NCBI RefSeq assembly: GCF_000426765.1
Contig: NZ_KE384566.1
Location: 124,001-188,000 of the forward strand
DNA: 64,000 nucleotides
Reading direction: 5' to 3'
From: Vibrio litoralis DSM 17657
GTDB lineage: Bacteria > Pseudomonadota > Gammaproteobacteria > Enterobacterales > Vibrionaceae
Below, piece after piece: positions 1 through 64,000 of this stretch (position 1 is the first letter of the stretch; each line of letters begins with the position of its first letter). Both the position numbers and the translations under genes were made by a program. The notes below the pieces were generated by a model. That model worked only from the letters and a program-made list of their open reading frames with translations. It was not told where the DNA came from and did no database searches.

Positions 1-118
1 GGATCTTTTCTAGGTCGGTCATCGATTTGCTATCTGGTTTGCATGCGGTTATCCCAGAAAGGATAAATAACATGAAAACCAAACGCTTAAAGTTGGAATG
101 AGAACAAAGTTTTATCAA
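1..118 (-). CDS. mltF: Membrane-bound lytic murein transglycosylase F, 5' end only
   Basis: The minus strand reads from a TTG at 118 (or an ATG at 73) into a short protein start with a hydrophobic segment and a lipobox-like LSGITAC, followed by a TDLEKI stretch. This resembles the N-terminus of Vibrio MltF, a lipoprotein or membrane-anchored enzyme that cleaves peptidoglycan glycan strands. Only about 39 codons lie in the window and the rest is off the left edge. An in-frame TGA just upstream of the TTG limits the start. Being divergent from purL is the order I recall for Vibrio chromosomes. The call rests on a short peptide plus context, so it is moderate. Confidence 0.65.
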   Translation of the reverse strand, partial: MIKLCSHSNFKRLVFMLFILSGITACKPDSKSMTDLEKI

Positions 119-222
119 AAGGAAATCTCACAAAGCCATTAGTAGCTACTTTATACCAAATGGCGACCATATCAGCAAAATTGAAAGGAGTTTTAGATCA
201 AACTAGTTTTATTGAAAAAAAC

Positions 223-238
223 ACGCAAACGGTTGCTT
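223..238. promoter_or_regulatory. PurR box upstream of purL
   Basis: ACGCAAACGGTTGCTT matches the palindromic PurR operator consensus ACGCAAACGTTTGCGT at 14 of 16 positions. It lies about 160 bp before the purL ATG and just upstream of a possible promoter with TATAAT at 268-273. PurR with hypoxanthine or guanine is known to repress purL in enterics, so the site is biologically expected. The match is seen directly; binding is inferred. Confidence 0.85.
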
Positions 239-244
239 TTGGTG

Positions 245-273
245 TTACGTCGACATGGAAATTACTCTATAAT
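245..273 (+). promoter_or_regulatory. Possible purL promoter
   Basis: A perfect TATAAT at 268-273 follows a weak TTACGT -35 candidate at 245-250 with 17 bp between them. It lies directly downstream of the PurR box and would give a leader of roughly 115 nt before purL. The -35 matches consensus poorly. Confidence 0.5.
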
Positions 274-397
274 ACGCCGCAAAAGGGCTAGGTGAAATTG
301 AAATCCGCTTTATATGTTCTGCTGAAGAACGGTGCTTTCTGAACGGATTTCAATATCACTTTTCTTTTTTAAACAACTGCTAAAGAGACCTAAGCAC

Positions 398-3300
398 ATG
401 AGAATTTTGCGTGGTTCCCCCGCTTTATCCGAGTTTCGTGTCAACAAGCTTTTAGAGCTGTGTCGTGAATTGAACCTACCTGTGTCTGGCATCTATGCTG
501 AATTTGCGCATTTTGCAGACCTCACTTCTGAACTAGATTCCCAAGAGTTAGAAAAACTCGAAAAGTTGCTTACTTATGGTCCAACGATTGAAGATCATGA
601 GCCACAAGGTCAACTACTTCTGACTACTCCTCGCCCAGGTACGATTTCACCTTGGTCATCTAAAGCAACAGACATTGCTCATAACTGCGGTTTAGACAAA
701 ATCAAACGTCTTGAGCGTGGTACTGCGTATTATGTTGAATCTTCGGTTGAGCTATCTGAACTGCAACTCGTTGAGCTAAAAGCTTTACTACATGATCGCA
801 TGATGGAAGTGGTCTTCAGCGACTTTGAACAAGCACAAGCGTTATTCCAAGTGGCAGAACCTGCACCGTTGACTGAAGTGGATTTGCTTTCTGGTGGTCG
901 CACTGCGCTTGAAGAAGCAAACATTTCACTAGGGTTAGCTTTAGCTGAAGAAGAAATTGATTATTTGGTTGAAAGCTTTACGCAAAAACTAAAGCGCAAT
1001 CCGACTGATATTGAATTAATGATGTTTGCTCAAGCGAACTCAGAGCACTGTCGTCACAAGATCTTCAACGCTGGTTGGACAATTGATGGTGTTGAGCAAG
1101 AAAAATCTTTGTTCAAGATGATCAAAAACACCATGGAAGTGACCCCTGATAACGTGCTGTCGGCTTATAAAGATAACGCAGCAGTAATGACAGGTTCAAC
1201 CGTTGGTCGTTTCTTCCCTGATCCGCAAACACGTCAATATGGTTATCATCAAGAGCAAGCACATATCTTGATGAAGGTTGAAACTCATAACCACCCAACC
1301 GCAATCTCACCTTGGCCGGGCGCTTCAACGGGTTCTGGTGGTGAAATTCGTGATGAAGGCGCAACCGGTATCGGTGGTAAACCAAAAGCAGGTTTAGTTG
1401 GCTTCTCTGTTTCGAACCTTAAAATTCCTAATTTCGTACAACCTTGGGAAACCGATTTTGGTAAACCAAGCCGTATCGTGACTGCTTTAGATATTATGCT
1501 TGAAGGCCCATTAGGTGGCGCGGCATTTAACAACGAATTCGGTCGCCCTAATTTATTGGGTTACTTCCGTACTTATGAAGAGAAAGTAAACTCTCATAAC
1601 GGTGAAGAAGTCCGTGGCTACCACAAGCCAATCATGCTGGCCGGTGGTATGGGTAATATCCGTGATGAACATGTTCAGAAGAAAGAAATTCCAGTTGGCG
1701 CGAGCTTAATTGTATTAGGTGGCCCAGCGATGAACATCGGCCTTGGTGGCGGTGCTGCTTCTTCTATGGCGTCAGGTCAATCAGCAGAAGATTTAGACTT
1801 TGCTTCTGTACAACGTGAAAACCCAGAAATGGAACGCCGTTGTCAGGAAGTGATCGACCGTTGTTGGCAGCTAGGTGATGCGAACCCAATCGCCTTTATC
1901 CATGATGTGGGCGCGGGTGGTATTTCTAACGCATTACCTGAGTTGGTTGATGATGGTGAGCGTGGCGGTATTTTCCAATTACGTGACGTGCCAAACGATG
2001 AGCCAGGAATGAGCCCATTAGAAATTTGGTGTAACGAGTCTCAAGAGCGCTACGTAATGGCGGTTGCACCAGAAAATATGGCAGTATTTGATGCGATTTG
2101 TAAGCGTGAGCGTGCCCCTTATGCGGTAGTGGGTGTAGCAACGGAAGAGCGTGAATTGAAACTAGAAGATTCACATTTTGACAATACGCCAATCGATATG
2201 CCTATGGATGTACTTTTAGGTAAAACGCCTAAGATGCACCGTGATGCGAAAACGCTAAAAGCCAATAATCCAGCGATTGATCGCAATGGTATTGAGCTAA
2301 ATGAAGCCGTCGATCGCGTATTACGCCTTCCAACGGTTGCTGAGAAAACTTTCCTTATTACTATTGGTGACCGCTCTGTCACTGGTTTAGTCGCTCGCGA
2401 TCAGATGGTTGGTCCTTGGCAGGTGCCGGTAGCAAACTGCGCAGTGACGGCAGCAAGTTACGATTCTTACCATGGTGAGGCGATGTCTCTTGGTGAGCGT
2501 ACTCCAGTTGCTTTATTGGATTTCGGTGCATCAGCGCGTTTAGCAGTAGGTGAGTCAATCACTAACATTGCAGCTACCGATATTGGCGATATTAAACACA
2601 TTAAATTGTCTGCTAACTGGATGTCTCCAGCGGGTCACCCAGGTGAAGATGCGGGTCTATATGAAGCAGTAAAAGCGGTCGGTGAAGAGCTTTGTCCTGC
2701 ATTAGGTCTGACTATCCCTGTGGGTAAAGACTCAATGTCGATGAAAACCAAGTGGGAGCAAGATGGTGAAGAGCGTGAAGTGACTTCTCCATTGTCATTG
2801 GTGATCACTGCATTTGCTCGTGTTGAAGATGTTCGTAAAACCGTTACGCCACAACTTCAAATCAATAAAGGCGAAACCAGTCTCGTTCTGATTGATTTAG
2901 GCAATGGTAAAAACCGCATGGGCGCGACTGCACTGGCGCAAGTTTACAAGCAATTAGGCGACAAACCTGCCGATGTGGATAACGCTGAGCAACTAAAAGG
3001 TTTCTATCAAGGCATGCAATCTCTGGTTGGTGAGAATAAGCTTCTGGCTTACCACGATAAAGGCGATGGCGGTTTATTTGTTACTTTAGCTGAGATGGCA
3101 TTTGCCGGTCACTGTGGCGTGAATGCCGAGATTGCTGCTTTAGGTGATGATGCTCTAGCTGCGTTATTCAATGAAGAGTTAGGTGCGGTGATTCAAGTTC
3201 GTAATGATGACCTTGAAGCGGTTCAAGCAGTGTTAGCTGAAAATGGCCTAGCGTCTTGTTCACACGTGATTGGTTCGGTTGATGCATCGGATAGCGTTCG

Positions 3301-4309
3301 TATTACTTCTGGTAACACAGTAGTCCTTGAGCGTAATCGTACTGAGCTTCGCACTATTTGGGCGGAAACGACTCATAAGATGCAAGCGATGCGTGATAAC
3401 CCAGCTTGTGCCGACCAAGAGCATGCCGCGAAAGCAGATAACAGTGACCCAGGTCTAAACGTTAAGCTAAGCTTTGATATTAACGAAGATGTTGCCGCTC
3501 CGTATATTGCCGCTCCTATGATCAATAAAGGCGCAAAACCTAAAATGGCGATTTTACGTGAGCAAGGGGTTAACTCTCACGTAGAAATGGCGGCAGCATT
3601 TGATCGCGCAGGCTTTGAAGCAACCGATATCCACATGAGCGATATCTTGACTGGCCAAGCGGCATTAGAAGAATACCAAGGTCTTGTGGCTTGTGGTGGC
3701 TTCTCTTACGGTGATGTATTAGGTGCGGGTGAAGGTTGGGCGAAGTCGATTTTGTTTAACGACAACGCTCGTGAGCAATTTGCTGGTTTCTTTGAGCGTC
3801 AAGACACTATCGCACTCGGTGTGTGTAATGGTTGTCAGATGTTATCAAATTTACGTGACTTAATCCCAGGTGCGGATTTATGGCCTCGTTTCGTGCGTAA
3901 CGAATCTGAGCGTTTTGAAGCTCGCTTTAGCTTAGTGGAAGTACAAGAATCACAATCTGCCTTCTTTAATGGTATGGCAGGTTCTCGTATGCCTATCGCG
4001 GTTTCTCACGGTGAAGGTCGTGTCGAAGTTCGTGATAACCAGCATCTACAAGCGATTGAAGATTCTGGCACAGTGACACTGCGTTACGTGGATAACTTTG
4101 GTAATGCGACTCAGCAATACCCAAATAACCCGAACGGTTCACCAAATGCAATCACAGGTTTAACCACTACGGATGGTCGAGTAAGCATTATGATGCCTCA
4201 CCCTGAGCGTGTATTCCGTACTGTAGCGAACTCTTGGCATCCAGAGGACTGGTCAGAAGACAGCCCATGGATGCGAATGTTCCGTAACGCACGTAAGCAC
4301 ATCGGCTAA
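398..4309 (+). CDS. purL: Phosphoribosylformylglycinamidine synthase (FGAM synthetase, large single-chain type)
   Basis: PurL carries out the ATP- and glutamine-dependent conversion of FGAR to FGAM, the fourth step of purine synthesis, in the cytosol. The 1303-residue length fits the gammaproteobacterial single-chain enzyme (E. coli about 1295). The N-terminus [14 protein letters not shown] is typical. The AIRS-like synthetase halves carry [16 protein letters not shown] and [14 protein letters not shown]. The C-terminal class I glutaminase has its nucleophile in GVCNGCQM (Cys about 1143) and His/Glu in MMPHPERVF (about 1268 and 1270). The ATG at 398 was chosen over an upstream in-frame GTG at 332 because it has an AAAGAGA ribosome site and gives the conserved N-terminus. 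A PurR box lies upstream. A degraded second copy of the 3' end follows the stop. Confidence 0.98.
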
Positions 4310-4328
4310 GAAAATGGATAGGCGTGTC

Positions 4329-4481
4329 TAAGCATTATGATGCGCCTTACCAACAAAACCTGAGCGAGTGTTTAGAACAGTAGCGAACTCATGGCACCCA
4401 GACCTTATACCTTGAAGTGCAGGGTCAGAAGATAGCCCATGGATGCGAATGTTCCGTAACGCACGTAAGCATATCGGTTAA
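4329..4481 (+). pseudogene. Degraded duplicate of the purL 3' end
   Basis: This segment repeats the end of purL (4182-4309). The last 57 bases, ending in a second in-phase TAA, differ from the original at three positions, all synonymous (GAC/GAT, CAC/CAT, GGC/GGT). The earlier part is recognisable but broken by indels, including an extra stretch around 4404-4424 containing TTATACC and TTGAAGTGCAG, which resembles ERIC ends. It has no start codon and cannot be expressed as a protein. Synonymous-only differences suggest it once served as the true 3' end of another purL allele. It could be a scar of integration at the gene end or of allelic replacement. Confidence 0.85.
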
Positions 4482-4498
4482 GGAAGCTAGGTAGCGAG

Positions 4499-4515
4499 TT
4501 CCTAGTTTCTAGGAA
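4499..4515. repeat. Short CTAGGAA inverted pair (heptamer family)
   Basis: TTCCTAGTTTCTAGGAA is a perfect 7-bp inverted pair with a 3-base loop. Its arm CTAGGAA is a heptamer also found in the array at 49982-50035. It sits just after the purL scar. Confidence 0.6.
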
Positions 4516-4528
4516 AAGCATAAGAGCA

Positions 4529-4554
4529 AACGGTCACTTCGGTGGCCGTTTTTT
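4529..4554 (+). terminator. Rho-independent terminator of purL
   Basis: AACGGTCAC and GTGGCCGTT pair (one G-U) around a TTCG tetraloop and are followed by a run of six T. It lies about 220 bp past the purL stop, beyond the duplicated 3' end. Confidence 0.85.
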
Positions 4555-4678
4555 ATATTGTTATAAAATTAATAATGCTCTGACATTGTTAATACTCAAT
4601 CTTTACAAAAAAGACGTACACTATCAGAGAAACTCAACTAATAGATACGATATTGTATTGAATGATAGGGAAGGTAGT

Positions 4679-5296
4679 ATGAAAACGTCAGTGAGCCAGT
4701 TTCTCTCAAAAACCAAAATTTTCTCCAAAGTTTCAGGAGTTGTTTTAGGTTTAGCTTTTTCTCAGCAAGCCTTAGCGTCATGGCATTTAGATCCTTTACA
4801 TTCAGAGCTGCATTTTGTGACCGTGAAAAACTCGGCGGTGACCGAGGTTCATAGCTTTCGTACCATCGATGGAATGGTTAATAATCAAGGTGTGGCAGTA
4901 GTTGATATTGATTTAGCCAGTGTGAATACACATATTGAAATTCGCGATGAGCGTATCAAAGATATGCTGTTTAATGTGGTGAATTACCCAGAAGCGAGTT
5001 TAAGTGCCCAGGTTGACTTAAAAGTGCTCAATGGCATGAAAGTGGGGGAAATCAAAACCGTTCCACTGACCGTTGATCTTTCTTTGCATGATCACCAACA
5101 GAAGATCGACACTAAGGTCTCGGTTACCGCGTTAAATGATGGAGCATTTCAAGTAAATACTCTTCAACCTATCATCATCAATACCGCACAGTTTGAATTG
5201 ACTGATGGAGTAAAAGCACTACAAGATGTCGCTAAGCTAGATTCGATTGCCACAAGCATTCCTGTTACGGCTCAATTTGTTTTTCAACCTGAGTGA
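4679..5296 (+). CDS. YceI family periplasmic protein
   Basis: A 205-residue protein with an N-terminal signal peptide, probably cleaved after QQALA before SWHLDP. The mature part has features of the YceI lipocalin-like fold: WHLDPLHSELHF near the start, a VDIDLASVNTHIEIRDERI segment, and LFNVVNYPEAS. YceI proteins bind long-chain isoprenoid or amphiphilic ligands in the periplasm; the ligand here is unknown. The ATG at 4679 follows AGGGAAGGTAG and is preferred to the upstream in-frame start at 4586, which would place 31 polar residues before the signal peptide. It is monocistronic, with its own promoter region after the purL terminator. Confidence 0.88.
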   Translation: MKTSVSQFLSKTKIFSKVSGVVLGLAFSQQALASWHLDPLHSELHFVTVKNSAVTEVHSFRTIDGMVNNQGVAVVDIDLASVNTHIEIRDERIKDMLFNVVNYPEASLSAQVDLKVLNGMKVGEIKTVPLTVDLSLHDHQQKIDTKVSVTALNDGAFQVNTLQPIIINTAQFELTDGVKALQDVAKLDSIATSIPVTAQFVFQPE

Positions 5297-5423
5297 TCAG
5301 CAATAAAGGTATATTAATATTTGCATCTTTTTAGCTGGATTTGTGCTCTAATGCGCACCTAATTTAATCCTATGTCAGAGCGAATGTTTCCTTGTTTGAG
5401 GTAGGACAGGTCAAAAGAGTGTT

Positions 5424-5651
5424 ATGAGTAAAAAATATAGCTTTCAATTAATCGAGAAGCGTAATGGTTGGGCAGCAGAAATCATTCGTCACATTACTTC
5501 TCGCAGAACGATTGTATCTAAGCGTCAACTGGGTTTTGCGACAGAAGCTGAAGCAACTGAGTGGGCAGAAAAAGAGTTAGTGGAATTTCAAAAGATTCAA
5601 GCGGAACGTAATAAACGTCGCTCTGCTAGCAAGCGTAAAGACGAAGAGTAA
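5424..5651 (+). CDS. Small basic protein, DUF3622-like
   Basis: A 75-residue protein with many Lys, Arg and Glu residues and a C-terminal KRRSASKRKDEE tail. The N-terminal part (KYSFQLIEKRNGWAAEIIRHITSR) resembles the DUF3622 family of Vibrionaceae and related marine bacteria, whose function is unknown. It has no signal peptide or membrane segment. The ATG follows a weak AAGAG site. An ERIC element begins directly at its stop codon, and a bidirectional terminator lies 180 bp beyond. Confidence 0.75.
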   Translation: MSKKYSFQLIEKRNGWAAEIIRHITSRRTIVSKRQLGFATEAEATEWAEKELVEFQKIQAERNKRRSASKRKDEE

Positions 5652-5779
5652 TATACCCGTCGTACTTGAAGCTACAGTTTTGTTGTCGGCGTTCATTCGC
5701 CCCAATCGAATAGACAAGCTATGCTCATGGGGTCTCATTCACTTGTCGCCTCACTGTAACTTCAATTACTTAGGATATA
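5652..5779. repeat. ERIC element 1
   Basis: A 128-bp imperfect palindrome beginning TATACCCGTCGTACTTGAAG and ending AACTTCAATTACTTAGGATA. Read on the minus strand it follows the ERIC consensus: a GTGA start, a CCCCA...TGGGG central stem, CAACAAA, then CTTCAAG and GGGTATA. It begins exactly at the stop of the DUF3622-like gene. It has no coding content. Confidence 0.85.
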
Positions 5780-5830
5780 CGATGATTTATCGCGATTATT
5801 TGAGCCAAGCTTAGGTAGTTCTAGCCCAAT

Positions 5831-5864
5831 AAAAACGGCCACTTCAAATGAAGTGGCCGTTTTT
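5831..5864. terminator. Bidirectional terminator between convergent genes
   Basis: AAAAACGGCCACTT pairs perfectly with AAGTGGCCGTTTTT around a 6-base loop, giving T runs on both strands. It serves the plus-strand DUF3622-like gene and the minus-strand helicase ending at 5885. Confidence 0.92.
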
Positions 5865-5884
5865 GTTACTCACAAGAGTTACTC

Positions 5885-7855
5885 TTAAGCGCAGCTTTCT
5901 ACCCACTGTCTGACTTGTGCAAATGGGTATTGTTCTAGCTTGCCGTAACCATCCATCTTACTTGCTTTAAGTTGAGTGCTTAATGGGGTGGCAATTCCAC
6001 AAAGAAAGCGAGTTTGAGCTTCGAGGCTTAAAGTCCATTGTTGCGATTTTTCATGTTGGCTAAATGCTTGTCGGTAAGGTTTTAGCCAGTGATTTACTTT
6101 CTCAATTTCAACGTCATCTAGGTAGGGTGAAGGCAGTGTTGCAACCTTTCCGCGACAAACACTACAGTGGCCACAAGCATTTGGAACATCATGATCCAAA
6201 AAGTAGCTCGCTAGCTTGGAGCTCAGGCATGACGGGCTTTCAAACAAATTAATCAGAGTTTGAATTCGGTTTAGATCACCATGTTCCTTTTGCTTAAATA
6301 GCTGAGATAACTCTTGTGCGATCACCTGATGGTCGTGCGTGATTTCTGGAGAGTTGAGAACCTGATAGACATCGGTGATTTGCTTGCTTTCTAACTCAAT
6401 CAACCCTTGTTCATGGAAATAATCTAAGGCTGCTACCACACGAGAACGTTCGGCTTGATAACCCATCCACAGCGCATCAAAGTCAACACTTCGCCATGTT
6501 TTGGCGATTTTGGAACAGTTAAAAATCGCTTGTATGAACTGGCGTCTTTCAGCATGTTTTCCTTGCTCTGGGAAGCGTGACAAAATCTCACTTTCACTGA
6601 CAATATGCTTGAAACGATAATCGGCAAAGTAGCTATATTTGGCTCGAATGACTTGCTGTAGTTCGAGGTAAACTAGCAGAGTTTTTAGCGGAAGTTGGCG
6701 GATATTGGAATCGCGAGATAAACGAATCAGCATCACTTCCCATAGTCCAGAAGTACTTTGTTCATCAAAGATCGATTCCAGTAACCATTGAATCGATTGA
6801 GGATCAGGGGTGTCACCATAGACAAAGTTTTCTAATACATTAATGCCAGATTTATTGGCAAGCACGGTACAGTAAGAAGGCTGCCCATCTCGCCCTGCGC
6901 GGCCAATTTCTTGCGAATAGTTTTCTATCGATTTGGGTAGGTCGTAGTGCACGACACGGCGAATATCTGATTTATCGATTCCCATACCAAATGCAATGGT
7001 TGCCACAATACAAGGCACATCGCCATTCATAAACTGCTGTTGAATATTTTGCCTAATATCAGAATCTAAACCTGCGTGATAAGCCAGAGCATTAAGACCA
7101 TGATGTTGCAAATGCTTAGCGACTTGTTCAGCGGTGTGCTGCAAGGTGACATAAACAATGGTTGGTAAGTTCGCTTCGGTACAAAGAAGATCAACCAATG
7201 CTTGAGGTTTTTCATCTTCTTCACAAGGCAGCACGCTAAGGTCGAGGTTAGGGCGATAGAAGCCCGTTACCGTGATGTGCTGTTTATCAATATTGAACTT
7301 ACGGCTCATGTCCTCAATAACACTCGGCGTGGCGGTTGCGGTAAGCAGTAAAACTTGTGGGATGTTTAAACTTTGGCAATAAAAAGGCAGCTTGAGGTAG
7401 TCTGGGCGGAAATTATGTCCCCATTCAGAAATACAGTGCGCCTCATCAACCACTAGCATTGAAATGGGGACTTGTGAGATAAATTGACGGAAACGCTCAT
7501 TTTTAAGCCGTTCAACCGAGATCATCAAAACTTTTATCTCACCATTGCGAACTTGCTGCATAATGCGGTTAGTGGTTTCTCTATCTTGGCTTGAATCGAC
7601 CGATGCGGCGGCAATGCCTTTACTATGCAAAAACTCGAGCTGATCTTTCATTAACGCCAGTAGTGGTGAAATCACTAGTGTTAGGTGAGGTAACAAAATA
7701 GCGGGTAATTGGTAGCATAATGACTTACCTGAGCCGGTAGGAAAAATCGCTGCGGCAGAATGGCCTGATAAAATAGTGTCGATGACTTGTTGTTGGCCAC
7801 CACGAAGGTGGTCAAAACCAAAGTGTTCTTTTAACGCTTGTTGAATCGGGCTCAT
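5885..7855 (-). CDS. RecQ-family ATP-dependent DNA helicase
   Basis: A 656-residue superfamily 2 helicase, expected to unwind DNA 3' to 5'. Seen in order: motif 0 and Walker A FPTGSGKS (residues 38-45), SPLLALMKDQ, Walker B VVDEAHCISEWGHNFRPDY (about 135-153), LLLTATA, the second RecA domain with YHAGLD and QEIGRAGRDG, and a RecQ zinc-binding region with four cysteines (CLSSKL...CGHCSVC). No clear HRDC domain follows; the C-terminal 90 residues are unlike E. coli RecQ, so this may be a paralogue. The start at 7855 gives the conserved MSPIQQALKEHFGFDHLRGGQ. A longer reading to 7942 runs into repeat sequence and is rejected. Divergent from the gene at 7963. Confidence 0.92.
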   Translation of the reverse strand: MSPIQQALKEHFGFDHLRGGQQQVIDTILSGHSAAAIFPTGSGKSLCYQLPAILLPHLTLVISPLLALMKDQLEFLHSKGIAAASVDSSQDRETTNRIMQQVRNGEIKVLMISVERLKNERFRQFISQVPISMLVVDEAHCISEWGHNFRPDYLKLPFYCQSLNIPQVLLLTATATPSVIEDMSRKFNIDKQHITVTGFYRPNLDLSVLPCEEDEKPQALVDLLCTEANLPTIVYVTLQHTAEQVAKHLQHHGLNALAYHAGLDSDIRQNIQQQFMNGDVPCIVATIAFGMGIDKSDIRRVVHYDLPKSIENYSQEIGRAGRDGQPSYCTVLANKSGINVLENFVYGDTPDPQSIQWLLESIFDEQSTSGLWEVMLIRLSRDSNIRQLPLKTLLVYLELQQVIRAKYSYFADYRFKHIVSESEILSRFPEQGKHAERRQFIQAIFNCSKIAKTWRSVDFDALWMGYQAERSRVVAALDYFHEQGLIELESKQITDVYQVLNSPEITHDHQVIAQELSQLFKQKEHGDLNRIQTLINLFESPSCLSSKLASYFLDHDVPNACGHCSVCRGKVATLPSPYLDDVEIEKVNHWLKPYRQAFSQHEKSQQWTLSLEAQTRFLCGIATPLSTQLKASKMDGYGKLEQYPFAQVRQWVESCA

Positions 7856-7911
7856 AAAAATCCATCTATTGGCGGTTGGTGTAATACTCGTAGCGATGAC
7901 GCATCTTAGTG

Positions 7912-7929
7912 TATACCCAAGTAACTTTA
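7912..7929. repeat. Lone terminus of the 267-bp repeat family
   Basis: TATACCCAAGTAACTTTA matches the terminal inverted repeat of the 267-bp elements at 30054 and 33581 with one difference. No second end lies nearby, so it is probably a degraded remnant. It sits between the two divergent genes. Confidence 0.5.
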
Positions 7930-7962
7930 AATGATTAATCAAAAAGGTTATCGAGCTTTTCT

Positions 7963-8448
7963 ATGAATAAAGAAACTTTACATCAAGCAATCATTAAAGC
8001 TCTGATAAATATCCATGATGTCGCGCATCAAGCCACGCAAACTGCGATCAGTGCGGCAACCGACAAGCAGAACATACCAGAACATAAATACGATACCTTG
8101 AGTTTGGAAGCGGCGTATTTAGCGCATGGCCAAGCGCAAAGAGTTCAGCAGTGCTTGCAAGATATTCAGGCATTTAAGGCTTTGCCAATTAAAAATCTAT
8201 CCAGACAAGATCCCATACATTTAGGGGCCTTAGTTGAGCTTTACGAAGAACAAGCTGATATCAATAAATGGTTCTTTGTCAGCCCTGTTTCTGGTGGATT
8301 AACGCTTGAGTTTGAAGGGCAAAGCATTCAGATGATCACCCTTGATTCACCTTTAGGCAAGGCATTGAAAAATAAGTTGCTAGGAGATGAGTTTGAATTA
8401 AATATAGCAGGTACAACAAGGTGTTATGAAGTGGTCGCATTATTCTAA
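7963..8448 (+). CDS. GreA/GreB-like C-terminal domain protein
   Basis: A 161-residue protein. The N-terminal two thirds is helical and contains KYDTLSLEAAYLAHGQAQRVQQC. The C-terminal part (about 105-161: FFVSPVSGGLTLEFEGQSIQMITLDSPLGKALKNKLLGD and following) resembles the FKBP-like C-terminal domain of transcript-cleavage factors GreA and GreB, including the SPLGKAL segment. Proteins of this type can bind the RNA polymerase secondary channel, but the acidic coiled-coil tip of GreA is not evident, so a cleavage role is not assumed. Divergent from the helicase; an ERIC element follows its stop closely. Confidence 0.72.
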   Translation: MNKETLHQAIIKALINIHDVAHQATQTAISAATDKQNIPEHKYDTLSLEAAYLAHGQAQRVQQCLQDIQAFKALPIKNLSRQDPIHLGALVELYEEQADINKWFFVSPVSGGLTLEFEGQSIQMITLDSPLGKALKNKLLGDEFELNIAGTTRCYEVVALF

Positions 8449-8451
8449 TTG

Positions 8452-8577
8452 ATATCCTTCGTACTTGAAGCCGCAGCTTTGTTGACGGTGTTGCGGTCAA
8501 TCGAATCAGCAAGCTATGCTAGCGGGGACTCATTTATTTGTCGTCTATCTACTACTCCAATTAATTTGAGTATATAT
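8452..8577. repeat. ERIC element 2
   Basis: About 126 bp starting ATATCCTTCGTACTTGAAG and ending near GAGTATATA. It shares the ERIC layout with the copies at 5652 and 20973 but is the most diverged, particularly in the right arm. It begins three bases after the stop of the GreA/GreB-like gene. Confidence 0.8.
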
Positions 8578-8678
8578 AATTTCACGTATTGCTGACGTTA
8601 AGCGATATAATCTTGCTATTGTTTCAACATACAATTTTATAACAACTGTATTTACTCATCTCTAATGAGGCTATTTAA

Positions 8679-9431
8679 ATGAATAAAACACTTTTGGCGA
8701 TATTACTGGCACTGTCTTCGTTCTCTGCTTTGGCTCAAGCGCCACGTTGCGATATCAATATTAATAATGAACTACATCTTAAAGATGATGTGGTTTCGGT
8801 TTATCAGCAAGGTGAGCCAAAAGTAGTGATTGACCAAGATAATCAACTATTTATCAATGGTAAAAAAGTCGATTTGAATCAGATGCAGCAACAAGCGGTC
8901 AAAACGTATCGTGAAAAAGTCAGCTTGTATGTACCGAAAGCTAAAGACATTGCCGACCAAGGTGTTGAGCTGGCCAATGAAGTGATTGATGATGTGAGCG
9001 AGTCTTTTAACGATCCGGATTCATTCAATAACTTGAAAAAAGCCATGGGTGATTTCTACTCTGACGTTGAGTCTCGTTACTACAATGATGGCGAATGGGT
9101 ATTGAAAAAAGATGCAGTAAGTGAAGCTATTGCCAATTGGAAAGCCGATTCTGCAGCAGCGATGCAGCGTTTTAATGGTGAGTTTTTCTCAAGTGCCTTT
9201 GCGGTGCTATCTGAAAAAATGAAAGCTGATGGTAGTGTGAATTTAAGCGAGCTACAAAACCAACTAATTAATTTAAAATCGAAAGTAGAAAAGAAATTAC
9301 AATCACAATCTGTAGAGTTACAAAAAGAAGCAACGGATTACTGCGTTGATTTACAAGGTATTGCCAAAGATGAAGAAACACTTCATCAGCAAATTCCTGA
9401 ATTAAAAGGTTATGAAGTGTTTGTGATCTAA
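8679..9431 (+). CDS. YggN-like periplasmic protein (DUF2884)
   Basis: A 250-residue secreted protein with a signal peptide cleaved after SALAQA. It resembles E. coli YggN: an early cysteine (APRCDI), a VVIDQDNQLFINGKKVDLN segment, a long helical middle, and a late CVDLQG cysteine that could form a disulfide with the first. The function is unknown. The ATG lies after a weak AATGAGG site, and a terminator directly follows the gene, so it is probably a single-gene unit. Confidence 0.8.
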   Translation: MNKTLLAILLALSSFSALAQAPRCDININNELHLKDDVVSVYQQGEPKVVIDQDNQLFINGKKVDLNQMQQQAVKTYREKVSLYVPKAKDIADQGVELANEVIDDVSESFNDPDSFNNLKKAMGDFYSDVESRYYNDGEWVLKKDAVSEAIANWKADSAAAMQRFNGEFFSSAFAVLSEKMKADGSVNLSELQNQLINLKSKVEKKLQSQSVELQKEATDYCVDLQGIAKDEETLHQQIPELKGYEVFVI

Positions 9432-9473
9432 CGTTGTAGAACGTGGCAGCACTATTTTAAAATAACTTCACTA

Positions 9474-9506
9474 ATGCCAACTATTGAAAGGTAGTTGGCA
9501 TTTTTT
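9474..9506 (+). terminator. Rho-independent terminator of the YggN-like gene
   Basis: ATGCCAACTA pairs perfectly with TAGTTGGCAT, followed by six T. Confidence 0.92.
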
Positions 9507-9637
9507 ATGAGACTTAATAAGCAATTTACTCTGTGGTTAAGGTATTCTATTTGTAGTTTATTGGTAACTCAGTTATAACTTTTACTAACATCGTCAATGG
9601 ATTGACGTGGATAATTCCAAACATCTAAGGAATGGAT

Positions 9638-10639
9638 ATGAAGGTACAACACTACGCAGGTTTGATATTACTGCTTTCTTCATCAATGGTGTCGGCTGCG
9701 GAAGCTTCTTCTGAATCAAAAGGAAAGTGGCACGAAGGTTTCTCTGGTACTGCGATGTTATTGTTTGGTGTTGCACAATCCGATTCTCAAGCAGATTCAG
9801 GAAACGACACTTTAGATTCGCTAGATGATAAAGGCGATACCAAAACCGAAGCTTTTATTTATCCGGTGGCCGCAAGTCAGGTTAATTACACCTTTAAGGG
9901 CGGTAACCAACAACTCTTCATGGGAGCCAGTAATGCGGATATCGCCCTCGGTCGCCCGAATTTTCAGATCGGTTATGGCCAGCATTTTGAACAGGTTGGC
10001 ACCTTCAAAATTTCATATATTCCCGGTTTATTGAAGAGTACTACTTGGGAAGATCCCTTCTTAGTTGGTAGTAAACGTCAAGAAACAGATCAACGTATCC
10101 AAGCCGCTCGATTTCAATATCAAGAGATTTTAGGCACTGGACTCGGCTTTGAATTGGCTACGGGTCAGAGAAAAATTGATGATGAATTAAGTGCGAGCAA
10201 TTATAACCCGGATGTTCAATCTCAATTAGATCGAGAAGGTGACCTTTATTACAGTGAGCTTTCCTATTTGACTCCGCTCACGCCACGATTATTCCTGCGC
10301 AGCTCTGTTGCCTATTTAAAACAAAATGCCAAAGGCGATGCAATGGCATCGGATACCTACACCGGCCAGCTAGTGGCGGTTCAGAAGTTCGATAGTTCGG
10401 CTTTAACCATAAGCATTAAATACCAATACTCTAAGTTTGATGACACTCACCCGATTTTTTTAGAAACTCGGGAAGATGATACTGTCGGTGTACTTGCGAC
10501 TTATACTTACGACAATATTTTTGACTGGCCTGGGGTGGGGGTTGCACTGATGGGTGGGTTTACTGAAAAAGTATCGAACATCGACTTTTATCAAAGTAGT
10601 AACCTAGTGTTAGCGAGTGGGGTTCGATATGTCTTCTAA
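9638..10639 (+). CDS. DUF2860 family outer-membrane protein
   Basis: A 333-residue protein with a signal peptide (cleavage near VSAAEA) and an alternating-residue pattern typical of beta barrels, ending in the aromatic VRYVF expected for BamA-dependent insertion. It resembles the DUF2860 family of vibrios, whose role is unknown. Two in-frame ATGs lie close together (9632, 9638); the second is preferred because TAAGG at 9626-9630 is then 7 bases away rather than 1. The next gene, also a barrel, starts 42 bases on, so they may be cotranscribed. Confidence 0.78.
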   Translation: MKVQHYAGLILLLSSSMVSAAEASSESKGKWHEGFSGTAMLLFGVAQSDSQADSGNDTLDSLDDKGDTKTEAFIYPVAASQVNYTFKGGNQQLFMGASNADIALGRPNFQIGYGQHFEQVGTFKISYIPGLLKSTTWEDPFLVGSKRQETDQRIQAARFQYQEILGTGLGFELATGQRKIDDELSASNYNPDVQSQLDREGDLYYSELSYLTPLTPRLFLRSSVAYLKQNAKGDAMASDTYTGQLVAVQKFDSSALTISIKYQYSKFDDTHPIFLETREDDTVGVLATYTYDNIFDWPGVGVALMGGFTEKVSNIDFYQSSNLVLASGVRYVF

Positions 10640-10681
10640 GTATGCTTCTTTTGCTATCGTGAATAACAGCGGTTAATCGTT

Positions 10682-11680
10682 ATGAGTAGGGTTAAATGGA
10701 TTTTACCGACTTCAATATTCATATTTCCCTTTGGGATGACTTCTGTTTGCGTGGCAGATGAATTAAAAAATATTGGGAAAAATTACTATGAGGAGCTATT
10801 AGCTTCAGCGGTGATTCTGTCTGATAGCGACCTCATTTCTTTAGGCATTAAAAGTTTTGATCCCAATGAAGTATTTAAAAGCGAAGATGAAAATTTAGGT
10901 GCTCAGAGCGCTTTAGATGCTCGTAAAAAAATATCGGTCTATAACTTACCTATCCATTTTGAAATAGCCGGTGCACATCCAGATTTTCAACATGATATTA
11001 CTTTGAAATTTAGCTATTTTTCATATAGTGAAAATATCAATTTAATCGAAAATGCTCCATCAGATCGCTTCAAGCAAGAAGTGTTTTCTACCTACCTATC
11101 GTACACCCTTGAGTACTCTATTACCGAGCGATGGAAGCTAGCCTACGGGGTCGGCTCTTATTTAATGTATGCCGATAATGATTACCGCTTTAGAAGTGCT
11201 GAATCACAACAAATTCAACCTCAGCTAGATCGCTCATTTTCAAATATGTCTATCTGGTCGACCTCTATTGAGCCGTATGTCGAATTTCATTATAACGTTG
11301 ATACTGGTTGGGGACGTTGGGCGTTAATGAGTCAATGGCACTATTTTGCTGGTGTAAACTGGGACAAAATAACAGAAGGATCTTACGGTACACCGGAAGG
11401 CTGGCGAGTGAGTAACGGGGTACAAGTTGAATATGATCTGGCAAATTTTGAGCAATTTAAACCTGCGTTGTATTCCAGTTTAAAACGTATCGATATTGGG
11501 CATGATGCCACCAGTATTCTACAAACTAATTCTTATTATGAAGCAGGTATCGGTATTACTTGGGCAAATGTCATTGATTGGGATTTTATTGATACCGTAG
11601 GCGTTGGTATTAACTTTAACTATGGTAGTTCGTTAAGAGGGGGAAGCTTGCTGTTCTATATTAACCCTTTTAATGGGTGA
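10682..11680 (+). CDS. Probable outer-membrane beta-barrel protein
   Basis: A 332-residue protein with a signal peptide (cleavage near SVCVADE) followed by many amphipathic strands rich in Tyr, Trp and Phe (for example LKFSYFSYSENI, TYLSYTLEYSI, WKLAYGVGSYLMY). It may belong to the solitary autotransporter-type barrel family of vibrios (Omp_AT), but I cannot confirm this. It ends LLFYINPFNG, not the usual terminal Phe. Its TGA overlaps the ATG of the next gene. With the DUF2860 barrel upstream and a PepSY membrane protein downstream, it may be part of an envelope or metal-related cluster. Confidence 0.62.
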   Translation: MSRVKWILPTSIFIFPFGMTSVCVADELKNIGKNYYEELLASAVILSDSDLISLGIKSFDPNEVFKSEDENLGAQSALDARKKISVYNLPIHFEIAGAHPDFQHDITLKFSYFSYSENINLIENAPSDRFKQEVFSTYLSYTLEYSITERWKLAYGVGSYLMYADNDYRFRSAESQQIQPQLDRSFSNMSIWSTSIEPYVEFHYNVDTGWGRWALMSQWHYFAGVNWDKITEGSYGTPEGWRVSNGVQVEYDLANFEQFKPALYSSLKRIDIGHDATSILQTNSYYEAGIGITWANVIDWDFIDTVGVGINFNYGSSLRGGSLLFYINPFNG

Positions 11681-12054
11681 TGGTTATTGAATCAATGAAT
11701 CTATACCGATTAAAAAATAAATGGTTTATTAAGCTCTGCTTGTTAAATTGTTTGATTATTTTTTCTATGCCGGCCGTTAACGCTCACAGTGGCGTAAATG
11801 GGGTATGGGAAACACTTTGTACTTTTAATGGGGTGAAATTAGTACAAGTTGAAGGTGAGTCAGAACATTTACAACCGTCTTCTTCTGGTCACTGCGTTTT
11901 CACTTGCGCGTTAGAGGTTGATGTCAGTGATGTTCAATTTCTAAGCCAATATCGAATCATACAAACCCTAGCTTTTAAGCAACCACCACTGCCAAATGAA
12001 AATGACTTTTATCCATTTGGTAGCCCACCTAGAGCCCCGCCTCAACCATCATAA
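11680..12054 (+). CDS. Small exported protein, DUF2946-like
   Basis: About 124 residues with a signal peptide (LLNCLIIFSMPAVNA, cleavage before HSG). The mature part contains WETLCTFNGVKLVQ and SGHCVFTCAL, a spacing of cysteines with a histidine like the DUF2946 family, which often lies beside PepSY or TonB-type copper or iron genes. The C-terminus is proline-rich. The ATG at 11680 overlaps the previous stop (TGATG), suggesting translational coupling; an ATG at 11695 is also possible. Followed by the PepSY pseudogene, which supports a metal-related context. Confidence 0.6.
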   Translation: MVIESMNLYRLKNKWFIKLCLLNCLIIFSMPAVNAHSGVNGVWETLCTFNGVKLVQVEGESEHLQPSSSGHCVFTCALEVDVSDVQFLSQYRIIQTLAFKQPPLPNENDFYPFGSPPRAPPQPS

Positions 12055-12075
12055 TTTATCTATTCGATGTAAGCT

Positions 12076-12115
12076 TATACCCAAGTTGGAACTGTTTATT
12101 AATACGCTTGGGTAT
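12076..12115. repeat. Short inverted repeat with 267-bp-element termini
   Basis: TATACCCAAG at 12076-12085 and CTTGGGTAT at 12107-12115 form an inverted pair around 21 bases. The arms match the ends of the 267-bp elements, so this may be an internally deleted copy. It lies between the DUF2946-like gene and the PepSY gene. Confidence 0.55.
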
Positions 12116-12148
12116 TGGTATGATTTTATTATGATTTAAGGAAATATC

Positions 12149-13612
12149 ATGCATTCTGCTACTCGCAGTGTTCAGCAAGGCGTGGTTAACTCTGCGCAAG
12201 AAAAAAGAAACTTTTATTTTATGGCTTGGCGTTGGCACTTTTACGCTGGGTTATTTGTGGTGCCCTTTATGTGCATGCTCGCGATCACCGGGCTTATTAT
12301 GTTGTATGGCCCACAAATAGAGTCGGCTCAATATGGTGATAAGATTTATGTTGAGCCGTTATCTTCTCAAGTTGAGGCGAGTGAGCAACTAGCAGCGGTT
12401 CAGTTAGCCTACCCTGATAGTACAGTGAAAGAGTTTATTCCAGCTCATGCTGCCAATGAAGCAAACCGCTTTGCCATCGTAAAACCGGATGGAACGGGCT
12501 GGTTTGTGTTAGTTAACCAATATACCGGGCAATTACAGGGAGAGATTGACCGCGATAACTTATACGCTTTAGCCAATGAGATTCATGGCACTTTATTGAT
12601 TGGTGATTTAGGCGATAGGCTAATTGAAATTGCAGCAAGTTTAGCGATTGTCTTACTTATTACGGGTTTATACATGTGGTGGCCAAGAGACAATGCCAGT
12701 AAAGCTGGTTTTTTCAAAATAAGGCTGCAAAGTGGTAAACGTATTTTTTGGCGCGATCTTCATGCCAATATTGGTGGGGTAACCAGTCTTTTTTTACTGT
12801 TCTTTTTGATTACAGGGTTATCTTGGGCTGGAATATGGGGCGGTAAGCTCGTATAAGGTTGGTCTACCTTCCCAGCTGAAAAATATTATGGTATTCCAGT
12901 ATCAGACAAAACGCATGCCAGTATGAACCACGGCAATGAAAAAGAAGTCCCTTGGAATCTTGAGCAAGCTCCGATGCCGATATCAGATAAGAAATTAGAT
13001 AGTGAGCCTCAAGACGTTGATCTACACGCGGCTCATAATATGACTATGCCTAAAGCGCAATACAGTGTCGCAGCGCAAGATCTCGATACAGTGATAAACA
13101 CCGGACAACAATTGGGTTTCGGTTACTTCCGAGTGATGTTACCAACCGATGATACTGGCGTTTATACTTTGTCTGCCGATACGATTAGTGGTGATATTCA
13201 TGATCCGACTCAAGATCGTACCGTTCATATTGACCAATATTCTAAGCAAACCATTATCGATTTTAATTGGGATGATTATGCTCTAATGGCCAAGTTTATG
13301 GCGGCGGGTGTAGGGTTGCATGAAGGTGAACTCGGCTGGTGGAATAAAGCATTAAATACTGCGCTTTGCCTAATGTTTATGTTTATCTCGGTGAGTGGTG
13401 TGGTGATGTGGTGGCTACGCAAACCCTCTGGCGCTGGAAGATTAGTGCCTCCGCCTATGCCCAAAGATACTCGATTATGGAAAGTTGGCACGTTTGTTAT
13501 GATTATTACTTCTGTCGCTTTCCCTATGGCAGGATTGGCGATTATAAGTATGCTGTTACTCGACTTTATTGTGTTATCACGAATTCCTGTAATTGCTAGA
13601 TTGGTGAAATAG
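12149..13612 (+). pseudogene. PepSY-associated membrane protein, split by an in-frame stop
   Basis: The two open segments 12149-12856 and 12923-13612 are the same reading frame, separated only by a TAA at 12854-12856 (codon 236). Translated through the stop, the 487-residue product is a normal PepSY_TM protein: WRWHFYAGLFVVPFMCMLAITG (TM1), LLITGLYMWWPR, GGVTSLFLLFFLITGLSWAGIWGGKLV, then *GWSTFPAEKYYG, SDKTHASMNHG, and C-terminal WWNKALNTALCLMFMFISVSGVVMWW. Relatives have Gln at the stop, so one CAA/CAG to TAA change explains it. The gene has AAGGA before its ATG. The truncated product keeps the first three helices. Such proteins are linked to iron or copper uptake and reduction. A sequencing error cannot be ruled out. 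Confidence 0.88.
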
Positions 13613-13627
13613 CCTTAAGTTTTAATT

Positions 13628-13710
13628 TTAAAAAGCCGCAGCACTGAAGTTTTCGAAGCACTAGTTTTCGCAGTGCTAATTTGAAAGTGACTGCGGCTTT
13701 ATTTTTTTTC
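13628..13710. terminator. Terminator with nested stems between convergent genes
   Basis: AAAGCCGCAG at 13632 pairs with CTGCGGCTTT at 13691-13700, enclosing a second pair AGCACTG/CAGTGCT. A T run follows on the plus strand and an A run precedes it, so it can stop transcription from either side. Confidence 0.8.
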
Positions 13711-13744
13711 GAGTTAAGCGAAAGATAGGCGTTATGGTTCGTGA

Positions 13745-13933
13745 CTATCTAAATTGTTTCACTTCAGGCAAGTAATCAAATCCGGCACTAGCAAGTTTGT
13801 TGATTAAGGCTTGTTTATCAATATCAAAAGCTTTGACTAGGTTATCTAGATCACCATATTCGTCGCGTAATTTCATATTGACGATACTCATCAGCATCAC
13901 TGGATCCATGCTTTCAAAATTGGCTAAATTCAT
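13745..13933 (-). CDS. DUF4250 family small protein
   Basis: A 62-residue protein starting MNLANFESMDPVMLMSIVNMK and ending YLPEVKQFR, matching the compact DUF4250 family of unknown function seen in gammaproteobacteria and Firmicutes. It is helical, with no membrane segment. The start has a GGAGAA ribosome site. It lies 27 bases after yaeP on the same strand and may be cotranscribed with it. Confidence 0.85.
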   Translation of the reverse strand: MNLANFESMDPVMLMSIVNMKLRDEYGDLDNLVKAFDIDKQALINKLASAGFDYLPEVKQFR

Positions 13934-13960
13934 GGCAATTCTCCTTAAGCTTGAGTGATA

Positions 13961-14167
13961 CTAGTCTTCAAAATCTGAAATTAACAAATTGGCTGCAGCA
14001 AAGGCCGCTCGCTCACGTGTTTCTTTTGGCAGGTTTTCATCGGCGGCGATATCGTTGAAGGTTTTTACCGCGCAAGTGATGGCTTGAGGAATGTAGCCTT
14101 GATCGCCACTACCAATTTGAGCATAGAGTTCGCGAACTAAATCGCAGCAGTCATAAATTTTCATCAT
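13961..14167 (-). CDS. yaeP: UPF0253 family protein YaeP
   Basis: About 68 residues ([23 protein letters not shown]...[15 protein letters not shown]), matching E. coli YaeP along its length, including the GYIPQA and AAFAAANLL segments. The function is unknown. The start at 14167 or 14164 follows AGAGAA; an upstream in-frame start at 14227 would run through the proS terminator and is rejected. Its position next to proS and trmO is like the E. coli yaeB-proS-...-yaeP region. Confidence 0.87.
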
Positions 14168-14190
14168 TTTCTCTGTAAAATTAAGTGATA

Positions 14191-14218
14191 AAAAAGGCGA
14201 ACCTAAGCTCGCCTTTTT
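14191..14218 (-). terminator. Rho-independent terminator of proS
   Basis: AAAAAGGCGA pairs with TCGCCTTTTT around an 8-base loop, 13 bases past the proS stop. It is symmetrical and lies between proS and yaeP. Confidence 0.85.
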
Positions 14219-14230
14219 ATTCTTCATTAA

Positions 14231-15946
14231 TTATTTGATTTGAGCTTTTAGGTGCTCGACGATGTTATCCATCGCAATCGCTACTTTGTCGCCATTTTTG
14301 CGATCTTTATATTCAAAGTTGCCTTCATCCATACTGCGATCACCGATCACAACCGTATGAGGAATACCGATTAACTCGATATCTTTGAACATCACACCCG
14401 GACGCTCTTTGCGATCATCAAACAATACTTCAATACCAGCGGCGGTTAGTTCTGCGTACAGTTTTTCTGCCGCTTCTTTAACGCGCTCTGATTTGTGCAT
14501 ATTCATTGGAACGATAGCCACTTGGAATGGGGCAATTGCATCTGGCCAAATAATGCCTGAATCATCGTGGTTTTGCTCAATCGCAGCAGCCACAACGCGT
14601 GTTACACCAATGCCGTAACAACCCATTTCTAGAATGACGTTCTTGCCGTTTGAATCAAGTACGCCACAGTTCATTTTTTCTGAGTAGTTAGTACCTAATT
14701 GGAAGATATGACCGACTTCGATACCACGCTTAAGTTGTAGTGTGCCTTTACCACATGGGCTTGGATCGCCTTCAACTACGTTACGTAAGTCTTCAACCTG
14801 ACCAAGCTCAACGTCACGACCCCAGTTGATTCCGAAGTAGTGTTTGTCATCAATGTTCGCGCCTGCGCCGAAATCACTCATTACCGCGACTGCACGATCA
14901 ACGATAAAGGGTAGCTCAAGACCAACAGGGCCAAGTGAGCCAGGACCTGCACCAACTAGCTGACGAATTTCTTCTTCGCTTGCCATTTCTAAAGGAGCAG
15001 CAACTTGTGGTAGGTTTTCCGCTTTGATTTCGTTGAGTTCGTGATCGCCACGAATGATAAGCGCAATGATCGGTGCATCGACTTCATCAGAGGCTTTAAC
15101 GAATAGTGTTTTAACGGTTTTTTCAATCGCTAGGCCGTGCTGTTCAACAAGCTCTGCAATGGTTTTTGCATTTGGCGTATCGACTAGTGTCATTTCTTGG
15201 CTTGGAGCTGCACGTTCTGTTGTTGGTGCTAGTGCTTCTGCTTTTTCGATGTTCGCTGCGTAGTCTGATTCGGTTGAGAACACGATCAAATCTTCGCCAC
15301 TTTCGGCTAATACGTGGAATTCTTGAGAACCGTTACCACCGATCGCGCCGCTGTCGGCTAGAACTGGACGGTAGTCTAAGCCCATGCGGTCGAATGCTTT
15401 ACAGTAAGCATCGTGCATCGCATCGTAAGATTGTTGTAAACCATCTTTATCGATATCAAAGCTGTAAGCATCCATCATTGAGAATTCACGAGAACGCATG
15501 ACACCAAAACGTGGACGACGCTCATCACGGAATTTGGTTTGGATTTGATATAGGTTCAAAGGAAGTTGTTTGTACGAGCTTACTTCGTTACGAACAAGGC
15601 TAGTGATCACTTCTTCAGCCGTTGGGCTAAGCACGAATGGGCGAGAGTGGCGATCGGTAAAGCGAAGTAGTTCAGGGCCCATTTTTTCAGAGCGGCCTGT
15701 TTCTTCCCATAGCTCAAACGGTTGAACTACCGGCATTAAGGTTTCAATTGCACCTGCATTGTTGATTTCTTCACGAATAATGGTTTCAACTTTACGCAGT
15801 ACGCGTAGACCGGTTGGTAGCCAAGTGTAAAGACCTGAAGCTAGTTTACGGATCATACCGGCACGTAGCATCAGCTGGTGGCTGATCACTTCTGCATCGT
15901 TTGGCGTTTCTTTTAGTGTAGAAACAAGGTATTTGCTGGTGCGCAT
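14231..15946 (-). CDS. proS: Prolyl-tRNA synthetase
   Basis: A 571-residue class II aminoacyl-tRNA synthetase charging tRNA-Pro; the length matches E. coli ProS (572). Visible: the class II core with [17 protein letters not shown], motif 2 [26 protein letters not shown], the bacterial-type insertion editing domain (about 225-385) with [13 protein letters not shown], motif 3 [18 protein letters not shown], and the C-terminal anticodon-binding domain. The editing domain removes mischarged Ala-tRNA-Pro. The ATG gives the conserved [15 protein letters not shown] start. It lies between trmO and yaeP on the same strand. Confidence 0.98.
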
Positions 15947-16038
15947 TTTTGTACCCGCTTATTTATAGAGTGTTAATAATTGAATGCCAAAATCAAAGAG
16001 GCAATTTAGCCCGTAATAATAGCAGCACTGAGGTTTTC

Positions 16039-16770
16039 TCAAAAGTGTTCGATAGAAGTTACATGGATGAAATTGCGATTTATTTCCAGATTATGGCTGC
16101 TGTCATCGCTTTCTACTTTAAATTTAACGTTTAGGTCGAATAAGTGAGTGGAATACTCTTTGTCATCCGCTTTGTTTTTCTTGTAAGCCGGACGAGGATC
16201 TTGCGCTAAAACTTGCTCTATCACCGCCTGAATATGCTGACCATTTGAGTGTGCTTTCAAGCTTAATTGTGCGGAAGTCGAAAACACCACCGGCAATACA
16301 TCCGGCTCACTTTCTGCAAATCCACCAATGGCATCGATAATCGAGTCAGAGTAGGGGATGTAAGGTTTGATATCGATGATGGGTGTGCCATCCACTAAAT
16401 CAACACTGCCTAGTTCTATCCAGGTTTGATTACCTTGTTGCGTGATGCCTTTTATTTCTACCGCAGACATGCCTATGCCATTGGGTCGAAATGTTGATCG
16501 TGAAGCAAATACGCCAATTCTTTCATTGCCACCTAACCTAGGAGGACGAACAGTCGGCTTCCAACCTGCCTCTAGGTTTTGATCAAATAAGAATAATAAC
16601 CACACATGGCTAAATTGCTCTAAACCACGCACTGCTTCCGGTGAGTTGGCTTCACCGAGTAACTCAACTCGTGCGTTGGCGGCAGGCGCTAGTCTAGGCT
16701 GCCTTGGCACTGAAAATTTTTCTTTATAAGGAGAGTGGATTCTCCCTATGGGATCAATGGAATAAGTCAT
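16039..16770 (-). CDS. trmO: tRNA (N6-threonylcarbamoyladenosine-37-N6)-methyltransferase
   Basis: TrmO (YaeB, TsaA) methylates t6A37 to m6t6A in threonine tRNAs using S-adenosylmethionine. The 243 residues match the family: IGRIHSPYKEKFSVPRQPRL at the N-terminus, FSHVWLLFLFDQN, RPNGIGMSAVEI, and DLVDGTPIIDIKPYIPYSD. Its position beside proS is as in E. coli. The start has an AAAG-type site and gives the usual short N-terminus. Confidence is high from family motifs and context. Confidence 0.95.
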   Translation of the reverse strand: MTYSIDPIGRIHSPYKEKFSVPRQPRLAPAANARVELLGEANSPEAVRGLEQFSHVWLLFLFDQNLEAGWKPTVRPPRLGGNERIGVFASRSTFRPNGIGMSAVEIKGITQQGNQTWIELGSVDLVDGTPIIDIKPYIPYSDSIIDAIGGFAESEPDVLPVVFSTSAQLSLKAHSNGQHIQAVIEQVLAQDPRPAYKKNKADDKEYSTHLFDLNVKFKVESDDSSHNLEINRNFIHVTSIEHF

Positions 16771-17106
16771 GGCTTTAGTTTGTTAAACATTGGTAGGTTA
16801 ATCATAACGATAAATAAACGGCGATGGAAAATAATCTACCATTGATCTAGATCACACTTTTTATAAAGTTGTTTCATAGCTAAATTTTATTCAATTAGAG
16901 TAAGTTTTAACCTATATAGTTCTGCTATTTTATTGAAATTACAATTTTTACTGTTTAACTTTAGTTCTATTGCTGACTTTATATTTCAATGTTGTCACAC
17001 TTATTAACATTTTATGCTTTTCTCGATTATATTGAGTCACGTACTCTTAGCGACCTTTTGTTATACCAGTGTTAAAACGCTGGATGTCATTGACTAGGAG
17101 GTCCCG
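16771..17106. other. Intergenic region between trmO and the AbgT gene
   Basis: 336 bp without a gene. It holds a CRP-like palindrome (16841-16856), a very AT-rich stretch, an imperfect stem CCAGTGTT/AACGCTGG near 17066-17083 and a strong TAGGAGG ribosome site just before the AbgT start. Promoters for both divergent genes must lie here, but I cannot assign -35 and -10 boxes with confidence. Confidence 0.6.
16841..16856. promoter_or_regulatory. CRP-like operator
   Basis: ATTGATCTAGATCACA matches the symmetric CRP consensus TGTGATCTAGATCACA at 14 of 16 positions. It is 71 bp upstream of trmO and 251 bp upstream of the AbgT transporter. It may act on either gene; a catabolite-controlled transporter would be plausible. 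Confidence 0.65.
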
Positions 17107-18696
17107 ATGACAACTCAAAATTCGAGTAAGCCGTATGGCTCGAAGAAAACGCTTTTTACCCGCTTTTTAGACTCGGTTGAATACTTAGGAAACCTATTAC
17201 CCCATCCCATCACTTTATTTGCCATTTTTTGTGTCGCTATCCTGATTTCATCTGGGATCGCCGGCTATTTTGGGGTATCGGTTGTTGATCCACGCCCTGA
17301 AGGGGCAAGTGGCCGTTCTGCCGATGGTATTATCCATGTTGTGAGCTTACTTAATGCAGAAGGCTTACAGCTAATCGTGACCAATTTGGTGAAAAATTTC
17401 ACCGGTTTCGCCCCTCTAGGTACGGTACTTGTTGCTATGCTGGGGGTGGCCATTGCTGAACACTCTGGCCTTTTATCTGCTGCAATGCGTGGCATGGTTA
17501 TGGGTGCCTCTAAGCGTATGGTCACGTTTACGGTTATCTTTGCTGGTATTATTTCTAATACGGCTTCTGAGCTTGGCTATGTGGTACTTATCCCTCTTGC
17601 TGCGATGTTATTCCATTCACTAGGTCGTCACCCATTAGCGGGCTTAGCGGCTGCGTTTGCGGGGGTTTCTGGTGGGTATTCTGCCAACTTATTGATTGGT
17701 ACGGTTGATCCACTGCTTTCTGGTATTACAGAGTCGGCAGCACAAATGATTGACCCAACTTATACGGTTGGTCCTGAAGTGAATTGGTACTTTATGTTCA
17801 TTTCGACTTTCTTTATTACAATTGTAGGTGCTTTCGTTACTGAGAAAATTGTTGAGCCTAAGCTAGGTGAATACAAAATTGAGGAAGCGGCTGAAGATTT
17901 ATCGCAAGATAAAATGGGCAAAATCACCGATATTGAAAAGAAAGGCTTAAAAATGGCAGGCCTTGCGACGCTCGTTGTTTGTGCGTTGTTAGCGTGGACG
18001 ATTGTTCCTGAAAATGGCGTGTTACGTAATCCTGTGACAGGCGAAGTGGCCGGTTCTCCATTCTTGAAGAGCATTGTGGCTTTCATTTTTGTCTTCTTTG
18101 CTATTCCGGGTTTTGTTTACGGTAAAGTAACGGGCAGCATGAAAAGTGATCGCGATGTGATTAATGCAATGTCAAAATCGATGTCTTCAATGGGTATGTA
18201 CATTGTGTTGGTGTTCTTTGCGGCGCAATTTGTTGCGTTCTTTAAGTGGACCAACTTTGGTCAAGTATTCGCGGTTGGTGGAGCAGACTTCTTACAAACC
18301 GTCGGCTTAACTGGCCCAGCGTTGTTCTTTGCTTTCATCATTATGTGTGGCTTTATCAACTTAATGATCGGTTCTGCATCGGCTCAGTGGGCGGTAACCG
18401 CACCTATCTTTATCCCAATGTTGATGCTAGTCGGTTATGCACCAGAAACCATTCAAGCGGCTTACCGTATTGGTGACTCGGTAACGAACTTAATCACGCC
18501 TATGATGAGTTACTTTGGCTTGATTCTGGCTGTGGCATCGCGTTATGTGAAGAACCTAGGTATTGGTACGCTAATCGCAACCATGCTTCCATATACGCTA
18601 TGTTTCTTAGTGGGTTGGAGCATCTTGTTCTACATCTGGGTATTCGTATTTGGTCTACCTGTAGGTCCTGGTGCAGCGACGTACTATACGCCTTAA
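17107..18696 (+). CDS. AbgT family transporter
   Basis: A 529-residue inner-membrane protein with 11-13 hydrophobic segments, starting with a cytosolic stretch and LLPHPITLFAIFCVAILISSG. Signature segments include NFTGFAPLGTVLVAMLGVAIAEHSGL, NTASELGYVVLIPLAAMLF, GVSGGYSANLLIGTVDPLLSG, and GSASAQWAVTAPIFIPMLM. The family imports p-aminobenzoyl-glutamate in E. coli, while Neisseria and Alcanivorax members export sulfonamides or p-aminobenzoate; the substrate here cannot be told. No abgA or abgB hydrolase lies next to it. A very strong TAGGAGG site precedes the ATG, and a terminator follows. Confidence 0.92.
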   Translation: MTTQNSSKPYGSKKTLFTRFLDSVEYLGNLLPHPITLFAIFCVAILISSGIAGYFGVSVVDPRPEGASGRSADGIIHVVSLLNAEGLQLIVTNLVKNFTGFAPLGTVLVAMLGVAIAEHSGLLSAAMRGMVMGASKRMVTFTVIFAGIISNTASELGYVVLIPLAAMLFHSLGRHPLAGLAAAFAGVSGGYSANLLIGTVDPLLSGITESAAQMIDPTYTVGPEVNWYFMFISTFFITIVGAFVTEKIVEPKLGEYKIEEAAEDLSQDKMGKITDIEKKGLKMAGLATLVVCALLAWTIVPENGVLRNPVTGEVAGSPFLKSIVAFIFVFFAIPGFVYGKVTGSMKSDRDVINAMSKSMSSMGMYIVLVFFAAQFVAFFKWTNFGQVFAVGGADFLQTVGLTGPALFFAFIIMCGFINLMIGSASAQWAVTAPIFIPMLMLVGYAPETIQAAYRIGDSVTNLITPMMSYFGLILAVASRYVKNLGIGTLIATMLPYTLCFLVGWSILFYIWVFVFGLPVGPGAATYYTP

Positions 18697-18728
18697 GATA
18701 TCGTTATAACGTCATTTGAAGCGTTAAC

Positions 18729-18769
18729 AAAAATCCCCAAACGATGTTGAATTGCTTGGGGATTTTTTA
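18729..18769. terminator. Terminator between the AbgT gene and the desaturase
   Basis: AAAATCCCCAA pairs with TTGGGGATTTT, followed by more T; the A run on the other side makes it bidirectional between convergent genes. Confidence 0.9.
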
Positions 18770-18811
18770 TGCATGAAGCTATAATATGAAGCTATGTAAG
18801 TGGATTGGAGC

Positions 18812-19939
18812 TTACGCGTATTGCTTCATTAACATCAGCCACTGTAATTGCTGCTGTTTAAAGTGTTGCTTCATTTTTTGATAGCGCAGCTTTAAAACCG
18901 CATGTTCATATTGCTCCATCATCTTTTGTTTCTTGCCATGCATCAGCTGCTTCTTCAAGTCGTAATACTCGGTCATTTGAGCGATCAGAGCATCATATTC
19001 TTTGTGCATTTTCTCGATAACATCGTGTTGATTCGGCAGATGGCGAATTTTCTGTTTGGTGTCATTGAGCAATTGTAATGCTTTGGCTTTTTCGATTTTA
19101 TCCGCCGGTGTAATACGCAACTTTTCGGTTAAGTTTAACCATGAGCAGGTTTTGATTAGCCATTTTGTTGGATCGTATTGCCACCAGTGAATGCCATTTC
19201 GGTAGTCATTTTCAAATATATGATGGAAATTATGATAACCCTCACCAAAGGTTAGTACTGCTAACACACTGTTATCACGAGCAGTATTTTTATTGGTATA
19301 AGGCTGGCTTCCCCAAATATGCGCTAGAGAGTTTATAAAGAAAGTCGTGTGGTGGTTTAGCACTAAACGCACTGCGCCAACCATTAAGAGCATGCCAATA
19401 ATATCTTGGTAAATGATGCCTAATAAAAGTGGAACTCCTAAGTTCATTAACAGAGCAAGAGGGATATAGTATTTATGCTGCCACATGACAACCTTTTCTT
19501 TTTGTAGATCTCGGCAGTTGGAGTAATCTGAATAAACTTCAGCGCTTTGGTAGTGGCGCAACATCCAACCAATATGAGAAAACCAAAAGCCACGCTTAGC
19601 GGAGTAGGGATCTTTGTCGTTATTATCAACGTGGCGGTGATGAACACGGTGATCTGAAGACCAATGAAGCGCGCTATTTTGCAGAGCAAACGCGCCACCT
19701 AAAGCAAAAATAAACCGTAAAGACCAATGAGCTTGATAGGTTCGATGCGACCACAAGCGGTGATAGCCAGCTGTGATGCATAGATTACAAAAGCTAAAGG
19801 TGACTAGGAGCCACAGCCAATGTGCCGCGGTAATGCCATTGCTAATAAAGTAAATTGGCGCAACAACTACCGCAAGCAACATACTGCTAGCGAAGATGAA
19901 GACATTTAACCAAATGAAAGGAGGATTCTGTGTTTTCAT
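18812..19939 (-). CDS. Acyl-CoA/acyl-lipid fatty acid desaturase with coiled-coil tail
   Basis: A 375-residue membrane di-iron desaturase of the delta-9 type. The three histidine boxes are H60-R-L-W-S-H65, H97-R-V-H-H-R-H103 and H236-N-F-H-H240, with hydrophobic helices before and between them. These enzymes place a cis double bond in saturated acyl chains, tuning membrane fluidity in the cold. The catalytic core ends near residue 270; the last 100 residues are a Lys/Gln/Met-rich predicted coiled coil of unknown role. Two FabR-like palindromes lie just upstream, consistent with unsaturated fatty acid control. It has its own terminator. Confidence 0.92.
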   Translation of the reverse strand: MKTQNPPFIWLNVFIFASSMLLAVVVAPIYFISNGITAAHWLWLLVTFSFCNLCITAGYHRLWSHRTYQAHWSLRFIFALGGAFALQNSALHWSSDHRVHHRHVDNNDKDPYSAKRGFWFSHIGWMLRHYQSAEVYSDYSNCRDLQKEKVVMWQHKYYIPLALLMNLGVPLLLGIIYQDIIGMLLMVGAVRLVLNHHTTFFINSLAHIWGSQPYTNKNTARDNSVLAVLTFGEGYHNFHHIFENDYRNGIHWWQYDPTKWLIKTCSWLNLTEKLRITPADKIEKAKALQLLNDTKQKIRHLPNQHDVIEKMHKEYDALIAQMTEYYDLKKQLMHGKKQKMMEQYEHAVLKLRYQKMKQHFKQQQLQWLMLMKQYA

Positions 19940-19955
19940 AAATGACCAAGTTTCA

Positions 19956-19972
19956 GGCTACAAGTGTACGCC
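19956..19972. promoter_or_regulatory. FabR-like operator 1
   Basis: GGCTACAAGTGTACGCC has the ACAAGTGTACGC core of the FabR palindrome AGCGTACA..TGTACGCT, with one base missing in the left arm. It begins 17 bp upstream of the desaturase start. Confidence 0.65.
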
Positions 19973-19980
19973 AGAATATC

Positions 19981-19998
19981 AGCTTACACATGTAAGTC
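19981..19998. promoter_or_regulatory. FabR-like operator 2
   Basis: AGCTTACACATGTAAGTC is an imperfect palindrome matching AGC-TACA-TGTA of the FabR motif. It lies 25 bp centre to centre from the first site, and both are in the desaturase promoter region. Confidence 0.6.
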
Positions 19999-20080
19999 TA
20001 GTGGCGTGTGTGATCAATATTACTTAGATCACATGAAGAATTTGTTTCAATCCATTTCCTTTTCAGCAAAATCGAGGTAC

Positions 20081-20108
20081 AAAAAAGGGCAGCCGAAGCT
20101 ACCCTTTG
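20081..20108 (-). terminator. Rho-independent terminator of metQ
   Basis: On the minus strand AAAGGGTAGC pairs with GCTGCCCTTT (one G-U) around TTCG, followed by a T run, 29 bases after the metQ stop. Confidence 0.9.
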
Positions 20109-20136
20109 TAATTAGTAATGTAACTTTAATGCTGGA

Positions 20137-20934
20137 TTACCAACCTTTAACAACGCTGCCGTTAAACAGTTTCATTGCTTCTTGGTAAACTTCGTCTGTT
20201 TGGTATGCTTTCACAAAGTTCTTCACGTTTTCGCTATCGGCATTGTCTTCACGAGCAACGATTAGGTTTACGTATGGAGATTCTTTATCTTCCACAAAGA
20301 TACCATGTTCTTCAGCCGTTAAACCGTTTTGAGCCGCGAACGTGTTGTTGATGATCGCAATGGCTACGTCTTGTAGTGAGTTTGGTAGTTGTGGGGCTTC
20401 TAGCTCAACAAAATCCAATTTCTTAGGGTTCTCTACGATATCAAGAGGCGTTGCTTCAAGACCTGCATCCGCAGCGAGTTTGATTAAACCTTTCTCTTGT
20501 AGAAGTAATAACGCACGACCTTCATTCGTTGGATCGTTTGGAATCGCGATGCTATCGCCTTTTTTCAACTCATCAAGTGATTTGATTTTTTTCGAGTAAC
20601 CTGCGATTGGGTAAACGAAAGTATTGCCAACCGGCTTAATTTCGTAGCCACGGTCTTTGATTTGCTTATCAAGGTATGGCAAGTGTTGGAATGCGTTTAG
20701 GTCAATTGAACCATCATCTAAAGCAGCGTTAGGAATGATGTAATCAGAAAAGATAGTGAGCTTCACATCCAGGTTGTATTTTTCTTTGGCAACTTTTGCT
20801 GCGACTTCTGCAACTTGTGCTTCTGGGCCTGCAATCACACCTACGTTGATGGTGTTATCGGCTGCATTAGCAGCGCCAGTTAAAAGTAGTGAAGTAGCAA
20901 CCGCAGCTGCGCTAAATAGGCTTTTCAATTTCAT
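20137..20934 (-). CDS. metQ: D-/L-methionine-binding protein of the MetNIQ importer
   Basis: A 265-residue NlpA-family substrate-binding protein for methionine. It matches E. coli MetQ throughout (AFQHLPYLDKQIKDRGYE, GNTFVYPIAGYSKKIKSLDEL, IPNDPTNEGRALLLLQ, VEDKESPYVNLIVARED, FNGSVVKGW). The leader LLLTGAANAADNT has a type I cleavage site and no lipobox cysteine, unlike E. coli MetQ, so this protein should be free in the periplasm. It is the last gene of a minus-strand unit with metN and metI, but an ERIC element separates it from metI. It has its own AGGAGAT site and a terminator. Confidence 0.95.
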   Translation of the reverse strand: MKLKSLFSAAAVATSLLLTGAANAADNTINVGVIAGPEAQVAEVAAKVAKEKYNLDVKLTIFSDYIIPNAALDDGSIDLNAFQHLPYLDKQIKDRGYEIKPVGNTFVYPIAGYSKKIKSLDELKKGDSIAIPNDPTNEGRALLLLQEKGLIKLAADAGLEATPLDIVENPKKLDFVELEAPQLPNSLQDVAIAIINNTFAAQNGLTAEEHGIFVEDKESPYVNLIVAREDNADSENVKNFVKAYQTDEVYQEAMKLFNGSVVKGW

Positions 20935-20972
20935 ATACTAATCTCCATGTATAAAAATGCATTCTTTATGAC

Positions 20973-21099
20973 TATATCCTTCGTACTTGAAGTTGCAGCT
21001 TTGTTGACGGCGTTCATTCCCCCCAATCACATAGGCGAGCTATGCTCATGGGGGCTCATTCACTTGTCGCCTCACTGCAACTCCAATTACTTTGGATAC
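20973..21099. repeat. ERIC element 3, within the met operon
   Basis: 127 bp starting TATATCCTTCGTACTTGAAG and ending near TTTGGATAC. It is the closest of the three copies to the ERIC consensus, including the CCCCAATCACATAGGCGAGC central part and the CATGGGGG stem arm. It lies between metI and metQ, so it would be transcribed in the metNIQ mRNA and fold into a long hairpin. Confidence 0.88.
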
Positions 21100-21124
21100 G
21101 ATGAGCCAGGTCTATTTTTTATAA

Positions 21125-21814
21125 TTAACGATGATCCACTCGGCTGGCGATTCGATCACCGACCATTTGAATAATTTGTACCACTACCACTAATAACACC
21201 ACAGTGATGAACATGATGTCCGGTTGGTAGCGTTGATAACCATAACGCATCGCCACATCACCTAGGCCACCGCCGCCAACGGTTCCCGCCATGGCGGAAT
21301 AGCTCACTAAGGTCACCAGGGTGATAGTAACGGTGTTAACGATTGAAGGTAAAGCTTCTGGTAACAATACTTTACGGATAATCTGCATTGGGCTTGCACC
21401 CATAGATTGTGCCGCTTCAATCAGGCCGCTTGGTACTTCAACCAATGCGCTTTCCACTAATCGAGCAATAAAAGGAATCGCGCCCACGGTGAGTGGAACA
21501 ATCGCCGCCGTTGTGCCAATAAACTTACCAATCAAAAAGGTCGTAAATGGAATAATGGCAACCATTAACACTAAGAAAGGGACTGAACGGCCAATATTGA
21601 CGATGGCACCAAGAATCATGTTCACCGTACGGTTTTCAATTAAGCCGCCTTTTTTAGTGATATGTAGTATCACGCCCATTGGAATACCAATGATAAAGCC
21701 GATTAAACCGGCCACGCCGACCATGTATAGCGTTTCCCAGGTCGCGCCCCAAATTAGGCGGAAAGTGCGATGATCGTAATACCAATCCATGATTTGATCA
21801 TAAAACATAGCCAA
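21125..21814 (-). CDS. metI: Methionine ABC transporter permease
   Basis: A 229-residue inner-membrane permease with five to six helices. It matches Met[44 protein letters not shown], and the EAA loop [27 protein letters not shown] that docks on the ATPase. The C-terminus has [18 protein letters not shown]. It overlaps the metN end by 17 bases, so translation is coupled; a second in-frame ATG at 21808 is possible. Function: methionine import with MetN and MetQ. Confidence 0.96.
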
Positions 21815-22832
21815 GCACCTCGACTTTAATATTGTGGTCTTTTAAGAAGGTAACAGATTGCTCAACAAGTTCTTTTTCACCAAACAGTTCTGCAACCATT
21901 AAGCCAAAACGAACGCCGCCAGCGTAATCAATATCGGAGTTTAAAATGCTGACATCGACATTAAACTTGCGAGATAGTTGACTGATCACTGGCGCATCAA
22001 TCGTTGAGCCAGTAAATTCAAGACGTACTAGAGGAATAGAGCCTTCCACTTGAGTTTCTTGCAGGCGAGCTTTGTAATCTTCAGGAATCGATAAGTCTAG
22101 GGTAGAGCGAATAAATTCTTGCGCTAGCTCGGTCTTAGGGTGAGCAAAAATATCGCTCACCAGACCTTGCTCAACCAAGCGACCATCACCGATGATGGCA
22201 ACTTTATCACAAATGTTTTTCACTACATCCATTTCATGAGTAATGATTAAAATCGTCAGGTTAAGCTGCTGATTGATGGTTTTCAGTAACTCTAAAATAG
22301 ACTTAGTGGTTGCAGGATCAAGCGCACTCGTTGCTTCATCGCACAGTAGAACTTTAGGTTTTGAGGCTAATGCACGGGCAATCGCGACACGTTGTTTTTG
22401 ACCGCCACTTAAATTAGCAGGGTAGGTATCGCGTTTGTCCGCAAGGCCGACTAAATCCAACAACTCAGTGACACGTTGCTCTATCTCATTGGTTGGCGTT
22501 TGAGCGAGCTCTAAAGGCAGTGCAACATTATCGAAAACCGTACGAGAAGACAGTAGGTTAAAATGTTGGAAAATCATGCCGATATTACGGCGAGCTTGGC
22601 CTAATTCCTTAGAAGAAAGTTTGGTGAGCTCTAAACCATCAACCAAAACTGAACCAGACGTTGGGGCTTCAAGCATGTTAACGCAACGAATAAGGGTACT
22701 TTTACCTGCGCCGGACGAGCCGATCACACCAAAGATTTCCCCTTGAGGGATATGAAGATTGATGTCTACCAGTGCAGGGATTTCCTTGCTGCCTTGATAG
22801 AACACTTTGTTGACTTGATTAATTTCAATCAT
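21798..22832 (-). CDS. metN: Methionine ABC transporter ATPase
   Basis: A 344-residue ATPase with Walker A GSSGAGKS (38-45), ABC signature [16 protein letters not shown], Walker [13 protein letters not shown] and the switch His in ITHEMDV. The C-terminal NIL domain (about 265-344, [22 protein letters not shown] and following) binds methionine and shuts down the transporter when the cytosol is full. First gene of metNIQ, divergent from gmhB as in E. coli. A MetJ operator lies about 140 bp upstream. Confidence 0.97.
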
Positions 22833-22966
22833 TTAACAACCTGAATTAATAATATGTTCCATATATTCTATTTTCAAAAAAGCCAAACTTTAGTGAAAAC
22901 GCGCATTGTGACTGCGATTTAATAGGTGATGCTATGGTTTTCACTATCTCAAGTCAATAGGTATTT

Positions 22967-22990
22967 TTACGTCTAGACGTCTAAACTGGT
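22967..22990. promoter_or_regulatory. MetJ operator (met boxes)
   Basis: A perfect met box AGACGTCT at 22975-22982 is flanked in 8-bp register by TTACGTCT (6 of 8) and AAACTGGT (4 of 8). MetJ dimers with S-adenosylmethionine bind such adjacent 8-bp boxes and repress methionine genes. It lies between metN and gmhB and most likely controls metN. Confidence 0.85.
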
Positions 22991-23116
22991 TAATTCAGAC
23001 TATTCTTATTAATCTAATGAAGAACAAAGTAAAGCGTGCAATAATTATTAATTCATATTTTACAGAATACTTTTGTTTTCTATCTGCAAAATCAGCCTTA
23101 AAGAGAGAGTGTCATT

Positions 23117-23674
23117 TTGTCTAAACCTGCCGTTTTTATCGATCGTGATGGTGTCATTAATGTCGACCATGGTTATGTGAGTAAAGTGGATGACTTTGAA
23201 TACATCGACGGAGTGTTTGAGGCAACCAAAGCACTGAAAGATTTAGGTTACTTATTAGTACTCGTGACCAACCAATCGGGCATTGCTCGTGGCTACTATT
23301 CTGAAAAAGAATTTTTGACCCTAACTGAATGGATGGATTGGAACTTCGTTGACCAAGGCGTGGAATTTGATGGTTTATATTATTGCCCGCATCATCCTGA
23401 AGGTTCGGTAGAAAAATATGCTCAAGCGTGTGATTGCCGTAAGCCCGCACCAGGTATGTTTATTTCAGCTCAAGAAGAGTTAGATATTGATATGTCACGT
23501 TCAGTGATGATTGGTGATAAAGCGGATGATATGAAAGCAGCCATTGCGGCCGGTGTGAAAACGAAAATTTTAGTGCGTAGTGGCAAGGCTGTCACCGATG
23601 AAGCGCAATCATTCGCTGATGTTGTGTTAGATAGTATTAAAGATGCGCCTAAGTATTTGGCTGAGCATAACTAA
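23117..23674 (+). CDS. gmhB: D-glycero-beta-D-manno-heptose-1,7-bisphosphate 7-phosphatase
   Basis: A 185-residue HAD phosphatase that dephosphorylates heptose bisphosphate during ADP-heptose synthesis for the LPS inner core. Motif I is [16 protein letters not shown], motif [13 protein letters not shown], motif III/IV is around [12 protein letters not shown], and the zinc loop is CPHHPEG...CDCRKP. The conserved N-terminus [11 protein letters not shown] begins at a TTG codon (23117) behind AAGAGAGAG; no ATG fits, so a TTG start is inferred. Divergent from metNIQ and followed by a terminator. Confidence 0.95.
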
Positions 23675-23703
23675 GGTAAACAAATTACTCATTTAGGTAG
23701 ATT

Positions 23704-23726
23704 AGGTCGCTTTTGCGGCCTTTTTT
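23704..23726 (+). terminator. Rho-independent terminator of gmhB
   Basis: AGGTCGC pairs with GCGGCCT (one G-U) around TTTT, followed by six T. Confidence 0.85.
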
Positions 23727-23891
23727 GTTGTTTTAAGCTAAGTGTTAGCGATTCTTGTTTATCCGTCTTACAATCAACAAGTATTAACTATAATTTTTAC
23801 AATGAGATAGAATACTGTATTCAAATTAATGACCGCTTTAAGAGTTGGTTATCTATTAGGATGATTAATTGATGATGACAGGCTGGATTGG

Positions 23892-24920
23892 ATGCTAGCG
23901 TATATTTTTAGAAGACTCTTACTAGTCATTCCTACCTTTATCGGCATTACTTTGCTGATTTTTACTTTGACTCGTTTTGTACCCGGAGGGCCGGTTGAGC
24001 GCATGTTGCTTAGCTTGCAGATGCAGCAAGGCGAGGTCGCGACATCCAGTAGCGTGACTCATGGTGGTAACAATGCGTTATCTGATGATCAAATAGCTGA
24101 ACTCAATGAGTTTTATGGCCTAGATAAGCCTATTCCTCAAGCCTATTGGTTATGGCTGAAAAAGTTGGTTCAGTTCGATTTAGGTGAGTCTACACGCTAT
24201 TACGAACCTGTTACCGATATGATTGCCGAACGTCTACCAGTTTCATTATTTTATGGCGGAATGACGTTTTTAATTAGCTACCTTATTTCCATCCCTCTTG
24301 GTTACATGAAAGCGCTGCGCCATGGCAGTGTGATTGATGCCTCTAGTTCTATTTTTATCTTTGTCGGCTTCGCGCTGCCCGGTTATGTGATCGGGGTATT
24401 ATTGCTCAGTTTATTTAGCTTTCATTTGGAATGGTTTCCGATGGGCGGCTTTGTCAGTGATGACTTTGACTATTTCACTCTGCCTGAACAAATTAAAGAT
24501 GTGCTTTGGCATGCGGTGCTGCCACTGTTTTGTTATTTGATTGGTGATTTTGCCTTGTTGACTATGACGATGAAAAATAACTTAATGGAAAACTTAGCCG
24601 CCGATTATGTTCGAACCGCGATTGCCAAAGGCTTGCCATTTAAACTGGCAGTCAGACGCCACGCGCTACGTAATAGTTTAATTCCGGTAGCCAGCTCATT
24701 TGGTAATTCTCTGATGTTCTTTATGACTGGATCGTTTTTGATTGAAGTGATTTTCAATATCAACGGTATCGGTTTATTGGGTTATGAATCGATTATGGAG
24801 CGAGATTATCCGGTGGTGATGGGGTTATTTGCAATCAATGCTCTGATGTTATTGATCGGCAATATTTTGTCGGATATCTGCGTGGCCTTGGTTGATCCTC
24901 GTATTAAGTTTGGAGCCTGA
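23892..24920 (+). CDS. yejB: Peptide ABC importer permease, YejB-like
   Basis: A 342-residue inner-membrane permease of the DppB/OppB class. The N-terminus MLAYIFRRLLLVIPTFIGITLLIF, a large periplasmic loop up to about residue 110, and the ending NILSDICVALVDPRIKFGA resemble YejB, the microcin C importer subunit. The EAA loop is in YVRTAIAKGLPFKLAVRRHALRNSLIP. E. coli YejABEF takes up the peptide-nucleotide antibiotic microcin C; the native substrate is probably peptides. First gene of a five-gene unit; the stop is one base from the next ATG. The ribosome site is weak. Confidence 0.85.
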   Translation: MLAYIFRRLLLVIPTFIGITLLIFTLTRFVPGGPVERMLLSLQMQQGEVATSSSVTHGGNNALSDDQIAELNEFYGLDKPIPQAYWLWLKKLVQFDLGESTRYYEPVTDMIAERLPVSLFYGGMTFLISYLISIPLGYMKALRHGSVIDASSSIFIFVGFALPGYVIGVLLLSLFSFHLEWFPMGGFVSDDFDYFTLPEQIKDVLWHAVLPLFCYLIGDFALLTMTMKNNLMENLAADYVRTAIAKGLPFKLAVRRHALRNSLIPVASSFGNSLMFFMTGSFLIEVIFNINGIGLLGYESIMERDYPVVMGLFAINALMLLIGNILSDICVALVDPRIKFGA

Positions 24921-24921
24921 T

Positions 24922-25974
24922 ATGAGTTTAGCCTTTATTTCAAATCCGTTAACTCAAAAGAAAATCAAACGCTTTAAAGCGATCAAACGTGGCTATTGGT
25001 CACTGATGATCCTAACGTTTTTATTTGTGCTCGCGTTATTAGCTGAGCTACTGGTAAATAGTCGCGCCATTGTGGTGAAGTATCAAGACCAATGGTATTT
25101 TCCAACTTACGCGGATGTGATTTCCGGTAGTACCTTCGACCTTGGTTATCAGGCTGAAACCAATTACCGCCGACTGCAAAAAGTGATAAACGACAAAGAT
25201 CCGCAAGGCTTGGTGATTATGCCGCTGGTGCCTTGGAATCCTTATGAACAAGATTTTGATAGCGACTTTCCTCCCGCAGCGCCAAGCATGGCAAGTAAAC
25301 ACTATTTAGGAACCGATACCATAGGACGGGATATTCTCGCACGTCTGCTATATGGCTTTAGGATTGCCATGGGCTTTGCGTTGCTAACCATGGCGATTTC
25401 GTATGCGATTGGTGTAACCGTTGGCTGTGTGATGGGATTTTGGGGCGGCAAGTTTGATCTTTTCTTTCAGCGGTTTATCGAAATTTGGTCAATGGTGCCG
25501 TTTTTGTATGTGATTATGATCTTAGTCTCCATTATGCAACCCAGCTTTATGCTATTTACCTTTATCAATGTATTGTTTGGTTGGATGGGCATGACTTGGT
25601 ACATGCGAACCATGACGTATAAAGAAAAGGCGCGAGAATATACGCTGGCTGCGAAAGCATTAGGTGCATCAAATTGGCGAATTTTATTTCATCATATTTT
25701 GCCCAATACTATGGTGATGATAGTCACGCTGGCACCTTTTACCATTGTCGCCAATATTACAGCGTTAACCGCATTAGACTACCTAGGATTAGGCTTGATG
25801 CCTCCGACACCGAGTTGGGGGGAATTGTTGCAGCAAGGTAAGTCTAATCTCGATGCACCTTGGATTGCGATTTCTGTGGTGACGGCAATTGTATCCGTAT
25901 TGATTATGGTGACATTTATTGGTGAAGCCATTCGTGAAGCCTTTGATCCCAAGCGCTTTACCAAATATGTTTAA
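24922..25974 (+). CDS. yejE: Peptide ABC importer permease, YejE-like
   Basis: A 350-residue permease of the DppC/OppC class. It has an N-terminal helix (IKRGYWSLMILTFLFVLALLAEL), a long periplasmic insertion (about 60-130, typical of YejE), then HYLGTDTIGRDILARLLYGFRIAMGFA and the EAA loop YTLAAKALGASNWRILFHHILPN. It ends FIGEAIREAFDPKRFTKYV. The ATG at 24922, one base after the yejB stop and behind TGGAGCC, was preferred to an upstream in-frame start inside yejB. Confidence 0.86.
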   Translation: MSLAFISNPLTQKKIKRFKAIKRGYWSLMILTFLFVLALLAELLVNSRAIVVKYQDQWYFPTYADVISGSTFDLGYQAETNYRRLQKVINDKDPQGLVIMPLVPWNPYEQDFDSDFPPAAPSMASKHYLGTDTIGRDILARLLYGFRIAMGFALLTMAISYAIGVTVGCVMGFWGGKFDLFFQRFIEIWSMVPFLYVIMILVSIMQPSFMLFTFINVLFGWMGMTWYMRTMTYKEKAREYTLAAKALGASNWRILFHHILPNTMVMIVTLAPFTIVANITALTALDYLGLGLMPPTPSWGELLQQGKSNLDAPWIAISVVTAIVSVLIMVTFIGEAIREAFDPKRFTKYV

Positions 25975-26001
25975 AATAGAATAAACGTTTAAGGAAAAAC
26001 A

Positions 26002-27852
26002 ATGATAAAACCGACTAAATTACGCTCATTATGGTTGTGTGGAATATCATTAACTGTGGCGTTTTCCAGTAGTTTCGCTCATGCCGCGCAATTGCCAGAC
26101 AACTTAGATTGGCAGACTAATAATAACGATCCTATTTTTGCCTCACCCGAAGCTAAGTTTGGTGGTATTTATCACACCTACATGGCGAGCTTTCCTCAAA
26201 CTTTCCGTACTGTCGGCCCTGATGCTAATGGTGGTTTTGCTTCTTGGACACGTTCCACGATGGCGCTGCTAGATAGGCACCCTAATACTGATAATTGGCT
26301 ACCATCGATTGCCACTTCTTGGGCATTTTCCGATGATCATAAAACGGTTTATTTCAAGCTTGATCCCAAAGCAAAATGGAGCGATGGCAAACCAGTTACC
26401 GCCAAAGACTTCACCTTTATTTTGCAAATGATGCGCTCGAAAGATATCGTCGCGCCGTGGTACAACGACTTTTACACCAATGAAGTCAGTGATGTGATTG
26501 CTTATGATGATCACACTATCGCAGTGGTTTCCGGTAAACCAAGAAATCCCGATGAGTTGATGGATTATGTCAACCTGTCACCAATTCCTGCTCATTTTTA
26601 TGCTAACCCTCGTAAAGATGAAAATGGCGATGGCATTGCAGATGATTTTGTCCGTCGTTATAACTTTAAGCCGCAGCCAACCGTAGGCCCGTATCACATT
26701 AATGATATTGATAAAGGCAAAGCGGTTAGCTTTAAGCATGTGAAAGACTGGTGGGGCTACAGTAATAAGTACTATCAACATCGTTTTAATGTTGAAAAAA
26801 TCAGTATCAAGGTGATTCGAGATCCGGATATTGCGTTTAAGTATTTTGAAAAAGGTCAGCTAGACTCATTTGCTTTGGTGCGTCCTACTCTTTGGCATGA
26901 TAAAGCGGTTGGCGAAAATTACGATAAAGGCTATATCCATAAAGCGTGGGCATTTAACCAAGCGCCAGTAGGAGCTGGAGGCATTTGGTTGAATACCGCG
27001 ATGCCACTGCTAGATGATATCAATGTACGTCAGGGTTTAATGCATGCGATGGATTATGACGGCATGTTGGATAAAATTCTGCGTAACGATTATGTTCGTA
27101 AAAATAATCCAATGGGCAGCGGGCATGGCGACTATGATCAGCCGGATATTACTGCGCCTAAATTTGATCCTAAATTAGCGGCTTCGTTCTTTGAAAAAGC
27201 CGGCTTTACCCAAATTGGCCCAGATGGCATCCGCCAAAATGATAAAGGTCAGCGACTTAGCTTTGCTGTGACCTACGCCACGCCAGCGCATACTCCGCGC
27301 ATTGCTTATTTACGTGAGCAAGCCAAATTGGCCGGTCTGGACTTAACGCTTAATCTGATCGATGGTTCCAGCATGTTTAAGTATGTGCTTGAGAAAAAAC
27401 ATCAATTGTCATTTCATGATATGTCAGCCTCACGTATTCCGGTGTACTGGCAGTATTTCTCCTCTGAATTTGCCAATAAACCACAAAACAATAACTTCAC
27501 TAACTACAGCTCACCTGAACTGGATAAGTTAATTGAGTCTTATCGTAATGAATTTGATTTAACCAATAAGCATCAACTATCTCGTCAAATCCAACAGAAA
27601 GTGTATGAGGCCAAAGTGGTGATCCCAGGCTACAGCGTTCCTTATGTGCGTGAAGGGTACTGGCGTTGGATGAAGTTGCCAAAAGAGATGGCGACTAAAC
27701 AAACTGAGGCATTATTTTATCCTTCAGGTTTTGTTGGCAGTTTAGGTACTTTTTGGATCGATCAAGACGCGAAAAAAGAAACCAAAGACGCGATGGATTC
27801 AGGTAAAGCGTTTGAGCCAGTGACGATAAAGGATGAAAGCTTTAGACCCTAG
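26002..27852 (+). CDS. yejA: Periplasmic substrate-binding protein, YejA-like
   Basis: A 616-residue family 5 (DppA-type) solute-binding protein with a signal peptide cleaved after FAHAAQ. It carries typical segments (YFKLDPKAKWSDGKPVTAKDFTFILQMM, VRQGLMHAMDYDGML, GFVGSLGTFWIDQ). Its place between yejE and the ATPase genes and its size suggest YejA. AAGGAAAAAC precedes the ATG. The last residues RP and the TAG stop lie inside the first copy of an AGACCCT heptamer array, so the 3' end of the gene appears to have been reshaped by the repeat. Confidence 0.83.
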   Translation: MIKPTKLRSLWLCGISLTVAFSSSFAHAAQLPDNLDWQTNNNDPIFASPEAKFGGIYHTYMASFPQTFRTVGPDANGGFASWTRSTMALLDRHPNTDNWLPSIATSWAFSDDHKTVYFKLDPKAKWSDGKPVTAKDFTFILQMMRSKDIVAPWYNDFYTNEVSDVIAYDDHTIAVVSGKPRNPDELMDYVNLSPIPAHFYANPRKDENGDGIADDFVRRYNFKPQPTVGPYHINDIDKGKAVSFKHVKDWWGYSNKYYQHRFNVEKISIKVIRDPDIAFKYFEKGQLDSFALVRPTLWHDKAVGENYDKGYIHKAWAFNQAPVGAGGIWLNTAMPLLDDINVRQGLMHAMDYDGMLDKILRNDYVRKNNPMGSGHGDYDQPDITAPKFDPKLAASFFEKAGFTQIGPDGIRQNDKGQRLSFAVTYATPAHTPRIAYLREQAKLAGLDLTLNLIDGSSMFKYVLEKKHQLSFHDMSASRIPVYWQYFSSEFANKPQNNNFTNYSSPELDKLIESYRNEFDLTNKHQLSRQIQQKVYEAKVVIPGYSVPYVREGYWRWMKLPKEMATKQTEALFYPSGFVGSLGTFWIDQDAKKETKDAMDSGKAFEPVTIKDESFRP

Positions 27853-27887
27853 ACCCTAGACCCTAGACCCTAGTTCCTAGAGGGTAG
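27844..27887. repeat. AGACCCT heptamer array overlapping the yejA stop
   Basis: Four perfect AGACCCT units (27844-27871), then AGTTCCT and AGAGGGTAG. ACCCT and AGGGT around AGTTCCTAG can form a hairpin. The yejA TAG stop spans the first unit boundary. Confidence 0.9.
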
Positions 27888-27958
27888 GCGCTGAGTATTT
27901 ACAGCAAAATAGTCACTTATATATTTGCTTTGTACTATTCGGTGTTGAAAACTATCTT

Positions 27959-28014
27959 CCAGGAACCAGGAACCAGGAACCAGGAACCAGGAACCAGGAA
28001 CCAGGAACCAGGAA
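27959..28014. repeat. CCAGGAA heptamer array, eight copies
   Basis: Eight perfect CCAGGAA copies in tandem, 25 bp before the start of the first ATPase gene and 71 bp after the preceding AGACCCT array. A perfect 56-bp array should be prone to slippage, changing the spacing inside the operon. Confidence 0.95.
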
Positions 28015-28039
28015 CTGATAAGCTTAAAATAGGCACCTA

Positions 28040-29068
28040 ATGACAATAAACACAGTATTAACTGTCAATAATCTTTGCACTGAATTTGAAACCGATAATG
28101 GTCAAGTTCGTGTGCTTGATGGTGTGACTTTCCATGTGCCAAAAGGAAAAACCATCGGCCTAGTCGGAGAGTCAGGTTGCGGTAAAAGCGTCACGGCAAT
28201 GTCGATAATGAGGTTACTACCAAAACCTTTTGGTCAGGTGGTGTCGGGAAGTATTGAATATGCTCATCAAGACAAGGTTGATGATTTAGCGAAACTTCCT
28301 GCGGAACAAATGTATCAAATGCGTGGCAATGCTATTTCAATGATATTTCAAGATCCTATGACGGCGCTGAATCCTGTTCATACTATTGGTAAGCAATTGA
28401 TGGAAGTCTATCAATTACATCAACCTACATTGAAGAAAAAACAGCGCTATCAATTGTCACTCGAAATGCTAGAAAAAGTTGGCATCCCTTCCCCCAAACA
28501 GCGGATGTTGGAGTTTCCCCACCAATTATCTGGCGGGATGCGTCAGCGTGTGATGATTGCGATTGCCTTAGCGTGTAAACCAGATGTGTTGATTTGTGAT
28601 GAACCGACTACGGCGCTCGATGTGACAGTACAGGCGCAAATTTTAGACTTGATGAAATCACTGCAACAAGAAACTGGTATGTCGATTATCTTCATCACCC
28701 ATGACTTGGGAGTCGTTGCCGAAATTTGCGACCAAGTGGTAGTGATGTATGCCGGGAAAGTCGTCGAGCAAGCTGATGTGTTTGAATTGTTCGATTATCC
28801 AAGTCATCCATATACTAAAGGGCTACTGGCTTCTATGCCGAATAGTCTGTCGATTCCAAAAGCCATTTTGCCGACCATTGAAGGCTCGGTGCCCAATCTT
28901 AATAATATGCCCGAGGGATGTCGTTTTGCTTCACGTTGTCCTTATCAACAAGAGAAATGCTTGCAGCAAGATCCTGTTTTAGAAATGAAAAATGCTGAAC
29001 ACCAAATTAGCTGCCACTTCTGGTCTGATTTACGCATCAAAGATAAGCGTCAGGAGTCAGTAGTATGA
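28040..29068 (+). CDS. Peptide ABC importer ATPase, DppD/OppD type
   Basis: A 342-residue ATPase with Walker A GESGCGKS (about 40-47), signature [16 protein letters not shown], Walker [19 protein letters not shown] and the switch His FITHDLGV. The C-terminal oligopeptide-ABC extension has cysteines in [14 protein letters not shown] and ISCHF, which may bind an iron-sulfur cluster as in DppD. In E. coli the two ATPase halves are fused in YejF; here they are separate genes. It overlaps the next gene by 4 bases (ATGA). Confidence 0.9.
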
Positions 29069-30066
29069 GTGAGTTAGTTAGGATTAAAAATCTTAAGCAG
29101 TACTTTCATTCAGCAAAAGGCTTACTGAAAAAAGGCTATACCGTTCATGCGGTTGACGATGTTTCTTTAGTGGTCAATAAAGGTGAAACCTTAGGCATCG
29201 TTGGCGAATCTGGTTGTGGAAAAAGTACCCTAGGTCGTAGTTTATTGCGATTATATGAACCGACTAGTGGGCAAATCTTGTTTGAAGGGCAAGATATTTG
29301 TCAACTTGATAACAAGGCGATGCGTTCTTTACGCCAAGAAATGCAGATGGTGTTTCAAGATCCTACTGAATCATTAAACTCTCGCCATACTGTAGGGATG
29401 ATTTTGCAAGAGCCATTTGTGATCCATAAGTTGGGTAGTGAAGCGGAAAGAAAACAATGGGTATCAGAGTTGCTGGTAAAAGTAGGCTTAACGCCAGATG
29501 CAGCTGAACGTTACCCGCATGAGTTTTCTGGAGGGCAGAAGCAGCGAATTGGTATTGCACGCGCGATTGCATTAAAGCCGAAGTTAGTGGTGTGTGATGA
29601 GTCGGTATCTGCATTAGATGTTTCGGTTCAAGCGCAAATACTAAACCTGCTGCTTGAGTTGCAAAAAGAAATGGATTTGACGTTAATTTTTATCGCTCAC
29701 GATTTATCGGTAATTCGTCATATTTCCGATAAAATTGCTGTGATGTACCTCGGTCAAATTGTCGAATATGGCGAGGCGCAGCAGGTTTATCAGCACCCGA
29801 AACATCCGTATACCCAATCTTTATTATCGGCAATTCCCATAACTCACCCTAAATACAGAAATGCCAAACTTAGGCTGGAAGAGCAAGGCATTGGTGAGCG
29901 AATTTTATTAAAAGGGGACATTCCATCACCAATTGACAGGCCTAAAGGTTGCCGCTTTGCTTCACGTTGCCCTAAAGTCATGCCAAAATGTCAACAACAA
30001 CCTGTTTTGATGGAAGATAAAAATTCACATCATTCTGTTTCGTGTTTTTTATATATACCCAAGTAA
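29065..30066 (+). CDS. Peptide ABC importer ATPase, DppF/OppF type
   Basis: A 333-residue ATPase, partner of the preceding one. Walker A is GESGCGKS (about 45-52), the signature [16 protein letters not shown], Walker [19 protein letters not shown], and the switch His FIAHDLSV. The C-terminal region has [14 protein letters not shown] and SVSCFLY. The last codons (I-P-K-stop) are read from the terminus of a 267-bp repeat inserted at 30054, so the natural C-terminus was probably changed. Last gene of the importer unit; no clear terminator is seen other than the repeat itself. Confidence 0.9.
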
Positions 30067-30320
30067 CTTCAAGATGCGAGTTTCAGCAAGAATAAAACAA
30101 GCTTTAGGCAAGACAAATTGAATATGATCATAGTTATTCTATCTCTGTTCAATTTAACGTAGCATAAAGCTTGTTTTAACTTGCCCTTCGGGAGCTTCAT
30201 TCAAACCTTTATGCCGCGTCAGATTGGTTTGAAAGGTGCCTACATTCCTTCGCCAATCTTCCTTGCCTAAAAGTTTGGATGATAGCTCTGAATTCTGTAT
30301 CTTGAAGTCACTTGGGTATA
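30054..30320. mobile_element. 267-bp terminal-inverted-repeat element, copy 1
   Basis: Begins TATACCCAAGTAACTTCAAG and ends CTTGAAGTCACTTGGGTATA, an inverted repeat of about 24 bp. Internal stems include AAACAAGCTTTA/TAAAGCTTGTTT and a TTGGCGAAGG region. It has no reading frame of note, so it is MITE-like and would need a transposase in trans. It is the same length as the copy at 33581 and differs at about 16 positions by eye. It overlaps the 3' end of the upstream ATPase gene. Confidence 0.8.
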
Positions 30321-30340
30321 ATTAATTTAGATGGTGATTT

Positions 30341-30739
30341 ATGACATGCAGTAAGTCGTTTTTATTGACAGCGTTTTCCATTGCATTGCTAGCAGGCTGT
30401 ACCACGGTGGAAGAGCCGTCAACGTCAGAAAATATTGCGACAACGACTTTAGTTGATGGTGTTAAGGTGACGAGTGTTGCTTATACATGTCGAATTGAAC
30501 AGTCGGAAAGTGAGTCGCAAGGTAAGTTTGAAAAGCCTTTCTTGATTGAATATACCGGTCAGGAACAAGCGATGCTGGTTGAGCGTTCCGGGTCTTATCC
30601 ACTTATTCGAGTGGAGTCAGCATCAGGCAGCAAATATGCCTCGGTTGATGGCATGCAAACATTTTGGGAAAAAGGGGATAGAGCCACCATTACTTTAAAT
30701 CATGAAACCTTCACCGATTGCTTTCAAGTTAAAGAATAA
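30341..30739 (+). CDS. MliC-like lysozyme-inhibitor lipoprotein
   Basis: A 132-residue lipoprotein: the leader ends in the lipobox LAGC, with Cys20 as the lipidation site. The mature part resembles the MliC/PliC fold that blocks C-type lysozyme: an AYTCRIE strand, QAMLVERSGSYPLIRVESASGSKYASVDGMQTFWEKGDRATI, and a final TDC, with two cysteines able to form the usual disulfide. The Ser in SASGSKYA corresponds to the family's inhibitory loop. It starts 20 bp after a repeat element and ends with a bidirectional terminator. Confidence 0.8.
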   Translation: MTCSKSFLLTAFSIALLAGCTTVEEPSTSENIATTTLVDGVKVTSVAYTCRIEQSESESQGKFEKPFLIEYTGQEQAMLVERSGSYPLIRVESASGSKYASVDGMQTFWEKGDRATITLNHETFTDCFQVKE

Positions 30740-30760
30740 AAGCGCTTAAAACTACAATAC

Positions 30761-30786
30761 AAAAAAGGGCCGTTGAGCCCTTTTTG
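30761..30786. terminator. Bidirectional terminator
   Basis: AAAAAGGGC pairs with GCCCTTTTT around CGTTGA. It lies between the convergent MliC-like gene and the YitT gene. Confidence 0.9.
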
Positions 30787-30823
30787 TCATTATGGCTTAG
30801 GTACATTTATTACTGGTATTTAG

Positions 30824-31429
30824 CTACTGCTGGTATCTAACAGTATAGCGAGTTGGCTTATGGTTCATTGCTAATGTGATGTTTAATACAATCGCGCCAA
30901 GTACTGAAAGGGAAATCGTCCAAGTAGACACAAAAAGCAGTGATGCAAGAACAATACTGCAATCGAGCAGCATTTGAGTTTTACCAACAGAAATTCCTGT
31001 CTTATCTTGGATTAATAAACACATCACATTAAAGCCGCCTAAACTTGAACGGTGACGAAATAAAATCAACATACCAATACCAATTAATAACCCACCGGCT
31101 ATTGCGCTAAAAATCTCATTGATCTTGCTTAGAACGATAACGTTGTGTAGTTGATCAGCAAAAACCGCGACTAACGCACCACAGATCAGGCTATTAACCG
31201 CAAAGGTTTTACCAAATCGTAGCCAAGCTAAAGCATAAAATGGTAGGTTAATAAAAAAATATAAAGTTCCAAAAGATAAAGTGGAAAGCTGGCTGAATAA
31301 TAGTGCTAATCCCGCGGTGCCGCCAGTGATGAGTTGTGCTGATGATAGGAAAAATACCCCTAATGCCACTAAAAAACTGCCGACTAACAATGCTATCCCA
31401 TCTTCTCGTTTTGTGTGTTTTTCCATCAT
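30824..31429 (-). CDS. YitT family membrane protein
   Basis: About 201 residues with five hydrophobic helices (LLVGSFLVALGVFFLSS, ITGGTAGLALLFSQ, TLYFFINLPFYALAW, AGGLLIGIGMLILF, SVLGAIVLNITLAM). The order and the ITGGTAGLALL and RHRSSLGGFNVMCLLIQDKTGISVGKTQ segments fit the YitT (DUF161) family; the C-terminal DUF2179 domain of Bacillus members is absent. The function is unknown, probably a transporter. The ATG at 31429 (or 31426) follows AGGGAAA; an upstream start adds residues with no support. Divergent from glyA. Confidence 0.85.
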   Translation of the reverse strand: MMEKHTKREDGIALLVGSFLVALGVFFLSSAQLITGGTAGLALLFSQLSTLSFGTLYFFINLPFYALAWLRFGKTFAVNSLICGALVAVFADQLHNVIVLSKINEIFSAIAGGLLIGIGMLILFRHRSSLGGFNVMCLLIQDKTGISVGKTQMLLDCSIVLASLLFVSTWTISLSVLGAIVLNITLAMNHKPTRYTVRYQQ

Positions 31430-31529
31430 TGAAATGATTTCCCTGTCTATAACCAGCAAAATTCTAATCAATGAATTGTGATTATGGTACTTTTGTTAGA
31501 AAATCATGGTTAACAAGTTGTATTTTAAT

Positions 31530-31547
31530 GTTTACGTAAATGTAAAC
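31530..31547. promoter_or_regulatory. Operator-like palindrome (LiuR-type motif)
   Basis: GTTTACGTAAATGTAAAC is palindromic at all but the central positions and close to the TTTACGTTAACGTAAA motif recalled for the MerR-family regulator LiuR. It could act on yitT or glyA. The regulator assignment is a guess; the symmetry is what is seen. Confidence 0.4.
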
Positions 31548-31705
31548 TTATTATGTAGTCTGTACACTATGTAATAAAAGTGGTGGTAATCTGTTCACTA
31601 TGACTTTCCTTCAACCTAATCGTTAAGTTTTTGCATGCAGAAAGTTGAGATTGCTACTTTCTGATATGGATCAAATTAGGTAGAATAGCACCCATCAAAA
31701 CAGTG

Positions 31706-31721
31706 ACGAAAACGTTTGCTT
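31706..31721. promoter_or_regulatory. PurR box upstream of glyA
   Basis: ACGAAAACGTTTGCTT matches the PurR consensus at 14 of 16 positions. It lies about 20 bp downstream of a TAGAAT -10 candidate, a position suited to repression. glyA is a PurR target in E. coli. Confidence 0.85.
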
Positions 31722-31814
31722 TGCGTCGTTGGCTGTATTTTTACGAAACTTACCGTTTTTATGGACCTTTCGGGTTTTTTAGGACTTTCAGATAATCTGA
31801 ACCAGGAGATACAA

Positions 31815-33065
31815 ATGCTTAAGCGTGATATGAACATTGCGGATTACGATGCGGATCTTTTTACCGCAATTCAGGAAGAAACTCTTCGTCAAGAAGAGCA
31901 CATTGAGCTTATCGCTTCAGAAAACTACACCAGCCCACGTGTAATGGAAGCTCAAGGTTCTCAGCTAACCAATAAGTACGCAGAAGGTTATCCTGGCAAG
32001 CGTTACTACGGTGGTTGTGAGTACGTTGATAAAGTAGAAACTCTTGCTATTGAACGTGCTTGTGAATTATTCGGCGCAGAATACGCAAACGTACAGCCTC
32101 ACTCTGGTTCTCAAGCGAATAACGCCGTTTACATGGCACTACTAAATGCTGGTGATACAGTATTGGGTATGAGCCTAGCACACGGTGGTCACTTAACTCA
32201 CGGTTCTCCAGTAAACTTCTCTGGCAAGCTTTACAACATCATTCCTTACGGCATTGATGAAGCGGGTCAAATCAACTACGAAGAAATGGAAGCATTAGCG
32301 GTTGAGCACAAGCCTAAGATGATCATCGGTGGTTTCTCAGCTTACTCTCAAGTATGTGATTGGGCGCGTATGCGTGAAATTGCAGACAAAGTAGGTGCTT
32401 ACTTCTTCGTTGATATGGCGCACGTTGCAGGTCTAATCGCTGCTGGTGTTTACCCGAACCCAGTACCTCATGCACACGTAGTGACAACAACTACTCATAA
32501 AACGCTTGCTGGCCCACGCGGTGGTTTGATTCTTTCTAATGAAGGTGAAGATCTTTATAAGAAACTAAACTCAGCGGTATTCCCTGGCGGTCAAGGTGGC
32601 CCTTTAATGCACGTAATCGCAGCAAAAGCGGTTGCTTTCAAAGAAGCACTAGAGCCAGAGTTTAAAGAATACCAAGCTCGCGTTGTTGCTAATGCTAAAG
32701 CGATGGTTGCTGAATTTATCGCTCGCGGTTACAACATCGTTTCTGGTTCAACTGAAAACCATTTATTCCTTGTTGATCTAATAGACAAAGATATTACTGG
32801 TAAAGAAGCCGATGCCGCTCTAGGTTCAGCTAACATCACAGTAAACAAAAACTCAGTACCAAACGATCCACGTAGCCCATTTGTGACTTCTGGTATCCGT
32901 GTTGGTTCTCCATCAATCACTCGTCGTGGCTTTACTGAAGAAGACGCGAAGAACCTAGCTGGCTGGATGTGTGACATTCTAGACAACATGGGTGATGAGT
33001 CTGTGATTGAAGCAACTAAAGCAAAAGTTCTAGAAATTTGTAAGCGCAAACCGGTTTACGCATAA
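31815..33065 (+). CDS. glyA: Serine hydroxymethyltransferase
   Basis: GlyA is a PLP enzyme interconverting serine and glycine with transfer of a one-carbon unit to tetrahydrofolate; it feeds purine and methionine synthesis. The 416 residues match E. coli GlyA (417) closely: [48 protein letters not shown], the PLP lysine in [16 protein letters not shown], and the ending [21 protein letters not shown]. The ATG at 31815 behind AGGAG gives the conserved [16 protein letters not shown]; an open frame extending upstream to 31716 is leader sequence. A PurR box lies in the promoter. Confidence 0.98.
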
Positions 33066-33081
33066 TATTTCTTCATAAAAA

Positions 33082-33119
33082 ATAAAGCCCCAGTTTGAAC
33101 TTCAAACTGGGGCTTTATT
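33082..33119. terminator. Terminator of glyA
   Basis: ATAAAGCCCCAGTTTGAA and TTCAAACTGGGGCTTTAT form a perfect 18-bp stem with almost no loop. The short T runs on both sides make it usable by both converging genes. Confidence 0.85.
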
Positions 33120-33151
33120 ATGTCTTTGAAGCTTGAAGCTTCAAGCTCGAA

Positions 33152-33481
33152 TTAGTCGTCTTTGTTAATGCTGATCATCGAGCCAGACTTACATTTGAAC
33201 ATGTAGTAACGAGAGCTTTCGTTAAACTGACCAAGACCACCGCCTGAGCAGTAAGAGGCGTTTAAGTCTTGCATGGTATCTAATGTCTTTGCGTTATCCA
33301 TAGCAAATTTAGAACCATCGGCACAAACGATACGAACTTTGCCATCATCGCTGGTGGAGAATACTTTCACTTCTGTATTACAAAGTTGGAAAGATGCATC
33401 TAGGTAGTTGTCTTCTTGAGTGGGAGATGAACAACCTGATAAGGCTAATACTAGCAACCCTGCTAATCCTACATATTTCAT
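33152..33481 (-). CDS. Small cysteine-rich lipoprotein of unknown function
   Basis: A 109-residue lipoprotein: MKYVGLAGLLVLALSGC gives a clear lipobox, with lipidation at the Cys of LSGC. The mature part has several further cysteines (QLCNTE, RIVCADGSKF, ASYCSGGG, MFKCKSG), probably paired as disulfides in the periplasm. I do not recognise the family; it may be restricted to vibrios. The ATG at 33481 follows AGGAAG; the longer frame to 33553 has no support. It converges on glyA, with a repeat element upstream. Confidence 0.75.
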   Translation of the reverse strand: MKYVGLAGLLVLALSGCSSPTQEDNYLDASFQLCNTEVKVFSTSDDGKVRIVCADGSKFAMDNAKTLDTMQDLNASYCSGGGLGQFNESSRYYMFKCKSGSMISINKDD

Positions 33482-33580
33482 ATTGCTACTTCCTATATTT
33501 ATCCGTTGAGATAATAACCGGACCAAAATGTGAATGATTGCGAGCGTATACAATAGGAGCTAGGCAATCACTGAAACTGT

Positions 33581-33847
33581 TATACCCAAGTAACCTCAAG
33601 ATGCAAGTTTCAGCAAGAATAAAACAAGCTTTAGGCAAGGCAAATTGAGTATGATCATAGTTATTCTATCTCTGTTCAATTTAACGCTGCATAAAGCTTG
33701 TTTTAACTTGCCCTTCGGGAGCTTCATCCAAACCTTTATACAGCGTCAGATTGGTTTGAAAGGTGCTTACATTCCTTCGCCAATCTTCCTTGCCTAAAGG
33801 TCTGGATGATAGCTCTGAATTCTGCATCTTGAGGTCACTTGGGTATA
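33581..33847. mobile_element. 267-bp terminal-inverted-repeat element, copy 2
   Basis: Same length and layout as the element at 30054, with TATACCCAAGTAAC and GTCACTTGGGTATA ends. It differs from copy 1 at scattered positions, some of which compensate within stems. It lies between the lipoprotein gene and nrdR, with no reading frame. Short remnants of the same ends occur at 7912, 12076 and 54721. Confidence 0.8.
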
Positions 33848-33996
33848 CGTAAGTGTAACCTTATCGCAAACTTTGCTCAACTTAGGGATAAAATTTATTC
33901 GATAATGACGATCAAGCCTAGGTGTGCAGTCGCTAAGCCTAGTTATTTCGGATAAACTAAAGCGATAAAATACGACTCTGACTCGAGGGAGAGAGG

Positions 33997-34446
33997 ATGC
34001 ACTGCCCATTTTGTTCTGAAAATGACACTAAAGTAATTGATTCGCGCTTAGTTGCCGATGGTCATCAAGTACGTCGTCGTCGCCAATGCCTTGCTTGTAG
34101 TGAACGTTTTACTACTTTTGAAAGCGCAGAATTAGTGATGCCTAAAGTGATAAAAACCAATGGTAATCGCGAACCTTTTGATGAAGATAAAATGATTGGT
34201 GGTATTCAACGCTCGCTGGAAAAACGTCCTGTCAGTGCCGATGCAATTGAATTGTCGATCAGTACCATTAAATCGAAATTGCGCGCCACCGGTGAACGTG
34301 AAGTGCCGAGTGAAATGATTGGCAATCTAGTGATGGAACAACTCAAAACTCTCGATAAAGTTGCTTATATTCGTTTTGCTTCGGTTTACCGTAGCTTTGA
34401 AGATATCCGCGAATTTGGCGAAGAAATCGCACGCTTAGAAGATTAA
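33997..34446 (+). CDS. nrdR: Transcriptional repressor NrdR
   Basis: A 149-residue zinc-ribbon/ATP-cone repressor of ribonucleotide reductase genes. Zinc ligands are in MHCPFC and CLACSERF (C3, C6, C31, C34), followed by the ATP-cone ([30 protein letters not shown]), which senses ATP or dATP. It ends [19 protein letters not shown]. Start ATG behind GGGAGAGAGG. First gene of the riboflavin cluster, as in many gammaproteobacteria; it probably shares a promoter with ribD. Confidence 0.97.
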
Positions 34447-34477
34447 TCGTTTTGCCTTCAGATATTGGAATAAAGTC

Positions 34478-35629
34478 ATGACTCAAGCCGTGTTTTCTGC
34501 TTTTGATTATCAAATGATGACTCAAGCGATCGCTTTGGCAAAGCAAGGGATTTATACCACTGCGCCAAACCCTAACGTTGGTTGCGTGATCACCAAAGAT
34601 CAGACGGTGATTGGGCAGGGAGCGCACCTTAAAGCAGGGCAACCCCATGCGGAAGTTCATGCCTTGCGTCAAGCGGCTGATCAAGTCACAGGCGCAACCG
34701 CTTATGTCACCTTAGAGCCTTGTTCTCATTATGGTCGTACGCCACCTTGTGCGGAAGCATTAATTAAAGCGCAAGTTGCTCGGGTAGTGTGTGCGATGCA
34801 AGATCCCAACCCTCAAGTGGCAGGCCGAGGCATTCAAATGTTGCGTGAGGCTGGCATTCAAGTGGATGTCGGTTTGCTTGAGCAAGATGTCATTAATCTC
34901 AATCCCGGTTTTATTAAACGAATGAAAACAGGGATGCCATTTGTACAGCTTAAATTGGCCGCCAGCCTTGATGGTAAAACCGCACTGGCGAATGGCGATA
35001 GCCAATGGATTACTGGCCCCAAAGCACGTCAAGATGTACAAGCTTACCGAGCCAAAGCGGGCGCAATTTTGTCTACCGCCAAAACGGTGATCGATGATAA
35101 CGCATCGCTTAATGTTCGTTGGCAAGATCTCCCTGAGTCAATTCAAGCGGTTTATCAACAAAATTCACTACGCCAGCCTGTACGAGTTGTGCTCGATCGA
35201 CAAGCTAAGTTGCAAGGCATTGAATATGCTGATTTGAAATTATGGCAACAGCAAGGCGAGATTCTAACCTTGCATGATTCAGCTATTGAAGTGCCTACTT
35301 CCTTTAAACCTAGCCAGCAATCGGTAGTCGCTAAGGTGGTTGAACAGCAATTTGATCTGCCTAGTGTATTAAAGCAGCTTGCCGATGAGCATAATATTAA
35401 CCATATATGGGTCGAAGCTGGCGCGCAGTTAGCCGCGAGTTTAATTGAGCAAAATTGTGTTGATGAATTGATTGTATATCTTGCACCAAAATTGATGGGC
35501 ACCGATGGTCGTGGTTTAACTCAACTATGTGGCCTAAGCTCAATGAGCGATGTGATCGAACTTGATATTCAAGATGTGCGCATGGTGGGCAGTGATATTC
35601 GCTTAACCGCAGCCATCAAGCAAAAATAG
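34478..35629 (+). CDS. ribD: Bifunctional diaminohydroxyphosphoribosylaminopyrimidine deaminase / 5-amino-6-(5-phosphoribosylamino)uracil reductase
   Basis: RibD performs the second and third steps of riboflavin synthesis: deamination, then NADPH reduction. The 383 residues show the N-terminal deaminase zinc site HAEVHALRQA (about 50) and PCSHYGRTPPCAEALI, and the C-terminal reductase domain with LAASLDGKTALANGDSQWITG and HIWVEAGAQLAASLIEQ. Length is typical (E. coli 367). It follows nrdR by 31 bp and precedes ribE by 22 bp. Confidence 0.97.
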   Translation: MTQAVFSAFDYQMMTQAIALAKQGIYTTAPNPNVGCVITKDQTVIGQGAHLKAGQPHAEVHALRQAADQVTGATAYVTLEPCSHYGRTPPCAEALIKAQVARVVCAMQDPNPQVAGRGIQMLREAGIQVDVGLLEQDVINLNPGFIKRMKTGMPFVQLKLAASLDGKTALANGDSQWITGPKARQDVQAYRAKAGAILSTAKTVIDDNASLNVRWQDLPESIQAVYQQNSLRQPVRVVLDRQAKLQGIEYADLKLWQQQGEILTLHDSAIEVPTSFKPSQQSVVAKVVEQQFDLPSVLKQLADEHNINHIWVEAGAQLAASLIEQNCVDELIVYLAPKLMGTDGRGLTQLCGLSSMSDVIELDIQDVRMVGSDIRLTAAIKQK

Positions 35630-35651
35630 AATTTAATGAGAAAGAGACGTT

Positions 35652-36311
35652 ATGTTTACAGGAATTGTTGAAGCGGTCGGTACTATCTTAGCGATTACTC
35701 CTAAAGGTGAAGATGTCACCATTAAGGTTGATGCCGGTAAGCTTGATATGTCAGATGTACACCTAGGTGATAGCATCGCAACTAATGGTGTTTGCCTGAC
35801 AGTAGTGGAATTTGATCAACGTAGTTATAGCGCTGATTTATCATTAGAAACCTTAAAGCGCACGGGTTTTTCACAGTATCAAGTGGGCGAAGCAGTCAAC
35901 TTAGAAAAAGCCATGTTACCTTCGACCCGTTTTGGTGGACACATTGTTTCTGGCCATGTCGATGATGTGGGTGTGATTGTCGATCGCCAACCCGTTGGTC
36001 GTGCGATGGAGTATTGGATTGAAGTACCAAGCCATCTCGCTCGTTACATTGCCGAGAAAGGTTCTGTCACTATTGATGGTATTAGTTTAACCGTCAATGA
36101 TGTGCGTAAAAATGCCTTTAAAATCACAATTGTTCCGCATACCTCACAAGAAACGACCGTCAATAGCTTTGTGGTTGGACGAAAAGTCAATTTAGAAGTC
36201 GATGTGATCGCCCGTTATTTAGAACGATTAATTACCGGTAAAGCGGAAGAAGAAGAGACGCCAGCTTCTCGCGTTACTATGGACTTATTGCAAAAAAATG
36301 GCTTTGCTTAA
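35652..36311 (+). CDS. ribE: Riboflavin synthase alpha chain
   Basis: A 219-residue enzyme (ribC in E. coli naming) that converts two 6,7-dimethyl-8-ribityllumazine molecules to riboflavin. It begins with the invariant MFTGIVEAVG and has two lumazine-binding repeats: GDSIATNGVCLTV and GSVTIDGISLTVNDV. The HIVSGHVDDVG segment is present. The N-terminal region forms the active site at the trimer interface. Start ATG after AGAAAGAG. Third gene of the cluster. Confidence 0.97.
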   Translation: MFTGIVEAVGTILAITPKGEDVTIKVDAGKLDMSDVHLGDSIATNGVCLTVVEFDQRSYSADLSLETLKRTGFSQYQVGEAVNLEKAMLPSTRFGGHIVSGHVDDVGVIVDRQPVGRAMEYWIEVPSHLARYIAEKGSVTIDGISLTVNDVRKNAFKITIVPHTSQETTVNSFVVGRKVNLEVDVIARYLERLITGKAEEEETPASRVTMDLLQKNGFA

Positions 36312-36385
36312 CCTTATTTAGTTTAACTTTATTTTCGGGTTATTTGCAGCCAAGTCAGCATCAGCAGAATAGTTAGGAATTCAAT

Positions 36386-37495
36386 ATGCCAATTAGCAGT
36401 TCAAAAGAAATTATTGATGATATTCGTCTAGGTAAGATGGTTATCTTAATGGACGATGAAGATCGTGAAAACGAAGGCGATCTTATCATGGCCGCGGAAC
36501 ATATCACGCCAGAAGCGATTAACTTTATGGCCACTCACGGTCGTGGTTTGATTTGTCTCACCCTGACCAAAGAGCGTTGTCATAACCTAGGCTTACCGCC
36601 AATGGTGCAAGATAACAATGCTCAATACACTACTAATTTTACGGTTTCAATTGAAGCAGCAGACGGCGTAACAACCGGTATTTCAGCCGCGGATCGTGCA
36701 GTAACCGTTCAAGCGGCAGTTGCTAAAAATGCTAAAGCGGCCGACCTAGTACAGCCGGGTCACATCTTCCCGCTAGCGGCACAAGATGGTGGCGTGTTAA
36801 CCCGCGCAGGTCATACTGAAGCTGGTTGTGATTTAGCACGCCTTGCAGGCCTAGAGCCAGCTTCTGTTATCGTGGAAATCTTAAATGATGACGGCACAAT
36901 GGCACGTCGTCCAGATTTAGAAGTATTTGCTGAAAAACACGGCATCAAATTAGGCACTATTGCTGATTTAATTGAATACCGTAACAACACCGAAACCACC
37001 ATTGAACGTGTGGCGGAGTGTAAATTGCCGACAGAATTTGGTGAGTTTGACCTAGTGACTTACCGCGACACGATTGATAACCAAATTCACTATGCACTAC
37101 GTAAAGGTAATGTGACTGATAATGCTTGTTTGGTGCGTGTTCACCTGCAAGATACGTTCACGGATTTATTGCATTCGAATCGCTCAAGTGATCGTAGTTG
37201 GTCTTTAGATGCAGCAATGCAGCGCATTAACCAAGAAGGTGGTGTGTTAGTGATTCTAGGTAAAGAAGAAACCGCAGAATCGATCATTCATAAAGTCAAA
37301 GTATTCGAGCAACAAGATAATGCCACAGCGCCAGTGATGGCGAAAAAGCAGGGTACGTCACGCCGTGTAGGGGTAGGCTCTCAGATCCTTGCTGATTTAG
37401 GTGTAAAAGATATGCGCTTATTATCGTCGTCGGATAAACGTTACCACGCACTATCAGGTTTCGGCTTGAATGTTGTGGATTATGTAACAGAGTAA
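36386..37495 (+). CDS. 3,4-dihydroxy-2-butanone-4-phosphate synthase with degenerate GTP cyclohydrolase II-like domain (RibBX)
   Basis: 369 residues. The N-terminal half (1-200) is a complete Rib[61 protein letters not shown]; it makes the four-carbon precursor of riboflavin. The C-terminal half has the GTP cyclohydrolase II fold outline ([24 protein letters not shown]) but lacks the zinc cysteines and the DCG catalytic segment ([14 protein letters not shown] in place), so cyclohydrolase activity is unlikely. This architecture is known as RibBX in proteobacteria; a separate RibA would be needed elsewhere. Fourth gene of the cluster. Confidence 0.92.
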
Positions 37496-37575
37496 CGTTT
37501 TTCGGGAGCTCGTTACTCGTTGCTTGAAAAAGCTTTTATTCGAGTCACGAGCTTCCGAGCAACGAGAAACGAATT
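37490..37575. repeat. Inverted heptamer-family element after the ribBX stop
   Basis: CGTTACTCGTTGCT (37511-37524) and AGCAACGAGAAACG (37558-37571) pair with one mismatch in 14. The stop region GAGTAACG can also pair with CGTTACTC. The arms contain the same CAACGAG heptamer that forms the array at 57295. It lies between ribBX and ribH. Confidence 0.75.
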
Positions 37576-37652
37576 ACCAATAGATATCGCTCACAAATTT
37601 GTGGTAGAATCCGCCGATTCTCACTCTCTAGAAAATAGTTAAAGGATAACTT

Positions 37653-38120
37653 ATGAAAGTAATCGAAGGTGCTTTTGCCGCTCCGAATGCAAAAATTGCT
37701 ATCGTTATTTCTCGTTTTAACAGCTTTATTAACGAAAGTTTACTTTCAGGTGCGATTGACACATTGAAGCGTCACGGCCAAGTAAGCGATGACAACATTA
37801 CCGTTGTTCGTTGCCCAGGTGCTGTTGAATTACCACTTGTTGCACAACGTGTAGCAAAGACTGGTAAGTTCGATGCGATTGTTTCACTTGGTACGGTTAT
37901 CCGTGGTGGTACACCACACTTTGATTATGTATGTAGTGAGTGTAATAAAGGTCTAGCTCAAGTGTCTTTGGAATATAGTCTTCCAGTAGCATTTGGCGTA
38001 TTGACTGTTGATACAATCGATCAAGCGATTGAACGCGCAGGCACCAAGGCTGGTAACAAAGGGCAAGAAGCTGCTCTTAGCGCACTTGAGATGATCAACG
38101 TTCTAAATGAAATTAACTAA
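37653..38120 (+). CDS. ribH: 6,7-dimethyl-8-ribityllumazine synthase
   Basis: A 155-residue enzyme condensing the pyrimidine and the four-carbon unit to lumazine, the penultimate step of riboflavin synthesis; it forms pentamers or larger capsids. Seen: [54 protein letters not shown] (with the catalytic His in HFDYV) and [22 protein letters not shown] after AAAGGATAA. A heptamer-family element and a TAGAAT promoter candidate lie just upstream. Confidence 0.97.
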
Positions 38121-38141
38121 TTTTTTGCAATCTAATTCCTA

Positions 38142-38609
38142 ATGGGGGCTCGCGTGAAACCAGCCGCACGTCGTAATGCACGTCAATTCGCACTACAAGC
38201 GATTTATTCTTGGCAAGTCACTAAAGAAAATGTGGCAACTATTGAACATCAGTTTTTAACCGGTGAAAAGTATGATGAAGAAGAGCATCATGCAGGTGAA
38301 CCTAGCTTAAAAGCACCAGAAACAGATGTTGCTTATTTTCAAGACTTACTGTCAGGTGTCGTGAACACAAACATGGAATTAGACAGCAAGTTACGCCCAT
38401 ACCTTTCTCGCCCAATGCAAGATTTGGATATGATGGAATTAGCGTTACTTCGCCTGGCGATGTATGAAATGACTAAGCGCGATGATGTACCATACAAAGT
38501 GGTGATCAACGAAGCGATTGAGCTTGCTAAAGTCTTTGCTGCAGAAGATAGTCATAAGTTCATCAACGGTGTGCTTGATAAAGCTGCGCCGCACGTTCGT
38601 AAAAAGTAA
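38142..38609 (+). CDS. nusB: Transcription antitermination factor NusB
   Basis: A 155-residue all-helical protein that, with NusE (S10), binds boxA RNA in rRNA operons and in phage antitermination. Seen: [46 protein letters not shown] and [28 protein letters not shown]. The length is slightly longer than E. coli (139). It follows ribH by 21 bp, the common gammaproteobacterial arrangement, and ends with a terminator. Confidence 0.97.
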
Positions 38610-38626
38610 TTTTTTGAATTATTACC

Positions 38627-38654
38627 AAAGGTCAGCCAAGTGCTGGCCTTTTTT
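38627..38654 (+). terminator. Rho-independent terminator of nusB
   Basis: AAGGTCAGC pairs with GCTGGCCTT (one G-U) around CAAGT, followed by TTTT. It separates the rib-nusB unit from thiL. Confidence 0.85.
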
Positions 38655-38691
38655 GTATAATCAGCTTTTAAGTTCTATATAGAGTAACGCC

Positions 38692-39687
38692 ATGCCTGGT
38701 GAATTTAATCTTATTGATAAATATTTTGCACATCGTCAAGCTAATCGCAAAGATGTCGATTTAGCCTTAGGTGATGATTGTGCATTAGTGTCACCGCCCG
38801 ATGGTTATCAGATCGCAATTAGTACCGACACGGTGGTACTAGGGACGCATTTTTTAGCCGATGCTGATCCAGCCGCTGTCGCGTATAAAGCATTAATGTC
38901 GAATATTAGTGATTTAGCCGCAATGGGAGCCACGCCCGCTTGGTTTTCCATGGCGATCAGCTTGCCGGAAATTGATGAGGCTTGGTTAGCACCTTTTTGT
39001 GACGCTATGTTCGAACTGGCGGATGCGCATAATTTACAATTGATTGGAGGAGATACCACCAAAGGCCCATTGAGTATTTCTTTTACTATTCAAGGTGTCG
39101 TGCCTAAAGGCCAAGCCCTGACACGCAGTGGTGCTCAGGTAGGCGACTGGGTTTTTGTCAGCGGCAATCTAGGTGATAGTCAGGCCGGTTTAAGTGTTAT
39201 CCTCAATCCTGATGATGCGAGTAAACCTCATGCTAAAGAATTGGTATTACGTCACTTTTATGCGCAATCTCGAATTAAACTCGCTGAACGACTGCGTCAT
39301 CATGCCACGAGTTGTATTGATATTTCCGATGGATTGATGTCAGATCTCAAGCATGTTTTAAAGCGCTCTAAAGTGAGTGCTCAACTTGATATTGCTAGTC
39401 TACCTATCACGCAGCAAGCGACTGAGTTTTATGGTGATAAGTTGCAAGCACAATTGGCTGCATTAAAGAGTGGTGAAGAATATGAGCTGTGCTTTACCGT
39501 CGCCTCTGAAAATAAAGCGGCTTTAAATGACATTGCAGATAAAGTGGGCTGTCAGTTAACTTGTATTGGTCGAATTATCGCAAACGCTGAAACTTCGCTT
39601 TGTGATATCACCCTAGTGCGAAATGGGGTAGCGTTATCGGATGATGATCCTGCCAAACAGGCTCAAGGTTTTGATCATTTTAATTAA
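38692..39687 (+). CDS. thiL: Thiamine-monophosphate kinase
   Basis: A 331-residue kinase that phosphorylates thiamine monophosphate to the active diphosphate. Family segments: N-terminal GEFNLIDKYFA, LALGDDCALVSPPDGYQIAISTDTVVLGTHF with magnesium-binding aspartates, MSNISDLAAMGATPAWFSMAISLP, LIGGDTTKGPLSISFTIQGVVP, and SCIDISDGLMSDLKHVLKRS. The fold is related to PurM. Start ATG follows TAGAGTAACGCC. The neighbouring pgpA starts 42 bp downstream. Confidence 0.96.
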   Translation: MPGEFNLIDKYFAHRQANRKDVDLALGDDCALVSPPDGYQIAISTDTVVLGTHFLADADPAAVAYKALMSNISDLAAMGATPAWFSMAISLPEIDEAWLAPFCDAMFELADAHNLQLIGGDTTKGPLSISFTIQGVVPKGQALTRSGAQVGDWVFVSGNLGDSQAGLSVILNPDDASKPHAKELVLRHFYAQSRIKLAERLRHHATSCIDISDGLMSDLKHVLKRSKVSAQLDIASLPITQQATEFYGDKLQAQLAALKSGEEYELCFTVASENKAALNDIADKVGCQLTCIGRIIANAETSLCDITLVRNGVALSDDDPAKQAQGFDHFN

Positions 39688-39728
39688 TTTAGACTACTCC
39701 AAAAAATAACAACAATATAAGGCGCAAC

Positions 39729-40241
39729 ATGTCGCAAACACCAGATAAGATAAACCCTATCGACCGTATTAAGCTATCCAATCCATGGCATTTATTAGCT
39801 GTAGGCTTTGGCAGTGGTTTATCAAAAATTGTTCCTGGAACCATGGGAACCTTAGCTTCTATTCCCTTTTATTTATTATTGGTTCAGTTGCCGCCGCTTG
39901 TTTACGGTATCGTGGTTTTCATTGCCGCTTTAGTTGGCATAACCATTTGCCAGAAAACCTCTGATGATATGCAAGTTCATGATCATGGAGCAATAGTGTG
40001 GGATGAGTTCGTCGGTTTTTGGATCACCATGAGCGTAGTACCTTTACTGGGATTACCGCATTATGATTGGCAAACTTTGCTGATTGGTTTTGTGCTATTT
40101 CGAATTTTTGACATGGTGAAGCCGTGGCCGATTAGTCTGCTTGATCGTCATGTGCATGGTGGTTTTGGCATTATGATTGATGATGTGCTGGCTGGCGTCT
40201 TTGCCGCGATCAGTTTATGGCTGGTGGTTTTGTATTTATAA
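39729..40241 (+). CDS. pgpA: Phosphatidylglycerophosphatase A
   Basis: A 170-residue inner-membrane phosphatase making phosphatidylglycerol from its phosphate. It has three to four helices and the family motifs VGFGSGLSKIVPGTMGTLASIP, QVHDHGAIVWDEFVGFWITM (metal site) and FRIFDMVKPWPISLLDR...GGFGIMIDDVLAGV. It follows thiL, the usual order. ATG after AAGGCGCAAC. Confidence 0.95.
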   Translation: MSQTPDKINPIDRIKLSNPWHLLAVGFGSGLSKIVPGTMGTLASIPFYLLLVQLPPLVYGIVVFIAALVGITICQKTSDDMQVHDHGAIVWDEFVGFWITMSVVPLLGLPHYDWQTLLIGFVLFRIFDMVKPWPISLLDRHVHGGFGIMIDDVLAGVFAAISLWLVVLYL

Positions 40242-40262
40242 CGATTATTAAGGGAAAATGAG

Positions 40263-40610
40263 ATGTCTAAGAAAGTGTATTGTGTCGCGCAGTTTCAACC
40301 GAAAGAAGGCAAGTTAGATGAGTTGTTTGCAGTACTGCAAGCGCTAGAGCCTAATACGCTACGTGAAAATGGTTGCTTGCAATATGTGGTGACTCGTCAC
40401 CGCACTAGCCCATTTGCCGGCGGTGAAAGCTACCCAATTGCGTTCCATGAAATCTGGGCAAGCAACGAAGCGTTTGAAGCTCACTGCCAACGCCAAGAAA
40501 TTGCTGACTTCTTCCAACAACAATGTGTGGCAGAAACTGGTTTAGTTGCAAAATCGAATGTCGCGGTTTACACCGATGAACCTAATGATTTTGATGCGCC
40601 GAAGTTTTAA
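40263..40610 (+). CDS. Antibiotic biosynthesis monooxygenase domain protein
   Basis: A 115-residue ABM-fold protein (ferredoxin-like, dimeric). Seen: VYCVAQFQPKEGKLDELFAVLQAL, NGCLQYVVTRH, IAFHEIWASNEAFEAHCQRQEIADFFQQ. It resembles the YgiN or LsrG type of quinol or small-molecule monooxygenases; the substrate is unknown. AGGGAAAATGAG precedes the ATG. It is 21 bp after pgpA and may be cotranscribed. Confidence 0.85.
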   Translation: MSKKVYCVAQFQPKEGKLDELFAVLQALEPNTLRENGCLQYVVTRHRTSPFAGGESYPIAFHEIWASNEAFEAHCQRQEIADFFQQQCVAETGLVAKSNVAVYTDEPNDFDAPKF

Positions 40611-40651
40611 AAGTTAGCGATTCAAACACTTTACGGAATAAGGTGCAGATT

Positions 40652-41503
40652 ATGAAATGTAAACTCGTTGATGTTTTTGCTAAAGAAAAACTCACAGGGA
40701 ATGGACTAACTATTTTTTATGATTATGAGCGATTAGATTCAAATGAAATGCTTTCTTTAGCTCAAGAAATGCGTCAGTTTGAATCTATATTTGTGTTAAA
40801 TAGTGACAGTAATACTTCGTTCAAAGCTAGAATATTTACAACAGAAGAAGAGCTAGATTTTGCAGGTCACCCGATCATTGGTTTAGCTGCTCATCTACAT
40901 GAAGAGTCAGGGAGTATTGAGCCGAAAGAATGGGTAATAGAACTTAATAAAAGCTCTGTTAGTGTTATGACTAAAAAAACAGCTCAATACTTTCATGCTT
41001 CAATGGCTCAAGGTAGCCCTGAGTTCATTTATACACTTAATAAAGATGAAGTTACCTCCATTCTTTCTGCTTTAAATCTAACGTCAAGCCACCTCTCTCA
41101 TTATCCACTAGAAGTCATTTCTACTGGCTTACCTTACTTGATTGTTCCTATTATTGGGGGGATTGAAAACGCCAGCATATCCGTTGATGACTTTGAGATA
41201 TTATTAACACGCTTCGGAGCTAAATTTGTTTATGTGTTGGATGTGATTAACTTTGAAGGTAGAACTTGGGATAATAAAGGGTTAGTGGAAGATATTGCAA
41301 CAGGTAGTGCTGCAGGACCCGCAGCTGCATTTTTAACTAAGCATCAGTTAGCTGCTGATAATTCAAATATAATCATTTCACAAGGGCGTTTCTTAGGACG
41401 AGAAAGTGAAATAGAAACTTATGTCGAAGCGGTGGAAGGTAATATTTCCAATATTTGGGTGTCGGGTGATGTTGTTAAAGTTGCAAATATTAGCTTTGTT
41501 TAG
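40652..41503 (+). CDS. PhzF family isomerase/epimerase-like protein
   Basis: A 283-residue protein with the PhzF diaminopimelate-epimerase-like fold: KLVDVFAKEKLTGNGLTIF, the catalytic-region RQFESIFVL (Glu), FTTEEELDFAGHPIIGLAAHL, and VEDIATGSAAGPAAAFL. Family members act on phenazine precursors or unknown small metabolites; no phenazine genes are here. It appears more AT-rich than its neighbours, which may mean later acquisition. The ATG at 40652, after AAGGTG, is preferred to a GTG at 40643. A terminator follows. Confidence 0.87.
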   Translation: MKCKLVDVFAKEKLTGNGLTIFYDYERLDSNEMLSLAQEMRQFESIFVLNSDSNTSFKARIFTTEEELDFAGHPIIGLAAHLHEESGSIEPKEWVIELNKSSVSVMTKKTAQYFHASMAQGSPEFIYTLNKDEVTSILSALNLTSSHLSHYPLEVISTGLPYLIVPIIGGIENASISVDDFEILLTRFGAKFVYVLDVINFEGRTWDNKGLVEDIATGSAAGPAAAFLTKHQLAADNSNIIISQGRFLGRESEIETYVEAVEGNISNIWVSGDVVKVANISFV

Positions 41504-41535
41504 AACTACTTATTTAACTCTAATGGCTTATGAAT

Positions 41536-41562
41536 AAAAAAGGACGATCGCTCGTCCTTTTT
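41536..41562. terminator. Bidirectional terminator between convergent PhzF and dxs genes
   Basis: AAAAAAGGACGA pairs with TCGTCCTTTTTT around a short loop. Confidence 0.93.
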
Positions 41563-41588
41563 TATCGGCTTTCTATTTAATGGAACAA

Positions 41589-43457
41589 TTAACCCAAATA
41601 AGCCTTTATCTGCTTCTCAATGCCTTCAGCATCCAAACCTAGCTCTTGATAAAGCTCATCTTGAGTGCCTTGCTGGACAAAGCGATCAGGTAAGCCTAGT
41701 TGCAGTACAGGTTTAATTTGTTTGCGTTGCATTAGCAGCTCTATCACACCAGAGCCCGCACCGCCGGCAATCACGTTCTCTTCTAGGGTAACTAGTACGT
41801 CGTGTTCCGCTGCCAGTTTCAGCACTAATTCTTCATCGAGTGGCTTAACAAAGCGCATATCGGCAACGGTAGCATCAAGGTTTTCTGCCGCTTTTAATGC
41901 TTCTGGTAAGAAGGTACCGAAAGATAAAATCGCCACTTTCTTAGCTGAGCTTTCTTTTACAATACGACCCTTACCAATCTCAAGTTCTGTCATGTCTGGT
42001 TGAATGTCTACGCCACAACCTGAACCGCGAGGGTAGCGCACCGCACTAGGGCCTTGGTGTTTATGGCCAGTGTAGAGCATTTGGCGACATTCATTCTCAT
42101 CACTTGGCGCCATGATCACCATGTTTGGAATGCAGCGTATAAAGCTTAAATCAAATGCACCTTGGTGAGTTTGACCATCTGCGCCAACTAAGCCTGCACG
42201 GTCAATGGCAAACATCACAGGTAAATCCATGATTGCCACATCGTGGATCAATTGATCGTAACCACGTTGTAGGAAGGTTGAGTAGATCGCCACAATCGGA
42301 TGTTGGCCGGCAATTGCCATACCAGAGGCAAGCGTGACAGCATGTTGTTCCGCAATCGCCACATCAAAATATTGCTGTGGGAATTCTTTTGAAAAACGCA
42401 CCATGCCTGAGCCTTCACGCATCGCGGGGGTGATCGCCATGAGCTTAGGATCTTGCGCGGCCATATCACACAGGAAGTCGCCGAAAATTTTAGAGAAAGT
42501 TGGTTTGCCACCGCTGCTTTTCGGCAGTGAGCTTTCTTCCGGGTTGAATTTAGGTACGCCGTGATAACCAATCGGATCTTTTTCCGCTGGCTCATAACCT
42601 TTGCCTTTTTTGGTCATCACATGCAAAAACTGAGGGCCTTTTAAGCCGCGCATGTTCTTTAATGTTTTGACCAGCTCTTTAACGTCATGGCCATCGATTG
42701 GACCAATGTAGTTAAAGCCAAGCTCTTCAAACATGGTTCCTGGAACGACCATGCCTTTTAGATGTTCTTCCGTTCTACGTACCAGCTCTTTAATTGGCGG
42801 TACATTAGATAGCACTTTCTTACCACCTTCGCGGATAGAGGTGTAGAAGTTGCCTGTAAGCAATTGAGCTAAATGATTGTTGAGGGCACCAACGTTTTCA
42901 GAAATCGACATTTCATTATCGTTTAAGATCACTAGCATATCAGCGTGAACATCACCGGCGTGGTTCATTGCTTCAAAAGCCATACCTGCGGTAATTGCAC
43001 CATCACCAATCACGCTTACTACTTTACGGTCTTTCCCTTCTTTTTGCGCGCTGATCGCCATCCCTAACGCAGCACTGATTGAAGTAGAAGAGTGGCCTAC
43101 CGACAACGTGTCATATTCACTTTCACCGCGCCACGGGAAAGGGTGCAAGCCATCTTTTTGACGAATGGTAGACATGCGCTCACGACGACCGGTTAAAATT
43201 TTATGCGGGTAGGCTTGGTGGCCCACATCCCAGACCAGTTGATCAAATGGGGTGTTATATACATAGTGAAGCGCGACAGTCAGTTCAACAGTGCCTAGGC
43301 CGGATGCGAGGTGGCCACTTGATTGGCTTACTGAATTGAGCAAATAAGTACGCAGCTCATCACATAGCGGTGATAAACTTTCTTTTGGTAGGGTACGCAA
43401 CTCATCCGGTGTATTGGCAAGTGCGAGTGTTGGATATTTTGATATATCAAGAGTCAT
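41589..43457 (-). CDS. dxs: 1-deoxy-D-xylulose-5-phosphate synthase
   Basis: A 622-residue thiamine diphosphate enzyme joining pyruvate and glyceraldehyde 3-phosphate, the first step of the MEP isoprenoid pathway and a precursor route for thiamine and pyridoxal. Seen: [22 protein letters not shown] motif [20 protein letters not shown]...[27 protein letters not shown], and [20 protein letters not shown]. Length matches E. coli (620). It ends the xseB-ispA-dxs unit, and the ispA stop is 27 bp upstream. Confidence 0.98.
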
Positions 43458-43484
43458 AAAATTTTAGCGCTTAATTAGAGTATT

Positions 43485-44369
43485 TTAATGGCTGCGTTCG
43501 ACGGCGTATCGAGCGAACTCTTCGAGTGACTGAGTATTGTAAGGTACAGCCTGCAGTGCTTGAAGCGCTTCTTGTAACAAGTCTTGCGCTTTTTGCTTGG
43601 CTCCCTCTAATCCTAGCAGAGCAGGATAGGTACTTTTGTTTGAATTTTGATCGGAACCTTGAGGCTTTCCTAAGATTTCGGTGTTGCTAATAATATCTAG
43701 AATGTCATCTTGAACTTGGAAAGCAAGCCCGACCGCTTCTGCATAACGGTCTAGATGAGGCATAACTTCAATGCCTTTTTTTCCGGCGCAAAATGCTCCC
43801 ATCCGGGTTGCACATTTAATCAGAGCGCCAGTTTTGTTTCTGTGGATCTCTTCTAATTCTTCAATAGAGACTAGGCGATTTTCTGCTTCAAGATCGAGAG
43901 ACTGACCCATGCACATACCTAGAGAGCCTGAAGCATTGGCCAGTTCTTTGATTAACTGAATACGTTGAGGCTCGCTGACAGCGGCTAAAGAACCTTCCGC
44001 TAGGATAGTAAATGCCAGAGTTTGTAGCGCATCACCGGTTAAGATCGCGGTCGCTTCATCAAATTCTATATGGCAAGTTGGCTGTCCACGACGCAGTTCA
44101 TCATCATCCATGGCTGGTAAATCATCATGGATTAGTGAATAAGCATGAATACATTCAATGGCTGATGCAGGCGTATCTAATTGCTCAAGAGTTAAGCCAA
44201 ACATCTGCCCTGTAATATAAACCAAATACGGACGAGCACGTTTACCACCAAGTAGTAGACCATAACGCATCGCTTTAGTCAGCGTTTGATGCTGATGAGG
44301 AATACTATCTAACCACAAGTTTAGCTGCTGGTTATTTCGTGTTTGGTAGTCAGCCAATGAAATGCTCAT
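43485..44369 (-). CDS. ispA: (2E,6E)-farnesyl diphosphate synthase
   Basis: A 294-residue prenyl transferase building C15 farnesyl diphosphate from IPP and DMAPP. Both aspartate-rich motifs are present: HDDLPAMDDDELRRG (about 84-98) and QVQDDILDI (about 225-233), with GGKRARPYLVY binding IPP. The ATG at 44369 lies one base past the xseB stop; a GTG at 44381 overlapping xseB is an alternative. Middle gene of xseB-ispA-dxs. Confidence 0.97.
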   Translation of the reverse strand: MSISLADYQTRNNQQLNLWLDSIPHQHQTLTKAMRYGLLLGGKRARPYLVYITGQMFGLTLEQLDTPASAIECIHAYSLIHDDLPAMDDDELRRGQPTCHIEFDEATAILTGDALQTLAFTILAEGSLAAVSEPQRIQLIKELANASGSLGMCMGQSLDLEAENRLVSIEELEEIHRNKTGALIKCATRMGAFCAGKKGIEVMPHLDRYAEAVGLAFQVQDDILDIISNTEILGKPQGSDQNSNKSTYPALLGLEGAKQKAQDLLQEALQALQAVPYNTQSLEEFARYAVERSH

Positions 44370-44370
44370 A

Positions 44371-44616
44371 TTAAATGTCACTTTCAGGAGTAAAAGGAAT
44401 CAATTCTGACTCATCGTCATCTTTTAGCAAAATCTCAACGCGCTGCTCAGCTTCGGTCAATTTGGTTTGGCTAGAACGAGCAAGGGCAATTCCACGCTCA
44501 AATTTCTTTAATGCGTCTTCCAAATCTAAATCGCCATTTTCAAGTTGATTAACCAAAGTATCTAGCTCGGTTAATGACTCTTCAAAGCTCATGTTTTCAG
44601 GTTTTTTGCTCGCCAT
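44371..44616 (-). CDS. xseB: Exodeoxyribonuclease VII small subunit
   Basis: An 81-residue helical protein that forms a complex with XseA to degrade single-stranded DNA in both directions. It carries the family pattern MSFEESLTELDTLVNQLENGDLDLEDALKKFERGIALAR...TEAEQRVEILL. The ATG at 44616 (MASKKPENMS) is preferred to one 5 codons upstream. First gene of xseB-ispA-dxs, divergent from thiI. Confidence 0.95.
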   Translation of the reverse strand: MASKKPENMSFEESLTELDTLVNQLENGDLDLEDALKKFERGIALARSSQTKLTEAEQRVEILLKDDDESELIPFTPESDI

Positions 44617-44859
44617 GTGGATTCTGCTCATATAGATGATCTGGAAAGGGTTAATTGTATTTGACCTAGCAGAGGTGAAACAAGGGTTAATCTGCTTTTT
44701 ATCCTAAAATTGGCAGGAAATTGTGGCCTAGAGGGGGGATAAAGGAAATACATTCCGCCTAGATGAATTGTCGTGTATAATTTTGCGCCTTAGTTTTGGC
44801 GTTATCTGAATTGAGTTTAGCCATAATGTCGAATAATCCGATAAAAAGTGAATCATGAT

Positions 44860-46308
44860 ATGAAGTTTATTGTAAAACCCCATCCAGAAATTTTTGTTAA
44901 AAGTGACTCGGTTCGTAAGCGTTTCACTCGTACACTGGAGCGTAATCTTCGCAATATAATCCAGCGCGAAACAGAGTCTGTTGCGGTATTAAACCGTCGT
45001 GATCACATTGAAATCGCTGCCAATAGCGATGAATATTACGATAAAGTGCTTGAAATCATTACGCACACGCCAGGTATTCATCACTCACTTGAAGTGTTGC
45101 AGTCTGAGTTTACCGACTTGCACAATATTTATGAGCAAGCGCTAGAGCAAAGCCGCGAACTTATCGAAGGGAAAACCTTTGTCGTACGTGTTAAGCGCCG
45201 TGGTCAGCATGACTTCACTTCGATTGAAGTTGAGCGTTATGTTGGTGGTGGTTTAAACCAAGCAGTTGAATCTGCTCGTGTGAAATTGACCAAACCAGAA
45301 GTGACCGTTAATTTAGAAATCGCCAATGAGAAGTTAAACCAAGTTATCGCCCGTCATAAAGGTTTAGGCGGTTTCCCGCTTGGTACTCAAGAAGATGTAT
45401 TGAGCTTAATTTCTGGTGGTTTTGATTCAGGCGTTTCCAGTTACCTACATATCAAACGTGGTTCTAAGACCCATTATTGTTTCTTTAATTTGGGTGGCCC
45501 TGCGCACGAAATCGGCGTGAAGCAAGTAGCACACTTCTTATGGAAGAAATACGGTTCTTCAGCCAAAGTGAAGTTCATCGCGGTAGATTTTGAACCTGTT
45601 GTTGCTGAAATTCTTGAAAACGTTGATGACGGCCAAATGGGCGTAGTGCTTAAGCGTATGTTTATGCGTGCTGGTGGCATGGTTGCTGAGAAGTTCGGTA
45701 TTGAAGCTTTAGTGACGGGTGAGGCGTTAGGTCAAGTATCAAGCCAGACGCTAACGAACCTACGCTTGATTGATAATGTAACGGATACTTTGATTCTTCG
45801 TCCTCTGATTAACTGGGATAAAGAAGATATTATCAACGTTGCTCGTCAAATTGGCACCGAAGATTTTGCTAAAGTGATGCCAGAATACTGTGGCGTGATC
45901 TCTAAAAAACCAACGGTGAAAGCGGTCAAAGCGAAACTTGAAAAAGAAGAATTGAATTTCAACTTCGATATTCTTGAGCAAGTGGTCGCCAATGCTCGCG
46001 TGATGGATATCCGTGACATTGAAACCGAAAGCCAAGAGCAAGCGCCAGAAGTAGAACAAGTTGCTGAGATTGCTGAGAAAGCGGTCGTTCTGGATATTCG
46101 TAGCCCTGATGAAGAGGATATGAATCCATTAGAAATTGATGGTGTTGAGATTAAACACTTACCTTTCTATAAGTTAGCGACTCAGTTTGGCGACCTTGAT
46201 CAGGGCAAGCAATACTTATTGTATTGTGACCGTGGTGTGATGAGCCGTTTGCAAGCCTTGTATCTCAAAGATTTAGGCTATAACAACGTTAAAGTATATC
46301 GCCCTTAA
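44860..46308 (+). CDS. thiI: tRNA 4-thiouridine synthase / thiamine sulfur carrier protein
   Basis: A 482-residue enzyme that makes s4U8 in tRNA and supplies sulfur for the thiazole of thiamine. Domains: N-terminal ferredoxin-like and THUMP (1-165), PP-loop AANH domain with [14 protein letters not shown] (about 183), and a C-terminal rhodanese domain with the active-site Cys456 in [11 protein letters not shown]. Length and Cys position match E. coli (482, C456). ATG at 44860 gives the conserved [15 protein letters not shown]; an in-frame GTG at 44848 is rejected. Divergent from xseB. Confidence 0.97.
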
Positions 46309-46336
46309 CCCTTAACTAAGGGGGGAGATAGAATAA

Positions 46337-46370
46337 ACAAAAACGTCGGCTTTCTAGTCGGCGTTTTTTT
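46337..46370 (+). terminator. Terminator of thiI
   Basis: AACGTCGGC pairs with GTCGGCGTT allowing two G-U pairs, flanked by A and T runs (seven T). Confidence 0.75.
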
Positions 46371-46405
46371 ATCTCTGAGATATATATTTGATGATTTTCA
46401 GACAT

Positions 46406-46631
46406 AAAAAAAGCACAGCTAGAATAAATCTAACTGTGCATAAATTTGATTCACTATCAAATAATCAGGACTCAAGAGTAATGAGGGAGTATTACCCTTG
46501 GTCATAAAACTCAAAAGAGTTAATGCAAACACAACATTAGCATTAGTCAATCACAGATCTACAGGTTTGAGATAAATTCTGTAACTCATTAATGTGGGAT
46601 GAAATATAGAGTTTTCATGGCACTTCAGCAA
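46406..46631 (-). ncRNA. gcvB: Small RNA GcvB
   Basis: The region between thiI and gcvA lacks a gene but holds a minus-strand transcript. A -10 candidate TATAAAT is at 46638-46644, and a terminator stem GCACAG...CTGTGC with a seven-T run ends at 46406. About 226 nt lies between. The G/U-rich core TGTTGTGTTTGC (46525-46536, minus) matches the GcvB R1 seed that pairs with amino-acid transporter mRNAs. Divergence from gcvA is the known gcvB position in enterics and vibrios. GcvB needs Hfq and is activated by GcvA. The ends are estimated. Confidence 0.82.
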
Positions 46632-46726
46632 TGGACAATTTATAATGCTTCGCATGAGAAAAATTAATGCGTAATAATGTTGTTAAAACAATGCTGTCAT
46701 TTGACTACTAAATAAAGGTTTGATTT

Positions 46727-47680
46727 ATGGCTAGACGTTTACCCCCTTTGAATTCATTACGAGTGTTTGAAGCAGCCGCTCGATACTTGAGCTTTACTCG
46801 TGCGGCAGAAGAACTTTTTGTTACACAAGCGGCGGTCAGTCACCAAGTAAAAGCATTAGAAGAGTTTTTAGGTATCAAGTTATTTCGACGTCGTAATCGC
46901 TCTTTATTGCTGACAGAAGAAGGGCAGAGCTACTTTTTAGATATCAAAGATATTTTTACTTCGATTTCTGATGCCACCGATAAGGTGTTAGAGCGTAGTG
47001 AAAAAGGGGCGCTAACCATTAGTTTAACCCCAAGTTTTGCCATTCAATGGTTAGTTCCACGTTTGGCGGACTTTAACGCTCAAGAGCCCGATATCGATGT
47101 GCGCATCAAAGCGGTCGATATGGATGAAGGATTGCTTTCTGACGATGTTGATGTGGCGATCTATTATGGCCGTGGTAATTGGCCGGGTGTACGTGCGGAT
47201 AAGCTGTATTTAGAATGTTTGATCCCAGTTTGCTCACCCCAACTACTACTCGGTAGTAAGCCATTAAATTGTTTAGCTGACATAAAAAATCATACGTTGC
47301 TGCATGATAGTTCGCGTAAGTACTGGAAGCAGTTTACCAAAGAGCATGATATTGAAGGGGTTAACGTTAATCACGGTCCAATATTCAGTCACTCAACCAT
47401 GGTGATCCAAGCGGCAATGCATGGCCAAGGCATCGCGCTAGTGAATAATGTGCTTGCCCAACCTGATTTAGATTCTGGCCGTTTAGTGCAGCCATTTGAT
47501 GAAGTTCTGATCAGTAAAAATGCTTTCTATGTAGTGTGTGATACTAAGCAAGCTGATGTTGGGCGCGTAGCAACGTTCCGAGATTGGATGCTTAGCAAAG
47601 CGGCCAGTGAGCAAGACCAACTACTCGATGAAATCGGCGAAGAAATTGGCACTGTCAGTGATACTGAGGAGAAAGTATGA
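46727..47680 (+). CDS. gcvA: LysR-type regulator GcvA
   Basis: A 317-residue LysR regulator of the glycine cleavage operon and of gcvB. The N-terminal winged helix (LPPLNSLRVFEAAARYLSFTRAAEELFVTQAAVSHQVKALEEFLGIKLFRR) is nearly that of E. coli GcvA, and the effector domain follows (SLTPSFAIQWLVPRLADF, HGQGIALVNNVLA). It has a C-terminal extension of about 15 acidic residues. Its stop overlaps the next start (ATGA). Context with gcvB upstream and ygdD-rlmM downstream supports the name. Confidence 0.95.
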   Translation: MARRLPPLNSLRVFEAAARYLSFTRAAEELFVTQAAVSHQVKALEEFLGIKLFRRRNRSLLLTEEGQSYFLDIKDIFTSISDATDKVLERSEKGALTISLTPSFAIQWLVPRLADFNAQEPDIDVRIKAVDMDEGLLSDDVDVAIYYGRGNWPGVRADKLYLECLIPVCSPQLLLGSKPLNCLADIKNHTLLHDSSRKYWKQFTKEHDIEGVNVNHGPIFSHSTMVIQAAMHGQGIALVNNVLAQPDLDSGRLVQPFDEVLISKNAFYVVCDTKQADVGRVATFRDWMLSKAASEQDQLLDEIGEEIGTVSDTEEKV

Positions 47681-48321
47681 GTCTAGAGTCACAACTACAT
47701 AAAATCATGATTGATGGTGATGACAAGGCGGCAGTGACAGTATTACTTGCCCATGGTGCTGGCGCAGGAATGGATCATGAGTTTATGGCTGACATGGCCG
47801 AAAAGTTAGCGGCTCATGGAGTGCGGGTAGTACGATTTAATTTCCCTTATATGGTAACTCGCGCACAAGATGGTAAAAAAAGACCGCCCGATCGTGCGCC
47901 CAAACTATTGGCGGATTTTGAAGAACAAATTAATAATTTTCACCGCGAAGGGCAGCATTTATTTCTTGCAGGTAAATCGATGGGGGGGCGCATGGCCAGC
48001 CATTTATCGGAACATCCATTAGTGACCGGAGTGATGTGTTTAGGATTTCCTTTTCATCCGCCGGGTAAGCCTGAAAACTATAAAGGCGAACATTTAGTGA
48101 ATATCACTAAACCGACGTTAATTTTACAAGGTGAGCGCGATACTTTTGGCACTAAAGAGGAGTGTCAGTCATTTGCTTTTTCTGATGCCATTCATGTCGA
48201 CTTCATTCCTGATGGCGATCATAGCTTAAAGCCTAGAGTAAAATCCGGTTTTACTGAGCAAGGTAATCGAGCATTGGCGGTTAGCAAAATGATGGCCTTT
48301 ATTGAAGATTATACTCAGTGA
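47677..48321 (+). CDS. Alpha/beta hydrolase, KANL3/Tex30-like
   Basis: A 214-residue alpha/beta hydrolase. The nucleophile elbow is GKSMGG (Ser about 106), with an LAHGAGAGMDHEFM oxyanion-type loop near the start and ILQGERDTFGT and GDHSLKP carrying the likely Asp and His. The substrate is unknown. It overlaps gcvA by 4 bases and lies 15 bp before ygdD, so it forms part of a gcvA transcript. In E. coli there is no such gene between gcvA and ygdD. Confidence 0.82.
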   Translation: MSLESQLHKIMIDGDDKAAVTVLLAHGAGAGMDHEFMADMAEKLAAHGVRVVRFNFPYMVTRAQDGKKRPPDRAPKLLADFEEQINNFHREGQHLFLAGKSMGGRMASHLSEHPLVTGVMCLGFPFHPPGKPENYKGEHLVNITKPTLILQGERDTFGTKEECQSFAFSDAIHVDFIPDGDHSLKPRVKSGFTEQGNRALAVSKMMAFIEDYTQ

Positions 48322-48336
48322 TATAGGAGAAAAATC

Positions 48337-48780
48337 ATGTCTATTTCAAAATGCAGAGGTCAGAAGATTCTCGCTTTTGCAGGGTTTTCTGGGTTAGTTA
48401 CCGTAGCGCTCGGTGCCTTTGCCGCTCATGGTTTATCACACCATTTACCTGAGTATTTACTTGGTGTGTTTAAAACTGGAGTACAATATCAAGCGTGGCA
48501 TACTTTTGCGCTGTTGGTCTGTGGGATAATGTTGATGATCACTGCACCGAATTCTACTTCTCAATCAGCCGAATACTCAGAGAAAGGGCGTAAAGGTGTG
48601 GCATATGCTGGTATTTGCTTTATCATCGGCATCCTTTGTTTTAGTGGCAGCTTATATGCGCTGGCTTTAACAGGAATAAAATGGTTTGGCCCAATTACCC
48701 CATTAGGCGGTGTTTTTTTTATGTTGGGCTGGATTATCTTTGCTCTATCCGTTTTACGATTAAATAAGGTGACACTGTGA
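48337..48780 (+). CDS. ygdD: DUF423 family inner-membrane protein
   Basis: A 147-residue protein with four helices: [63 protein letters not shown], and [19 protein letters not shown]. It matches E. coli YgdD, including [17 protein letters not shown] and the ITPLGG segment. The function is unknown. Lies between the hydrolase and rlmM, overlapping rlmM by 4 bases. Confidence 0.9.
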
Positions 48781-49868
48781 AACACGTTTTACTTTACTGC
48801 CGTTCTGGTTTTGAAAAAGAATGCGCAGGAGAAATCCAAGATAAAGCCAATAACTTAGAGATTTTTGGTTTTCCCCGTGTGAAAAAACAATCGGGTTACG
48901 TGCTTTTTGAGTGTTACCAAGAAGGTGATGCGGATAAGCTGATCAAACTTCTCGACTTTAAAGCGTTGATCTTTGCTCGCCAGATGATTGCGGTGGCTGA
49001 TGCATTAACCGATTTACCGACAGAAGATCGTATTTCGCCAATTTTAGCGGCGATTGAAGCGCAGGAAAAATTCCCAACCTGCGGCGATATTCGTGTTGAA
49101 ACGCCAGATACTAACGAAGCTAAAGAGTTACTAAAATTCTGCCGTAAGTTTACGGTACCTATGCGTAGTGCGATGCGTGGTAAAGGCTTCTTGTTTGCTA
49201 AAGATAATGCCAAAAAGCCAGTGTTACATGTGTGTTTTGTCGCGCCGGGGCATTGCTATGTCGGTTACTCATTATCCCAAAACAACTCGCAGTTCTTTAT
49301 GGGGATCCCACGTTTAAAATTCCCATCTGATGCGCCAAGTCGCTCAACGTTGAAACTGGAAGAAGCGTTTCATGTTTTCATTCCTAAAGAAGAGTGGGAT
49401 ACACGCTTAGCACCAGGTATGTGGGCGGTTGATTTAGGCGCTTGCCCGGGCGGTTGGACGTATCAATTAGTTAAACGTTCTATGTTTGTTCACGCGGTGG
49501 ATAATGGTGCAATGGCGCAAAGCTTGATGGATACTGGTCAGGTTAAATACCACGCAGCAGATGGCTTTAAATTTGAGCCTGCTAAGAAGAATGTCACTTG
49601 GTTAGTGTGTGATATGATTGAGAAACCATCTCGCGTTGCTCAACTAATGGGTGAATGGTTAATCCGTGGTCTAGCTAAAGAAGCGATCTTTAACTTAAAA
49701 CTGCCGATGAAAGGCCGTTACGATGAAGTATTGGAAGACATTGAAAACTTGAAGATCTTCTTTAAAGAAAACGATGTACCTTTCAAGCTACAAGCGAAGC
49801 ATTTGTATCATGACCGTGAAGAAATCACCGTACATGTGCAGATCTTGAAGAATATTTCGCCATATTAA
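48777..49868 (+). CDS. rlmM: 23S rRNA 2'-O-ribose C2498 methyltransferase
   Basis: A 363-residue Rossmann methyltransferase (YgdE) modifying C2498 of 23S rRNA with S-adenosylmethionine. It has an N-terminal THUMP-like part, then the catalytic domain: [20 protein letters not shown] (SAM site), [23 protein letters not shown] and [14 protein letters not shown] carrying the conserved Lys. The GTG start overlaps the ygdD stop (GTGA). Final gene of gcvA-hydrolase-ygdD-rlmM; a terminator follows. Confidence 0.96.
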
Positions 49869-49923
49869 AAGCAGGGCGCTTCGCTCCGAGTGACGTGTTC
49901 GCTGCGCTACGAGAAAAAGCAAA

Positions 49924-49960
49924 AGCTGAGAGAATAATATGTTCTCTCGGCTTTTTTTTT
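49924..49960 (+). terminator. Terminator of rlmM
   Basis: AGCTGAGAGAA pairs with TTCTCTCGGCT (one G-U), followed by at least eight T. Confidence 0.9.
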
Positions 49961-49981
49961 GCTCAAATTTAATAAAATACT

Positions 49982-50035
49982 CTCGAAACTCGAAACTCGA
50001 AACTCGAAACTCGAAACCAGGAACTAGGAACCTAG
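49982..50035. repeat. Mixed heptamer array (CTCGAAA, CCAGGAA, CTAGGAA) at the xni 3' end
   Basis: Five perfect CTCGAAA units (49982-50016) continue in register into CCAGGAA and CTAGGAA, ending CCTAG. The array therefore links the CTCGAAA and CCAGGAA types in one repeat family. The TAG stop of xni (minus strand, 50024-50026) lies inside the CTAGGAA unit. Confidence 0.93.
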
Positions 50036-50794
50036 ATATCTCACATCCTGCAAATTAAACCCTAGCTTCATATCCGTCTGTAACGCTGCAATTTTTTTGC
50101 AGGTGCGTGCTAATTCAATATGCTCATCAAACTTTTTACGATATTTAGGCACTAAGTCTTCTGCGGCATAAGCCGTTTCTATATCGCCATATTGCCGCAA
50201 TATTTCTTTCGCTGCTTTCGGTCCAATACCAGGAATACCGGGAACCTTGCTTGAGCTAATTCCAACTAATCCCCAGTAATCGTCAAGTTGTTCTGGTTTG
50301 ACGCCAAATTCTTGCTCGATAAATGGTGCATCTAGCCAGCGATGTTGGAAATAATCGCGAATCTGAATATTGGGTGAGAGTAGTTGGCAGTAGCCTTTAT
50401 CGGTTGAGATGATGGTGGCTTTCTCGCCTGCCGATGCGACCTTGTATGCAAGTGTTGCCACTAAGTCATCAGCTTCATCGCCATCGGAAAGTAATGAATC
50501 TATGCCAAGCTCCCACCAAGCTGATTGGATCTTTTCTAAGCCAGTAAGAAGCGGTGCGGGCATGGGTTTACGGTCTTCTTTATAGCTAGGTAGAACTTGT
50601 GCTCGCCAACCTCGGTCTTGCAGATGATGATCAAATACCGCAATGATATGAGTCGGTTGTGATTCAGCCAGAATCTTATTGATGGTTCGGCTGGTGGTAG
50701 TGATGGTACGGTCAATGTCGTTGGCATCAGGTTGCGCGGAGTGCACTCGACGGATCAGGTTGAGGGCATCGATGATCACCAAGTGAATTGACAT
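50024..50794 (-). CDS. xni: Flap endonuclease Xni (ExoIX)
   Basis: A 256-residue protein of the FEN/5'-3' exonuclease family, acting on flapped DNA. Seen: HLVIIDALNLIRRVH, the EADDLVATLAYKV metal-site segment, STDKGYCQLLSPNIQIRDYF, and the helix-hairpin-helix GISSSKVPGIPGIGPKAAKEIL. The ATG at 50794 (MSIHLVIIDA) is preferred to one 5 codons upstream. The last residues, LGS and stop, come from a heptamer array, so the natural C-terminus seems to have been replaced. A terminator for ppnN lies just upstream. Confidence 0.94.
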   Translation of the reverse strand: MSIHLVIIDALNLIRRVHSAQPDANDIDRTITTTSRTINKILAESQPTHIIAVFDHHLQDRGWRAQVLPSYKEDRKPMPAPLLTGLEKIQSAWWELGIDSLLSDGDEADDLVATLAYKVASAGEKATIISTDKGYCQLLSPNIQIRDYFQHRWLDAPFIEQEFGVKPEQLDDYWGLVGISSSKVPGIPGIGPKAAKEILRQYGDIETAYAAEDLVPKYRKKFDEHIELARTCKKIAALQTDMKLGFNLQDVRYLGS

Positions 50795-50817
50795 AACTTC
50801 TCCTAACACAGAATAAA

Positions 50818-50850
50818 AATGGCTTTGATCTATAAAAAATCAAAGCCATT
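50818..50850 (-). terminator. Terminator of ppnN
   Basis: On the minus strand AATGGCTTTGAT pairs with ATCAAAGCCATT, followed by TTTATTC. Confidence 0.85.
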
Positions 50851-50889
50851 GTAGCAAATTCAGCGAGTTGTAGAGTTGAATTTTATTGA

Positions 50890-52245
50890 TTAACGAGCAA
50901 CACGGTAACAAGGAATGTATTCAGAGCCCGGTAGTTTCATTCGTTTCTGCTCAACAAAGTCATTCAATAAGGTATCCATTTTTTCCATCAAGTTACGGTC
51001 ACCATCAATGATGAATGGGCCGTGTTTTTTAATTTCACGAATGCCTTCCGATTTTACGTTACCCGCAACAATACCAGAGAAAGCTTTACGTAAGTTGGCA
51101 GCCAGCTTTTCTGGTGGTTGCTCTAGGTGTAGATCAAGCGCTGACATTGATTCATGTGTGGGTTCAAATGGCGCTTGGAAGTCTGGTGCGATATGTAGTG
51201 ACCAGTTGAAGCTATAGGCATCTTCATGAGACTTACGGTGCTCTTTCACTTTCGGCATAGCTTCTTTCATGATTCGCGCAGCTTTAGCGGGATCGCCAAT
51301 CACGATTTGATAATGCTTTTGAGCTTCAGGGCCGAGCGTATCATGAATAAATTGATCAATAGAACGGAAGTAAGCTTCACTTTCTTTTGGTCCAGTAAGC
51401 ACAAGTGGTAAAGGTTGATCAGCATTATCTGGGTGCATCAATATGCCGAGAATATACAGCAATTCTTCAGCGGTTCCCGGGCCACCTGGGAAAATGATAA
51501 TCCCGTGGCCTAAACGAACAAAGCCTTCTAAACGCTTTTCGATATCCGGCATGATGATCAGTTCGTTGACGATTGGATTCGGTGGCTCTGCCGCAATAAT
51601 TGAGGGCTCAGTTAAGCCTATATAACGTTGGTTAGAGTAGCGTTGTTTAGCATGTCCAACCGCAGCACCTTTCATTGGCCCTTCCATCGCCCCAGGACCA
51701 CACCCGGTACAAATATTCATTTCACGTAAACCAAGTTCATTACCTACTTCACGAGTATATTGGTACTCAATAGGGTTGATGGAGTGACCACCCCAGCAGA
51801 CAACAAGATTAGGATCGGTGCCGGTTTTCAGTGCTTTAGCATTACGTAAAATGCCGAATACTTGGTTGGTGATTTGCGTGGAATCAGTCAGATGCAGGCG
51901 TTGGCTATCAGCCAAGTGTAAGTGTAAAAAGACAATGTCTCGCAACACCGAGAATAGGTGAGCCTGAATCCCTTTAATGATAGTACCGTCAACGAAAGCG
52001 TGCTCAGGTGGATCGGTCAGTTCGAGTTTAATACCGCGCTCGCGTCGCAGTACTTCAATTTCAAAAGATTCGTTTAATTTTAGTAACTGTTCAGAATCAT
52101 CAGTATGGCTGCCGGAATTTAAGACCGCGAGAGAACAGCTGCGATAGAGTTGGTAGAGATCGCTTGAAGCGGCTTTTTTTAACTTGTTAACTTCTAATTG
52201 AGACAATAAATCTAAACTGCCCATCGGGCTAATTTGCGTAATCAT
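50890..52245 (-). CDS. ppnN: Pyrimidine/purine nucleotide 5'-monophosphate nucleosidase
   Basis: A 451-residue protein (YgdH) that hydrolyses nucleoside monophosphates to base and ribose 5-phosphate; in E. coli it is a ppGpp target. The LOG-family motif [16 protein letters not shown] is in the centre, with [20 protein letters not shown] before it. Length matches E. coli (454). The N- and C-terminal extensions around the LOG domain are the family's regulatory parts. It lies next to xni as in related vibrios. Confidence 0.95.
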
Positions 52246-52397
52246 AGAAAGCTCCTTGTCACCGATTATGAATTATGATTTTTTCGGTAGGGGGGCTTTC
52301 ACATTACACAGGTTTGCTTTATTTCGCTATATGCGATGAGTAATATTTATCGATAAGCTCGTGATCTCAGTGATGTTCTTTTAGATTACCAGACAAA

Positions 52398-54683
52398 TTA
52401 ACGCTTTTGGTTACTATCATCGTTACGCAAAATGGCTTTGGCGATTTCATCATGACCACCCGAGGTGTGAATTTTGATGAGTCCTTGCTCTACCGCTTGC
52501 TCACAAGCATGGCGAATATCGTTACCAGCAAAACTGGCGGCTGGCGCATTTTCGATAGCGGTTAAGTGTACCCAATTAGAAGGCTCTTGCGGGGAATAGC
52601 GTTTTTTGATTTTGCGTGCCAGATAAATTGCCATAAATAGAATATCAATCAATTCTTTATCGTTAATAGCGGTATAGGCGCGCGGTAAAAATGGGTATTC
52701 CGCTATGCCCATTCTAAAGTGACGATCTATATTGCGGTTTGGTTCAAATTGGTTAATCCAGTTTTGAATTTTTTCACAGAAATATTCCGGTGTGTTTTGC
52801 GCTTCACCTTTAGGCTCTATGTATAAAAACAACCCATCAGAGAAGTGGTATAGGCGAGCTGGTTTGATGATTAACTCTTTCATGTAGTCACCGAACTGTT
52901 TCTCAACATCGAGACCTGCTTGATAGCCTTGTTTTAAGTATACGTTTCGTAGAAATGGAAAATCGAACATCACAAAGTTTAAGCGGTCACTGAGTGGCTC
53001 ATTGATAAGCTCACCTAGTCGCCATTGTTCAAATACCGCATTACTGCGTTCTAATGATTTTGGTAGTTTGGCATTCAACAGTTTGAGATTCTGTAAGCCG
53101 GATCTTGGGTGGGTATATAAGTCGATGGTTTGAGTTTCAACTTCTTCACGTATTTTTTGATTTAAATAGCCACGGCGGATCACCAAGCATAGCAGCATAA
53201 AGGCCACTATCCCTGTGATAATCGTAGCGCGTTGATATTTGGCATATTGCCTATCGAGGTAAATTAAATCGTCTTCAAGGCCTGCATAATGTAATGACTT
53301 TTCAATGATATCTTTCTGTTTACGAAACACATCTTCGTTAACCGCATTAAATTGATCTTGTTGGTTTTGCCATAGACGCTGATACTGCTGCTGCATAGTC
53401 AAAGCTTGCTGGTAATCTTTATCCTGTTGGTAGGCTTCTGATAGCACTTGGTAAGCTTGCATTTGTAAGTATTTATCTTGTGTGCTTTTGGCAATCTCCA
53501 GTGCTTGAGTGCTACTTGATATGGCAATCTCCATATCATTCTTAGGTAGAGAAATCGCCCCTCTCAATAGGAGCGTTTTGGCCTTTAATTCAGGATAGTT
53601 ACTGTGTTCTACCAACATTTCTGCTTGGTTTAAATAATGTTCAGCATGGGTGATATCAAATAGCTTTAAATAGGTTGTTGATATATCAATTCGTAGCTGT
53701 ATGACCTGTTTAATGTCTCTTTGATTGATTTCATTATCTAACACATTCAAATAATTGACTAAAGCTAAGTTGTATTTTCCTTGCTTAAAGAAAATATCTG
53801 CCATTAATTTTACCGTGTCTGAAAGCGCTACTGAGTGCGGATAGTTATCATAAAAATCAGCCGCTTCTGTGGCATGATCTATTGCTTTGTCAAACACTTG
53901 TCGAGTATAGAAGAGTTGTGCGAGCAAAAGGTTGGTTCGAGCTAATTCAACGCTATCACTTTCTTCAACGGCCAACCAGTAGGCGGTGAGTAGTTCAGTT
54001 AAGGATTGATCATATTGGTCTTTTGATAAGTAATGTCGGCCTAAACGCAGATGATAGTCGATAGTCAAAGGGACAGACTTTCCACTCGCTAAATAATTAT
54101 GAGCCAGCTGGAAAGCGGTTGTTGCTTTGATTTGATTTCCTATGTAGCTATTTATTTCAGCTTCTAACATGTTGATTTTATACAAGGTTTCTTGCTGCCA
54201 ATTTTTATTGGTCGTCTCCTTTTTTACTTGCACCGTAATTTCATCAATATGCTTTTGAACACGTTCGAAATCTTTGGTCCAGTGCCAAAGCAATTGCGTA
54301 TAGGCCAACTCGGTTGTAATTAATGGTTGGATGACTTGATATTTTTTGGCTAAGGCTTCAGCTTCTTTTAAGGTAATAAATGCTAGGTTTTGTTCGCCTA
54401 ATTCGTAGTAGGCACTAGCCATAATTTGTAGCGCTTCAATAGTCGTTGAAGGCGTTCGAATAGTTTTTTCACTTCCTTCTCGCGATAACGTGTAGTCTTG
54501 GTCTTTGGTGGAGACTAATTTGCGAGAAGAAATATATTGCTTGGTGATTTCTAAGGACTGTTCGGGAGTGACGCTAAGCAATTTATGTGCTTCATTGAGA
54601 ACAGGGGATAGATAGACTTTGGCCTGAAGCGCAGAGCTGAATGTCAGCATAAAAGCGATACATATCCAAAGGATCTTTTTCAT
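52398..54683 (-). CDS. TPR membrane protein with degenerate GGDEF-like domain
   Basis: A 761-residue protein. A signal peptide or N-terminal anchor (MKKILWICIAFMLTFSSALQA) is followed by about 430 residues of TPR-like helices in the periplasm (for example AYYELGEQNLAFITLKEAEAL). One membrane helix (ATIITGIVAFMLLCLVIRRGYL) then leads to a cytosolic domain that begins like a GGDEF domain (TIDLYTHPRSGLQNLKLLNAKL) and has LNFVMFDFPF. Where the GGDEF active-site motif should be there is LYHFSDGLFLYIE, so diguanylate cyclase activity is unlikely; it may be a sensor. The start at 54683 is chosen because the upstream frame enters repeat sequence. Confidence 0.78.
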   Translation of the reverse strand: MKKILWICIAFMLTFSSALQAKVYLSPVLNEAHKLLSVTPEQSLEITKQYISSRKLVSTKDQDYTLSREGSEKTIRTPSTTIEALQIMASAYYELGEQNLAFITLKEAEALAKKYQVIQPLITTELAYTQLLWHWTKDFERVQKHIDEITVQVKKETTNKNWQQETLYKINMLEAEINSYIGNQIKATTAFQLAHNYLASGKSVPLTIDYHLRLGRHYLSKDQYDQSLTELLTAYWLAVEESDSVELARTNLLLAQLFYTRQVFDKAIDHATEAADFYDNYPHSVALSDTVKLMADIFFKQGKYNLALVNYLNVLDNEINQRDIKQVIQLRIDISTTYLKLFDITHAEHYLNQAEMLVEHSNYPELKAKTLLLRGAISLPKNDMEIAISSSTQALEIAKSTQDKYLQMQAYQVLSEAYQQDKDYQQALTMQQQYQRLWQNQQDQFNAVNEDVFRKQKDIIEKSLHYAGLEDDLIYLDRQYAKYQRATIITGIVAFMLLCLVIRRGYLNQKIREEVETQTIDLYTHPRSGLQNLKLLNAKLPKSLERSNAVFEQWRLGELINEPLSDRLNFVMFDFPFLRNVYLKQGYQAGLDVEKQFGDYMKELIIKPARLYHFSDGLFLYIEPKGEAQNTPEYFCEKIQNWINQFEPNRNIDRHFRMGIAEYPFLPRAYTAINDKELIDILFMAIYLARKIKKRYSPQEPSNWVHLTAIENAPAASFAGNDIRHACEQAVEQGLIKIHTSGGHDEIAKAILRNDDSNQKR

Positions 54684-54720
54684 AGTTACGTTATCTCTAA
54701 GAAGCGGTACGGAGTGAATG

Positions 54721-54778
54721 ACACCCAAGTCACCTAAAGTGCTCTCAATTCGGCATTTTTAGGTTACTTGAGTTTGAA
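54721..54778. repeat. Short remnant with 267-bp-element-like ends
   Basis: ACACCCAAGTCACCTAAAG on the left and TTTTAGGTTACTTGAGTTT on the right form an inverted pair around 20 bases, resembling the termini of the 267-bp elements. It lies upstream of the TPR gene, between it and queF. Confidence 0.5.
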
Positions 54779-54858
54779 TAGCTTAGCATTATTGCGACAA
54801 GTTGTTGAGTCGCAAGTGAGAATAAGCCTACATTTTGAGATTATCGCTCGGTGCGAGG

Positions 54859-55728
54859 TTACTGACGCGCCATTCGAGTCATTTGGCTTGGTTTGGTTAG
54901 GTGAGTGGAGCGAAATGGATTGATGTCCAGCCCGCCACGACGGGTATAGCGTGCATAAACACTTAACTTTTCCGGTTGGCAGTATTTCATGATGTCACAA
55001 AAAATACGTTCAACGCATTGTTCATGGAATTCGTTGTGCTCACGGAATGATACTAGGTAGCGTAGTAGAGATTCTTGATTGATTTTATTGCCAGTGTATT
55101 CGATCTCAACACTACCCCAATCAGGTTGATTGGTAATTAAGCAGTTCGATTTCAATAAGTGACTATGTAAGCACTCACTGACTTCTTGAGGGGTGGTAGA
55201 ACCTTCAAGGTAGCTTTCATCAAATTGGTAGTCTGTGATCTCAATATCTTGCTCATCAATACATTGACCTTGCATAGTGGTGATTGGCTGCTGAGTATAG
55301 TGGCTTAGCGGACGTAGTATGACTTCTACCGCTTCTCCTGCGCAATTAGATAAATCTTGAGCGATAATTTGCTCAACTTGCTGCCAAGATTCAAAACGAG
55401 TTTGGTTAAAGCTATTGAGGTAGAGTTTGAAAGATTTAGATTCAATCAAGTTAGGGCTAGTCGGCGGGAGAGTCACATCACCAATTGCTACTTGTGGTAG
55501 ACCCTTGTTGTTTAACCATGAAAGCTCATAAAGCGTCCAAATATCGCCACCGACAAAAGGTAGTGCAGTAGAATCATTTAACCCCAAATCATCGCGATTT
55601 AAGCTACGTGGAACAGGCTGTAAAAGGCTCGCATCATAGTCATGGCTATATTGTGTCGCTTGACCTAATGTTAATCCTTGCAATTCTTTGGCATTAGCAT
55701 ATTTTGTCTGCTTTGATGAGTGGGTCAT
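54859..55728 (-). CDS. queF: NADPH-dependent 7-cyano-7-deazaguanine reductase
   Basis: A 289-residue enzyme reducing preQ0 to preQ1 in queuosine synthesis. It is the long two-domain type: an N-terminal T-fold half with the IYELSWLN-like substrate region, and a C-terminal half with the catalytic Cys in [13 protein letters not shown] (about residue 195), [18 protein letters not shown] and [12 protein letters not shown]. Length agrees with E. coli (282). Divergent from syd, the common Vibrio and enteric neighbour. Confidence 0.97.
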
Positions 55729-55799
55729 GATACTTCTCTTATCCGAAATTTGTTTGAATATTACTGAATCAAAAGTTAACTGTCATCAGGGAGTCCTAA

Positions 55800-56345
55800 A
55801 TGAATCACAATATTGCCCAGGCATTAGCGGTTTTAACCACAGAATTTGTGGATAAATGGCAGGAGGCCTATAAAAGCTTTCCTATCGCCAATGAAATGGA
55901 GGGCATTCCTTCACCTTGCGTGCAACGTACTGATGGCCAAAATATTGAATGGCTACCTCAAGAGCGTGATGAATTAGCGGATTTTAGCGATTTAGAACGC
56001 GGTATTGAGCTAATTATTCACCCTGATGTAAAGACTTTTTATGGTTCACAGTATAGCGCCGATCTGACTTTGTCTTGGAAAGGAAAGCCATTTACTCTAC
56101 TGCAAGTATGGAGTGATGAAGACTTTATTCGTCTACAAGAAAATATTTTAGGCCACCTAGTGACGCAGCGGCGCTTAAAATTAAAACCAACCATTTTTAT
56201 TGGTACCACTGATGCTGAGTTGGATGTGATTTCAATCTGCAATATTTCTGGTGAAGTGATTTTAGAGCGATTAGGAACCGATAAGCGTGATGTGTTATCG
56301 CCTAATATCGAGCAGTTTTTATTACAATGCCAAGCAGAAGTGTAG
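55800..56345 (+). CDS. syd: SecY-interacting protein Syd
   Basis: A 181-residue peripheral inner-membrane protein that binds the cytosolic face of SecY and is proposed to check SecYEG assembly. Family segments: ALAVLTTEFVDKWQEAYKSFP, WLPQERDELADFSDLERGIELIIHPDVKTFYGSQYS, LTLSWKGKPFTLLQVWSDEDFIRLQENILGHLV. It lies next to queF as in E. coli. ATG after CAGGGAG. Confidence 0.95.
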   Translation: MNHNIAQALAVLTTEFVDKWQEAYKSFPIANEMEGIPSPCVQRTDGQNIEWLPQERDELADFSDLERGIELIIHPDVKTFYGSQYSADLTLSWKGKPFTLLQVWSDEDFIRLQENILGHLVTQRRLKLKPTIFIGTTDAELDVISICNISGEVILERLGTDKRDVLSPNIEQFLLQCQAEV

Positions 56346-56357
56346 TCGGGGTTTTAA

Positions 56358-57143
56358 GTGTACGTAGTTGAATTACGATTTGAATGTTTTGATAACACCA
56401 CTATCGACGCGGTAGAAAAGGCGATTAACGGTTTATTTGATGCTTTGCGCTATAACGGCCAGATTCTCGGGCGAGAGTTTCCGATAATTATTGGTGATGG
56501 TGAATTTCGCGCTCGTTTGATTTGCCCTGAAGCAAATAGCTTACACGCTGATTACCATTCCGATTATGTCAAAGTCTGCTTGCAACGACTAACAGAGGCA
56601 AAAGTACTAGCACCAAAAGTGAAGGTTCTAGGGCAAGATCTTAACTCTGAGCAAACGGTGTCATTTGATGAGCAAAACACACCGAGTTGGCAGGTTTTAT
56701 ATACCACTTTTGTTCACTCATGCTCACCATTACGCTGCGGGGATACTTTTAGGCCTATCCCTTTGTATCATAATCCACCTACCTTAAATGGCGACCATAA
56801 GTCGTTAGTAAAATGGCAAACCGAGTGGCAGGCATGTGATGAATTGCAAATGGCTGGTGCTTGTGAAGCTGAACATGCTGGCTTAAAAGAAATTGCTCAA
56901 GTAGACAGTGATTTATTCCGCCGAGGATGGGATCTACGTGGTCGACTAGAGTACATCACCAAGATCCCAACCTATTACTATTTATATCGAGTCGGTGGTG
57001 AAAGCTTGCAAGCCGAGCAGAATCGACCTTGCCCTCGTTGTGGTGGTGATTGGAAACTCGAACAACCGCTGCATGATATCTTCTATTTCAAATGTGATGA
57101 TTGTCGGATTGTGTCGAATTTGTCTTGGGATCATTTGAAGTAA
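56358..57143 (+). CDS. Zinc-ribbon protein, DUF2310-like
   Basis: A 261-residue soluble protein with a C-terminal zinc ribbon (NRPCPRCGGDWKL...FKCDDCRIVSN, four cysteines in two CxxC pairs). The N-terminal 200 residues (YVVELRFECFDNTTIDAVEKAINGLFDALRYNGQ...WQTEWQACDELQM) match the DUF2310 family, often annotated as possibly nucleic-acid binding; the function is unknown. The start is a GTG behind CGGGG, 12 bp after syd, so the two are probably cotranscribed. Confidence 0.82.
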   Translation: MYVVELRFECFDNTTIDAVEKAINGLFDALRYNGQILGREFPIIIGDGEFRARLICPEANSLHADYHSDYVKVCLQRLTEAKVLAPKVKVLGQDLNSEQTVSFDEQNTPSWQVLYTTFVHSCSPLRCGDTFRPIPLYHNPPTLNGDHKSLVKWQTEWQACDELQMAGACEAEHAGLKEIAQVDSDLFRRGWDLRGRLEYITKIPTYYYLYRVGGESLQAEQNRPCPRCGGDWKLEQPLHDIFYFKCDDCRIVSNLSWDHLK

Positions 57144-57294
57144 TTATTAGACGGCGCTTAGACATGAGGGCCGATGGAGTCGTTGCTCGTGACTAGGGCG
57201 CTTTGCTACTCGTAACTCGGGGAAGGTGCTATAAATTTAGTGTAATAAAATAGAAATGAACTCGCTTTATATTTTTCAAGGAACTGAAATCTTT

Positions 57295-57336
57295 CAACGA
57301 GCAACGAGCAACGAGCAACGAGCAACGAGCAACGAG
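57295..57336. repeat. CAACGAG heptamer array, six copies
   Basis: Six perfect CAACGAG units. An inverted match (CGTTGCTCGT) lies upstream at about 57181-57190, so the region between could fold as a long hairpin. The downstream flank, AGCTACGAGTTCC, carries the TAG stop of yaiI (57353-57355, minus). Confidence 0.93.
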
Positions 57337-57352
57337 AAGCGCAGCGGCCGAG

Positions 57353-57805
57353 CTACGAGTTCCGGCCTTTCGCCAATATCCGATCCAAATGATTAGCAAA
57401 TTCACGCTTATCGGTTTGGGAGAGTGGCGGCGGACCTCCGCTTTGAACACCACTTGAACGCATGGTATCCATAAAATCACGAATATTCAGACGAGCTTTG
57501 ATGGTGTCTTTGGTATAAAGCTCACCGCGCGAGCTTAATGCTTGGCCGCCTTTGGTGATCACTTCATCGGCGAGAGGGATGTCTGAGGTGATCACGAGAT
57601 CGCCGACTTCGACACGACGTACGATTTCATTATCCGCAATATCAAAACCACTTTCGACTTGTACGCTGTGAATATTATTGCGCTTCGGGACGGGCACTAA
57701 GTGGTTGGCAATAAAAGTTGTAGTAATGCCGGTGCGTTCTGCCGCGCGACAGATGGTTTCTCTGATGGTTTTCGGACACGCGTCAGCATCAACCCAAATT
57801 TTCAT
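57353..57805 (-). CDS. yaiI: UPF0178 family protein YaiI
   Basis: A 150-residue protein of the DUF188 family (PIN-like fold). Seen: [58 protein letters not shown], and the late [22 protein letters not shown]. The conserved aspartates suggest a nuclease-like metal site; activity is unknown. The terminal residues RNS and the stop come from the repeat flank. Two bases separate it from the next minus-strand gene. Confidence 0.9.
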
Positions 57806-57806
57806 G

Positions 57807-58088
57807 TTATTTCCCTTCTAGCGCGGTTAAGCGTTGAGTCAATTCTTGCACTTGTTTTTCTAATTGGGCAATGCGCTCTTCTGCCGATAGGGCGGTTTTC
57901 TCGCTGGCAATTTCTACTTTAGGTACTTTGTTGGATGACTTCCAAGATTTTAAAGTGGCGATAATAGCCGGCATTGGAACGGGCATAGAAAGTCTAGACT
58001 TAACCAATGCCACGCTTGGCTGCTTACCTTCTTCGGTGATGGCAGAAAGTACTCTATGTAGTTCTTGTGTTACATCGTGTGTTTGCAT
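57807..58088 (-). CDS. Small protein with C-terminal coiled coil, unknown function
   Basis: A 93-residue protein. The N-terminal half ([46 protein letters not shown]) looks like a small helical, possibly DNA-binding domain similar in outline to KfrA-type N-termini. The C-terminal half ([25 protein letters not shown]) is a predicted coiled coil. I recall it as a conserved Vibrio gene of unknown function. It lies in a minus-strand run with the DUF3301 and DUF3549 genes and yaiI. Confidence 0.75.
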
Positions 58089-58146
58089 GCTTCGGGTCTC
58101 TTTAGTCTTTTTTCGACTTAGCTTCTTCGAGTTAGTCTCTTTTTAA

Positions 58147-58458
58147 TTAGTCACTTTCAACAATACGGTAGGGCGGTAACATAAACTTGGCTACTTTAAA
58201 ACCAACCATAATTGCTCGGCCTTGGTAATAGTCGTCACCACGGGCGGAAAATTCAAACTGATATAAAGAATGAAATTGAAAACGCCCGTCCGGTAAGCGT
58301 AATTGATAACGTAATAGCGACACCGACAGTAGTTGTAAATCGAGCTGTCCACAATGACGAGCAATCGCCTTGTGTGCTAGCTCGGATTGTCTACGTTGTT
58401 GCCAAAATAGGAAAGCGATGAATACCACCAAAAGGATCATCAGTAAGTCGGTTATCAT
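58147..58458 (-). CDS. DUF3301 family membrane-anchored protein
   Basis: A 103-residue protein with one N-terminal helix (ITDLLMILLVVFIAFLFWQQRRQ), followed by HCGQLDLQLLSVSLLRYQLRLPDGRFQFHSLYQFEFSARGDDYYQG, which fits the DUF3301 family; the function is unknown. It follows the DUF3549 gene by 34 bases on the same strand, so cotranscription is likely. It could tether a partner to the inner membrane. Confidence 0.82.
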   Translation of the reverse strand: MITDLLMILLVVFIAFLFWQQRRQSELAHKAIARHCGQLDLQLLSVSLLRYQLRLPDGRFQFHSLYQFEFSARGDDYYQGRAIMVGFKVAKFMLPPYRIVESD

Positions 58459-58492
58459 TGGCTATCCTTATCCATTATGTTATGTGATGAAA

Positions 58493-59566
58493 TTATTGAG
58501 CAGATTTGGTTTGCTGCTGTAGTGTGTAAAGAGCATTCGCCAATTCAGGGCTTGGGGTATGGCTCAGTAGAGGTAAGAAGGTAAAGCGCAAGTCTGGGAT
58601 CATGACTAAGTCGGCAAACAATTGGTTAAATAAATCTTGGTTTTTGGTCTGAGCTAGGCGTAATAAGAATTTCACTGCGCGCGCTTCGGTATTCAATTGT
58701 GCCCAACAACGGCCGGCAATTGCAATTAACACTTCTGCGTGACAAAGCGTTTCATCGGCGAGCACTTTTTCAAGGATAGTAATAAGTTGCTCAGAATTCG
58801 CTCCAGACAAGGCACGAACATACGCAGATAATAAAAATAGATCGGGCTGTGCTTTTTCACATTCTTGTTCAGCCAGTTCTAATAATCGTTGTGCTAATTT
58901 GTTAGGGATCTCAACGTGTTCCAAAGCGCCAAGTAAAGCATATAGGGCTGGGTGATTAGCGCTATCTTCTGCGAGTTTGCTTAATGCTTTACGAATAGCC
59001 ACGCCGTTTTGTTGATCTGATAAACGGCTGCACATGTCGGTAATACCTTGTAAGCCCACGGTTTGCCAATTGTTCCAACCTAGATCACCGGTAAAGTAAT
59101 GCTGAGCATGTTCATAATATTGGCTGGTGGATAGGCCTAGATCTGCTCGAATGACACTATGAAAAACCGCCATTTTGTCGTCATTTGGTTTGAAAGTGTA
59201 TGGATTATTGGCTAAATGCTGTTGCTGCTCTTCGGTGAGATCTTGAGTTAACAGTGCGCCACTTGCTTTTACCGAGAAAGCCTCTGTCACGTACTTTAAA
59301 AAGTTACCAATATCAGTTTGATTGAGTAGTCCGCGCTCATCGAGTGGGAATTTTAAGAACCAAATCCAAGGTTGCTGGCTGTCATTCCAATAGGCAATGG
59401 CTAGGTTGGCATGACGCTGCAATGGGTAAGGGTAAGGTTTTTGCCCCATTTCAACTTGTTGGAAATCTTTGGTTTCAATCGCTTGAATGCGTCGCCCTAA
59501 ATCAAAAATTTTAAACTGGCACTGACTTTGTTCTAATAGTTGGCTTAGGTTGTGTATTGCATTCAT
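58493..59566 (-). CDS. DUF3549 family protein
   Basis: A 357-residue soluble protein. The N-terminal half has FDLGRRIQAIETKDFQQVEMGQKPYPYPLQRHANLAIAYW and PWIWFLKFPLDERGLL, typical of DUF3549; the second half is a HEAT-like series of helices (HPALYALLGALEHVEIPNKLAQRLLELAEQ, LFLLSAYVRALSGA). The function is unknown. First gene of a minus-strand run with DUF3301, the coiled-coil protein and yaiI; divergent from the YqcC-like gene. Confidence 0.83.
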   Translation of the reverse strand: MNAIHNLSQLLEQSQCQFKIFDLGRRIQAIETKDFQQVEMGQKPYPYPLQRHANLAIAYWNDSQQPWIWFLKFPLDERGLLNQTDIGNFLKYVTEAFSVKASGALLTQDLTEEQQQHLANNPYTFKPNDDKMAVFHSVIRADLGLSTSQYYEHAQHYFTGDLGWNNWQTVGLQGITDMCSRLSDQQNGVAIRKALSKLAEDSANHPALYALLGALEHVEIPNKLAQRLLELAEQECEKAQPDLFLLSAYVRALSGANSEQLITILEKVLADETLCHAEVLIAIAGRCWAQLNTEARAVKFLLRLAQTKNQDLFNQLFADLVMIPDLRFTFLPLLSHTPSPELANALYTLQQQTKSAQ

Positions 59567-59647
59567 ATAAGCTTCCAGTTTAATTCGAGTATATAATTCG
59601 TTATGAAATGGTATCTTATACCCAGAATATCAAGGGGTGGGAACAAA

Positions 59648-59962
59648 ATGAACGAATATATTGAATTAACCGATGTACTTGAGCAGCTTGAAGATAAACT
59701 GATTCAATTGTCGTTATGGGAAGAGCAACCGCCGACTCAGAAAGCGTTAACTAGCGATCAACCATTTGCATTAGATACACTTCAACCAACCCAATGGTTG
59801 CAATGGATTTTTCTACCTAAAATGCACGAGCTTATTGAATCACAATCAGAAGTGCCGATTGGCTTTGAAGTGAGCCCTTATTTTGAACAAGCCATGGAAG
59901 ATAAAGATCATCGTGATGCCTTGTTACCTATCCTAAATCAATTAGATGAAACCGTTAGATGA
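59648..59962 (+). CDS. yqcC: YqcC family protein
   Basis: A 104-residue helical protein (DUF446) matching E. coli YqcC: LEQLEDKLIQLSLWEEQPPTQKALTSDQPFALDTLQPTQWLQWIFLPKMHELI. The function is unknown. The ATG at 59648 gives the conserved start; an upstream frame to 59603 adds unsupported residues. It overlaps truC by 4 bases (ATGA), and the yqcC-truC pair is conserved in E. coli. Confidence 0.9.
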   Translation: MNEYIELTDVLEQLEDKLIQLSLWEEQPPTQKALTSDQPFALDTLQPTQWLQWIFLPKMHELIESQSEVPIGFEVSPYFEQAMEDKDHRDALLPILNQLDETVR

Positions 59963-60747
59963 ATGTAGAAAATAACCCTGAGTTGATGGATGACTCGCAA
60001 GAATCTGCTGTTGAAACTGTAGAGTTAGAAGTGGTTTATCGTGACGAGTATTTTATCGCGGTCAATAAGCCAGCTGGAATGCTAGTGCACCGATCGTGGC
60101 TTGATCGCCATGAGACGCAATTTGTGATGCAAACCTTGAGAGATCAAATTGGTCAGCATGTTTTTCCTTTGCATCGACTCGATCGCCCAACCTCTGGTGT
60201 ACTACTGTTCGCACTATCGAGTGAGTTTGCCGCAAAAGCAGCGCCAATGTTTGCCGAACATCAATTCACCAAAACTTATCATGCCATTGTACGCGGTTGG
60301 ATTGAAGAGGGCGATCGTCTCGATTACCCACTGAAAAAAGAGCAAGACAAAATCGCCGATAAGTTTGCCTCAAAAGAGGTGGAAGCTCAGTCTGCAATTA
60401 CTGACTACCAACCATTAGCTAAAGTAGAAGTTCCCCATTCAACAGGCCGCTTTCCAACCAGTCGTTTTTGTCTAGTTGAAATGCAACCACTAACCGGACG
60501 CAAACACCAATTACGTCGTCATATGGCGCACCTACGTCATCCGATATTAGGGGATACTTCTCATGGTGACGGTAAACAAAACCGTTTATTTAGATATGTT
60601 TATGATGCAAAGCGTTTAATGCTACATGCGAGTAAACTGGAGTTTGTGCATCCATACACGAATGAGAATATCGTCATTGAAGCGAAGTTTGATGAAGTGT
60701 GGCAACGTTTATTGAAAGAGTTTGGTTGGAAGAGCGGTTTCGAGTAG
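59959..60747 (+). CDS. truC: tRNA pseudouridine(65) synthase
   Basis: A 262-residue RluA-family synthase making pseudouridine 65 in tRNAs. The catalytic Asp is in HRLDRPTSGVLLFAL. Other family parts: VYRDEYFIAVNKPAGMLVHRSWLD, TYHAIVRGWI, VEMQPLTGRKHQLRRHMAHLRHPILGD and RLMLHASKLEF. The start overlaps yqcC. The last codons (GGT TTC GAG TAG) are part of a TTTCGAG-type heptamer run, so the C-terminus seems repeat-derived. Confidence 0.95.
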   Translation: MNVENNPELMDDSQESAVETVELEVVYRDEYFIAVNKPAGMLVHRSWLDRHETQFVMQTLRDQIGQHVFPLHRLDRPTSGVLLFALSSEFAAKAAPMFAEHQFTKTYHAIVRGWIEEGDRLDYPLKKEQDKIADKFASKEVEAQSAITDYQPLAKVEVPHSTGRFPTSRFCLVEMQPLTGRKHQLRRHMAHLRHPILGDTSHGDGKQNRLFRYVYDAKRLMLHASKLEFVHPYTNENIVIEAKFDEVWQRLLKEFGWKSGFE

Positions 60748-60766
60748 TGTGTTTCGAGTTTCGAGT
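60737..60766. repeat. TTTCGAG heptamer run at the truC stop
   Basis: GTTTCGAGTAG at the truC end is followed by GTTTCGAGTTTCGAGTAA. TTTCGAG is the complement of CTCGAAA, the unit at 49982. The truC TAG stop lies within it. Confidence 0.75.
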
Positions 60767-60830
60767 AAAAAAGAGTATCGGTGCGCGAGTCTCGGGCGTT
60801 TCACTTCCGTAACTCGCAAAAGCGCAGTCC

Positions 60831-60962
60831 TCAATATATTAAACCGGGCTCATCCTGAAAAGCGACGTAGGAGCGCAGTTCAGGATCTCCCACATCATTT
60901 GAGACTCTATGTGTGGCAGGAGATTCCGTATCTTCTTCGCTTAGGCTCATGTACGGAATGAC
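60831..60962. repeat. Palindromic unit with three consecutive stems
   Basis: Three inverted pairs in a row: ATCCTGAA/TTCAGGAT, CCACA/TGTGG and ATTCCGTA/TACGGAAT. Loops contain GCGACGTAGGAGCGC and CTTCTTCGCTTAGG. It has no coding content. It resembles the intergenic palindromic repeats of marine gammaproteobacteria, but I do not know a name. Confidence 0.6.
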
Positions 60963-60990
60963 GCCCTTTGAGTTATATGGATATTGCGTT

Positions 60991-61043
60991 TGAGAGCCGA
61001 AAAGAATCATTGGCACTAGTAAACTGCACAATCTTCTCGGCTC
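60991..61043. other. Long-stem inverted repeat downstream of the YaeH-like gene
   Basis: AGAGCCGA and TCGGCTCT pair across about 35 bases, extended by AAGA/TCTT. It sits just past the minus-strand YaeH-like gene and could act as its transcription end, but no T run is present. Confidence 0.45.
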
Positions 61044-61050
61044 TTGGTTC

Positions 61051-61434
61051 TTATTTCAACTTTTCTAAATCTGCTTCAATTTCTGCAATCTTCCCAGCCA
61101 CTACTTTTTCTAGGTGGCGTAAATCAGTCAAGATTTTGTGCTTGATATCAGCGCTGTCTAACTCTTTGGGTTTGGTTATTTGGTTAAGCTCAGTCATCAC
61201 TTGGGTGAGGTTAGGGCTCACTTCGGTGGTTTCTTTATATTGGCCTGATTGGTTATTTACCCGAATGTTTTTGCGCTGACGTGGGTATTTGAACTTTAAA
61301 CTTTTGGCAAACAGCTCACCTTTTTGTTTATGGAAGTAAACTTTTAATACATCCACTTGGGCTTCTTGGCGCAAGCTGTAACGAGCAATGAGGGATGTGT
61401 CGGGAATACCAAGTTTCTTTAAGTTTGGATACAT
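61051..61434 (-). CDS. UPF0325 family protein (YaeH-like, DUF3461)
   Basis: A 127-residue protein matching E. coli Yae[71 protein letters not shown], and [23 protein letters not shown]. The function is unknown. Its position next to glnD is as in E. coli, where yaeH lies close to the dapD-glnD region. ATG preceded by AGAGGTAA. Confidence 0.92.
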
Positions 61435-61505
61435 AAATCATTTACCTCTAGTTAGAACAAAAGATGAATGTTGCGGTTTACTTTCAGTATAGTGATAAGC
61501 AATAA

Positions 61506-64000
61506 CTATTCATGTGGTGATAAGGTTTTAATTGCCTCAACCAATTCAATTTTTAGTGCATCTTCTACTTCTGGCTCTAGTCGACCGCCGCTAGGTGAGG
61601 TGAGGATAAATAAATCTTCTGCTCGTTCGCCTATGGTGGTGATTTTTGCACCATGTAAGTTTACTCCTAGCTTGGCAAAGACTTGGCCTATCGTCGCTAA
61701 AAGTCCAGGAGTATCAAGTGCAACAAGCTCCATTAAGCTACGTTTACCGGTTCGTGTTGGGATGAAATCAACACGAGTTTTAACATGGAAATGCTTGAGT
61801 TTATTGGGCACTCGGCGTGAGCGAGTATTGGCGCTGATTTTTCCATTTAAGACATCGGTGAGATGTTGTTTGATTTGCTCGTGACGGACATCTTCAACCG
61901 GGTCACCATTTTGATCGAGTACCATAAAAGTATCGAGTGCATAACCGTCTTTGCTGGTCATGATTTGTGCGTCGTGGATACTTAAGTTACGGCGATCTAA
62001 TTCGGCCGCCATCATGCCAAATAAACTGGCTTTATCTTTGGTATAAATGAACACTTCTGTCCCACCACGCGTCGCATTCTTACTTAGTAATACCAGTGGT
62101 TGATCTGCTGGGTGGGTAAGTAAGTGCTCACCATGCCAGGCGATTTGTTTTGGCGTGTGGCGTAAAAAGTAGTCGGCTTTAAATCGTTGCCACAATACTT
62201 CAATTTCCCTTGGGCTGAAGTTTTCTTTACGTAGCATCGCAGCGGCCATGTGTTGGTTATGGCGAATGCGATCTCGCAAATCAACCGGGTTTTCTAGTCC
62301 TCTACGTAAAGCGCGTTGGGTTGAGTAAAATAGCTCAGCCAGTAATGTTCGTTTCCAACTATTCCATAGCTCTGGATTGGTTGCGCAGATATCGGCAACG
62401 GTTAAGCACACTAGATTTTCTAGATATTCTTCATCACGGACTTTTTTGGCAAACTCGGTGATGACATCGGGATCATAGATATCACGGCGCTGAGCAGTGA
62501 CAGACATGAGAAGGTGATTTTGAACTAACCATGAAACGAGCTTGGCTTCCGGCTTTGATAAGTCATGTTCGATACAAAAATCATAAGCTTCGACAGCACC
62601 AATTTCGGAGTGATCACCACCACGACCTTTACCAATATCATGGAATATGGCTGCAATAATCAGTAAGTTTTTCTTTTGCATTCTTGGGTAAACATCGCAA
62701 CATATTGGATGTTTATCATGGTTGTCGATATTACTAAACGAATGGATATGTTTGAGTACCCGCATGCTATGTTCATCGACGGTATAAACGTGGAATAGAT
62801 CAAACTGCATTTGGCCAACGATTTGGCTCCATTGCGGTAAGTAGGCTGCTAGCACTCCCAAGCGGTGCATTAAACTAAAGGCTTTATGCAGCGAATTTGG
62901 GTGATTAATCAGTGCCATGAATTTTTCACGTGCAGCAGGGATAGTGTGTAAGAATCGATTCAGTCTACGTCTTGCAGTGCGCAGTTGGCGCAAAGTAGGT
63001 GGGCTCACGCCTTCAATGGTTGAGTCATTAGCAATATGTAAAAACATATCTAAAATGGTTTCAGGCCTTGCTTGGAATAACGCAGGTTTTCTCGCTTCGA
63101 TTAATGAACCGCGGCGCTGAAAGTCATCAGAAATAATGACCGCATCTGGCAGCATTCCTTTACTCATGATGGCTTGATCAAACAGTTTGAGCAGCATTTT
63201 ATTGAGCTCGGCAACCCGACGTAATGTCCGGTAAAATTCTTTCATCATCATTTCGATGGCGCGGTTACCTTCACCGGTAAAACCTAAGTTTTCTGCTACA
63301 CTGGCTTGGTGACCAAAGGTTAAGCGGTTGTCATAACGCTTCAATTCAATATGTAGTGCAAAGCGAACACGCCATAAGAAATTTTGGCACTCTAATAATT
63401 CGCGGTATTCAGCGTCAGTTAAAAAACCAGCGTAGCTCATTTCACGAAGTGAGGTCGCGCCAAAATGACGACGAGCGACCCAACCTAAAGTGTGAATGTC
63501 ACGTAAACCGCCAGGGCTAGATTTTATATCCGGCTCTAAATTGTAAGTGGTGTCGTGATAGCGAGCGTGGCGTTCACGTTGCTCTTCTAGCTTGGCTTCA
63601 TAGAAAACTTCGCTAGGCCAAAAACTGGCTGATGAAATCTGTTCAATGAGCTGATTGTAGGTATCTTCACAACCACATAAAAAACGCGCTTCTTGTAAAT
63701 TGGTTGCAACGGTTAAGTCGTCTTTACCAACATTGATACATTCTTTTAGGGTACGGACACTATGGCCAACTTCTAGATGTAAATCCCATAATAGAGTAAT
63801 AAATTCACTGATTTTTTTGTTCACATCATCAGAGATTTTCTTTTCTGATAATACCAGGATATCGATATCGGATAAGGGGTGAAGCTCAGCGCGACCATAG
63901 CCACCGACGGCAATTAAGCTGAGAGAGTTTACTTGTGCAAAGCCCAAAAAGTCCCATAAGCGCTGAAGTATGGAGTCCATATAGGCAGAACGTTCATACA
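61506..64000 (-). CDS. glnD: Bifunctional [protein-PII] uridylyltransferase / uridylyl-removing enzyme, 5' end beyond window
   Basis: GlnD senses glutamine and uridylylates or de-uridylylates PII, controlling glutamine synthetase. Seen: the nucleotidyltransferase site AVGGYGRAELHPLSDIDILVLS, HSVRTLKECI, PDIKSSPGGLRDIHTLGWVARRHFG, the HD domain IAAIFHDIGKGRGGDHSEIGA, and two ACT domains (near EVFIYTKDKASLFGMMAAELDRR and LVALDTPGLLATIGQVFAKLGVNLHGAKI). The frame stays open to base 64000 (YERSAYMDSILQ...), so the true start lies beyond the window; roughly 830 of about 880 residues are present. Confidence 0.97.
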   Translation of the reverse strand, partial: YERSAYMDSILQRLWDFLGFAQVNSLSLIAVGGYGRAELHPLSDIDILVLSEKKISDDVNKKISEFITLLWDLHLEVGHSVRTLKECINVGKDDLTVATNLQEARFLCGCEDTYNQLIEQISSASFWPSEVFYEAKLEEQRERHARYHDTTYNLEPDIKSSPGGLRDIHTLGWVARRHFGATSLREMSYAGFLTDAEYRELLECQNFLWRVRFALHIELKRYDNRLTFGHQASVAENLGFTGEGNRAIEMMMKEFYRTLRRVAELNKMLLKLFDQAIMSKGMLPDAVIISDDFQRRGSLIEARKPALFQARPETILDMFLHIANDSTIEGVSPPTLRQLRTARRRLNRFLHTIPAAREKFMALINHPNSLHKAFSLMHRLGVLAAYLPQWSQIVGQMQFDLFHVYTVDEHSMRVLKHIHSFSNIDNHDKHPICCDVYPRMQKKNLLIIAAIFHDIGKGRGGDHSEIGAVEAYDFCIEHDLSKPEAKLVSWLVQNHLLMSVTAQRRDIYDPDVITEFAKKVRDEEYLENLVCLTVADICATNPELWNSWKRTLLAELFYSTQRALRRGLENPVDLRDRIRHNQHMAAAMLRKENFSPREIEVLWQRFKADYFLRHTPKQIAWHGEHLLTHPADQPLVLLSKNATRGGTEVFIYTKDKASLFGMMAAELDRRNLSIHDAQIMTSKDGYALDTFMVLDQNGDPVEDVRHEQIKQHLTDVLNGKISANTRSRRVPNKLKHFHVKTRVDFIPTRTGKRSLMELVALDTPGLLATIGQVFAKLGVNLHGAKITTIGERAEDLFILTSPSGGRLEPEVEDALKIELVEAIKTLSPHE

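Follow-up and report, generated by a model that had tools for sequence, protein, structure and literature searches.

REP and BIME repeats, with their RAYT transposases, are short palindromic extragenic repeats that lie at the 3′ ends of genes and sometimes occur in tandem clusters. In the available portion of their description, the heptameric repeats GGGAATC and GGGGA(C/T)T of Xanthomonas and Nostoc lie near stop codons or overlap them, on the coding strand. They mostly occupy the same gene pairs in two related species and vary in length and sequence; each group has a single consensus, which is G-rich and forms quadruplexes (PMC4692102). The Beggiatoaceae carry intergenic arrays of a single fixed unit, TAACTGA, which in the excerpted account lie chiefly just 5′ of start codons and overlap 13 upstream stops; the same excerpt names heptanucleotides as the commonest category in most genomes and proposes slippage (PMC4679880). 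RU-1 and RU-2, small dispersed intergenic mobile repeats of enterobacteria, are units of 127 and 168 bp, of which RU-1 gives single proteins new C-termini; the accessible part of the text does not describe them as built from heptads or as systematically placed beside stops (PMC2759123). In Vibrio cholerae, the VNTR locus VC0437 has the motif gacccta, according to a partial text (PMC6905556).

The window analysed here is a 64,000-nucleotide stretch of Vibrio litoralis DSM 17657 (contig NZ_KE384566.1, positions 124,001 to 188,000), in which seven-base repeats lie in or beside the stop codons of four genes. Stop-hugging heptamers are already known from Xanthomonas and Nostoc, and the Vibrio repeats resemble these in their proximity to, or overlap with, stops. 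Antisense copies also exist and lie farther off. The Vibrio repeats differ in their unit, which varies and is linked to a dispersed element made of CTCG heptads, a 9-nt linker, and inward-facing pairs. This element, referred to below as the CTCG element, was not found in print: none of the listed titles and abstract openings of open-licence papers describes it in Vibrio. Neither GGGAATC nor GGGGA(C/T)T is among the 40 array units listed. Units with GGG or CCC number four of the 40 (TAGACCC, GGTCTCG, TCGGGTC, and CCCAGCA) and might form quadruplexes; the other 36 lack these triplets. GGG or CCC recurs every seven bases at 27843-27873 of the window, at C2:292817-292931 and C5:118007-118058 elsewhere in the genome, and at L088:13148-13240.

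The intergenic heptamer arrays of the Beggiatoaceae are similar, but those of Vibrio lie mostly just 3′ of stops. The CTCG element is heptad-built and sits beside stops, unlike RU-1 and RU-2 as the excerpt presents them. The V. cholerae motif is a rotation of one unit from the window (TAGACCC), in a different species. The element shares with REP and BIME repeats a short palindromic form at 3′ ends and occasional tandem clusters, but the genome has no Y1 transposase and the arms do not co-vary.

The CTCG element and its arrays

The element is about 45 nt long and has the structure CG-NNN-CTCGTNN-CTMGGGC-GCTNCGCTN-CTCGTNN-CTCGAAA-AAG, in which GCTNCGCTN is a fixed 9-nt linker amid CTCG-type heptads. 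Distances between CTCG motifs within spacers peak at 7, 14, 21, and 28 nt and again at 16, 23, and 30 nt, as expected of heptads plus a 9-nt linker. Copies were defined by a motif search and then by a profile built from 26 seeds (nhmmer, cut-off E < 0.02). In this genome the profile finds 51 copies; the sample covered 1.264 of 3.82 Mb, about one third, taken in blocks rather than at random. It finds 21 in 500 kb of the related genome G014, 12 in 229 kb of the relative G041, and one (in V. rumoiensis) in 79 loci of other Vibrionaceae. At this cut-off no copy lies within genes as called by a home-made hexamer caller rather than a standard one, and the one copy that does so lies slightly above the threshold (E 0.032). 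An earlier regular-expression search had placed 11 of its 52 matches in this genome within genes; these look like chance matches that lack the linker.

Among the genomes searched, the element is restricted to one clade. Of 296 Vibrionaceae genomes, seven contain its pattern with up to one mismatch (29, 44, 21, 23, 12, 1, and 1 copies), and a reversed control gives none. Among 295 genomes sampled at the level of the order, four have the strict pattern, and all four are Vibrio. Carriage by phages was rejected, as the strict pattern was found in no viral contig.

Copies frequently form inverted pairs, 24 facing inward and none outward, and single arms occur too. Hairpin maintenance does not account for the pairs, since the arms do not co-vary: at variable columns, the arms of the 24 pairs match their own partner at 0.322, against 0.367 when shuffled (p 0.98). 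The complementarity of an arm to its own downstream sequence averages 8.5, against 9.5 for other arms. Pairing is visible by eye in some short copies. A mover of the RAYT family was likewise ruled out, as Y1_Tnp (PF01797) has no match in this genome, while the control was positive in 5 of 14 genomes. Near-identical tandem units of the element, of about 118 bp in G014 (C1:1609201-1610301) and about 124 bp in G134 (C1:1862701-1864001), look recently amplified. In several spacers, for example at C2:502249-502623 of this genome, the CTCG arms are flanked by heptads of a second family, CTAGGAA/CCAGGAA.

Seven bases is also the prevailing period of exact tandem arrays. It accounts for 17 of 27 array rows with periods of 4-30 (score at least 16) in the 1.264-Mb sample, where rows of different periods may cover the same stretch. 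In the first 464 kb, it accounts for all 12 arrays with periods of 3-15, and a Markov-1 control has none. The array at the gene yaiI shows how one of them grew. It has 6.0 copies here and 8.6 in G041, while G014 has a plain, unexpanded element ending in CTCGTTACTCGAAAAAG. The array is thus the multiplied last heptad of the element, which bears out the expansion at gene ends suggested in the earlier sequence-only reading; its copy number differs among close relatives. The other arrays presumably arose likewise from element heptads. CTNG is present in 15 of the 17 array units of this genome (19% of random heptamers have it), in 9 of 11 from G014, and in 6 of 10 from other vibrios, and the first of these counts ties the arrays to the dispersed element.

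Ordinary simple-sequence slippage, with the link to stops arising because convergent spacers tolerate repeats, would account for the distribution of arrays among spacer types: 17 of 38 lie in convergent spacers (6.5 expected) and 3 of 38 in divergent ones (9.6 expected). Slippage as the whole explanation is nevertheless very unlikely. It is contradicted by the existence of a dispersed element and by the CTNG content of the units, and the pooled excess of arrays near stops, described below, persists when arrays are slid within their own spacers.

Gene ends in the window

The sequence-only reading held that repeats provide the stop codon and last residues of five proteins in the window. Its gene names (yejA, xni, yaiI, truC, and an ABC ATPase, the second one) are taken here as putative. 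The stops of yejA, xni, yaiI, and truC do lie in or beside seven-base repeats (Table 1). That of the ABC ATPase lies in a MITE-like insert, so the five ends represent two unrelated kinds of repeat.

Table 1. Repeats at or near gene ends in the window (positions are those of the 64,000-nucleotide stretch)
Feature	Position	Strand	Remarks
(TAGACCC)4.4 array, yejA 3′ end	27843-27873	+	Encloses stop TAG 27850-27852
(CCAGGAA)8.1 array	27959-28015	+	Ends 24 nt ahead of the next gene's start
MITE-like insert, 263 bp	30056-30318		TACCCAAGT...ACTTGGGTA, TA-flanked; supplies ABC ATPase stop 30064-30066
Second MITE-like copy	33581-33852		Ends of TACCCAAGT...ACTTGGGTA type; also absent from G041 and G014
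CTCG element, short palindromic form	37496-37578		Immediately 3′ of a stop; kept in G041 and G014
(CTCGAAA)5.1 array, xni	49982-50017	-	Adjoins xni stop
Degenerate CCAGGAA/CTAGGAA units, xni	50018-50036	-	Contain xni stop 50024-50026
Inward partner of the yaiI arm	57181-57225	+	First CTCG 42 nt past the stop of the upstream gene (presumably queF)
(CTCGTTG)6 array, yaiI	57295-57336	-	16 nt from yaiI stop; expanded last heptad of element
CTCG element arm, yaiI	57319-57364	-	Carries final codons and stop 57353-57355 (AAC TCG TAG)
TTTCGAG heptads, truC 3′ end	60736-60766	+	Surround stop TAG 60745-60747
CTCG element, weak copy	60779-60830	+	3′ of truC; E = 0.02, at threshold and outside the 51 counted

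The yaiI stop is outside the exact array, yet within the degenerate element that gave rise to it. At yejA, both G041 and G014 have arms of the CTCG element where this genome has the TAGACCC array. Other repeats occur in the window too. One at 60850-60894, CATCCTGAA...TTCAGGATCTC, is REP-like; a comparison of 60600-60900 with the genome gave 33 matches, of which 31 are further copies of this part. Another dispersed repeat has a CGTACTTGAAG core and is present in two to three copies (5652-5777, 8452-8492, and 20973-21098).

The insert at the ABC ATPase has inverted ends and a TA duplication, and the same site is empty in both G041 and G014. It changes the protein end from LYN* to LYIPK*, a new C-terminus by a replaced stop, and in this it is like RU-1 and RU-2 as the excerpted source presents them (PMC2759123). 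Its end motif, TATACCCA/TGGGTATA, is found in 70 of 872 sampled spacers of this genome (7.2 expected).

When the window is aligned with G041, most blocks have a DNA identity of 92-95% (range 80-95%); with G014 the identity is 74-87%. Judged from these and more distant orthologues, the five ends have shifted by about 0-3 codons relative to relatives, within tails that are already variable. The conserved core of xni (80 orthologue rows, one incomplete) stops at about LQD(I/L/V)R, beyond which the tail varies in length and sequence and is common to close relatives. The final residues of truC (13 rows) and yaiI (9 rows) are also variable. The protein encoded by yaiI ends in RNS* here, in G041, and in G014, and in AK* in V. 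rumoiensis, V. hibernica, and S17_S38; that encoded by yejA is one residue longer than in G041 and G014 (SFRP* versus KYR*/KYK*). The truC product ends in FE* both here, with three TTTCGAG units and TAG, and in G041, with one unit and TAA. Identical ends in orthologues without repeats had been named as the observation that would speak against the original claim. The comparison gives a mixed answer: the stops of such orthologues are displaced by no more than a few codons, but the residues usually differ, in tails that vary anyway.

The effect on proteins was assessed across 400 kb aligned between contig C2 of this genome and C8 of G041, with repeats taken as profile arms and exact arrays, so that the remaining spacers may include decayed repeats. 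Of 235 orthologous spacers, 23 have repeats in both genomes, two in this genome alone, five in G041 alone, and 205 in neither. Spacers with repeats have a median identity of 0.77 (30 spacers), and those without, 0.88 (194 spacers). The last five residues and the stop are nevertheless identical at 33 of the 42 gene ends that face repeats, compared with 146 of 192 others (Fisher p 0.84). A stop can stay while its spacer is largely exchanged. C-termini are no less constant next to repeats than elsewhere, so the supply of a stop and last residues by a repeat is the exception and is not supported as a rule. Genuine exceptions do occur, at yaiI, at xni in both V. rumoiensis and G014, and, for both convergent genes, at C7:86543-86825.

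It had also been proposed that the repeats are kept as benign new protein ends and stops. Overlaps of this kind exist: the element covers the stop in 7 of 54 sense arms, and stops fall within repeats at yaiI, yejA, truC, and, in V. rumoiensis and G014, at xni. Yet the constancy of C-termini argues against such retention, as does the make-up of the array units. Where an array lies 20 nt or less from a stop (n = 23), its unit contains one of the stop triplets, read along the gene strand, in nine cases (39%), against 31% of random units. This explanation is most improbable, and the 400-kb comparison suggests that repeats of such kind rarely alter proteins.

Distances to stops and terminators

The part of the sequence-only reading that placed these repeats at gene 3′ ends is supported for arrays and for arms. 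When arrays from this genome, G014, and other vibrios are pooled, 21 of 35 are no more than 20 nt away from a stop, compared with 10.9 expected from sliding each within its own present-day spacer, and none of 20,000 simulations reached 21. The count omits two arrays of G041 because they are orthologous, as well as three arrays that have no stop to face, their spacers being divergent. Leaving out the window gives 18 of 31 (9.6 expected). The excess holds at distance limits of 10, 20, and 40 nt. The 10 arrays of other vibrios show no excess at 20 nt on their own (4 versus 3.3 expected), and arrays at distance 0, touching or overlapping the stop, are not significantly enriched (9 versus 5.6 expected, p 0.08).

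This genome and G014 together have 72 arms of the element, 54 of them sense arms with an upstream sense stop. Of these, 25 start 0-10 nt past the stop (3.9 expected, from sliding arms in spacers already enlarged by the element). The other 18 arms are antisense and lie farther from stops than the sense arms. In loci picked for holding the pattern, which test position rather than abundance, sense arms lie within -15 to +10 nt of a stop in 14 of 30 cases in G128 (3.1 expected). The counts are 3 of 11 in G134 (0.9 expected, p 0.048), which is weakly supportive alone, and 6 of 14 in further loci of G041 (1.2 expected).

Sense arms this close behind stops are presumably transcribed, and the element might be a selected RNA signal of the 3′-UTR, required after the stop codon as a binding site or as an aid to stability or termination. 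In co-oriented spacers of this genome, though, the two orientations are about equally frequent (14 antisense arms versus 13 sense arms), so that orientation alone is not selected. Arms show neither co-variation nor pairing with their own partner, and the element is lost or replaced between sister species. A role of this type is quite unlikely.

Arms that are not flush with a stop often start after a T-run. Such a run immediately precedes 22 of the 49 far sense arms and 17 of the 39 antisense arms, compared with 6 of 63 flush arms; the background is 14% of 2673 random spacer positions. A terminator-like site was found between stop and arm for only 16 of 36 far arms, and for flush arms it follows the arm in only 21 of 63 cases. 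One spacer has its gap between two terminators filled by arms. T-runs of terminator type thus form a second boundary, as the sequence-only reading had anticipated in naming terminators beside stops. TAG is also overrepresented among the stops beside arms (12 of 34, versus 253 of 1402; Fisher p 0.02), and this excess could hint at a target.

Eight spacers that differ between relatives were viewed individually. Two show clean differences, of 122 nt and 240 nt, both ahead of unchanged terminators, and six look replaced. The 122-nt difference lies beside a CCTAG stop and is flanked by CTAGAAACTAG in G041; the 240-nt difference has no evident duplication. No constant target-site duplication was seen among the eight. 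The spacers of yejA and xni also appear to have been replaced, not merely inserted into.

These observations bear on whether the element is mobile, with an insertion machinery that prefers gene 3′ ends. Such machinery would recognise stop-codon or CTAG-like sites, or the AT-rich tracts of stops and terminators, and insert just 3′ of them. The sharp peak at 0-10 nt, seen again in G128, would follow from this preference. The T-runs as a second boundary, the enrichment of TAG, the clean 122-nt difference with its flanks, and the tandem units of G014 and G134 are all in keeping with it. On the other side stand the missing Y1 transposase, the lack of a constant duplication among the differing spacers, and the replaced look of most of them and of the yejA and xni spacers. 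Targeted insertion is rather unlikely.

A probable turnover of spacers and its boundaries

The best and simplest reading of these data is probably a turnover of neutral spacer DNA that is driven by repeats and bounded by stops and terminators under selection. The element and its derivatives would repeatedly insert into, or replace, the DNA between a stop and a terminator, or between two terminators. Selection would preserve the coding end and the terminator, so that the remnants begin flush with both. The boundary would then be set by selection rather than by choice of target, and the element would be mobile in some form. Slippage would multiply single heptads into exact seven-base arrays.

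Because copies border directly on coding ends, one of them would now and then come to contain a new stop; CGTAGCTCG, CGTAACTCG, and CGTGACTCG contain TAG, TAA, and TGA, respectively. A stop inside a copy would alter only the last few residues, which are already free to vary.

Several findings count against turnover of this kind. The peak at 0-10 nt is sharper than tolerance anywhere in the spacer predicts, and together with the TAG excess it leaves room for targeted insertion. Terminator-like sites accompany fewer than half of the far arms and a third of the flush ones, the search for a Y1 transposase yielded no mover, and the inverted pairs lack an explanation as hairpins under selection. The position of arms in G134 gives weak support by itself. 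In a fuller version of that explanation, the repeat would have its own mover, aimed at stop-codon or CTAG sites and at the T-tracts of terminators. It would insert flush with them, and its stop-bearing heptads (CGTAG, CGTAA, and CGTGA) would insure against read-through. This version is unlikely. If it were true, the element would be a parasite that limits itself while remodelling gene 3′ ends across the genome.

What began as a set of odd gene ends becomes one testable object, a clade-specific heptad element that has the simple seven-base arrays tied to it and keeps a distance of only a few bases from stops and T-runs. The stop-hugging heptamers of Xanthomonas, Nostoc, and Vibrio together offer a natural test between targeted insertion and the turnover of spacers trimmed by selection.
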